From IMG/VR virus record IMGVR_UViG_3300037257_000128, positions 1 through 31,715 of that record: 31,715 nucleotides of DNA. One strand, given 5' to 3'. This DNA is from a virus. Below, piece after piece: positions 1 through 31,715 of this stretch (within the stretch, counting starts at the first letter, position 1; every line of letters starts with the position of its first letter). Below the pieces are notes generated by a model that had not been told where the DNA came from, ran no database searches, and saw only the letters and a list, made by a program, of their open reading frames with translations. The position numbers were made by a program, and so were the translations under genes.

Positions 1-302
1 ATGGTGATGTCTTGCTGGTTCTGACCTGTTCCCGTTCTGATAACATGGTCAAGCAAATCGACAGTATCTACAGGCAGCGAGTAAGTTATCTGCCCGGTGA
101 CTAACGGGATGGTACCGGACTCCAAGGTCCACAAATTAATCCCGAGGTTGCTCCAAGCAGCGAGGAGGAGCTGCAAACTTCTACGTGCTGATTTGAAATC
201 CCAGCCGCTGCGTAGCTCTGAGGAACATCTGGCCATTGCCTCTTCAACTATGTCAGCAAGGTCAAAATTGCCATCACTTAGTCCGCTTGTTTGCTCAGTC
301 AT
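1..302 (-). CDS. Head-tail adaptor / neck protein (partial, C-terminus beyond window)
   Basis: An open frame runs from an ATG at 302 to the window edge (100 residues seen). Residues 18-65 carry the pattern IVEEAMARC...RSGWDFKSARRSLQLLLAAW...GINLWTLE, followed by a TYSLPVDTVDLLDHVIR segment. I recognise this as a widespread phage neck protein usually placed with the P22 gp4-like or adaptor group that joins portal to tail; that placement is from memory of the family. The start overlaps the stop of the preceding small gene as ATGA, so translation is probably coupled. The C-terminal half is missing from the window. Confidence 0.8.
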   Translation of the reverse strand, partial: MTEQTSGLSDGNFDLADIVEEAMARCSSELRSGWDFKSARRSLQLLLAAWSNLGINLWTLESGTIPLVTGQITYSLPVDTVDLLDHVIRTGTGQNQQDIT

Positions 303-439
303 CGCTTTAGCTCGCGCTCAGTGCCGTTAAACACCGGCGGCAACTTGGTCACCGGTACGGGGTTAGACTTGTGCTTGTGGTGCTTGTTAGGCTTCTTAGA
401 TGATTTTCCCACGGGTTTTTCCTTTCGTGGCAACGCCAT
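299..439 (-). CDS. Small basic phage protein, 46 aa
   Basis: The ORF extends further upstream, but the best start is the internal ATG at 439, giving a 46-residue protein very rich in Lys, His and Pro (NKHHKHKSNPVPVTKLPPVF). It ends in an ATGA overlap with the adaptor gene, which is the spacing used throughout this operon and argues that it is real. It overlaps the 3' end of the upstream Lys-rich gene by 44 bases in another frame, and its ribosome site is weak. Function unknown; non-specific nucleic-acid or virion binding is only a guess from its charge. Confidence 0.5.
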   Translation of the reverse strand: MALPRKEKPVGKSSKKPNKHHKHKSNPVPVTKLPPVFNGTERELKR

Positions 440-623
440 CAATACCGCCGCCCTTCGCTTTCTTGACCTTACCCCCACAGGCGAACCTGCTTTTTGAAGC
501 TGCTTCGCCCGGCTCGGACTTCTCCTTTTTAGCATAGGCCGCTTTGGACTTTACCGATTTCTTTTCGGCTTTTTCTTCCGCTTTGGATTCGGCGCCGCCG
601 AATAATTTAAATTTTTTGCTCAT
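396..623 (-). CDS. Lys/Ala-rich small phage protein with GGKVKKAKGGG tail
   Basis: This encodes 75 residues. A GGGGGA ribosome site lies about 7 bases before the ATG at 623; a GTG 15 bases upstream is less likely. The N-terminal half is a charged Ala/Lys/Glu helix. The C-terminus reads GGKVKKAKGGGIDG...KGKTRGKII, a tail seen on many short proteins near the tail or neck genes of phages. That resemblance is remembered; no function is established. It follows the membrane protein at 625-1020 with no gap and overlaps the start of the next small gene. Confidence 0.75.
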   Translation of the reverse strand: MSKKFKLFGGAESKAEEKAEKKSVKSKAAYAKKEKSEPGEAASKSRFACGGKVKKAKGGGIDGVATKGKTRGKII

Positions 624-624
624 T

Positions 625-1020
625 TTAGTGTCCCCCACCCATTAACATTTTTATTTGTTCTTCGACCGTTTCGTTGATGTCTTCTTGTCTTTTGATAAAC
701 TGCGCCGCATCGTTATGGTGAATCAATACCGAATCGCGGAGTGTTGTGTATTCTGTGTAGCCCCAGACAAACAGCCCGGCAATACAGCCGCTTAATACAC
801 TGACAATCATGGCGAACCATTGCCATGAGTTCAGGGCTTTAATGACCATCGTTTCGTGGCTGTCCAGCTTGGCGCGTATATCTTTTTGTGTCGCTTCCTG
901 CTTTTCTGCGTAATCGTCAAAACGCTGAATAATGGCACTTACCCGTTCAGTCAGCGTATAAACCAAACCCATTGCAGCCCGGTCGTCTGCCCTGCGTTGT
1001 GGGTAATCGTCGTTATTCAT
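625..1020 (-). CDS. Single-pass membrane protein, possible lysis-related
   Basis: 131 residues. A charged N-terminus with a helical, coiled-coil-like stretch (about 20-60) precedes one hydrophobic span at about 67-86 (WFAMIVSVLSGCIAGLFVWGY), then a polar C-terminal helix. Its start overlaps the stop of the pectate-lyase-like gene as ATGA. Membrane topology and position downstream of exported proteins would suit a holin or spanin-like role, but no lysis signature is visible, and a virion membrane-interacting protein is equally possible. Confidence 0.7.
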   Translation of the reverse strand: MNNDDYPQRRADDRAAMGLVYTLTERVSAIIQRFDDYAEKQEATQKDIRAKLDSHETMVIKALNSWQWFAMIVSVLSGCIAGLFVWGYTEYTTLRDSVLIHHNDAAQFIKRQEDINETVEEQIKMLMGGGH

Positions 1021-2408
1021 AAGCCACCCGCGTAAGACTCTCGATTGGCGCCAGATTTCTGGATAATACGTGTTTTTAAAGCATCATTAGCAGGCTCAAT
1101 ATCTGCTGTGTAGGTAATTCTATTCATCGGAAATAATCCATATTGAGTGACTTTTGCCCCGTTCAATAAATAATGGCCTTCTGACTTTATCCCCAGTGCT
1201 GTATCTGTTGGAAAATAATAATCTCTATTATTTGTTATCTGTTTAGTACCTGAGCCAATGGGCTCATAAATATTCCCTTGCCCGTAATAAGCAGCGCCTT
1301 GGTTAATCGTAACAGGGGCTTCGCTCCAAGCGGCTGTCGCATAACTGTTCCATTCGTGGATAGTTGAACCTTTGGAATGCGCCCTTGGGTTGCGTGTTGT
1401 GCAATTATCCCAAAAATTGTGGTGCATACTGATTCTGGTAAATACTGTTAATTTGTTACCTGTGTTGTGCGTTTCGCTGCCGGTACTAAAACCTCGGCTA
1501 TTGGGCGCTTTAAAACGGTTCCAGCTGATTGTTATGCCAGTCAGCCCTTGGGTTGTCGCATCAAGTCCCGTACTTGAGTTGTTATATACGGCAATCGGTT
1601 GGCCTGATGTGCTGCCAGAAGACTGCCCACTGAACGTACAATGATCCACCCAAACATTATAAGAGCCGTAGGATATGAATATTGCGCTGCCATTCGGGAT
1701 ATTATCTTTAAACGTGATGTTCTTGATAATAATATTATTTTTGCCAGCCGTACCGATTGACGCTCTTGTTATAGTTATATTTGCGCCTGCTCCATCAAGC
1801 GTAACATCACCATTTTTCAAGTACATATAGGGGGATGACGAAGAAGCAGGAGGCATTGATAGTGTTGCCGTTAATCCTGGCTTGAAAGTAATTACACGTT
1901 TCCCTGGCCTGTTAAGATAATCATAAAGTGAGCCTGCGCCGCTATTAGCGCCTGTTGTTACAACATAATGAGTTCCACCTGCGCCTCCGGTAACGCCTGC
2001 TACGGCTGCAAAGCCTTGTAGTTCTGAAGTAGCTGGTGGTACGATTGGCGATTCTACCGTTATAATCTTGGTTAATCGGTTATTGGCTTCATCAGACTCG
2101 GCAATCCGATTCATATTATCGGCAAAAGCGGTAACAACATAATTCCCGCTGGTTAATGGCTTGGCTGTTGTCGAGCTCAATGTCATTGTTGCGCCAGGCG
2201 CAATAGAGCCCATAACTTTTCCGTAACTATGTTCTACCCCAACGATAAGGAATGAAACACTGATATAGGTCTTGGGTGTTGCCGTGGTGCCTTGATTTTT
2301 GAGTATGCTGGTAAACTTGCCATTGGCATAATCCAATGACGTAACGACAATATCAGGGTCGGCAAATGCCTGGAATGAGAGTAACAGTAAGGCTATTATT
2401 TTCCACAT
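1017..2408 (-). CDS. Secreted CARDB + pectate-lyase-like (PL1 fold) protein
   Basis: 463 residues. Residues 1-16 are a signal peptide ending AFA before DP. Residues about 17-117 look like a CARDB/Ig-type adhesion domain (beta-rich, DNMNRIAESDEANN near its end). Residues about 131-440 form a parallel beta-helix of the pectate lyase 1 family: GFAAVAGVTGGAGGTHYVVTT, VWVDHCTFSG (253-261), ISMHHNFWDNCTTRNPRAH (326-344). The RNPR resembles the family's catalytic Arg region. The usual DGLxDx calcium-binding stretch after DHCTFS is replaced by Ser/Gly/Asn-rich sequence, so lyase activity is uncertain. A cleavable signal is odd for a virion depolymerase. It overlaps the preceding gene by 13 bases and the next by 4. 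Confidence 0.85.
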   Translation of the reverse strand: MWKIIALLLLSFQAFADPDIVVTSLDYANGKFTSILKNQGTTATPKTYISVSFLIVGVEHSYGKVMGSIAPGATMTLSSTTAKPLTSGNYVVTAFADNMNRIAESDEANNRLTKIITVESPIVPPATSELQGFAAVAGVTGGAGGTHYVVTTGANSGAGSLYDYLNRPGKRVITFKPGLTATLSMPPASSSSPYMYLKNGDVTLDGAGANITITRASIGTAGKNNIIIKNITFKDNIPNGSAIFISYGSYNVWVDHCTFSGQSSGSTSGQPIAVYNNSSTGLDATTQGLTGITISWNRFKAPNSRGFSTGSETHNTGNKLTVFTRISMHHNFWDNCTTRNPRAHSKGSTIHEWNSYATAAWSEAPVTINQGAAYYGQGNIYEPIGSGTKQITNNRDYYFPTDTALGIKSEGHYLLNGAKVTQYGLFPMNRITYTADIEPANDALKTRIIQKSGANRESYAGGL

Positions 2409-2752
2409 AGCAGCATGGCCTTATCATAAGCCTGTCTGGGACTTAAGCCCCGGTAATGGGTATCACTGTACGGCCCAGACGTTAAGCCCGAATTGACTGA
2501 ATAGAGTAATGGGGCATTAGCACAGCCATTAGTTATCGTGCAGTTTACGTATTTATCCCATTCCAGTGTTTCATGCAGTTGGTATTGCACATTAGACATA
2601 GCTTGGCCGGCATCTTCCCAAGCGAGTTGTTCACAGTCTTTAGGTGCCGCCCCACAATCGGTAATCAGTACCAGAAGGATGAAAGGCAGGACAAAGACAA
2701 CCAGAAAGGTGGCCTTTATAGAGTCCAGTATTAGTTCAAATGTTTTCATCAT
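2396..2752 (-). CDS. Exported or membrane-anchored small Cys-rich protein
   Basis: About 118 residues. Two ATGs in tandem (2752, 2749) follow a GAGGTGG ribosome site; the second has the better spacing. A hydrophobic segment (TFLVVFVLPFILLVLITDCG) near the N-terminus is a membrane anchor or signal. The rest contains Cys residues in CEQLAW, CTITNGCANAP and LLCGK, consistent with disulphides outside the cytoplasm. It sits between a short membrane protein and the secreted PL1-like protein, in a run of four or five envelope-targeted products. Function not recognised; a spanin or lysis role is possible. Confidence 0.7.
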   Translation of the reverse strand: MMKTFELILDSIKATFLVVFVLPFILLVLITDCGAAPKDCEQLAWEDAGQAMSNVQYQLHETLEWDKYVNCTITNGCANAPLLYSVNSGLTSGPYSDTHYRGLSPRQAYDKAMLLCGK

Positions 2753-2876
2753 CAACCACCTCTATAATTATCATGTAGCAGCCAGAATCAACAGATACAA
2801 ACCACCCAACTACTAGAGGTACAAGTACCACTAAAAGAACTATGCCAAACAAAATCCAAGCTATTATTTCAAACAT
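2736..2876 (-). CDS. 46-aa single-pass membrane peptide
   Basis: The ATG at 2876 lies one base after the TGA of the upstream lipoprotein gene (TGATATG), and the ORF ends by overlapping the start of the next gene by about 17 bases. The product begins MFEIIAWILFGIVLLVVLV, continues with more hydrophobic residues, and ends in a short acidic tail (EVVDDENI). It is one membrane span with N-out or C-in topology unclear. Tight packing and composition support a real gene. A lysis-cassette member is a reasonable guess but not shown. Confidence 0.65.
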   Translation of the reverse strand: MFEIIAWILFGIVLLVVLVPLVVGWFVSVDSGCYMIIIEVVDDENI

Positions 2877-2877
2877 A

Positions 2878-3309
2878 TCAATATATCCAGTTAACGTCTG
2901 ACGTTCCTACGACTACATAAGCCGCCGTGACGTGTGTTTGTGCCATCATCGCATCGAATTTATCCGCATTATCCAAGTCTATGCCACTGGGTTTGGCAAA
3001 ATATTCACGGGGATGGTTATGTGCCAGAATCACCTGATTGCATTTCAATACAGCGCAGTCGATTACGATTTTTAATCCGTTTGTAGCCACGTCAGTACGG
3101 CTGCCTTCAGCGACAACCTCATCGCCTAGGTATCTGTCATCTCGGTAGTAAATGGCGCGTGACTGTTCGTTTAAGACATTTTTATACTGGGTTAGTAAAT
3201 AATAGTTAACCGTCTCTTTGTTAAAGCGAGCGGGTAGCGTAGTCACCGGCTTATAGGTGTCGTACTGTGCCGTGCAGCTAGCTAAAAGAAAGAGAACTAA
3301 AAGCCTCAT
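2878..3309 (-). CDS. Lipoprotein with RadC/JAB (JAMM-type) domain
   Basis: 143 residues. The N-terminus MRLLVLFLLASC carries a lipobox with Cys12. Residues about 60-143 match the RadC/JAB fold: an acidic residue near 64-68, then VILAHNHP (93-100), Ser108 and Asp111, giving H-x-H-P-x7-S-x2-D, the JAMM zinc ligand pattern. RadC-like domains are normally cytoplasmic, and phage JAB domains usually belong to tail-assembly proteins, so a lipid-anchored extracytoplasmic version is unusual. It starts with an ATGA overlap after the tail fibre gene. Possible roles are envelope protease/isopeptidase or part of host lysis or exclusion; none is shown. Confidence 0.75.
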   Translation of the reverse strand: MRLLVLFLLASCTAQYDTYKPVTTLPARFNKETVNYYLLTQYKNVLNEQSRAIYYRDDRYLGDEVVAEGSRTDVATNGLKIVIDCAVLKCNQVILAHNHPREYFAKPSGIDLDNADKFDAMMAQTHVTAAYVVVGTSDVNWIY

Positions 3310-4790
3310 GTCAACATCCCGACAATAGTTGCTGTGGGCAACGCTGAAGCATAGTAAGTAAAATTGCTGATATTAACCAGCCCGCCATTAAGCAGTAGGA
3401 TAGTCGTTGGAACGGCGATGCCGGTATACTCCGTTGGCGTTGCGCCACCTGCTGCCGTGTACAAATACGTGCTGCCATCCGTTACTGCATTGTTATATTG
3501 CAGCGCATACGTCCCTGCAGTCGGTAAAGTAAGGTTAAATGTACCAAAGGGGCTAGGCGTTCTGAACGCCTGCCCAGAAGCGGTAATGACAAACGTGCCT
3601 TGCTGGGTGTTGTACCAGCTTAAGCCTGCGCCCGTGAAACTGGCTACATCGGCTGCACGCGCCGTATTATTCGGTATGAAGCTAGACATAGAAGCACCCG
3701 CTTCAAACTGCCCGTTGGTATTAGTCCCTGCAAAGGTGAGCGTCAACGTGCCAGCGGTTGCGGTAACAGTTAGAGATACTCGTGTCGTTGCGCCTGTGCC
3801 GGTTAATGTGCCGGTTGCTGTTCCCGATAGCGTACAAGTGCCAGTTCCCCACATTGAAACCGTGTAAGTCTGTGCGGTTGTGGTGATGTTCTGTGTTGCG
3901 GGTGTAGCAGGTATTAGCAGTAAATTCGTCCGCGCTTCTTCGGCCAGCAGGGTGATGGTATTGATTAGCGGTGTGCCTGCGGCTTCGGTGACGACGTTAG
4001 ATGCAACCGTATTGCCATTAGTCGTTGTGAAATACTTAACGCCATCAACGCCTGCGCCGTGATATGGGTAGCTCAGAACGCCGATTGAGACGTCTGCACT
4101 TGGGTTCTGATTGGATTGGCCTGTTACGTTTTCGACTAATGGGCTCCATATTTCTATTTTGTCACCAGAAACAGCGACATCAATACCTACATAACACGAC
4201 GTACTTGCGGCTGTTGATTTTATAGAAAATCGTTTCCACGTTGAACTGAGTGCTGACGTTATATCTGCACTTGAGTTGCCCTGATAGTTGAATAAATTAA
4301 CTGCACCTGTCCCTGTATTTCTGCGTAACCAAAATGCACTAACAATAGTTGCACCGCTTGGCACGGTTAGTAACTTAAAAAATTGTCCATGTGCTCCAGT
4401 TGCGGTAAATACCCAGGCTGTCGTTGTTCCATCTGGTGCGATTGCGGTCTGTGCCGAAGTAATGGAAGACAGTGCCCATCCAGCGGCGGCTGTCAATGTA
4501 GCAGAATTAGGTACTAAATTCTCAACCCGCCGAGCCCCCGGAAAGCGCACCTCGTTAACTTTAGCTGTCTTAACAAGCCCTTCAAAGTCAACCACTGTGC
4601 CTGTCGTGCTGCGCGTAAACGTCAGCCGTGAGTCTATCTGGGGTGTGGTCGCGTAGTTATACGCGAGTGCAGTCGAATTGTACTGTACCACTTCACCTGA
4701 CCCGCCCAGGCCGCCGGGCGCGTAGACATTAAGCGCCGTGCCTTGGGTGGTGTTGGCGTAGTTGGCGACGCCGGAGTTGCCGATGGGCAT
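3306..4790 (-). CDS. Tail fibre / receptor-binding-like protein
   Basis: 494 residues, Thr/Ser/Gly/Ala-rich and beta-rich. It has the RSTTGTVVDFEGLVKTAKVNEVRFPGARR pattern and later LLAEEARTNLL, both commonly seen in phage tail or fibre proteins that carry concanavalin/jelly-roll carbohydrate-binding modules. Two jelly-roll-like segments are plausible (about 95-215 and 280-385). It starts one codon after the stop of the 108-aa virion protein, and an AGGCGG within that stop region can serve as ribosome site. It probably binds host surface sugar; the exact receptor cannot be read from sequence. Confidence 0.75.
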   Translation of the reverse strand: MPIGNSGVANYANTTQGTALNVYAPGGLGGSGEVVQYNSTALAYNYATTPQIDSRLTFTRSTTGTVVDFEGLVKTAKVNEVRFPGARRVENLVPNSATLTAAAGWALSSITSAQTAIAPDGTTTAWVFTATGAHGQFFKLLTVPSGATIVSAFWLRRNTGTGAVNLFNYQGNSSADITSALSSTWKRFSIKSTAASTSCYVGIDVAVSGDKIEIWSPLVENVTGQSNQNPSADVSIGVLSYPYHGAGVDGVKYFTTTNGNTVASNVVTEAAGTPLINTITLLAEEARTNLLLIPATPATQNITTTAQTYTVSMWGTGTCTLSGTATGTLTGTGATTRVSLTVTATAGTLTLTFAGTNTNGQFEAGASMSSFIPNNTARAADVASFTGAGLSWYNTQQGTFVITASGQAFRTPSPFGTFNLTLPTAGTYALQYNNAVTDGSTYLYTAAGGATPTEYTGIAVPTTILLLNGGLVNISNFTYYASALPTATIVGMLT

Positions 4791-4791
4791 G

Positions 4792-5118
4792 TTAGCCGCC
4801 TACCACGCCGGACTGAATAACGACAGCATCGACTGAACCTGTTCCTGCGGTAATATTAAAACGTATGGCGGCAACGGGGAATGCATAGTTGCCGTCTTGC
4901 GTAGTCGATACCCCGACGACGGTCGGATGGTTGAACCAATTACCGCTGGCTGCGACATACGTCGAAGCAAACACATCATCAAAGGTGTGCTGAACGGAGT
5001 AGGTAGCCGTACCGGTGACAACCGCACCAAACCCGACATTGAACGGGCTGATATAGGTGTCCATGACAATCGGAGGTGATACGGCAACCCCGACGACTTT
5101 AGCTGTCTGGCGTCTCAT
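4792..5118 (-). CDS. Conserved phage virion protein, 108 aa
   Basis: A GGAG lies 5 bases before the ATG. The protein has the stretch YISPFNVGFGAVVTGTATYSVQHTFDD followed by WFNHPTVVGVSTTQDGNYAFPVAAIRFNITAGTGSVDAVV, a pattern I know from phage structural gene clusters near fibres and decoration proteins. It is beta-rich, has no signal peptide, and probably forms a small virion component. It sits between the Gly-Asn-repeat protein and the fibre gene with close spacing. Role inferred from context only. Confidence 0.75.
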   Translation of the reverse strand: MRRQTAKVVGVAVSPPIVMDTYISPFNVGFGAVVTGTATYSVQHTFDDVFASTYVAASGNWFNHPTVVGVSTTQDGNYAFPVAAIRFNITAGTGSVDAVVIQSGVVGG

Positions 5119-5127
5119 GACAGCTCC

Positions 5128-5643
5128 TTAAGCAATACGGGTGAAGGTATAAGCCGTTGCACTGGAAAACATGAGTCTGAAGCACGCTTGTCCGGTAACG
5201 CCGACGGGTACCGTCAATAATCCGGCACTGGCAGAAACAGCCGCAGCTAATGCGGATAAAATACCATTAACAGCGACGACCATCGTTACTATACCCGTCG
5301 AGGTGCTGGCGGTGTTATCAATGTATAAATCAAACACGGTGCCCTGCACAGCGCCTAATTGGGTGCCTAATAGCGTGCCGGTCGGTAGTGTTAAACTGAC
5401 CGCAGTGGCGGAGGTGACCGCGATATAGCCAGAAGCTACTTGTGCAGCCGTCAATGTCGCTGTCGCAGCTACTGCGACCGGGGTATGTACTATTGTGGGG
5501 TTGGTGACTTGAGGTGCACCGAGCAAATTGCCGGTGACGTTGCCGGTGACGTTGCCGGTGGTGTTACCGGTAATATTGCCAGTGACGGCACCTACGAAAC
5601 CTGCGGCACTGTAAATCGGGCCAGAAAAATGAGTGGCTGCCAT
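5128..5643 (-). CDS. Virion-associated protein with TGN(V/I) repeats
   Basis: 171 residues; GGAG precedes the ATG by 9 bases. Residues about 20-42 are a run of NxTGNVTGN units encoded by 12-bp direct repeats. A globular beta-rich part follows, rich in Ala/Thr/Val, ending SSATAYTFTRIA. Short Gly-containing repeats next to a C-terminal head are seen in phage fibres and decoration proteins. It begins the minus-strand block left of the plus-strand island, and may have its own promoter in the 170-base gap upstream. Exact role unknown. Confidence 0.7.
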   Translation of the reverse strand: MAATHFSGPIYSAAGFVGAVTGNITGNTTGNVTGNVTGNLLGAPQVTNPTIVHTPVAVAATATLTAAQVASGYIAVTSATAVSLTLPTGTLLGTQLGAVQGTVFDLYIDNTASTSTGIVTMVVAVNGILSALAAAVSASAGLLTVPVGVTGQACFRLMFSSATAYTFTRIA

Positions 5644-5654
5644 GGTATGTTACT

Positions 5655-5690
5655 CCGTATAAAGAGATTTCGCCCAGAGTCTTTATACCG
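5655..5690. repeat. Inverted repeat between divergent genes
   Basis: CCGTATAAAGA at 5655-5665 and TCTTTATACCG at 5680-5690 are complementary at 10 of 11 positions, separated by 14 bases. Each arm contains a TATAAA-like box. The repeat lies just upstream of the 171-aa minus-strand gene and is a candidate control site or a pair of facing -10 elements. No good -35 box was seen. Confidence 0.4.
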
Positions 5691-5781
5691 TCGGCCTAGC
5701 TGCCGTCGCTGGGTGATGATGTTGCTAGATGTTTAGATTAATTGTGCGCCAAAGCACAGAAAAAGCAAGGTGTTTTTGTGT

Positions 5782-5787
5782 TATAAT
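5782..5787 (+). promoter_or_regulatory. Possible -10 box for the plus-strand island
   Basis: A perfect TATAAT lies 80 bases before the first gene of the plus-strand island. No TTGACA-like -35 is present at normal spacing, so it would need an activator or a phage factor. Evidence is the hexamer and its position only. Confidence 0.35.
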
Positions 5788-5866
5788 ACGCCTCAGTGGG
5801 AGGTGCCTGTAAGTGCCTTTAAATATGGATGCCTTAATGCCTGCCCACTACCACCAGGAGCCTATT

Positions 5867-6178
5867 ATGCAAGATAAAATAACGCATCATGGACACCATG
5901 AGCACCCCACTTACACACACGCGGAGCATAAAATCATTATGTTATTATCTGAACTGTTAAAAATTAACCAATCTGTCGCCGGCCAACTCAATAAAGTTGA
6001 AACCGAAGTCAATACCCGTTTTGCTGCACTGCAGGCCGCTATCGACAAATTGACTGCCGATTTAGCTGATGCGCCATTGTCTGAAGAGCAAGCCAACTCC
6101 GTTAATGACGTCGTTGCCGCCGCGCAAAGACTTGACGATATTTCAGTGGATTTACCAACTGAACCCCCTGTAGTATAA
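5867..6178 (+). CDS. Coiled-coil protein with His-rich N-terminus
   Basis: The ATG at 5867 is chosen because AGGAG lies 6 bases upstream; a longer frame from 5813 has no ribosome site. The product is 103 residues: a His-rich start (THHGHHEHPTYTHAEH), then a long helix (LLSELLKINQSVAGQLNKVETEVNTRFAALQ) likely to form a coiled coil, then an acidic tail. It is the first of four short genes on the opposite strand from the surrounding virion genes. Function not recognised; a minor virion component is possible. Confidence 0.7.
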   Translation: MQDKITHHGHHEHPTYTHAEHKIIMLLSELLKINQSVAGQLNKVETEVNTRFAALQAAIDKLTADLADAPLSEEQANSVNDVVAAAQRLDDISVDLPTEPPVV

Positions 6179-6207
6179 TTTTACCCGTCGAATGGGTCTG
6201 CTTGAAT

Positions 6208-6248
6208 CTTCCCGAGCTGACCTGCGCGAGCAGGTTGGCGAGGGATGC
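6208..6248. repeat. 41-bp palindromic element, intergenic copy
   Basis: The sequence starts CTTCCCGAGCTGACCTGC and ends GAGGGATGC. It is 39/41 identical to 24684-24724, which lies inside a protein-coding gene. An ACCTGC-GCGA-GCAGGT hairpin forms its centre, with TCCC/GGGA pairing outside. Here it occupies part of a 174-base gap without any gene. Confidence 0.75.
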
Positions 6249-6352
6249 TCTACATAGCAGGGCACCCGACACTTTAACTGTAAAGCCCCTTGTATAAGGC
6301 ACGGTCTATGTCCTTCATCATAGGCCTTGTCTTGCAATCCTCAGGAGTCGCT

Positions 6353-6466
6353 ATGAGCTTCACCAAAAAAGGCCCCGGCAGACATCATGACTACCGTCCC
6401 GGTAAACCCTTCGCCAAGCTGCGTAAGCGCAGTAAAGACGGTACCGTCACGGTTAGAAATCCGTAA
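6353..6466 (+). CDS. 37-aa basic peptide
   Basis: AGGAG lies 6 bases before the ATG. The product starts MSFTKKGPGRHHDYRPGKPF and ends in a Lys/Arg-rich part followed by TVTVRNP. The stop TAA shares a base with the next ATG (TAATG), showing coupling to the Ig-like gene. Basic composition suggests nucleic-acid or virion binding, but this is inference. Confidence 0.65.
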   Translation: MSFTKKGPGRHHDYRPGKPFAKLRKRSKDGTVTVRNP

Positions 6467-6744
6467 TGTCTTACTCACTGCCCACCGACCAACACATCAA
6501 GCTTAAGTTAAGCGCCCTGGATGACGCCGGATTGCCCAGTCCCACGCACAACGAGACCTTTGCCTCCAGTGATTCCACCATTGCGAAAGTTAACGCCAGC
6601 GGCAGAGTATCCCCCGTAGCGCCGGGTGAGGTCATTATTGCCTGCACGGCAGAGTCCAAAGGGGAGACGCTAGCCTCAGAGTTCGCGATTACCGTCGTCA
6701 GTAGTAAACCGACTACGTTATTAGTCGAAGCAGTGATGGTATAA
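6466..6744 (+). CDS. Single bacterial Ig-like (BIG2) domain protein
   Basis: 92 residues. The whole chain fits one BIG2 Ig-like domain: an N-terminal strand (HIKLKLSALDDAG), the characteristic FASSDSTIAKVNASGRVSPVAPGEVIIAC core, and a final strand AITVVSS. Such isolated Ig domains decorate phage heads, tubes or fibres and bind sugars weakly. It is coupled by TAATG on both sides. A decoration protein is the best guess. It lies on the strand opposite to the capsid genes, so it may be expressed separately from them. Confidence 0.75.
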   Translation: MSYSLPTDQHIKLKLSALDDAGLPSPTHNETFASSDSTIAKVNASGRVSPVAPGEVIIACTAESKGETLASEFAITVVSSKPTTLLVEAVMV

Positions 6745-6878
6745 TGTTTAACTATCCCCTAGGGGCGCTAGTTGACTGGTGGTTCCACGAAGCCCGCTTT
6801 ATCAGAACTATTAATAACCCGCTAATTTTAGCCATGCTCATAGAGTCAGAAGACGGCATTTACTTATTTATGGCCTGA
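6744..6878 (+). CDS. 44-aa short phage protein
   Basis: The ATG overlaps the preceding TAA (TAATG). The product begins MFNYPLGALVDWWFHEARFI, continues with INNPLILAML and ends IYLFMA; it is amphipathic and aromatic-rich. Its first codons contain the mini-hairpin core CCCCTAGGGGCG. The gene ends by overlapping, tail to tail, the minus-strand gene at 6860-7075. Function unknown. Confidence 0.55.
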   Translation: MFNYPLGALVDWWFHEARFIRTINNPLILAMLIESEDGIYLFMA

Positions 6879-7075
6879 TGCGTCGCCCTTAGGCGATGCA
6901 TGTAATACCGCTCGAAATCGGCTTGGGCTATCCAGTGCTGATGCCCGTCCGGAAACCATACCGTGTAGCCGGGTATCTCGATATGCTTACCCCCTATAAA
7001 CGTCCCCGCACTGTGGGGAGACGCTTTGATGGTTATCGTCGTCGTAAAAATACGTCGGACATAAGGGAGGGTCAC
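6860..7075 (-). CDS. Small phage protein, paralogue of the next gene
   Basis: 71 residues: a beta-strand N-terminus (RRIFTTTITIKASP), then PGYTVWFPDGHQHWIAQADFERYY. The neighbouring 68-aa protein carries AGYRLHFPDKHTTWVDERDYEELY at the same place, so the two are tandem paralogues. The pattern Y-x-V-x-(F/Y)-x-D-G-x-x-x-W-x-x-x-x-x-F-x-x-x-Y recalls short phage proteins found near DNA-end or tail genes. It is coupled by ATGA to 7072-7278. Function unknown. Confidence 0.65.
   Translation of the reverse strand: MTLPYVRRIFTTTITIKASPHSAGTFIGGKHIEIPGYTVWFPDGHQHWIAQADFERYYMHRLRATHQAINK
6878..6901. repeat. Mini-hairpin at the convergent gene junction
   Basis: Arms ATGCGTCGCC and GGCGATGCAT pair at 9 of 10 positions around a CTTA loop. 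It lies at the tail-to-tail junction of 6744-6878 (+) and 6860-7075 (-), inside the end of the latter, and belongs to the family with core CCCTAAGGGCGA. No T-run follows on either strand, so it is not a typical terminator. Confidence 0.6.
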
Positions 7076-7278
7076 TTATCTAACAAACCCGTCGGGCTGT
7101 TACGTAAGTACAGCTCCTCGTAGTCCCGCTCGTCCACCCACGTCGTATGCTTATCGGGAAAGTGTAGCCGGTAGCCCGCCGTGCGCTCCCAGGAATCATT
7201 CTGCAAATACCAGGACTGCTGAGGAATAGCGGTAATCTCGAGGGTAACGGTGAGTTTGCGGGGGAGGGGGGCGGTCAT
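7072..7278 (-). CDS. Small phage protein, paralogue of the previous gene
   Basis: 68 residues. PRKLTVTLEITAIP forms an N-terminal strand, followed by a WYLQNDSWERTAGYRLHF segment and WVDERDYEELYL. It shares its FPD-x-H-x-x-W core with the 71-aa neighbour. It starts with an ATGA overlap after the DUF1640-like gene and ends with ATGA into its paralogue, so the three are cotranslated. Probably a duplicated single-domain protein; no function can be assigned. Confidence 0.65.
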   Translation of the reverse strand: MTAPLPRKLTVTLEITAIPQQSWYLQNDSWERTAGYRLHFPDKHTTWVDERDYEELYLRNSPTGLLDK

Positions 7279-7499
7279 AATAATTTTACCAGTACGGCAA
7301 CGACGCCGATAGCGAAAGCAATCAATGCACCCAGCTTGATAATCAGGCGCTGTTCGAGTTGGATAAGGTCTTGCTTGGTTGCCAGCTCTACTTGTGCCTC
7401 AACGAGACCCCGCACAATAGCCCGCGCCTGCTCGTGCGGGATACCGGAGGTTTTGAGCTCTTCGACCAAGCGGTCAGTATCAAATGTGAGTGTGGTCAT
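7275..7499 (-). CDS. DUF1640-like coiled-coil membrane protein
   Basis: The start is the internal ATG at 7499 (MTTLTFDT), which overlaps the stop of the homing endonuclease gene as ATGA and has GGAG 6 bases upstream inside that gene. 74 residues: TFDTDRLVEELKTSGIPHEQARAIV, then VELATKQDLIQLEQRL and a C-terminal membrane span LIAFAIGVVAVLVKLL. This matches the DUF1640/CCDC90-like family: coiled coil with a C-terminal anchor, common in phages and proteobacteria. Biological role in phage unknown. Confidence 0.8.
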   Translation of the reverse strand: MTTLTFDTDRLVEELKTSGIPHEQARAIVRGLVEAQVELATKQDLIQLEQRLIIKLGALIAFAIGVVAVLVKLL

Positions 7500-9025
7500 A
7501 CCACACTCCAAAGCCACTTCTTTTTGCCGCAGTCATAAATACGCCTTGCACCCATTAGGTATGTCATTTCTTTCTCCGTGCGAGTATCCGTTTCCGGATT
7601 GTAAGTGTCTGTACAGCCATGCTCCAGTAACCGTTTAGGTATGTCTCGGCGTTGGTAGTGCGCTTTGGGGCGAATGCCTATCTTCTGACTCCATACTTGG
7701 TAGTCTACAGTAATTTCATTCTCCAAAACAAACCCCAGTTGCTTATACATCCCACCCCCAAAGTATCGGTTATCTGAAAAGGACTTCACTTCTTTTGGGT
7801 TGTACTCTTGGAGAAATGCCTTAAATAATCGAGATGCTCCTCCTGATACTGTAACCCGCGTTGCATATCGCCCCAGCGTCCAACACCGCCCTTGTGCCGC
7901 TGTACCTCTATCATTTGCCCCAAAAACAAAGCGCATACACGCCACCAGCTTGTCTTTCCAGTACAACCCATAGTGCGCACCTACCCCTGCACCGCCTTGG
8001 ATGTGATACTTGTCATAGAACCCCCGCGCTTCCTGAATATCTACTTTGCGTATTTCACATTTCCGCGCCATCAGCTTACCCTTGGACTTCCCAATCGCAT
8101 TACGCAACAACCGTTTTACTGCGTAGGGGTGCTCCTTATATTCATTCTCAAAAATAGTTATTAGTCTGATGCCTAAATCCGCACATGCTTGATGTTTAAT
8201 GGCGTGCTGGTTTTTATCCCTTTTCTCGGATTCTGCATTACTATGGCTATGATAATAAATGCCACAATATTCAACAGCTAACTTATGCTCGGGAAGGTAT
8301 ATATCCAGCTCTTTAGGTTTTATAAGCTGTCTGTCACGCCGCTCTACAGAAGTAAATATGGATAGCATATCCCCCAATGCCTCTTCATCCTTGGATTTCA
8401 TGTGGTTGCACTGAGGGCACGGGTTTCCCCCATCCAAATGATTGTAGGCTATTTGGGTGAGCTGTCTGTTATGCGGGATGCACCTGAATGTTATGGGGTT
8501 AAGATTGTGTGTGTATACTGTTCCAGTGTAATCAAACACTCCTTTATGCAATAGGGTTGCCCGTGCAACAAACTGTTCTGCTACCGTTTTATTCCTTCGG
8601 GTATTTCGTGCTTGTTGGGGGCCTACAGCACATTTAGGGCAGCCCCGCCCTTTCCTGTGTGAGTGTGTAGTTTGGGGGAACACTCCATGTTCTCTACAAA
8701 TAATATCAACATTGTCATGGGCGTTAGTGTATTTCACCAAAGAGTAATCATACCTATCTCCATGTACTTTCCTAAACTGCATTAGTCTATCTTCTAAAGA
8801 AGGCTTACGCTTTTTAGAAGCTGCATTGGTTGCTTCTCTCCCACACTGGAAACAGCCTTGGCGCTGGGATACATGTGCATTGGGTGACTGAAAAAACTCC
8901 CCATGAATAGGGCAGATAATTCTTATATATGTCCCGGAATTAATGTAAGGGTCTGGGTAACTATAAGTATCCCCATGTACTGCCCTAGCTTTGGTTATAA
9001 AATCTTCTGTTGTTAACTTCTTCAT
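7496..9025 (-). CDS. Homing endonuclease with zinc-ribbon repeats and EDxHD/Vsr-like nuclease
   Basis: 509 residues; AGGGGGC precedes the ATG. Three repeats of the type HGxxYDYS...IxCxxHGxFxQ...GCPxC occur at about 17-61, 89-132 and 160-206; the paired Cys/His suggest zinc-ribbon DNA-binding units. Next comes ELDIYLPEHKLAVEYCGIYYHS (239-260), with Glu/Asp/Glu/His placed as in EDxHD or very-short-patch-repair-like homing nucleases. The C-terminal part (GRYATRVTVSGGASRLFKAF...SFSDNRYFGGGMYKQLGF) is common in such enzymes. It has its own promoter and follows a terminator, the arrangement of a free-standing mobile gene inserted downstream of the capsid gene. Confidence 0.88.
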   Translation of the reverse strand: MKKLTTEDFITKARAVHGDTYSYPDPYINSGTYIRIICPIHGEFFQSPNAHVSQRQGCFQCGREATNAASKKRKPSLEDRLMQFRKVHGDRYDYSLVKYTNAHDNVDIICREHGVFPQTTHSHRKGRGCPKCAVGPQQARNTRRNKTVAEQFVARATLLHKGVFDYTGTVYTHNLNPITFRCIPHNRQLTQIAYNHLDGGNPCPQCNHMKSKDEEALGDMLSIFTSVERRDRQLIKPKELDIYLPEHKLAVEYCGIYYHSHSNAESEKRDKNQHAIKHQACADLGIRLITIFENEYKEHPYAVKRLLRNAIGKSKGKLMARKCEIRKVDIQEARGFYDKYHIQGGAGVGAHYGLYWKDKLVACMRFVFGANDRGTAAQGRCWTLGRYATRVTVSGGASRLFKAFLQEYNPKEVKSFSDNRYFGGGMYKQLGFVLENEITVDYQVWSQKIGIRPKAHYQRRDIPKRLLEHGCTDTYNPETDTRTEKEMTYLMGARRIYDCGKKKWLWSVV

Positions 9026-9052
9026 TTAGCCCCCTGTGTTGTCCAAGCAGCT

Positions 9053-9080
9053 ATTTTAATACCTATATGGAAAAGGTCAA
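9053..9080 (-). promoter_or_regulatory. Promoter for the homing endonuclease
   Basis: On the minus strand TTGACC (9080-9075), 16 bases, TAAAAT (9058-9053). Both hexamers match sigma-70 at 5 of 6 positions. It lies between the capsid terminator and the endonuclease start codon. Confidence 0.7.
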
Positions 9081-9106
9081 CATCTAAATTGCTAAATGGA
9101 CAGGCG

Positions 9107-9131
9107 CAAAAAAGCCCACCGAAGTGGGCTT
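9107..9131 (-). terminator. Rho-independent terminator after the major capsid gene
   Basis: On the minus strand AAGCCCAC-TTCG-GTGGGCTT forms a perfect 8-bp stem with a TTCG loop, followed by TTTTTT. It lies 30 bases after the capsid stop codon and separates the head operon from the mobile endonuclease gene. Confidence 0.9.
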
Positions 9132-9160
9132 AATTTACTTCTTTTAAAACAGAGACTTAA

Positions 9161-10069
9161 CTATGCCCCAGGGCTTGAGAACACCCCTAGCGGATCCGAC
9201 CAGCCCACGCTGTATCGTTCACGAGATTTGTAGCGAACGTTGCCCGTGTCGAAGTCACCATCCATTGCAGTGGTCAGTGGCGCTCTAACAAACATTTTGA
9301 GTCCATTAGGCACGTCCGTTGTTAACATCCAAGCATTGGAGTCGGTAAAAAAGTGGTTTATCTTATACCCACCTGGAATTGACCCATTACTCTTCAATGC
9401 GTTGATATCATTGTCCGCAGTACCCACACGAAGCTCTGTCTCAAGGAGCCTGGTTGCCACAAATTGCAGTGCTGGTGGGATGACTAACTTGACAGGTTTA
9501 GCTGCAATCAGCAACCCGCGTTCATCCGTCCAAGCTGCAATCTGGATGACTGCTGCCTCAAGTGAGGTTTCATTCAAATCCGCTGCTGTCGCCGGTGTAT
9601 TGCTGTTATACCCGCCCCCTACCAGAGGATGCAAAGTAGAGAACAGTGGCACACCATCGCCGCCCACAGCCTGTGCTGAGAAGCCATTGTTGATAATAGA
9701 CGCTGCTTTAACCTGCTTGGTGTACGCCATCGCTCTTGCCAGCGCTTTGGTATAACGAGCCGATAGTGCGTCATACAGATTGTCCTCGACAGCTTCTTCT
9801 GTAATTGAGAACCCTAGTGCAATGGTCTCATGATTGTATCTGGCCGTCCAAGCCTCTTGGGCGTTTTCATATTGAATAGCAGCCCCTTCGTTTTTAACCG
9901 GAGCGGCCTGGAAGCCACTCAATTTTGTTTCTTCTTCAAAAGAACGTTCTGAGCTTTCAATCTCGAAAATCTCTTTATGCTCTTCGCCGTAGCGGGCATA
10001 TTCAAGACCGAACAACGCGTTCAGTCCGGGAAGCAATTCTTTTAATAGTTGTGCGCGTGAAATAGCCAT
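9161..10069 (-). CDS. Major capsid protein (HK97 fold)
   Basis: 302 residues with an AGGAG ribosome site. The chain matches throughout a very common phage major capsid family: LLPGLNALFGLEYARYGEEHKEIF near the start, NHETIALGFSITEEAVEDNLYD in the middle, LRVGTADNDINAL, and the C-terminal FDTGNVRYKSRERYSVGWSDPLG. It forms the shell of the head. No separate protease or delta domain is visible; the scaffold is a separate gene three genes upstream. It is the last gene before a strong terminator, consistent with high expression. Confidence 0.96.
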   Translation of the reverse strand: MAISRAQLLKELLPGLNALFGLEYARYGEEHKEIFEIESSERSFEEETKLSGFQAAPVKNEGAAIQYENAQEAWTARYNHETIALGFSITEEAVEDNLYDALSARYTKALARAMAYTKQVKAASIINNGFSAQAVGGDGVPLFSTLHPLVGGGYNSNTPATAADLNETSLEAAVIQIAAWTDERGLLIAAKPVKLVIPPALQFVATRLLETELRVGTADNDINALKSNGSIPGGYKINHFFTDSNAWMLTTDVPNGLKMFVRAPLTTAMDGDFDTGNVRYKSRERYSVGWSDPLGVFSSPGA

Positions 10070-10080
10070 GACTAACTCCT

Positions 10081-10905
10081 TTAAGTAATTGCTAAAGCAG
10101 TATAGTAAGCATGGACGCCAAAGTTGAGCTTGACGAGCACTTCCGGATACTGGGTGAAAATGACCGTCGCACCCGAGGCAATAGCTGCCAACGGCGCTGC
10201 ATTGACGGTGACCGAGGTTGCACCCGCTGCCGCTGCTACAGAGACGTAAGACCCTGAAGCAATGTACTGGCCATTGGACGCAATCGAGCCTACATCAGTA
10301 CCGACAACCAGTGCATTAGGTAATGCAGTCGTCAAGGTAATGGTTGTAGAGCTGGATGAGCCGACCGACGGGGTGACAACCGCAGTCTCAGGCACCAAAC
10401 CCACCATACGCGCCGCAGCAGTATTGGTGGTTGTCGTCGCAGACCAGAGTAAAGCCACTTGGGAATTGCCGGTCGCGCCATTGACGGCGTTTTGAATCAG
10501 ACCGTAGTTCTGACCGAGGACAGCTTGGCTGGCAGAGGCCAGTACCGTTGTTGCCGAACAGACGACGGCTTTAAACACCGTGTCGGGGTCATCGCACACA
10601 TACGCCATGCCGTCACCTGCCAAGGTACTGGCGACCCAATTTTGGGCAAACAGTTTTTGCTTGGTTGCCGGGCTGGTGTAGGTGCAGCCTAAAAATACAC
10701 CGACCAAGCCGACTGCGGTAGAATCCGTAGTGCCGGTGTGTTTGGTAATGTTGCCTCGGGTGATATTGACTAAATCACCGTAGCCTATTGCTGTTGCGTA
10801 GCCATAGCCAATCGGGAGCATACGTGTCGCACCTGCGAACACCTGCCCACCGACCAGATTGACTGGTTTAAGCCCATACGGGCCGTTTACAGTTGGGTAA
10901 GCCAT
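10081..10905 (-). CDS. Head-associated virion protein (decoration-like)
   Basis: 274 residues, AGGAGG ribosome site. It starts MAYPTVNGPYGLKPVNLVGGQVFAGATRMLPI-like, a pattern I recognise in phage virion proteins encoded next to the major capsid protein. The N-terminal half is beta-rich; a Thr/Ser/Ala-rich region (about 160-250) resembles an added Ig-like or decoration module, and the C-terminal part returns to the conserved fold (VLVKLNFGVHAYYT). Capsid decoration or cement is the best inference. It is separated from the capsid gene by 11 bases. Confidence 0.8.
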   Translation of the reverse strand: MAYPTVNGPYGLKPVNLVGGQVFAGATRMLPIGYGYATAIGYGDLVNITRGNITKHTGTTDSTAVGLVGVFLGCTYTSPATKQKLFAQNWVASTLAGDGMAYVCDDPDTVFKAVVCSATTVLASASQAVLGQNYGLIQNAVNGATGNSQVALLWSATTTTNTAAARMVGLVPETAVVTPSVGSSSSTTITLTTALPNALVVGTDVGSIASNGQYIASGSYVSVAAAAGATSVTVNAAPLAAIASGATVIFTQYPEVLVKLNFGVHAYYTALAIT

Positions 10906-10926
10906 AATGGCCTCCTATTAATATTT

Positions 10927-10950
10927 ATGCATCCCCTAAGGGCGATGCAT
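10927..10950. repeat. Mini-hairpin between two head genes
   Basis: ATGCAT-C-CCCTAAGGG-CG-ATGCAT forms a stem with a small bulge. It covers the 3' end of the 145-aa gene and the gap before the 274-aa gene. It belongs to the hairpin family with core CCCTAAGGGCGA. No T-run follows on the minus strand, so termination is unlikely. Confidence 0.65.
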
Positions 10951-11387
10951 TAACCCTTGCCGAAGGACGTGGAACTTTTCTTTTCTCTAAAGATAGGCAT
11001 CCGGGCGTCGCTTTGGCGCATCAGGTTATTGTCCACGGCCTCCGTTTGAGCGTGCGTTTGCGCGGTAATATACTCATTACGTTGCTGTACGAACTCAATC
11101 GGGGTCTTGCAGAGCAGTAACCCACCAATTTCGATGTTGTCCTTGAATCGGCTGTTCGGGTCGACCAATAGTTGCATTTGTGGCTGTTCAATCACCGGGA
11201 CGGGTTCCCAGCCTTCTCGTAGTTTTGCGGACAGATTGCGCGGGTCAGTCTGACCTAACGAGGCAATACGAATCCAGCGGTACGCCCAACCGGGGATTTC
11301 CTCCGGTTTAGGCAATAATTCGGGGGGCATCCACTTCTCGGGGCGTTTGTGGGCGTCGCGTTTTTCCAGTACTCTAGTTTCAGCCAT
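10950..11387 (-). CDS. Conserved phage head/neck protein, 145 aa
   Basis: The sequence contains PGWAYRWIRIASLGQTDPRN, LREGWEPVPV, NIEIGGLLLCKTPIEFVQQRN and the C-terminal RMPIFREKKSSTSFGKG. This whole pattern is conserved in a phage family encoded next to the scaffold and major capsid genes; no activity is established for it. It is mostly helical after a beta-rich middle. Its start overlaps the end of the 102-aa gene by 8 bases. A role in head assembly is inferred from constant neighbourhood. Confidence 0.85.
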   Translation of the reverse strand: MAETRVLEKRDAHKRPEKWMPPELLPKPEEIPGWAYRWIRIASLGQTDPRNLSAKLREGWEPVPVIEQPQMQLLVDPNSRFKDNIEIGGLLLCKTPIEFVQQRNEYITAQTHAQTEAVDNNLMRQSDARMPIFREKKSSTSFGKG

Positions 11388-11688
11388 GGTCGTTTCCTAT
11401 TAAATATCTTCCGGAGACGGCGTCGCCGGCAATGCTTACACCCGGTACAAACGTGACTGCTTCAGCTAGTGAGTACGTTAAATCAATATTCTTTTGTTGT
11501 GTAGTTACTTGAATAACACAACCGACACCAGGAATTTCCATAGCTTTTGTACTTTTCATCCAGCCTTCCGTCTGACTCGATGCTTTACAAAGCAACTGGA
11601 ACATATCACCATTCCCAAACACTTTGATGTCCGGGACATTGACTTTAGCACCAGCTACGTCGCTGTTATACAGTGTTTTTTCAGACAT
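11380..11688 (-). CDS. Conserved phage protein, 102 aa
   Basis: The core GDMFQLLCKASSQTEGWMKSTKAMEIPGVGCVIQVTTQQ followed by AEAVTFVPGV is a conserved phage pattern found between scaffold and capsid genes. A GAAGG ribosome site sits just before the ATG, inside the scaffold gene's 3' end. The small beta-rich fold suggests a virion or assembly component. The start overlaps the scaffold gene by 8 bases. Function not established. Confidence 0.82.
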   Translation of the reverse strand: MSEKTLYNSDVAGAKVNVPDIKVFGNGDMFQLLCKASSQTEGWMKSTKAMEIPGVGCVIQVTTQQKNIDLTYSLAEAVTFVPGVSIAGDAVSGRYLIGNDHG

Positions 11689-12643
11689 TAACCTTCTCCA
11701 ATTTAATTACTTCCATTGCATACTGCTCCGGGGTTAACCCCAACTTTTTGGCGATTGCCAGCTGTGAGGTCTTCAGGACGACTTTCTTGGAAGACGTACT
11801 GCGTCTGACGGGAGCGACGACATCCGGTTTGGGTGTGCCCTCGTCAGAGGGTGCACGTACACCGTGCTCAGCCTCCGTAGCGGGCGGTTCAAAAGCCTCA
11901 GGAAACCTCTGTTTGACTTCTTTGGTGATTTCGTCAAAATAGGCTTTGGAGCCGACAAAGTTCTGGCCGCGCGTTTCTGCCAAGTCTTCATGAACGGCGA
12001 GGGCGTACTTGGCCATTTTCTTTTTGGAAGGGTCTACATACCACGGGTTCTCTTTGACCCATTGGGCGACATTTGGGTCGACGGCAGGGGCGGGCTTGGG
12101 AAGCGTATATTCCGATGCTTCTAGCGAAGCGTCGGACATAGTAGGCTTGAAATCCGTGGCTTTGTCAAGCTTGGCATTGGCTTTTATCAGCTCTTGCTGG
12201 GCTTCGACAATCTCATCCGTGGTACCGGCATCATAGGCCTCTTTATAGCGCCGTTTGGCCTTGTCAACCTCAAGCTCTGCCGCCGACTTGTAGGTGGTTA
12301 AGAGCTCTTCTTCACCGGTCTTGAGCAGGGACTTTAAGCGCTTGTTCTCGTCGAGGATTTTTTGAGCGAGGGTCAGGGCTTCGTTCTGCTCACGCTGCGC
12401 CTGCTCTTTTAGGCGCCTTTCATCGTGGTAAACCTTTTTGTACTGTAAAAACTTATTCTTGACCGTTTTACTATATTCTTCCGAGTCCGGCAGCGTCTCA
12501 AGCTCATCGGCGAGGTCTTTCGGTAACGGTTCAATATTGCGGTCAGCGGCGGGGACATCGGACTCTTCTTCTATCTCAATGCCGGCGTCATCGAACTCAC
12601 TGTTTAAATCATCATCGTCATCATTTGGGAAACGATATGCCAT
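11681..12643 (-). CDS. Scaffolding-like protein
   Basis: 320 residues with AGGAG upstream. The N-terminus is extremely acidic (NDDDDDLNSEFDD), residues about 55-150 form long charged helices with coiled-coil character (YHDERRLKEQAQREQNEALT), a Pro-rich linker follows, and the C-terminus is a basic helix ending LGLTPEQYAMEVIKLEKVN. This layout, with a short C-terminal capsid-binding helix, is typical of phage scaffolding proteins, and the gene lies between portal and capsid as they do. Its start shares a base with the stop of the Acb2-like gene. Confidence 0.82.
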   Translation of the reverse strand: MAYRFPNDDDDDLNSEFDDAGIEIEEESDVPAADRNIEPLPKDLADELETLPDSEEYSKTVKNKFLQYKKVYHDERRLKEQAQREQNEALTLAQKILDENKRLKSLLKTGEEELLTTYKSAAELEVDKAKRRYKEAYDAGTTDEIVEAQQELIKANAKLDKATDFKPTMSDASLEASEYTLPKPAPAVDPNVAQWVKENPWYVDPSKKKMAKYALAVHEDLAETRGQNFVGSKAYFDEITKEVKQRFPEAFEPPATEAEHGVRAPSDEGTPKPDVVAPVRRSTSSKKVVLKTSQLAIAKKLGLTPEQYAMEVIKLEKVNV

Positions 12644-12885
12644 TACAAGTTACTCCTTTCTTCCTGGAGTTGTGCTGACTCTTTGTCTCGCATAATTTGC
12701 TCATCACGAATTGCTTTACCTACCCACATATAACATTCTTCCAAATGAGTAAGCGCCAGCTGCGTTGCGCGCGTATCACCAAAATCTTCAATGGCTTGCG
12801 CTAAACTTTTTACAGACTGTTTTATGTAATCCTGCTTTTCGCAGGCTATGTTGTCATACTTTATGTAATCAAATCTATTAGCCAT
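12643..12885 (-). CDS. Acb2/Tad1-hairpin-like small helical protein
   Basis: The start is the ATG at 12885 (MANRFDYIKYDN), preceded by AAGGAG with 6-base spacing; the longer frame to 12942 lacks this. The 80-residue chain has two helices, with FDYIKYDN at the start and LALTHLEECYMWVGKAIRDEQ at the end. The latter is the signature I associate with the Acb2/Tad1 hairpin family (DUF7681), some members of which bind cyclic nucleotide or related immune signals and so block CBASS or Thoeris defence. The family link is by pattern memory, and this member might not bind such ligands. It lies upstream of scaffold in the head operon, unusual for a counter-defence gene. Confidence 0.6.
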   Translation of the reverse strand: MANRFDYIKYDNIACEKQDYIKQSVKSLAQAIEDFGDTRATQLALTHLEECYMWVGKAIRDEQIMRDKESAQLQEERSNL

Positions 12886-13066
12886 TGTCTGCTCCTTGTT
12901 GGGCGGCGAATAGCCTGGAGACGTAATCTTCCTGCTCCGCATAAGGAATTAAACACGTCATTAACTTAATAATATAATCTTCGCTTCCGGTTACGTAAAT
13001 TCCACTATTAATCAAACTATCTTTTGCTAAATCAAGTAGTAGCTCTTTTTGCTTCTCAGTTATCAT
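12878..13066 (-). CDS. Small helical protein, 62 aa
   Basis: AAGGA precedes the ATG by 6 bases. The product (starts MITEKQKELLLDLAKDSLIN) is predicted to be mostly helical and ends FAAQQGADNG. It starts by ATGA overlap with the 47-aa gene and overlaps the Acb2-like start by 8 bases. Its position in a chain of small coupled genes supports expression. No family recognised. Confidence 0.65.
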   Translation of the reverse strand: MITEKQKELLLDLAKDSLINSGIYVTGSEDYIIKLMTCLIPYAEQEDYVSRLFAAQQGADNG

Positions 13067-13206
13067 TTTTTGTCCTTGGTGAGGTGGTGGTCGTGCGCTA
13101 TGCGCGCGTTGAGTAGCTTAGTCCGCTGCGTTTGCGTCGCTGCGGCTTGGTAATCTTTTAATAATTTGCGGGACTTGTCGTCCCGCTCGAGTACGGACGT
13201 AACCAT
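13063..13206 (-). CDS. 47-aa basic helical peptide
   Basis: GAGGAT precedes the ATG at 13206 by 7 bases, and the stop overlaps the next ATG as ATGA. The product starts MVTSVLERDDKSRKLLKDYQ, continues with a Gln/Thr/Arg-rich helix and ends in His and Lys residues (HDHHLTKDKK). Coupling on the downstream side and 3-base spacing upstream fit the operon pattern. Function unknown. Confidence 0.6.
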   Translation of the reverse strand: MVTSVLERDDKSRKLLKDYQAAATQTQRTKLLNARIAHDHHLTKDKK

Positions 13207-13209
13207 GAT

Positions 13210-13428
13210 TTAATCCTCGAAATCGCCATTTAGTAATTTGAACTTAAATCTTTCTATCATATACAGTAGCTCTTGTTTGCTCGCAGTAGATGCTGCAAAA
13301 TAAGCCCCATCATCGTGGCATCGCCCTATAACCAAAACCCTGTGCAACTTATTTTTAGCCCCCTCCAAAACGTTATCGGGACTAATATCCAATCGTGTAT
13401 AGCCTCCTATAGGCGTTACCTTGCTCAT
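13210..13428 (-). CDS. Small protein, 72 aa
   Basis: The chain reads as a compact alpha/beta domain: a VTPIGGYTRLDISP start, HRVLVIGRCHDDGAYFAAST strands, then a helix QELLYMIERFKFKLL. It starts as an ATGA overlap with the 60-aa gene. No family recognised; the LVIGRCHDDGAYFA part recalls small phage accessory proteins that are found in many genomes without known role. Confidence 0.62.
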   Translation of the reverse strand: MSKVTPIGGYTRLDISPDNVLEGAKNKLHRVLVIGRCHDDGAYFAASTASKQELLYMIERFKFKLLNGDFED

Positions 13429-13607
13429 GAAATCTTTTTAGTGCTAAACAAATGCTCCAACCAAGACTCTTTATGCTTGGCTCTAATAGCATCGGCCAAG
13501 TCCGCTTCGTCAGCTTGTTTTTGTAGTTCAATCAATTGCTCTTGCTCGGCGACCGAGTCTAACGAGAATTGGTACAATGCGTCTACTAAATATTTTGGAA
13601 TCTCCAT
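13425..13607 (-). CDS. 60-aa coiled-coil protein
   Basis: AGGAG lies 6 bases before the ATG. The sequence (PKYLVDALYQFSLDSVAEQE...LIELQKQADEADLAD) is a long charged helix, likely coiled coil, ending KHKESWLEHLFSTKKIS. It is coupled downstream by ATGA. Upstream, a 53-base gap contains a 7-bp inverted repeat (CTTAAGA/TCTTAAG). Function unknown. Confidence 0.62.
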   Translation of the reverse strand: MEIPKYLVDALYQFSLDSVAEQEQLIELQKQADEADLADAIRAKHKESWLEHLFSTKKIS

Positions 13608-13630
13608 TTTATGCTCCTAGGGGTTCGTTA

Positions 13631-13650
13631 CTTAAGACGCTAATCTTAAG
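13631..13650. promoter_or_regulatory. Inverted repeat CTTAAGA-N6-TCTTAAG
   Basis: A perfect 7-bp inverted repeat with a 6-base spacer in the only sizeable gap of the small-gene run. A related perfect palindrome, AGTCTTAAGACT, lies at 20083-20094 between the KilA-N and small terminase genes. They may be protein-binding sites or RNA hairpins; nothing decides between them. Confidence 0.4.
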
Positions 13651-13660
13651 GAATGGACAG

Positions 13661-14047
13661 TTAACGGCGTCTAATGCCGCGGGGGTCTTCGGCTGTCCCG
13701 ATTACGGAATCATCCGTAATAAGGGCAAACTCTTTGCCGTGTATATTAAGCCGCATCCCGGTGTAGCTGCGGCACAAGATGAAATCACCTTTCTGGCACC
13801 ACGGTCCTGATGGGAACTTAATAGGGTCATTATAGCAGTCAGGACCTAAGTCGACGACGAACAGCACCATGGTGAGTATACTTTCGTTGGCAACGGTAAT
13901 GTCCGGCTTAATAAGCTCCGAGTTGTCGAACTTCTCGACGATTTCAGGCACGGCGCACAGGATGTGATAGCCGGTGGGTTTGGGCAGTTGTGATGCTAGT
14001 TTGGCGTGCTCGCTAGTGCTCGTACGCGTTTCTGATAAATCGGTCAC
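13661..14047 (-). CDS. GroES-like (Cpn10-fold) phage protein
   Basis: 128 residues. The order of elements follows co-chaperonin 10: KPTGYHILCAVPE near the start, LIKPDITVANESILTMVLFVVDLGPDCY, the FPSGPWCQKGDFILCRSYTG segment (mobile barrel strands), GMRLNIHGKEFALITDDSVIGTAEDP at the end. Phages often carry such a gene beside the portal and head genes, where it may help fold capsid protein with host GroEL. The assignment is by fold pattern; a head-specific role without GroEL is also possible. It is ATGA-coupled to the 66-aa gene. Confidence 0.68.
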   Translation of the reverse strand: MTDLSETRTSTSEHAKLASQLPKPTGYHILCAVPEIVEKFDNSELIKPDITVANESILTMVLFVVDLGPDCYNDPIKFPSGPWCQKGDFILCRSYTGMRLNIHGKEFALITDDSVIGTAEDPRGIRRR

Positions 14048-14244
14048 TCGTCGTCATCCTCCCCTCGTGCGAGGGTGTTTAGCAGTTGTAAAAGTTGTTT
14101 AAAAGCGTCGATTTTGCCGACAATATGCCGGTACTCTGCCCAATCTGTCGGGGTGCCTTTACTCAAGGTGTCAGTATAGACGGTTATACGTTCTTTGACT
14201 TGAATCTCGAGTTTGGTCAGGATGCGCAGGGTCTCGTTGTCCAT
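14044..14244 (-). CDS. Conserved small phage protein next to portal, 66 aa
   Basis: GGAG lies 8 bases before the ATG. The product is two helices (NETLRILTKLEIQVKERITV; WAEYRHIVGKIDAFKQLLQL) and an acidic tail GEDDDE. I recognise this as a common phage protein placed directly after the portal gene. Function not established. It follows the portal stop by 15 bases and overlaps the GroES-like start by 4. Confidence 0.78.
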   Translation of the reverse strand: MDNETLRILTKLEIQVKERITVYTDTLSKGTPTDWAEYRHIVGKIDAFKQLLQLLNTLARGEDDDE

Positions 14245-14259
14245 TAGTTCTCTCCAATA

Positions 14260-16818
14260 TTAGTTACTCTTCTTAGCCGGTGCGGGCCTCTTAGCCGCCA
14301 GCTTGGCTTGTTCAAGCTGCTGCTCCAGGGTCATCTCGTGCTTGGCCATGTCATGGGCTTGGCTGGAATGATGGGTGTGTAAATCAACGGCATGCTTAGT
14401 GTGGCCGTCATGTTTTTTAGCATTTAATTCAAGCTGCTTGATATGGATATTAGCGCCGAGTTGGGCGCCGGCGGTCTCACTTTGGTCTTGCAGCTTGGCG
14501 CCTTGCAGTTGTAAACCCGCTTGTTTAATGGCGATATCGGCGTCGTCCTTTTTAGCCTTGCGTTGTAAATCTTGCGCTTTAAGCTGCAGCTCTTGTTGCT
14601 GGAGCTGAATCACCGGGTCTTGGGATTTGGCGGCGTTCTCTTGCGCCTGCTGCGCTTGTACATTCTGTTGCAATAGCTGTTGACTTGCTTTGGCAGCCAG
14701 CTGAGATACTTGTAGCTCCATTTCCATAGGGATGCCAATCTGCTCATCCTCATCCTCCGGACTGCCGTAAGTGGGAAGGGGCTGGCCCATCGCCTGCTCA
14801 ATTTGTTTACGATACTCATAGCCCAGATGCTCGGCAATATGAGCGCTAAGAGCAGCCTCGAGGGCCTGTAGGGCTTGGGGATTGTTGCCATACGCACCTT
14901 GTAGGACGGACATCACTTTAGGGTCGTGCATGGCCGCCATGTGCACGGTGATATGGGCTTGGTGGTCTTGGTATAAAAACGCTTTGACCGGCTTGCCTTT
15001 GAGGATATCCTGGTTCTCGGTCACCGGGTCACGGGGTTTGGCGTCGCCGGGCATCGGGATAAGCTTCTGGTAGTCTTTAATACCTAGCACCTCTAACATC
15101 TGCCGATGTAGTAAAGGCATGTCATACAACTGCGGTGCGCCTTGGGCCAGTTGTAAAACCGCTTGGTACTGTACCACGCGTTGGGCGAGTGTCGCGGCGT
15201 TGGGGTCACTAACCGGGATGACGGCGACTTGCTTATAATCAGAGCGTTTAGCAGAGCGTCCGCCTTCTTCCGGTTCATAAGAGTAAGTCTGCGGCGTGTA
15301 GTCCCTGATGATGTCCCGTAAGAGCTGGAGCTCGCGTTTCATTGAGTAATGGATGCGGGCTTGGATCGCCGACATCATTTTTAAGGTACGTTCAAGTACA
15401 GCCAGGGTTGTGCCGACGGGCGAGTTGGAGCTCATATCGGACACGGCCAAGTCAGCGCTGCCGGCGAATTTGCGGCCTTCTTCTACTATTGCTTGGAGCA
15501 ACTGGAAGAGGGTTTGAGACGGCTCTTTGTAGGGCAGCGGCATGAAATTGTCACGCAAGGTGCCGGATGGCACGTCGACGTCGCGCCACTCACCGGGGCC
15601 TATCGGCGTGTCGTCGCCTTTGACGCGCAGACCATTGGCCTTGAAGCCGCCGGGGAGATTAGACAAGGTACCCGCGTCAACCAACTGGCGGATTAAGCTG
15701 GTGCCGGACTTGGCGAAGGAGCCAATCAAGTTGACTAAGCCTAGGTTGTAAAAGCCAAAGGCCGGGATGTAGCCATAATGGACAAAATGGTTACGGCGGA
15801 TTTGCTTTACATCGTCGGGGTCCCAGTTACGTCTAATGGCTAAGATGCTGGTGGTGCCTTTTTCTAGGGTGACGATGTAGGGTAATTCGATGCCGGTGGC
15901 ATGGCCTTTGTCGTCTTTATGGGGGAAATCATCTAAATCAAGATTGACCTGCATCTCCAGGAGCTTGAAGCGGTCGTCTTGCGTCGCAGAGAAGCCTAAG
16001 CGCTCGGCAATTTGCTTCTCGATGTCGTCTAAGGTGTTGGACGGCTCGCCGAGCTCGACGTCCCGGTAAAAGCCGGCGTAAATCAATTTATTGACATCGT
16101 TCTTGGTCTTGCGCATGACATGGGTGATGCGCTCGGAGGACTCCAGGGATGCTGCGCCATAAGGGACGACGACATCATCGGCAGAGACGAACATGGAGAC
16201 TTGGCGGCCTAGGCTGGGGTCGAAGTATACCTTCTTGAACGCATTCCCTGCGACCGCTAAACTAAACAACATACGCTCGTGGTCTGGACGCATTTCCACC
16301 ATCTGTTCTGTTAAAGCCCAGTTCATGTCGGACTGTACACGCTCAGCAGCCTCTTTGAGGTCTTGCGTCTCCTTACCGATTATCTTGGTTTTACATGGGC
16401 CCATGGCGGGCCAAGTGGCTGTAATGACCTCACTGGCAAACTTTACACAGGCCTCAGTCAATAGAGGATGTACAATAGCACACGCCCCAGGCCATGGCTC
16501 TGTGCGCTCATCGAGACTTTTAATTCCAAGCAACTCTATCCCGTCCACATAGGTCTGTAGCCAGTCACGACGCGACATTTGGTCTTCATCGTAGTCCGCA
16601 AGCAGCTCACCGGATATCTTAGTTAGCTCCGCTTCGCTTAGTCTATCGGCAAGGTTCTCACCAAACTCGTCATCTTCAGGCTCTGGCATAATGTCTATGC
16701 CGTTGATGGAGACCGACTCAGGGTCATCAATTTCTATCTGGAGCTCGTCGAAATCTAACGGGGGCTGGAGGGCGCCTAAGCCTGTCGGCGCGGGGTTCAA
16801 TGCGGGGGATATGGGCAT
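14260..16818 (-). CDS. Portal protein
   Basis: 852 residues with GGAG upstream. The portal forms the dodecameric channel at the head vertex through which DNA is packaged. Visible features: RRDWLQTYVDGIELLGIK...EPWPGACAIVHPLL near the N-terminus, FSLAVAGNAFKKVYFDP in the stem/wing region, and SSNSPVGTTLAVLERTLKMMSAIQARIHYSMKRELQLL in the C-terminal core. The last 200 residues are extremely Gln/Ala/His-rich helix (KASQQLLQQNVQAQQAQEN), resembling the barrel of P22-type portals. Its length, and its place between terminase and scaffold, fit. P22-like architecture would also suit the adaptor at the window start. Confidence 0.95.
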   Translation of the reverse strand: MPISPALNPAPTGLGALQPPLDFDELQIEIDDPESVSINGIDIMPEPEDDEFGENLADRLSEAELTKISGELLADYDEDQMSRRDWLQTYVDGIELLGIKSLDERTEPWPGACAIVHPLLTEACVKFASEVITATWPAMGPCKTKIIGKETQDLKEAAERVQSDMNWALTEQMVEMRPDHERMLFSLAVAGNAFKKVYFDPSLGRQVSMFVSADDVVVPYGAASLESSERITHVMRKTKNDVNKLIYAGFYRDVELGEPSNTLDDIEKQIAERLGFSATQDDRFKLLEMQVNLDLDDFPHKDDKGHATGIELPYIVTLEKGTTSILAIRRNWDPDDVKQIRRNHFVHYGYIPAFGFYNLGLVNLIGSFAKSGTSLIRQLVDAGTLSNLPGGFKANGLRVKGDDTPIGPGEWRDVDVPSGTLRDNFMPLPYKEPSQTLFQLLQAIVEEGRKFAGSADLAVSDMSSNSPVGTTLAVLERTLKMMSAIQARIHYSMKRELQLLRDIIRDYTPQTYSYEPEEGGRSAKRSDYKQVAVIPVSDPNAATLAQRVVQYQAVLQLAQGAPQLYDMPLLHRQMLEVLGIKDYQKLIPMPGDAKPRDPVTENQDILKGKPVKAFLYQDHQAHITVHMAAMHDPKVMSVLQGAYGNNPQALQALEAALSAHIAEHLGYEYRKQIEQAMGQPLPTYGSPEDEDEQIGIPMEMELQVSQLAAKASQQLLQQNVQAQQAQENAAKSQDPVIQLQQQELQLKAQDLQRKAKKDDADIAIKQAGLQLQGAKLQDQSETAGAQLGANIHIKQLELNAKKHDGHTKHAVDLHTHHSSQAHDMAKHEMTLEQQLEQAKLAAKRPAPAKKSN

Positions 16819-16820
16819 AG

Positions 16821-17033
16821 CTATCTCCTAAATGGCAATAGCCCGGGGCCGCCGGGAAAGATGCCGATACAATTGAGTACGGCAATCAGGACTAATAAGC
16901 CAAACAAGAGGCGGATGAGCATGATAACGGGTGGTGGTAGGGGCAAGAACTGTGCCAGCAAGGTCTCGATAATGTACAGTACAATAAGTGCTACGATAAT
17001 CCAGATGATGAGGTAGACCAAACAGCTAAGCAT
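16821..17033 (-). CDS. Small two-span membrane protein, holin-like
   Basis: 70 residues with two hydrophobic segments (CLVYLIIWIIVALIVLYIIE; VIMLIRLLFGLLVLIAVLNC) joined by a short Pro-rich turn. The small size and two spans fit class II holins, which open the inner membrane at lysis, but similar proteins of unknown use also sit between terminase and portal. It overlaps the end of the HNH gene by 8 bases and stops 2 bases before the portal start. Confidence 0.65.
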   Translation of the reverse strand: MLSCLVYLIIWIIVALIVLYIIETLLAQFLPLPPPVIMLIRLLFGLLVLIAVLNCIGIFPGGPGLLPFRR

Positions 17034-17706
17034 GACGATTTCCTTTAACGAAATTTAACTTGGCAGGGATAATCTGGAGATTGCTTGGAACGTGCAGTCC
17101 GGACACTTTCTTGCCTCGTAGTGGAATGATGTGGTCAACATTGCATTGTACGCCAGTTAGGCGCGTGCGCAACTCTGAAAGTATGTAAATCTCTTCCATC
17201 ATCCATAAGTCTAGTGGGGAAAGCCAAGTGGGGGTACGCTGTGCTTTAGCTATTTCTCGCAAGTTCTTTTTAGCTCTGACCTTACCAGGATTATTTTGGC
17301 GATATGCCCTAGCCGTAGCGGACATACGCGCTCGGTTATTGTCCCTCCATATAGCCGCGAGTTTTGAAATACGCTCAGTATTTGAGTAATACCAATTCCT
17401 ACACATCGCTATATACTTTTCCTTATTTGCCTCTCTCCAAGCCTGGCACCGAGCTAACTCCTTTTCGGGGTTTTCTTGTCGCCAGCGTTTATTATTGGCT
17501 AAGTCTATATCCTTCCTTTTTGCGTATTGGGTTTTGCTATATTCTGCTACCTTATCCGGGTTAGCCCTACGCCACGCCAAGCTTCTGGCATATATCTCTG
17601 CTTTATGCTGTTCTCTATATCCTTTAGCCTGAGCAGCCAGCTTCTCTTTATTTGCGTAATAATACGCTCTTTGTTGTGCTTTTCTTTCTTCGTGTGTCAG
17701 TGCCAT
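17026..17706 (-). CDS. HNH endonuclease with repeat-rich N-terminus
   Basis: 226 residues, AGGAG upstream. Residues 1-150 contain about seven imperfect 20-residue repeats of the type (R/W)AxNPxKVxxYxxxxYxxxR, likely an extended DNA-reading helix array. Residues 186-226 are the HNH nuclease: CNVDHIIPLRGKKVSGLHVP, then NLQIIPAKLNFVKGN. Genes of this type act as homing endonucleases or as packaging-linked HNH nucleases beside the terminase. The short gap to the terminase and the overlap with the next gene show either insertion or integration into the packaging operon. Confidence 0.88.
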   Translation of the reverse strand: MALTHEERKAQQRAYYYANKEKLAAQAKGYREQHKAEIYARSLAWRRANPDKVAEYSKTQYAKRKDIDLANNKRWRQENPEKELARCQAWREANKEKYIAMCRNWYYSNTERISKLAAIWRDNNRARMSATARAYRQNNPGKVRAKKNLREIAKAQRTPTWLSPLDLWMMEEIYILSELRTRLTGVQCNVDHIIPLRGKKVSGLHVPSNLQIIPAKLNFVKGNRHA

Positions 17707-17732
17707 TTTGGGGCTCCTATGTTTGATAGGGG

Positions 17733-19226
17733 TTAATAATACGCAACGCGTTTAGAGCTCTTAAAATACCTTATTTCGTCTTCTAAGTCCATCGTTGATT
17801 TGATGAATCCACCTGTACGAAAGTAGGCTAACGCCATGGATACGCAGTCAACGAGGTCATCATGGTCTCCCTGAGGGAAACTGGCGACTTCTTCAATAAC
17901 TTCGTCCGCCCAGCGTCGGTTTGGCGCCCATACACGGCCCGAATTGAACAAATCAGTCGTCATAGAGAGCCTTGCGACCTTGTCGCCCGTGACCCGCGTT
18001 GGTGTGAATTCAGAACACGGGATGCCAGCGCTACGGAGCTCATAGATTAATGGCGCTCCCGAAGCTTTCTTCTCTATAATCACCTTATCTGATTGATATT
18101 CTTCAACTTTTTCCCTTGCCATCTGTTTTAGGCGGGTAAAAATACACTTTTCACGCACCATGTCCAACATGATAATGTTGGCTTGTGGCAACCCCGCGTC
18201 GTCGTCTTTGTAAAACACACCCCAGGTGATAATCGCTGAATAATCGGCGCGTTGATGCTTCTCGAAAGCGGTATCCATGGTTTGAAGTACAAATTCGATG
18301 GGCGGAGGGTTATCTGGCTCCCAACGCATCCAATCCGTGCGCTTTACTATCGCAGATTCATCTCCGGTTGGATTCTGCTGATATTGTGCATTCCATTTTG
18401 GCACTGAAATGGCGTTTTTGGTCGCTAAAATCTCAGCCATTGGCCAAAACTGAGGCCAAAGTGGGTTACCCGACGGCAGAATTGCAGGAAAACTGACATG
18501 CTTCCAGGTCTCCGTGTCGTTTAAAGCGGCATGGTTGAGGATTTGCGCGGTTAAATCTCGTTTACTCCAGCGGGTCATAACGACAACTATTTTGCCACCG
18601 GGTTGAAGCCGCTGGCGCGGGCCACTAGTATACCAGTCATAGACCTTGTCGTAGACCTCAGGCGTAGTAATGGCTTGAAGGGATTGCTGCTCATCGTGGG
18701 GATCATCTAACACAATGAGTCCGCCGCCAATCCCGGTACAACTTCCACTCACGCCTATCGCATAGTAACTCCCTCCGAAGTTGGTGTTCCACCGTCCAGC
18801 CGCTTTTGAGTCCGCTTGTAATGCTACGGTCGGGAAAATCTCCCGATACGCATCGGTATCGATCATATTACGAACCCGGCGACCGAAGCCGACCGCCAAC
18901 TCAGCGGTGACGGAGCATTGCAGCACCTTATCATCCGGATATTTACCTAAATACCATGCCGGGAGCAGTACACTAGCGAACTCTGACTTGGTTGAGCGTG
19001 GGGGCATATTGATAATCAGCCGATTACTCTCACCTCTGTCGAGCGCTTCAAACTCTGCCGCCATTCTGAAGTGGTGGCGGCCTTCAATAAAGGTGGGCCA
19101 CATGTGCTTCACAAACGCCAGGAAAGACTTGCGGCACAGCTCCTGGTGCTTGCGGCGTTTGAGCTCTTGTATTAAAGCCTCGAGGCGCTCACGGTCGGAG
19201 GGGGAGAGGTCAGTCAGAGCAGCCAA
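17733..19226 (-). CDS. terL: Terminase large subunit
   Basis: 497 residues. It cuts and pumps DNA into the head as an ATPase-nuclease. Walker A-like MPPRSTKSE is at 74-82, Walker B GGLIVLDDP at about 168-176, and a coupling motif MTRW at 217-220. The nuclease domain has Asp318 (QTMDTAF), Glu385 (IIEKKASG) and HDDLVD at 455-460. No ATG exists in frame before residue 42, and conserved sequence begins well before it, so the TTG at 19226 is the likely start, with GGGG about 8 bases upstream. The start lies inside a 24-aa peptide gene, so initiation may depend on coupling. Confidence 0.95.
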   Translation of the reverse strand: MAALTDLSPSDRERLEALIQELKRRKHQELCRKSFLAFVKHMWPTFIEGRHHFRMAAEFEALDRGESNRLIINMPPRSTKSEFASVLLPAWYLGKYPDDKVLQCSVTAELAVGFGRRVRNMIDTDAYREIFPTVALQADSKAAGRWNTNFGGSYYAIGVSGSCTGIGGGLIVLDDPHDEQQSLQAITTPEVYDKVYDWYTSGPRQRLQPGGKIVVVMTRWSKRDLTAQILNHAALNDTETWKHVSFPAILPSGNPLWPQFWPMAEILATKNAISVPKWNAQYQQNPTGDESAIVKRTDWMRWEPDNPPPIEFVLQTMDTAFEKHQRADYSAIITWGVFYKDDDAGLPQANIIMLDMVREKCIFTRLKQMAREKVEEYQSDKVIIEKKASGAPLIYELRSAGIPCSEFTPTRVTGDKVARLSMTTDLFNSGRVWAPNRRWADEVIEEVASFPQGDHDDLVDCVSMALAYFRTGGFIKSTMDLEDEIRYFKSSKRVAYY

Positions 19227-19288
19227 TAGAGTAACCCCATCGCCAGTAGCCAGAGTAAAGCAAACGTTAAGACAATATTAATTAACAT
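19214..19288 (-). CDS. 24-aa membrane peptide overlapping the terL start
   Basis: GAGGG precedes the ATG by 5 bases. The product is one continuous hydrophobic span (starts MLINIVLTFALLWLLAMGLL) ending three residues later with its stop 13 bases inside terL. It may be a leader peptide whose translation opens the weak TTG start of terL, or a real membrane peptide. Its ribosome site lies in one arm of a mini-hairpin (19289-19313). Confidence 0.5.
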   Translation of the reverse strand: MLINIVLTFALLWLLAMGLLYWLL

Positions 19289-19313
19289 GCATCCCTCGCT
19301 TCGCTCGGGGATG
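19289..19313. repeat. Mini-hairpin covering a ribosome site
   Basis: GCATCCC at 19289-19295 and GGGGATG at 19307-19313 pair around a CG-rich loop (TCGCTTCGCTC). On the minus strand the arm GGGATGC contains the GAGGG ribosome site of the 24-aa peptide, so folding would hide it. Shares GCATCCC/GGGATGC ends with other hairpins of the window. Confidence 0.55.
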
Positions 19314-19336
19314 ATTCGTGCGGCTGCTGCGCAGTC

Positions 19337-19450
19337 TTATTCATCATCGCTCCACATGTTGATAATGGCAATAAGCCCGGCTATTATAAAGAACACCAAC
19401 GCTATCATGTGACCACCAAAGAGCTCGACGACTATCCCCGGGGCGCTCAT
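19337..19450 (-). CDS. 37-aa membrane peptide
   Basis: The ATG at 19450 overlaps the stop of the small terminase gene as ATGA. The product starts MSAPGIVVELFGGHMIALVF, continues as one membrane span and ends with INMWSDDE. Coupling and a clean hydrophobic span with a charged tail support a real gene. No function known; the region has two tiny membrane peptides between small and large terminase. Confidence 0.58.
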   Translation of the reverse strand: MSAPGIVVELFGGHMIALVFFIIAGLIAIINMWSDDE

Positions 19451-20082
19451 CCCTCACCGCGCAGCTCCTCGTCAGTGAGCTCGCCCCTTGCTTCGCGCTC
19501 TAAGGACAACTGGCTCTGGACATCAGACAGCTCGCCCTCTAGTACACCTAAATCATACCCTCTTAGAAGGCGATGCAGCTCTTCTTCGAGGTCGGCGGTG
19601 GGGCGTTGCTCTATTGAGATTTCTATCTTGTTAGCAAACAGCCCGACTTCGGCGACTTTGCCGAGGAGCTCGATGGACTTGAGCTTGACGGAGTCGGAAC
19701 TTGCCTTTTCTGCGAGGTCAAAGAGGTTGTACAAGACATAGTTGCGCATCTTGTTGGTGGCGCCGAGCATGGTGTAATCATATTTGGTTAACAGTGCTTC
19801 GAGGTGTAGCGCTGCGCCGGGAGTGCGGGGGGCTTCGGGCGCGTCGGGGTTGCCCATGAAGATAGCCCGGGCTTGGTCCCGGTCGTCCTCGGTTATATTA
19901 ATCGGTAGGCCAAAGGCTTTTAGAAATTCTGCGGTGTTAAAGGCGGCTTTGGCGCGCTGGCGGACGTCTTCCAATTCTTCGGGGCGTCGTGGTTTGGGCA
20001 AGGGATGGTGCCAATCAATCTGGGGGTTTAGTGCGGTGGTCATAGTGGGCGGCGTCTGAGGGTGGCAGTATCCAGATATCAT
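19447..20082 (-). CDS. Terminase small subunit-like protein
   Basis: 211 residues from the ATG at 20082; an internal ATG at 20043 (MTTALNPQ) is also possible, and neither has a clear ribosome site. A middle segment, LLTKYDYTMLGATNKMRNYVLYNLFDLAEKASSDSVKLKSIELLGKVAEVGLF, is the pattern I know from small terminase-like proteins encoded just before terL; they bind the packaging site and regulate the motor. The C-terminus is an acidic helix. Position immediately upstream of terL supports the call. It starts 4 bases after the KilA-N gene stop. Confidence 0.75.
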   Translation of the reverse strand: MISGYCHPQTPPTMTTALNPQIDWHHPLPKPRRPEELEDVRQRAKAAFNTAEFLKAFGLPINITEDDRDQARAIFMGNPDAPEAPRTPGAALHLEALLTKYDYTMLGATNKMRNYVLYNLFDLAEKASSDSVKLKSIELLGKVAEVGLFANKIEISIEQRPTADLEEELHRLLRGYDLGVLEGELSDVQSQLSLEREARGELTDEELRGEG

Positions 20083-20086
20083 AGTC

Positions 20087-20734
20087 TTAAGACTTTATCT
20101 TAGCAATAATCTCTTTGAGGTGCTCCCAGTCTCGAACTAGCCCAAGATTAATAAGCTGGCAGAGCTTCGCCTCCAATTCATAACGCGTGCGTTGGGCATG
20201 TGCATCAGCCACGGCCTGATTCCAAGTGGCACTTCCACTGTCACTTAGTATTTTACACTTGTCTCTAATCATTATTGCCAACTGGATGTATCTACCTTTA
20301 TTGTCTCCACTCGGAGAGGGTATGTGCTCAGCTATTGCCGCGTTAAGCATTTTAAACTCGTCACCCCCCAGTACACGGAACTCCAGCAGTTTCCCTTCGA
20401 TAAAAGTCTTATGTACCTTAACATGAAATTCGGGGCTTATTTGTTCAGCTAACAATACAGCTACGGATATGTGTCCATAGTGTCGCACACCTTTACCTTT
20501 ACCTATTGTACATAAAAATGCCTCCTTTGGGAGCTCCCAAATACGTGCAGCCGCCTCGACATACTCCTCCAGGTATTTAGAGCTTAAGAACTTGTTTAGC
20601 TGTCGGACGGGCATCCCCTTCTTTAACCGATGAATATTGCCCGCCTCCATCAACGAAACTAAATCGACACCCCACTCAGTGGAAGCGAAAACTATCTCGC
20701 TGTCTACGTCTACTTTTAATATTTGTGGTTTCAT
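20087..20734 (-). CDS. KilA-N domain DNA-binding protein
   Basis: The start is the ATG at 20734 (MKPQILKVDV), with GGAG 7 bases upstream; the longer frame to 20788 has none. 215 residues. The KilA-N domain lies at about 20-125: WGVDLVSLMEAGNIHRLKKG, LSSKYLEEYVEAAARIW, TIGKGKGVRHYGHISVAVLLAEQISPEFHVKVHKTFIEGKLLEF. A helical C-terminal part follows. KilA-N domains bind DNA and are common in phages as regulators or modulators of host functions. It is the first gene of the late operon, facing the early promoters, so it is a candidate for the factor that reads the palindromic sites; this is inference. Confidence 0.8.
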   Translation of the reverse strand: MKPQILKVDVDSEIVFASTEWGVDLVSLMEAGNIHRLKKGMPVRQLNKFLSSKYLEEYVEAAARIWELPKEAFLCTIGKGKGVRHYGHISVAVLLAEQISPEFHVKVHKTFIEGKLLEFRVLGGDEFKMLNAAIAEHIPSPSGDNKGRYIQLAIMIRDKCKILSDSGSATWNQAVADAHAQRTRYELEAKLCQLINLGLVRDWEHLKEIIAKIKS

Positions 20735-20759
20735 AAATTTCTCCGAGTAAAAGGAAAAT

Positions 20760-20788
20760 ATTATAAAGGCGTTCCGGAATAAACGCAA
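20760..20788 (-). promoter_or_regulatory. Late-strand promoter
   Basis: Minus strand: TTGCGT (20788-20783), 17 bases, TATAAT (20765-20760). The -10 is perfect, the -35 only partial. The spacer contains the palindrome TTCCGGAA and an A/T tract lies just upstream (20790-20815), which may act as an UP element. It would drive the KilA-N and terminase operon. Confidence 0.6.
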
Positions 20789-20991
20789 ATTTTTTATAAA
20801 AAATTATTTTTTAGAAATCTAAATACCTTACAAGGTGTAGGGTCTTTGGGTAGGGAGTGGTCGTCGGGAATCTGAAATGGTATGGAGATATAACGGGACT
20901 CCTTCGATGGTATTTTGCTTGGGGCGGGGTCGCCAAGTCCATCCCGCTAGTAAAGTCCCACTTTACATCCAGTATGCGAACGTTTTGCGCT

Positions 20992-21000
20992 TGGTATAAT
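20992..21000 (+). promoter_or_regulatory. Extended -10 promoter toward the early genes
   Basis: TGGTATAAT is an extended -10 (TGnTATAAT). No good -35 is present. It lies 190 bases upstream of the first early gene, with the GTTATA-N5-TATAAC site just downstream at 21043-21059. The open frame at 20857-21066 that crosses it has no ribosome site and is not called as a gene. Confidence 0.45.
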
Positions 21001-21042
21001 CCTTGCTACGTGTGTGCGCTACAATATATCCAGCAATCCAAA

Positions 21043-21059
21043 GTTATAGCCATTATAAC
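21043..21059. promoter_or_regulatory. Palindromic operator-like site (GTTATA-N5-TATAAC)
   Basis: A perfect 17-bp inverted repeat, GTTATAGCCATTATAAC, 15 bases upstream of the TTGACT -35 at 21075 and 40 bases downstream of the extended -10 promoter. It belongs to a family of sites described at 25265, 27555, 29022 and 29904. Confidence 0.65.
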
Positions 21060-21074
21060 CTTGTAAATAAATAC

Positions 21075-21104
21075 TTGACTAACTACTCCAGAGTATGAGA
21101 TAAT
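21075..21104 (+). promoter_or_regulatory. Early promoter
   Basis: TTGACT (21075-21080), 18 bases, GATAAT (21099-21104): each hexamer matches sigma-70 at 5 of 6. It lies 80 bases upstream of the 331-aa early gene. A degenerate half of the operator motif (GTTAGAACTTTGAATC) follows at about 21141. Confidence 0.75.
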
Positions 21105-21183
21105 ATAGGCTCAAGTCAGAGTTATGAACTGACTTGGCAAAGTTAGAACTTTGAATCAATCACCCTTTTATGGAATCAAGACA

Positions 21184-22179
21184 ATGAACATCCAAACTGA
21201 AAAACAAACGATCGACTTAACTGTTTCTTTGCACAAGCTTTTTGACTTACGGGAAGGACACGCCAATTTAATTGGGCAATTGGAGTCTAATCAGGAAGCG
21301 GGTGACAAGCTTTTACTGGCTATTAGAAGAGCGGGTTATGCGCAAGTGCAATCGGGTAGTGAGTGCCGTACCAAAGTCAACCCACCAAAGACTGGCTATT
21401 TCCCTTACCCAATTGTAAAGGAGGAGTTGACTACTCGGTTTATTGCCAAGTGTGAAAAGGATAAGAAAACTTACACACCCAAGCAATTGGCTGACTATTT
21501 GAAACAACAGATATTCATATTGAATAACTGGCTTAAGACTGGTAAGTTTAGCAGTAATGTAAGCATGACGAACCGTCGCGACGAGTACAAAACGGCTATG
21601 GATAACCTGGCCAGTGCTACACACCAAAAAGAGCTGGATAAGCAAATTTTGACTATTACTCAAATCAAAGCCAGTGAAGCGCGTAAGGTAGTAAATGACA
21701 CACAAGCGCAAGTTAAAAAGCTTGGCTTAACGCTCAAAGCTTCCAGCGATAAAGACATCATAGACACGCTTAATGGGCAAATAGCAGAGCTTATGATGGA
21801 TAAAATAGCTTTTGAGAAAACTGCTAAAGGTTTAGAAGACTTGGTTATTAAGCAACAAAAAGCGCTTGATGGTGCGGTTGAAAAAGTTATCAAGGCAACG
21901 GGCGAGGTTATCGAAAAAGAGGGTAAGTTACCGGGTAAGGGCAAGGGCAAGGGCAAGCCAAAAGCGCCAAGTGCGGGCACAGACGCCGATGGCAAAACGA
22001 ATCACGACCCAAGTACAAACAAAATTAGCTTTAAGTCAGGTATCGCCACCGACGCGGAAGAAGAAGTAGTAGAATTTTGTGAGCATATGTTTAGCCATTT
22101 GACTACCCGTCAATTAATGTCCGCATTTGTAAAGCTTAAAACTGAACTGGGTAGCGTTGCAGACTTTGCAACGTTATAA
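21184..22179 (+). CDS. Unrecognised early coiled-coil protein
   Basis: 331 residues from the ATG at 21184; an upstream TTG at 21151 is less likely. Residues about 1-120 are a mixed domain (LFDLREGHANLIGQLESNQE; PKTGYFPYPIVKEELTTRF). Residues about 125-245 are helical with coiled-coil character, then comes a low-complexity linker of Gly-Lys repeats (LPGKGKGKGKPKAP), and a final small domain (EFCEHMFSHLTTRQLMSAFV). It is the first gene after the early promoter. I do not recognise its family; the basic linker could contact nucleic acid. The stop codon lies inside an 18-bp palindrome (GTTATAACGCGTTATAAC). Confidence 0.75.
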   Translation: MNIQTEKQTIDLTVSLHKLFDLREGHANLIGQLESNQEAGDKLLLAIRRAGYAQVQSGSECRTKVNPPKTGYFPYPIVKEELTTRFIAKCEKDKKTYTPKQLADYLKQQIFILNNWLKTGKFSSNVSMTNRRDEYKTAMDNLASATHQKELDKQILTITQIKASEARKVVNDTQAQVKKLGLTLKASSDKDIIDTLNGQIAELMMDKIAFEKTAKGLEDLVIKQQKALDGAVEKVIKATGEVIEKEGKLPGKGKGKGKPKAPSAGTDADGKTNHDPSTNKISFKSGIATDAEEEVVEFCEHMFSHLTTRQLMSAFVKLKTELGSVADFATL

Positions 22180-22190
22180 CGCGTTATAAC
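22173..22190. promoter_or_regulatory. 18-bp perfect palindrome over a stop codon
   Basis: GTTATAACGCGTTATAAC spans the end of the 331-aa gene and lies 17 bases before the ATG of the next. It is a relative of the GTTAKA...TMTAAC family with the arms fused. It may be a protein-binding site for control of the downstream gene. Confidence 0.55.
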
Positions 22191-22207
22191 CTATTGGAGT
22201 TTTACAA

Positions 22208-22417
22208 ATGATTGAATTAATACCAGCGTACGGACGTACATATAGTGATACTAACGCCATGCTTAACGCTTGGTTAAATGGCTCTGACTTTAAAGTTAAG
22301 AATGGCGGACCCTATTGTTCGATACGGGACGTGGACCAACTCAAATCAGACGGTTATCAATTGGTCCGCTTGTACCCTAATAGGCTACAAGCGCATTTTT
22401 TAACTAAAGTATTGTAA
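22208..22417 (+). CDS. Small early protein, 69 aa
   Basis: GGAG lies 8 bases before the ATG. The chain (starts MIELIPAYGRTYSDTNAMLN) has an AWLNGSDFKVKNGGPYCSIRDV core and ends LVRLYPNRLQAHFLTKVL; it is an alpha/beta domain without a recognised family. It is followed after 13 bases by a strong terminator, so it ends the first early transcript. Confidence 0.65.
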   Translation: MIELIPAYGRTYSDTNAMLNAWLNGSDFKVKNGGPYCSIRDVDQLKSDGYQLVRLYPNRLQAHFLTKVL

Positions 22418-22430
22418 ATCAAACTTAACT

Positions 22431-22454
22431 AAGCCCGCGAAAGCGGGCTTTTTT
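22431..22454 (+). terminator. Rho-independent terminator of the first early operon
   Basis: AAGCCCGC-GAAA-GCGGGCTT is a perfect 8-bp stem with a GNRA loop, followed by TTTTTT. It ends the 331-aa/69-aa transcript. Confidence 0.92.
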
Positions 22455-22486
22455 GTGCCCGAAAGTTTTGCAAAGTGCAGTTTACT

Positions 22487-22519
22487 AACACCTGTTTCCT
22501 AAGGTGACGACAAGGCTAA
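22487..22519 (+). repeat. 33-base direct repeat, copy A
   Basis: AACACCTGTTTCCTAAGG..., ending GACAAGGCTAA. It is 31/33 identical to 22625-22657. The core AACACCTGTTYCC also occurs at 23174, 24672 and 30032, and inverted at about 27130. Confidence 0.8.
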
Positions 22520-22539
22520 CCATCCCCTAGGGGCGATGG
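22520..22539. repeat. Mini-hairpin directly after repeat copy A
   Basis: CCAT-C-CCCTAGGGG-CG-ATGG: the same bulged hairpin core as elsewhere, here with CCAT/ATGG outer arms. It begins one base after the 33-base repeat. Confidence 0.6.
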
Positions 22540-22624
22540 ATAATTGTTGCTTATTTGGATACAATGGCCACTTAGCTTTGGTGTAGTTCTAGCGTGGTGA
22601 ATACCCCTGATTTGGGGATATTTT

Positions 22625-22657
22625 AACACCTGTTCCCTAAGGTGACGACGAGGCTAA
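22625..22657 (+). repeat. 33-base direct repeat, copy B
   Basis: AACACCTGTTCCCTAAGG..., ending GACGAGGCTAA; two mismatches to copy A, 138 bases away. Confidence 0.8.
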
Positions 22658-22993
22658 GCGCGTGATTGTGTACATTACTACACGCGGTAAATTACAACTG
22701 CATCAAGTGTTAAATTGGGCTTGATAAATCAAATCAATCAGTTAAGATAAAACGATGAGTTTTAGATTACTTATATTATATACTACTACTACTACTACCT
22801 AATAATAAAAATATATAACCCCCCTGAGAGTAATTTTTCTTGTACACACTCACTATACTACGCGTAATGGTACGTACGCTTTACATTTGAGACGGGTGGT
22901 CGTCTTAGTGAGCCCTCGTTTTTAGGTGTTTATACTCTTATTATTGGGTATTCACTACTTTACATACATACTATGCCACCTCCAGCCATCAAA

Positions 22994-23009
22994 GTTAGAA
23001 CGTTATAAC
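22994..23009. promoter_or_regulatory. Operator-like palindrome (variant spacing)
   Basis: GTTAGAACGTTATAAC: GTTAGA and TATAAC arms with a 4-base spacer. It is close to the 17-bp family but one base shorter, and lies 190 bases before the next gene. Confidence 0.45.
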
Positions 23010-23122
23010 TTCCCCAAACCCGCGCCCCACAAGAACTGAGACGACCGTCTCACTTTCCTTATCACTCGATAGAAGGCCCGTTTAAAAAACACCCGTTTTT
23101 GAAGAAAGTGTACACAATTGTC

Positions 23123-23150
23123 TTGTTTTAACCTCAAATCTGTGTATAGT
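23123..23150 (+). promoter_or_regulatory. Promoter for the 147-aa/535-aa operon
   Basis: TTGTTT (23123-23128), 16 bases, TATAGT (23145-23150), about 50 bases before the ATG at 23203. Hexamers are moderate matches to sigma-70. Confidence 0.5.
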
Positions 23151-23173
23151 GTACCGCTCAAGGTGATTATTCA

Positions 23174-23206
23174 AACACCTGTTCCCAAATGAGACGACGA
23201 GCATGA
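23174..23206 (+). repeat. Divergent third copy of the 33-base repeat, over a start codon
   Basis: AACACCTGTTCCC matches copies A and B exactly, then diverges (AAATGAGACGACGAGC) and runs into the ATG at 23203. In this copy the repeat forms the translation start region of the 147-aa gene. Confidence 0.6.
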
Positions 23207-23646
23207 CACGCACCGAAGAAAAATACTACTATGACCACCGGCAGACCAGCCCCGTATCCAGCCCTACGGGCGAGTACCCGTATATCATCCCAACCCCAAG
23301 CCACTTAGAGCAAAAACAAGGTAAGAACTATTGCCGCTACTGTCGGTCATCCTACAGCCAGCGAGCTTTGATAGCTGAACACAGCTATTGTTGGAAATGT
23401 AAGCGCGCGCTTGCCTTCATGATTTATGGCGACTATTGCAACATACACCACGGTGCTTTGAGGGCGTATTTGTACCTATCACCCAAACAGTGGCAGCGCG
23501 ATTACGAAGCGTACGCACACAGGCTAACCCACCCCACGCCGGAGGACGTCGCCAAAGAAAAAGCGTGGGAAGAAAGGGTAGCGCGCCTGGATACAATCCG
23601 TGCAATCGGCGCACAAATCGCACGTGGCGAGGTGATTTATGACTAA
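23203..23646 (+). CDS. Putative zinc-binding early protein, 147 aa
   Basis: The N-terminus is polar (TRTEEKYYYDHRQTSPVSSP). Residues about 43-80 contain YCRYC and YCWKC pairs and a following CNIHH, the arrangement of a small zinc-binding domain. A Tyr/His/Glu-rich helical region follows. Its ribosome site is not a canonical AGGAG; the ATG lies in a repeat copy. It overlaps the next gene by 8 bases, so the two are cotranslated. No family recognised; DNA or RNA binding would suit the zinc motif. Confidence 0.68.
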   Translation: MTRTEEKYYYDHRQTSPVSSPTGEYPYIIPTPSHLEQKQGKNYCRYCRSSYSQRALIAEHSYCWKCKRALAFMIYGDYCNIHHGALRAYLYLSPKQWQRDYEAYAHRLTHPTPEDVAKEKAWEERVARLDTIRAIGAQIARGEVIYD

Positions 23647-25246
23647 GAAAAAGTTCTCCCCTGTGGGCAAGAATAGCCCACTAACCCCCGAGCAAATCAC
23701 CGCCTATAACACCTCTCGCACCCGTGATTACCGCGAGCGCCAACGCATTAAACTAGGCACCAAATGCCGTCCTCGCGCTAACTTAACCCGACGAGAGCAA
23801 CTCGACCGTCTCTACAAGGCCATCAATCGCCCCGCCATGTCTTACACCGTGCCTCCAGGTGAGCATTATTACCCGCATCCTACAGGCGATACGCATAGCG
23901 CCGAATACACACGCCTCTACAACCTCGCGCGCCATAACCCACAGCTCACCAAAGAGAAAGCCGAGTATCGCCCGCGTACCACGCCTTACGTGCGCAAATC
24001 ACGCCGTTGCAATGGCCGCTTAGGCCGCCCCGTCAAAGAAACTCGATGGTCTGGTCTTGCCCCGACTATCCGCCCGTCCATCCTGCGCAAGAACAAGCTT
24101 CTCAGCAAGAGTGTGCATCGCCCCAACGGGGATGCACCGCGCCCTGCCATCCCGCGCGGCACGCTCACCCAGACCATGCTCCACGAAATCATGGACTATG
24201 TCCCCCATCTCGGCGAGTTCTGGTGGATATCAGGCCAGCGCACCGGCAACGAAGCCGGTTACGACCGTCATCTCACCCACACACGCGAGCATAAAGGCGC
24301 CAAATATCCCGCTCACGCCCCGAAAAGATTTGCCGACCCCTACGCAGGCCTCCGCCCACAACGTGCCACCAGCCCACACCCACCTCGCTCATACCCCGGT
24401 GGACACATCATCACTGGCCGCACCCGCGAGCTACACCCCGTCGATAAAAACAATAACCCGATATGCAAGCCCGCCATCAAGCTCCCGATTCATACTACAA
24501 CCCGCGACGCCAATGGCTTGGAGCACATCACCCATGATTTCCACCTCGTCCGCCCGTATAACCCGATGCGCGTCATCACCGTCGGCGGCGTCACCTACCC
24601 CGCTTGGCAACTGGCTATTCTCTGGATGGGTGCAGGATGCAAATGGCTGTACGCCTACGGAGCCGTGGCCCCAACACCTGTTCCTTCCCGAGCTGACCTG
24701 CGCGAGCAGGTCGGTGAGGGATGCAAGGGTAACGACGAGCCTGATACCAATGTAGACCTCACCTTTACAATGCTAGATGGGCGCCCTGCACCGCCCGTGT
24801 TCCGTGATGGCAACACACTCAACCTAACCTGGGACAATATCCGTCCTGATTTACCTCCAATCATGCCAACACAAGAAATGCTAATCGCAGCACAGCGCAA
24901 ATATGACAAGAAATATGCCAAACTCAAACAACAAGAGCGAACGTTCAAGGCATTATCCGCTGAAAATAAGCGTAAAGCGCTATCTGACAAGATGCGCAAA
25001 GAGCGAATTGCCCGAGAAAAACGCCAGCTCCGTGAATCCACAAAATACAATCAGGACAAATGCATCACGAAAACGACCTTTAACAAAGTGCAAAACAAAT
25101 GGGTAGTGGCTATTCCGTACCAAGAAAAGCAAGTGTTCTTTTCTGAGGCTGACGCCATAGCACATCATACACAAGTAATAGAGGAGCTAACACGAAAGGG
25201 TAAAATCAACAACACCCACATTAAGTCACAAAATAATACAGATTAG
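23639..25246 (+). CDS. Unrecognised 535-aa basic protein carrying palindromic inserts
   Basis: Very rich in Arg, Pro, His and Tyr, with noticeably higher G+C than its neighbours. Residues about 1-150 are basic and low in hydrophobics. A middle part (IMDYVPHLGEFWWISGQRTGNEAGY; VITVGGVTYPAWQLAILWMG) resembles the HNH-associated or phage DNA-binding modules that read host-like phrases, but no nuclease core is visible. Residues about 490-520 (NKVQNKWVVAIPYQEKQVFF) resemble an AP2-type DNA-binding strand set. Two palindromes lie in frame: a mini-hairpin at residues about 159-166 and a 41-bp element at about 349-362. Overlaps the previous gene by 8 bases. DNA binding is plausible; no function assigned. 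Confidence 0.7.
   Translation: MTKKKFSPVGKNSPLTPEQITAYNTSRTRDYRERQRIKLGTKCRPRANLTRREQLDRLYKAINRPAMSYTVPPGEHYYPHPTGDTHSAEYTRLYNLARHNPQLTKEKAEYRPRTTPYVRKSRRCNGRLGRPVKETRWSGLAPTIRPSILRKNKLLSKSVHRPNGDAPRPAIPRGTLTQTMLHEIMDYVPHLGEFWWISGQRTGNEAGYDRHLTHTREHKGAKYPAHAPKRFADPYAGLRPQRATSPHPPRSYPGGHIITGRTRELHPVDKNNNPICKPAIKLPIHTTTRDANGLEHITHDFHLVRPYNPMRVITVGGVTYPAWQLAILWMGAGCKWLYAYGAVAPTPVPSRADLREQVGEGCKGNDEPDTNVDLTFTMLDGRPAPPVFRDGNTLNLTWDNIRPDLPPIMPTQEMLIAAQRKYDKKYAKLKQQERTFKALSAENKRKALSDKMRKERIAREKRQLRESTKYNQDKCITKTTFNKVQNKWVVAIPYQEKQVFFSEADAIAHHTQVIEELTRKGKINNTHIKSQNNTD
24114..24136. repeat. Mini-hairpin inside the 535-aa gene
   Basis: TGCAT-CG-CCCC-AAC-GGGG-ATGCA: stem with a CG bulge on the 5' side, the same layout as the intergenic members. 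It encodes about HRPNGDAP in frame. Confidence 0.6.
24684..24724. repeat. 41-bp palindromic element, in-frame coding copy
   Basis: 39/41 identical to the intergenic copy at 6208-6248. GACCTGC-GCGA-GCAGGTC forms a 7-bp stem with a GNRA loop, and TCCC/GGGA can pair outside. Here it encodes PSRADLREQVGEGC in the 535-aa protein. The AACACCTGTTCC motif directly precedes it. Confidence 0.75.
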
Positions 25247-25249
25247 TTA

Positions 25250-25281
25250 TTGACATTATTTAAAGTTAGACGTATTCTAAC
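25250..25281 (+). promoter_or_regulatory. Promoter with overlapping operator
   Basis: TTGACA (25250-25255), 17 bases, TATTCT (25273-25278). A perfect GTTAGA-CGTAT-TCTAAC palindrome at 25265-25281 overlaps the spacer and the -10 box, the classic position for a repressor. It precedes the 130-aa gene by 30 bases. Confidence 0.78.
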
Positions 25282-25310
25282 CATTCCTTTAACACTATGA
25301 GATATCACAG

Positions 25311-25703
25311 ATGAGCGCAGTAGACATACAACCCCTCGGATGGAAAGACCGCAAAAAGATGGAGTCCGAGCGGCTTAAGATAAAGAGTAAAATTGATGTG
25401 GTGGTCAGACCCCTCAGGGATGCCGAGGTACGAGATAAGGTGCTTGAATTGGCTTTACACAGAGATTCTCTTTTCAAAGAGGTGACGACTATCACCAGCG
25501 ATATTAAAGCCTATGACACCGAGGTAAAACGATTAGGTGATATAATCACCCGTTGGGAGGCTAAGCTGCAAGCGTGGGAACAGATCGAGTACAATATTGC
25601 TATCGAATTACAGAGCGCGCGCGCAATGCTAGCTAGTAAAACCAGCGAGCTTGCTACTATAAATGCGCAGTATGCTGAAGCTACGAAACTATTGGAGCAA
25701 TAA
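25311..25703 (+). CDS. Coiled-coil early protein, 130 aa
   Basis: It begins MSAVDIQPLGWKDRKKMESE and is helical for almost its entire length, with charged heptads (LFKEVTTITSDIKAYDTEVKRL) suggesting a coiled-coil dimer. It is the first gene behind the promoter-operator at 25250-25281. Its stop is two bases from the next start. No family recognised; a scaffold or recombination accessory role cannot be chosen from sequence. Confidence 0.68.
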   Translation: MSAVDIQPLGWKDRKKMESERLKIKSKIDVVVRPLRDAEVRDKVLELALHRDSLFKEVTTITSDIKAYDTEVKRLGDIITRWEAKLQAWEQIEYNIAIELQSARAMLASKTSELATINAQYAEATKLLEQ

Positions 25704-25705
25704 TT

Positions 25706-26323
25706 ATGAAGCTAAGTAAGAGACAGAAGAGCAATCCGTATTCGTCGGCTATAGATAATGGGATAAATCAGAGTGTACACCCACATTGTGCTGACCCAAA
25801 CAGCCCTCTCAATGGTAAGTTATCTGATAATGGTCAGTTACGTGAGGATGTGCACCATGCTATATTTAATAAAGAATCCGTTGCCCCCAACAAAGTCGAA
25901 ATCAAACCCATACCGAAAAAGTACGATAACGACGGCGCAATAATAAAGGACTTTGAGCCAATCACCGACCCCGAGCAATTAAAACGTTACCAAGAGTTGT
26001 GTGCAATCGTCACGCATCACTATCCTGGCGCAATGGGGCGATACAAAGTGATCGAGGGATTGCGCATTTTATCCGAATGGGGGTTAGAAGGTGAAGAAGC
26101 ATTAAAGTCAATTAGCGACAGTATGGTCGAATGGTTGAAATGGACGCCCCCTCCTGCGCATCACGACCGCACCGCCAAGCGTCCACCCGACATAAATCTG
26201 ATAGCCTGCAAAACGTGGGATGAGTTCCATGCAGCAAAAGTGCCATCACATACGCGTACGCAACAAGAAGACCGTCATGGGATGGCATTGTTTGCACAAA
26301 AAATGCAGGAGCGCGCACAATGA
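25706..26323 (+). CDS. Unrecognised early protein, 205 aa
   Basis: GGAG lies in the end of the previous gene, 9 bases before the ATG. N-terminal third is polar and disordered (SSAIDNGINQSVHPHCADPN). Residues about 80-165 form a compact helical part: ITDPEQLKRYQELCAIVTHHYPGAMGRYKVIEGLRILSEWGLEG. It then ends in a polar tail (AKRPPDINLIACKTWDEFHA). It is cotranscribed with 25311-27452. Function unknown. Confidence 0.68.
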   Translation: MKLSKRQKSNPYSSAIDNGINQSVHPHCADPNSPLNGKLSDNGQLREDVHHAIFNKESVAPNKVEIKPIPKKYDNDGAIIKDFEPITDPEQLKRYQELCAIVTHHYPGAMGRYKVIEGLRILSEWGLEGEEALKSISDSMVEWLKWTPPPAHHDRTAKRPPDINLIACKTWDEFHAAKVPSHTRTQQEDRHGMALFAQKMQERAQ

Positions 26324-26347
26324 GCAAGCCACAATGAGCAAGCCACA
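26320..26347 (+). repeat. 14-bp tandem duplication of a start region
   Basis: ATGAGCAAGCCACA occurs twice in direct succession. The first ATG opens a five-codon frame (MSKPQ) that ends on TGA overlapping the second ATG, which opens the 136-aa gene in another frame. The first copy also overlaps the stop of the upstream gene. Confidence 0.85.
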
Positions 26348-26744
26348 CATTGATTTATTATCACGGGGAACAGGTCCCGAGTCCATCGACTACCAAAACC
26401 ATCCTGTAAAAGAGCGTCTCTCAACCTGCCCTTGTGACGATTGTCTTGATTTATACAAAAAGATACACGGTAAAGACAGCCCCCTTGAGTACCGGACACA
26501 AGAAAGCGCCGATATTGAGCCTAAGCCAACACCCACCGCTGTCGTATATAACAGCTGGAAGTGTCCAGCTTACCAAATGCCGCCCTCGTCAGAGCTAGAA
26601 GAGTTGATAAAACGTGCACCTTGGGCACCGGGCAAGGTCTATCATTCACAAGATGGTATGACACCGGACATAGATACGGATGGGTCTTGGCACGCAGCGG
26701 GAAGTATTGCTCATCACTTCAAACAGTTCACGGAACTCAAATGA
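26334..26744 (+). CDS. Unrecognised early protein, 136 aa, with Cys pair
   Basis: The start is the second ATG of a tandem duplication (MSKPHIDLLSRGTGPESIDY); the longer frame from 26220 runs through the previous gene and is not needed. It carries CPCDDCLDLYKKIHGK, a possible metal site, and a C-terminal YHSQDGMTPDIDTDGSWHAAGSIAHH. It ends in an ATGA overlap with the next gene. No family recognised. Confidence 0.65.
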   Translation: MSKPHIDLLSRGTGPESIDYQNHPVKERLSTCPCDDCLDLYKKIHGKDSPLEYRTQESADIEPKPTPTAVVYNSWKCPAYQMPPSSELEELIKRAPWAPGKVYHSQDGMTPDIDTDGSWHAAGSIAHHFKQFTELK

Positions 26745-27244
26745 CAATATCCATAATAGAAACAATCAAACAGAACGAATGCATCGCCCGACTCGCACAA
26801 TGGAACCTAAACAGGCCTGAGTATTTCATCACCAAAATACTACCCAAGTATGCCAACGATGTTCATGTCAACGACAAAACACCTGAAGAGCGCCAAGCTT
26901 ACTATGAATCGCAGTTGACAACGGCTGGCCTCGCGCATGAGCTAGCCCTACCTAACCCCGTCGAGACACCGTGGGGCATCGTCCGAGAAAGGGATGGGCT
27001 TGATTTATCGACGCTCACCCGCGCGCGTGAGTTCTGGCAGCGGCAGCATGAGTGGGCCGAGTCTGCTACACCTGAGACCGTGCAAATCATCAGTGATTTA
27101 ATTGACATCACCCGCCGCATTATCATGGAGGAACAGGTGTCCTATCTGGCTATCCCACCCGGTACACAGAGGAATGAACAAGTATTAAGCCTAATCAAAG
27201 ACCAGCATAAAAAAGCGTTGAAGGAGTTAGTTAATGGGCTTTAA
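26741..27244 (+). CDS. Unrecognised early protein, 167 aa
   Basis: The start is the ATG overlapping the previous stop (ATGA); the longer frame from 26561 is out of step with that gene and unlikely. The chain is largely helical: IIETIKQNECIARLAQWNLN, YANDVHVNDKTPEERQAYY, then LTRAREFWQRQHEWAESA and a C-terminal helix DQHKKALKELVNGL. Cotranslated with its neighbours. It contains an inverted copy of the AACACCTGTTCC motif at about 27130. Function unknown. Confidence 0.68.
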   Translation: MTISIIETIKQNECIARLAQWNLNRPEYFITKILPKYANDVHVNDKTPEERQAYYESQLTTAGLAHELALPNPVETPWGIVRERDGLDLSTLTRAREFWQRQHEWAESATPETVQIISDLIDITRRIIMEEQVSYLAIPPGTQRNEQVLSLIKDQHKKALKELVNGL

Positions 27245-27452
27245 ATACCGCATGACGGGCGTCTACAGCCCTATCGAAGCTAAATGCTTTGCATACCAAA
27301 AATGGAATGAAATCAATCACGCACCGTTCGAAGTCTTTTTATTGGACTGCCAAGTGAATGATTTACTCTTCAATGACAACGGCATACAACCGAAAAAAGG
27401 CGTGGACTACATTAACGCACAGTTACATAACCCGCTATCTAAATTCAAGTAG
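27234..27452 (+). CDS. Small early protein, 72 aa
   Basis: AGGAG lies 8 bases before the ATG within the previous gene; overlap is 11 bases. The chain (MGFKYRMTGVYSPIEAKCFA...WNEINHAPFEVFLLDCQVND) is a small alpha/beta domain without a recognised family. It ends the operon that starts at 25311; the next gene has its own promoter. Confidence 0.62.
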   Translation: MGFKYRMTGVYSPIEAKCFAYQKWNEINHAPFEVFLLDCQVNDLLFNDNGIQPKKGVDYINAQLHNPLSKFK

Positions 27453-27463
27453 TAAAGCAGCAC

Positions 27464-27492
27464 TTGACAAACTACTTGTAGTCCTGTAGAAT
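27464..27492 (+). promoter_or_regulatory. Promoter for the methyltransferase operon
   Basis: TTGACA (27464-27469), 17 bases, TAGAAT (27487-27492). Perfect -35 and a 5/6 -10. Followed by three consecutive hairpins before the start codon at 27597. Confidence 0.85.
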
Positions 27493-27505
27493 GTATCTCA
27501 CAGTT

Positions 27506-27553
27506 TGGCATCCCTTCCCGAAGGGATGCCAGACACTTTGCCGACTTCGGCAA
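27506..27553 (+). repeat. Two strong hairpins in the methyltransferase leader
   Basis: TGGCATCCCTTC-CC-GAAGGGATGCCA (27506-27531) is a perfect 12-bp inverted repeat; TTGCCGA-CT-TCGGCAA (27538-27553) is a perfect 7-bp one. Both lie in the transcribed leader. No T-run follows, so they are not terminators in the usual sense. Confidence 0.8.
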
Positions 27554-27554
27554 G

Positions 27555-27571
27555 GTTAGAAACATTCTAAC
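27555..27571. promoter_or_regulatory. Palindromic operator-like site in the leader
   Basis: GTTAGA-AACAT-TCTAAC, perfect arms, 25 bases before the methyltransferase ATG. Same family as 25265-25281, but here it lies downstream of the transcription start. Confidence 0.7.
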
Positions 27572-27596
27572 TTTTCAAGCTACTTAGGACATACCA

Positions 27597-28217
27597 ATGA
27601 ATAACGACGCAATCGAAGCCATAGCTTACGCCCAATGGACTCAGACCACCCCTCCCATCGGGGAAAATTTTCCAACCCACTATGGACGATTTATGAAATC
27701 AAGAGATGTATTGTACGGCAAGCAAGGTAAAAACGATGAGTGTTACACGCCGGACTACGCAGTAAAACCTATTATTCAATATATTCCGGAAGGGTCTATT
27801 GTATGGTGCCCGTTCGATACTGAGGCAAGTCAATTTGTTATTCAGTTAAAACAAGCGGGGTTTGAAGTAGTGTACTCGCATATAAGCCAAGGTCAAGACT
27901 TTTATAAATACGAGCCTAAAAAATGGGACATTATGATTTCCAACCCGCCTTTTACAGGGAAGCGCAAAATTTTTGAGCGCGCATTAAGTTTCAATAAGCC
28001 TTTTGCTTTAATCATGAGCAATACTTGGCTTAACGACGCCGCTCCAAAACAATTATTTAAGGATAAGGATTTACAATTGCTAATGTTTAATGAGCGCATG
28101 AAGTTTGATAATCAAGACAACTCGCAAAACAAAATTACTTTTAGCAGTAGTTATTATTGCTGGAACTTCCTACCTAAACAACTCATTATGGGGTCATTGA
28201 AAGATTATGGAAAATAG
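27597..28217 (+). CDS. N6-adenine DNA methyltransferase-like protein
   Basis: 206 residues. ECYTPDYAV (48-56), IVWCPFDTEASQFVIQL (68-84), VVYSHISQGQDFYKYEP and the catalytic DIMISNPPFTGK (111-122) follow a phage family usually described as N6-adenine methyltransferases; NPPF is the motif IV of that chemistry. The glycine-rich motif I is replaced by WCPFD, which is normal for this subfamily. It overlaps the following HNH/zinc protein by 11 bases. It may protect phage DNA from host restriction or be the modification half of a pair with its neighbour. Confidence 0.78.
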   Translation: MNNDAIEAIAYAQWTQTTPPIGENFPTHYGRFMKSRDVLYGKQGKNDECYTPDYAVKPIIQYIPEGSIVWCPFDTEASQFVIQLKQAGFEVVYSHISQGQDFYKYEPKKWDIMISNPPFTGKRKIFERALSFNKPFALIMSNTWLNDAAPKQLFKDKDLQLLMFNERMKFDNQDNSQNKITFSSSYYCWNFLPKQLIMGSLKDYGK

Positions 28218-28833
28218 TAATCCGTTCCGTCCTGGGACACAAGCACACCTGTTCTGTGAGATAGCACATGTTGATTACCTTACGGGATTTTCTGATATTG
28301 TAGAATTGCCCACACTTATTGCGGTCGGCCTGCAACAAGAGGTAGGCAGTAATGGAGGTAGCTGGTGCCGCTCCGATGGTGTACTCGGTTCCAAGTTTAA
28401 CATCCATAGGCGGCTGGCAGGGGGCAGGATAGTGTCGGTACAGCTTGTCGGCTTTGCCAAGAATAATTTCACTAACAAAATTGATACTGCTATCATCGAC
28501 GCTTACAAGAATGCTAATTGTAGAGTGTTGGCTATTAAAGGCAAGACTATCGAGATAGACCATAAAGATGGGCGCAAAGATGACTATAGCTTGCACGATA
28601 ATCAAACATTGGATGATTTTCAGCCCTTACATAAGAGTGCTAATGTAGCCAAACGCCGACATTGTAATGTATGTAAAGAAACCAGAATACGCTTTGATGC
28701 AACTCGACTAGGATACAGTGTCCCACAATACATAGGAACTACGCACTATACGGGCTCATGCGTGGGTTGTTATTGGTATGATATGGAGACATTCAACCGA
28801 CATGTATCTGAGGACTATGTGAAAATTAGGTAG
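28207..28833 (+). CDS. HNH/zinc protein resembling a type II restriction endonuclease
   Basis: 208 residues. The N-terminal half (NPFRPGTQAHLFCEIAHVDY; LIAVGLQQEVGSNGGSWCRS) looks like a DNA-recognition domain. Residues 115-126 (IEIDHKDGRKDD) and 138-156 (FQPLHKSANVAKRRHCNVC) form an HNH core next to a CxxC, closed by CVGC at 185-188, as in HNH-type restriction enzymes with structural zinc. The family assignment is by pattern memory. Overlap with the methyltransferase suggests the two work on the same site. A homing nuclease is the main alternative. Confidence 0.68.
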   Translation: MENSNPFRPGTQAHLFCEIAHVDYLTGFSDIVELPTLIAVGLQQEVGSNGGSWCRSDGVLGSKFNIHRRLAGGRIVSVQLVGFAKNNFTNKIDTAIIDAYKNANCRVLAIKGKTIEIDHKDGRKDDYSLHDNQTLDDFQPLHKSANVAKRRHCNVCKETRIRFDATRLGYSVPQYIGTTHYTGSCVGCYWYDMETFNRHVSEDYVKIR

Positions 28834-28844
28834 TAAACCTAGAC

Positions 28845-28874
28845 TCGACAAACTAGCTTTACTAATGCTATAAT
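28845..28874 (+). promoter_or_regulatory. Promoter for the exported-protein/clamp operon
   Basis: TCGACA (28845-28850), 18 bases, TATAAT (28869-28874). It gives a leader of about 175 bases before the ATG at 29056, with strong folding potential and an operator-like site. Confidence 0.72.
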
Positions 28875-28942
28875 ATGCCTGACTTAAAAATTCAGATTTA
28901 GAGTAAAGCCTACCGGACTCGTGGCATTGTAACGACCGGGCA

Positions 28943-28994
28943 GTGCAGGACAGCTAACTTAACCGTGTCCATACCGTTAAGACTATCGCTGCAC
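28943..28994 (+). ncRNA. Candidate structured RNA leader with possible pseudoknot
   Basis: GTGCAG (28943-28948) pairs with CTGCAC (28989-28994). Inside, GGACA (28948-28952) can pair with TGTCC (28966-28970) and CTTAAC (28958-28963) with GTTAAG (28976-28981); the two inner pairs cross, as in an H-type pseudoknot. It lies in the leader of the exported-protein gene. No known riboswitch class is recognised. Confidence 0.4.
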
Positions 28995-29005
28995 GACCTC
29001 CCATC

Positions 29006-29023
29006 ACTCCCCTAAGGGCGAGT
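29006..29023. repeat. Mini-hairpin beside an operator-like site
   Basis: ACTC-CCC-TAA-GGG-C-GAGT, with outer arms ACTC/GAGT instead of ATGCAT. It overlaps the palindrome at 29022-29038 by two bases. Its core is the CCCTAAGGGCGA seen elsewhere. Confidence 0.6.
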
Positions 29024-29038
29024 TATAACTTTTCTAAC
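29022..29038. promoter_or_regulatory. Palindromic operator-like site
   Basis: GTTATA-ACTTT-TCTAAC: one arm of each type (GTTATA, TCTAAC), spacer 5. It lies 17 bases before the ATG of the exported protein. Confidence 0.6.
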
Positions 29039-29055
29039 CTTACCGAGATACCATA

Positions 29056-29316
29056 ATGAAATCAGTAACAATTGTCGCCACGCTTGTGGCATCCCTCGTC
29101 ACTTATTATGTAAAAGCGGATGAGTACACCGACCAGCAACAGCTGCAAGTCTTGCAACAAATCCAACAGACCCAACAGTTTGAGCAGATGCAAGAGTACG
29201 GCAGACAGGCTACAGAGGATTACGAGAACCAAATGCCGGAAGCCCGTGGCCGTGCTATCCGTGAAAAGTATATGGAGAGGCAAGCCTACGAACAAGCCAT
29301 CACGTCAGGAGAATGA
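29056..29316 (+). CDS. Exported Gln-rich small protein
   Basis: 86 residues. A Sec-type signal (KSVTIVATLVASLVTYYVKA, cleavage before DEY) is followed by a Gln-rich helix (QQQLQVLQQIQQTQQFEQMQ) and a charged tail. The mature part is likely a periplasmic coiled coil. It lies one base upstream of the clamp-like gene's reading frame and shares its AGGAG region. No family recognised; superinfection control or envelope action is a guess. Confidence 0.7.
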   Translation: MKSVTIVATLVASLVTYYVKADEYTDQQQLQVLQQIQQTQQFEQMQEYGRQATEDYENQMPEARGRAIREKYMERQAYEQAITSGE

Positions 29317-29317
29317 A

Positions 29318-29902
29318 ATGAAAATCAAAGACCTAAAACTAATGATGACCGCTAGCGCTGTAAAGGATGTGCGCTATTACTTGAATGGCGTCAACGTGAC
29401 ATCCAGGTATGTGGTTGCCAGCGATGGCCATCGCTTGGCCAGGGTGATGTTCGATGAGCCCTATTACTTCCCGGCAGGGGAGGAGGATGCCCATGTTAAT
29501 AACATTATGGTTCCACGTGAATCCATCAAGGCGTTCCTGTCCAAGTGTGGCAAAGTGCCGCCCAATATGCCGGTTGAAATCAAGCAGGGCATGTATCCCA
29601 ACCAGTACACGTTAGAGTGTGCCGGTGTGATAGAGTTCTTCCATCCGATAGATTGCCAACGGTATCCAAGCTTTGATAAACTACTCGAACTGATTGCAAA
29701 GGGTCCGGTTATCAAGCCAACCTACTCTATGCAGTTTGAGTGGCGCTACCTGCATGAGGCCTATGCGGGGCTGGAAGTGTGGAGCAAAGTAGCAAAAGGC
29801 AGCTCGCTGGCCACCGAGCTGCATATAATTGAAGATGGCTTGGGCTTCGGGTATTTTGAAGTGGATAATGCGACCTACATTATCATGTCCAAGCGAGTGT
29901 AA
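29318..29902 (+). CDS. Beta-clamp-like protein (DnaN middle-domain motif)
   Basis: 194 residues from the ATG at 29318, with AGGAG 6 bases upstream; the longer frame from 29120 overlaps the exported protein and is rejected. Residues 14-42 read AVKDVRYYLNGVNVTSRYVVASDGHRLAR, close to the DNA polymerase III beta clamp's (K)xDVRYYLNG...ATDGHRLA signature; a later IMVPRESIKAFL matches the clamp's VIVPRKxxxEL. Full clamps have three such domains (about 370 residues), so this is about half. It might form a higher-order ring, bind host clamp partners or act as a decoy. Confidence 0.8.
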   Translation: MKIKDLKLMMTASAVKDVRYYLNGVNVTSRYVVASDGHRLARVMFDEPYYFPAGEEDAHVNNIMVPRESIKAFLSKCGKVPPNMPVEIKQGMYPNQYTLECAGVIEFFHPIDCQRYPSFDKLLELIAKGPVIKPTYSMQFEWRYLHEAYAGLEVWSKVAKGSSLATELHIIEDGLGFGYFEVDNATYIIMSKRV

Positions 29903-29903
29903 A

Positions 29904-29944
29904 GTTAGATTGATTCTAACGTCACTCGCCCTTAGGGGAGTGAC
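29904..29944. promoter_or_regulatory. Operator-like palindrome joined to a mini-hairpin
   Basis: GTTAGA-TTGAT-TCTAAC at 29904-29920 starts one base after the clamp-like gene stop. The hairpin GTCACTC-G-CCC-TTA-GGG-GAGTGAC (29921-29944) follows at once. The two elements are also adjacent at 29006-29038, in the opposite order. Confidence 0.65.
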
Positions 29945-29959
29945 TGCAATAAGGAGTAC

Positions 29960-29985
29960 GACCCCATCCTATTATAATAGGGGTC
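29960..29985. repeat. Hairpin containing TATAAT before the DUF3150-like gene
   Basis: GACCCC (29960-29965) pairs with GGGGTC (29980-29985), and TATTA/TAATA can pair inside. TATAAT at 29973-29978 lies in the loop part. No -35 is visible; it may be a hairpin control site or part of a promoter needing an activator. Confidence 0.45.
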
Positions 29986-30008
29986 AGTGAGTAATAAGAG
30001 AGAACGAA

Positions 30009-30893
30009 ATGTCAAACATAGTAAATTTTAAAACACCTGTTTCCAATGTTGCTACCCTGTCATCAAGTGCGATGTTAGTAAACCTTACCGTTACACAGTG
30101 GACAGCGCGTAAGTTGGACAAGAAAGTGTCGGTCGATATTGATATCGAGAACAATACTACCACACGCTCAGGCAATTACAATAAAAATCTATTAGCCGGT
30201 GACTCGGCGCTGTCTAATTTACAGAAGCTGGGCAGTGCAGCACGGGCCTATCATAACAACGTCACCACGCCATGGTCTGATATGGGGCCCCGCCTGCTGC
30301 CGACAGCGTTATTCTTCGATTACAAAAAAGAGATGGCGCGCTTCGAGAAACTGTACACTCAAGAGGTCGAAGCGTTCCTGCTGGACTACCCGCATAAGAT
30401 AGCCTATGCCCAGTACACCTTGGGCGACTTGTACAACCACGAGGATTATCCGACTTTGGAAAATATCCGGGGCAAGTTCGGCTTGACCGTAAGCTATATG
30501 CCACTGCCCGAAGTAGGGGATTTCAGATTGGACATCAATAACCAAGGCTTGCGGGAGTTGCAAGAGCAGTACCAAACCATGTATAATGACAGCCTCAGCA
30601 ATGCGATGCAGTCTGTCTGGGACCGTCTGTATGACAGCCTGACCCGCTTGTCTAATGGCTTAAAGATTGAGGGCGGCAAACGTGGTATCATAGTAGGTAG
30701 CACGTTCGACGGAGCGAAGGAGCTATGTACACTTCTAAGTCACTTAAACATAAACGGCGATACGAAATTGGAATCCATGCGCCAAGCGTTGGAGAGTGCC
30801 ATGAATGGGCTTGATGTGACGGATGTTAGAAATTCAGATTACCAGCGCACTCTCCTCAAGTCTTCTGTAGATTCGATACTTGACAAGTTCTAG
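30009..30893 (+). CDS. Conserved phage protein, DUF3150-like
   Basis: 294 residues. Key stretches: QWTARKLDKKVSVDIDIE, GNYNKNLLAGDSALSNLQKL, TTPWSDMGPRLLPTALFFDY, VGDFRLDINNQGLRELQEQY, AMQSVWDRLYDSLTRLSNGL and CTLLSHLNINGDTKLESMRQ. This is the layout of a phage family (DUF3150-like) regularly encoded next to a MoxR-type AAA ATPase and a metal-dependent partner. The partial ATPase at 31579 fits. It is thought to belong to an early complex of unknown function. An AACACCTGTTTCC motif lies in its first codons. Confidence 0.8.
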   Translation: MSNIVNFKTPVSNVATLSSSAMLVNLTVTQWTARKLDKKVSVDIDIENNTTTRSGNYNKNLLAGDSALSNLQKLGSAARAYHNNVTTPWSDMGPRLLPTALFFDYKKEMARFEKLYTQEVEAFLLDYPHKIAYAQYTLGDLYNHEDYPTLENIRGKFGLTVSYMPLPEVGDFRLDINNQGLRELQEQYQTMYNDSLSNAMQSVWDRLYDSLTRLSNGLKIEGGKRGIIVGSTFDGAKELCTLLSHLNINGDTKLESMRQALESAMNGLDVTDVRNSDYQRTLLKSSVDSILDKF

Positions 30894-30908
30894 GGGTATC
30901 TGTAGAAT
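30880..30908 (+). promoter_or_regulatory. Promoter for the HNH/ATPase transcript
   Basis: TTGACA (30880-30885), 17 bases, TAGAAT (30903-30908); identical hexamers and spacing to 27464-27492. The -35 lies inside the end of the DUF3150-like gene. It gives a leader of about 90 bases that can fold: TGTGGC (30916-30921) with GCCACA (30958-30963), enclosing GAGG-GATA-CCTC (30924-30935). Confidence 0.82.
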
Positions 30909-30999
30909 AGGTAACTGTGGCTAGAGGGATACCTCGAAACCGGCATGAACACCCGTCGCCACACATCCTTTCGTTCCTAACCTACGTTCAGAGGTTCAC

Positions 31000-31566
31000 A
31001 TGCTTACCCAAGAAATCCTAAAATACCATTTGTCTTATGCTCCTGAAACCGGAGAGTTTGTCTGGATTAGGCCAAGAGCCAATTGGATGAAGCCGGGGAG
31101 TGTTGCTGGATTTACAGAGAAGAAGGGGTATCGAAGTATTATCTTATATGGCAAAACATATAAGCTGCATAGGATTGTCTGGCTTTATGTATACAACAAG
31201 TGGCCTCCATCTGATATCGACCATATAAATGGTATCAAAGCTGATAATAGGTTGTGTAATCTTAGAGAGGCTACGCGTAGCCAAAATATAAGACATAGTG
31301 GTGTATATAAGAACAATATATCTGGGCATAAAGGTGTCTATTATCATGCCCGCCTAGATAAATGGGAGGCGCATATCCACTACAACAAAAAATTACGGTA
31401 CTTAGGCGTATACCCTACGAAAGAAGAAGCAATAGCAGTGTATACGGCGTTCGCCGCTGCTATATGTAAAGAATTTCTCCATTCTAGTTTGGAGGGAGGT
31501 CTCGTTGGTGCCGATGCACCAGTAATGAAACGGTCTCGTCGGTGCCGAAACACTGACAGTAAATAA
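31000..31566 (+). CDS. HNH homing endonuclease with AP2 domain
   Basis: 188 residues. HNH core: LHRIVWLYVYNKWPPSDIDHINGIKADN (His57, Asp74-His75, Asn83), then LCNLREATRSQN. The AP2 DNA-binding domain spans about 109-153 (GHKGVYYHARLDKWEAHIHY...LGVYPTKEEAI). This combination is a typical free-standing phage homing endonuclease. It sits between the DUF3150-like gene and the ATPase, which are usually adjacent, so it is probably inserted. A 17-bp direct repeat (GGTCTCGTYGGTGCCGA; 31498 and 31532) at its 3' end could mark insertion or C-terminal extension. Confidence 0.93.
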   Translation: MLTQEILKYHLSYAPETGEFVWIRPRANWMKPGSVAGFTEKKGYRSIILYGKTYKLHRIVWLYVYNKWPPSDIDHINGIKADNRLCNLREATRSQNIRHSGVYKNNISGHKGVYYHARLDKWEAHIHYNKKLRYLGVYPTKEEAIAVYTAFAAAICKEFLHSSLEGGLVGADAPVMKRSRRCRNTDSK

Positions 31567-31578
31567 TGAGAGTTTAAA

Positions 31579-31715
31579 ATGAGCGCAATAAAAAAACCCT
31601 ACGAATCCATCCCAATGACTGAAGTTATCAATAGCATCAGTCTGATTGGCCACAAAGTTACTGTCCTCGTTGAAGGTGAAACGGGAACAGGTAAGAGTTC
31701 TATTCTCAAGGAGCT
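31579..31715 (+). CDS. P-loop ATPase, MoxR/AAA-type (partial, N-terminus)
   Basis: Only 45 codons are in the window. The ATG follows GAGAG by 8 bases. The protein starts MSAIKKPYESIPMTEVINSI and has VTVLVEGETGTGKSSILKE, a clear Walker A motif GETGTGKSS. Together with the DUF3150-like neighbour it is probably a MoxR-like AAA+ ATPase as found in many phage early regions; the rest lies beyond the window. Confidence 0.8.
   Translation, partial: MSAIKKPYESIPMTEVINSISLIGHKVTVLVEGETGTGKSSILKE

What the first reader, a model, noticed from the sequence alone, without database searches (positions are those of the whole stretch)
24684..24724. A 41-bp palindromic element inserted in frame in a protein, with a second copy between genes
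6208-6248 and 24684-24724 share 39 of 41 bases although one is non-coding and the other encodes PSRADLREQVGEGC. One difference changes a C/T opposite the stem (GACCTGC/GCAGGTC versus GACCTGC/GCAGGTT), preserving pairing as G-U. In-frame palindromic inserts are known from Rickettsia palindromic elements; I do not know of this one in phages.
Basis: partly seen in the sequence, partly recalled or inferred. Interest (0 to 1): 0.7.

Follow-up and report, generated by a model that had tools for sequence, protein, structure and literature searches.

The report
Mobile palindrome inside phage proteins
A 41-letter self-complementary DNA element has inserted itself, without breaking the reading frame, into two different protein genes of two related uncultured phages and also between genes; such protein-invading palindromes are known from Rickettsia and some other bacteria, and I found no earlier report from a phage.

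Summary
Window 6208-6248 and 24684-24724 match at 39/41 bases. Both differences swap G-C for G-U in one 14-bp hairpin (4-bp outer stem, GA/GA internal loop, 10-bp inner stem, GNNA loop). Scans with the conserved ends and a covariance model found two further copies in a relative, L118. One lies at the same site of the orthologous 547-aa protein: identical ends, four two-sided compensated pairs in the inner stem, but the encoded peptide is not conserved. The other (40 nt, inner stem decayed to 7/10) lies in frame near the N-terminus of a small post-portal protein. The window phage has the empty site there, and the roughly 50 aligned relatives of that protein lack the segment. Eleven more distant homologues of the 535-aa protein also lack it: 39-43 residues between two conserved motifs, against 55 in the window (41 without the 14-residue segment). 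I read this as a mobile REP/RPE-like palindrome spreading in a podovirus clade and tolerated in protein linkers. It is not a proven member of any named family: no GTAG or CGTC tag, and no Y1 transposase in the phage records. The host, the mobility enzyme and any function are unknown.

The parts
24684..24724 (+). 41-bp palindromic element, coding copy: adds 14 codons (24683-24724, PSRADLREQVGEGC) to the 535-aa protein
6208..6248 (+). 41-bp palindromic element, intergenic copy, about 30 nt after the stop codon of the 121-aa gene
24686..24689 (+). outer stem, 5' arm UCCC (pairs with GGGA 24718-24721); followed by GA of the GA/GA internal loop
24692..24701 (+). inner stem, 5' arm (10 nt); four-base loop GCGA at 24702-24705
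24706..24715 (+). inner stem, 3' arm; 10/10 pairs, compensated in L118
6216..6225 (+). inner stem 5' arm of the intergenic copy; loop 6226-6229, 3' arm 6230-6239, outer stem 6210-6213 with 6242-6245
23639..25246 (+). 535-aa gene that carries the insert in a hypervariable linker between MGAG (330-333) and RDG (389-391); no PHROG or Pfam match
24673..24684 (+). AACACCTGTTCC, a copy of the phage's most over-represented motif, directly 5' of the coding copy; AATACCTGTTCC directly 5' of the L118 copy
14044..14244 (-). 66-aa post-portal gene: empty site of the element that L118 and L127 carry in frame after codon 5

Best explanation
This is a small, non-autonomous mobile palindrome of the REP/RPE kind. 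Shown: (1) at least four copies in two related phages at three loci, with invariant ends CTTCCCGAG...GAGGGATGC and a variable, self-complementary middle; (2) two of the loci are in-frame insertions in different proteins, absent from the other homologues; (3) one locus is empty in the window phage; (4) the two copies of the window phage are 95% identical, so one derives recently from the other or both from one source. Inferred: copies move as single-stranded hairpins recognised by their ends and outer stem through an enzyme supplied in trans, probably by the host. Insertions survive where they keep the frame and fall in a linker or near a terminus, and they are simply translated. The inner stem stays paired because the hairpin is what is recognised, or because template switching at the palindrome corrects one arm from the other.
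For: Repeat and hairpin. L118 orthologue with a different, compensated inner stem. Fourth copy. Empty site and homologues of the small protein without it. Eleven 535-aa homologues without it, with the length restored on removal. The 5' half of the fourth copy is read in another frame than at 24684, so a conserved peptide is not what is kept. No match to the model in the other whole related phage records. The insert lies in a region of very low predicted order (residues 331-388, pLDDT about 25-39, poor model).
Against: No transposase of the IS200/REP kind (PF01797) and no reverse transcriptase (PF00078) in the phage records. No copies seen in the host, whose identity is unknown. Only four distinct copies. 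The copy in the 535/547-aa gene sits at the same site in two phages that differ by about 24% in surrounding DNA, with unchanged ends, which looks more like maintenance than neutral decay. Target-site duplications cannot be read. The window's empty site differs from L118 by 11 codons rather than 14.
Confidence: 0.65

Rival explanations
1. A functional cis-acting hairpin, such as an RNA-protein binding, processing or antitermination site, kept by selection in this phage clade and copied to a few places. Its presence inside genes is incidental.
For: Four two-sided compensated pairs at one site, G-U pairs that favour the sense strand, all copies in sense orientation, and invariant ends with a GA/GA internal loop. 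The ACCTGTTCC motif, 13 copies against 0.32 expected, directly precedes the copy in the same gene of both phages.
Against: The fourth copy has only 7/10 inner pairs. Positions are unrelated: mid-gene, N-terminus, between genes. The motif is missing at 6208 and in the fourth copy. Translating ribosomes would disrupt an RNA structure inside a gene. Related phages lack it.
Confidence: 0.22
2. A programmed ribosome bypass element (like T4 gene 60 or mitochondrial byp): the hairpin is skipped in translation, so the protein lacks the 14 residues.
For: A short hairpin insert in a coding sequence; removing it restores the family length.
Against: The insert is open and in frame in every coding copy, so bypass is not needed; no matched take-off and landing codons or stop were seen on inspection; one copy is intergenic.
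Confidence: 0.04
3. Ordinary protein segment; the repeat and pairing are coincidental or protein-driven.
For: The ORF reads through it in two phages.
Against: Expected chance pairs about 7e-12. Homologues lack it. The peptide is not conserved where the pairing is. The other copies are non-coding or read in another frame.
Confidence: 0.02

Closest known systems
Rickettsia palindromic elements (RPE; Ogata et al. 2000, as reviewed in PMC2229807 and PMC10969869)
   Same: Palindromic repeat, both between genes and fused in frame inside unrelated protein genes; empty versus filled sites in relatives.
   Different: RPEs are described as about 105-150 bp in Rickettsia chromosomes, many with a CGTC end (PMC3733652); this one is 41 bp, in phages, without CGTC. 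No RPE sequences were at hand for a direct comparison.
REP elements, GTAG and CGTC super-families (PMC3733652, PMC8266576)
   Same: 20-40 bp hairpins, sub-families with alternative complementary stem bases, G-T pairs, interrupted stems, occasional intragenic copies in linkers.
   Different: No GTAG or CGTC tag conserved at either end; long conserved ends (9+9 nt) that include the outer stem; no tyrosine transposase gene in the phage; few copies.
MITEs with in-frame fusions (ERIC, Correia, QMITE1; PMC2229807, PMC10969869)
   Same: Non-autonomous, structured, found in intergenic regions and in frame in genes.
   Different: MITEs are about 70-300 bp with terminal inverted repeats and often target-site duplications; none could be shown here.

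Membership tests
Rickettsia palindromic elements | palindrome found in frame in unrelated protein genes and between genes | tested here: met
   two proteins plus one intergenic site
Rickettsia palindromic elements | length about 105-150 bp (PMC2229807, PMC10969869) | tested here: not met
   40-41 bp in all four copies
Rickettsia palindromic elements | sequence homology to an RPE family in a Rickettsia-related host | not testable with these tools
   host unknown; RPE sequences not in the libraries; no Rfam match
GTAG/CGTC REP super-families | terminal unpaired GTAG or CGTC tag | tested here: not met
   flanks of four copies; a CTAC (GTAG reversed) occurs beside one copy only
GTAG/CGTC REP super-families | short hairpin with sub-families of alternative complementary stems | tested here: met
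GTAG REP with RAYT | Y1 transposase (PF01797) in the same genome | tested here: not met
   phage records only; host not testable
MITE | target-site duplication | tested here: inconclusive
   the empty site in the window is too diverged from L118
Programmed bypass element | gap that must be skipped (stop or frame change) with matched take-off and landing codons | tested here: not met
   element open and in frame in every coding copy; codon match judged by inspection
Intrinsic terminator | G+C-rich hairpin followed by a T run | tested here: not met
   neither copy listed
Known Rfam RNA family | match at gathering score | tested here: not met
   whole window

The most novel reading that the evidence does not exclude
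A phage-specific family of mobile hairpins whose structure is actively selected: short palindromes with fixed ends and freely changing but re-paired stems, carried by phages themselves, inserted in frame into phage proteins and used as sites for a phage or host factor.
Probability: 0.2. Interest if true: 0.75.

Novelty: new variant of a known kind. Interest (0 to 1): 0.55.

Why it matters
In-frame palindromic inserts have been a puzzle since Rickettsia: how they move is unknown, and they were described from bacterial chromosomes and an archaeon. A short version in fast-evolving phages, with filled and empty sites in close relatives, would give a tractable system to catch insertion events, test whether the host supplies the enzyme, and ask whether such inserts create new protein sequence. 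A limited search of open-access papers found no report of such elements in phages.

Tried and rejected
Host copies: the single genome-contig scan used the exact 22-mer and returned one actinobacterial coding match, judged chance; a looser pattern would have been wiser. Phage and plasmid collections gave only partial chance-level matches to the 41-mer. A hairpin look-alike in unrelated phages (L242/L262) scored 23.7 bits and reads as ordinary coding sequence (LPEGWAERP); 296 Actinomycetota genomes used as background reach 31.5 bits by chance, so it is not counted. The fourth copy scores only 31.7 bits, but in a 14-kb record, with 18/18 end bases and an empty site in the window, so it is counted. 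Concatenated flank proteins of the 6208 site found only the same phage, so that site has no empty-site comparison. Expanding relatives through a tail or portal protein was not done; the small-subunit terminase was used instead. AlphaFold on the 535-aa protein gave a poor model (pLDDT 40). Searching IMG sample numbers in papers gave nothing about habitat or host.

Full report
Observation. The two copies are where the finding puts them and match at 39 of 41 bases. The expected number of such pairs by chance is about 7e-12. Both fold identically on the + strand as RNA and as DNA..((((..((((((((((....))))))))))..)))).... The two differences are at columns 29 and 32, and each changes G-C to G-U in the inner stem, so pairing is kept on the + strand; the - strand fold is weaker. 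The window is an IMG/VR virus record. Two longer contigs of the same phage (46.5 and 41.4 kb, overlapping by 16.2 kb) give about 71.7 kb, with only these two copies in it.

Relatives. A scan of viral contigs for the two ends TTCCCGAG...GAGGGATG gave 62 stretches, nearly all without pairing. Among them L118, a 14.4-kb contig of a related phage, has TTCCCGAGTTGGACAGCGACAGCTGTCCGACGAGGGATG, which folds identically. It lies in the 547-aa orthologue (66% identical) of the 535-aa protein at the same place. Across an otherwise unalignable linker the two phages share 17 bases before the inner stem and GAGGGATGC after it. Between the two, four inner-stem pairs have changed on both sides and none is broken. 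With the same number of random changes, full pairing would be kept in about 0.03% of cases. The encoded peptides agree only at the ends (PSR, EGC) and one inner residue.

Insertion. Eleven more distant homologues, found through the small terminase subunit and a terminase relative, lack the segment. They have 39-43 residues between MGAG and RDG. The window has 55, or 41 without the 14 residues. L118 has 75, or 61 without them, so its linker is longer for other reasons too.

Second protein. A covariance model of the three copies found a fourth in L118 at 3475-3514 (-), 40 nt, with all 18 end bases identical but only 7 of 10 inner pairs. L127, 99.3% identical to L118 over the shared 6.1 kb, carries the same one. 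It is in frame after codon 5 of a small gene directly downstream of the portal gene (79 aa; MDHET-FPSKYAQQTREGC-ALTKLE). The window phage has MDNETLRILTKLE there, an empty site (14044-14244, - strand). All other aligned homologues of this protein in related phages (about 50 sequences) lack the segment. The 5' half is read in a different frame from that at 24684, because the copy is one base shorter. Whole-record searches of the other related phages found no copy.

Interpretation. Repeated, structured, at unrelated positions, in frame in two proteins, with filled and empty sites: this is the behaviour of a mobile palindrome of the REP/RPE kind, and the literature describes this behaviour for bacterial chromosomes (PMC2229807, PMC3733652, PMC10969869). 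It fails defining features of the named families: no GTAG or CGTC tag, no Y1 transposase in the phage records, and a length well below Rickettsia elements. Mobility itself is inferred from distribution. The strongest counter-evidence is that one copy has been kept at one site, with intact ends and re-paired stem, while its surroundings diverged; selection for a functional hairpin or repeated template-switch correction could each produce this. Bypass by the ribosome is not needed, because the frame is open.

Limits. Four distinct copies are few. The background test in 296 actinobacterial genomes shows that isolated model scores near 30 bits occur by chance, so only copies with identical ends in this phage clade were counted.

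Noticed in passing
window 22487, 22625, 23174, 24674, 30033 and others: ACCTGTTCC (consensus AACACCTGTTCCC) occurs 13 times in about 71.7 kb against 0.32 expected, on both strands, in genes and between them; three copies upstream of early genes share an AAGGTGACGACGAGG-like tail. It could be a dispersed operator (stoperator-like), and one copy abuts the element in both phages.
   Followed up: partly
window 23015-23029: Two longer contigs of this phage end at 23014 and 23030 in the window, leaving a 15-nt gap (caaacccgcgcccca) that the window bridges; possibly a cohesive end.
   Followed up: no
L118 8456-8494: A 39-nt in-frame insert (DPSPLSGEVGASG) in the small terminase subunit, absent from the window and L127, G+C-rich and partly self-complementary by eye (fold not better than shuffles); perhaps a second palindrome family.
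   Followed up: partly
L127 114-2639: The large terminase ORF is 841 aa and carries an intein-like insert with an HNH-like segment, absent from the window's 497-aa terminase (by reading the sequence).
   Followed up: no
window 27506-27531: Hairpin TGGCATCCCTTCCCGAAGGGATGCCA just after a strong promoter match (27464-27492); it contains the element's two ends joined (CTTCCCGA+AGGGATGC), model score 20.5 bits.
   Followed up: partly
window 6192-6257: The intergenic copy lies in a 21-codon ATG ORF (MGLLESSRADLREQVGEGCST) in the same frame as in the 535-aa gene; no ribosome-binding site is evident.
   Followed up: no
L094 6721-7085 and 11238-11602: A 365-bp repeat, about 90% identical, inside two 210-212-aa paralogues of the same phage.
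   Followed up: no
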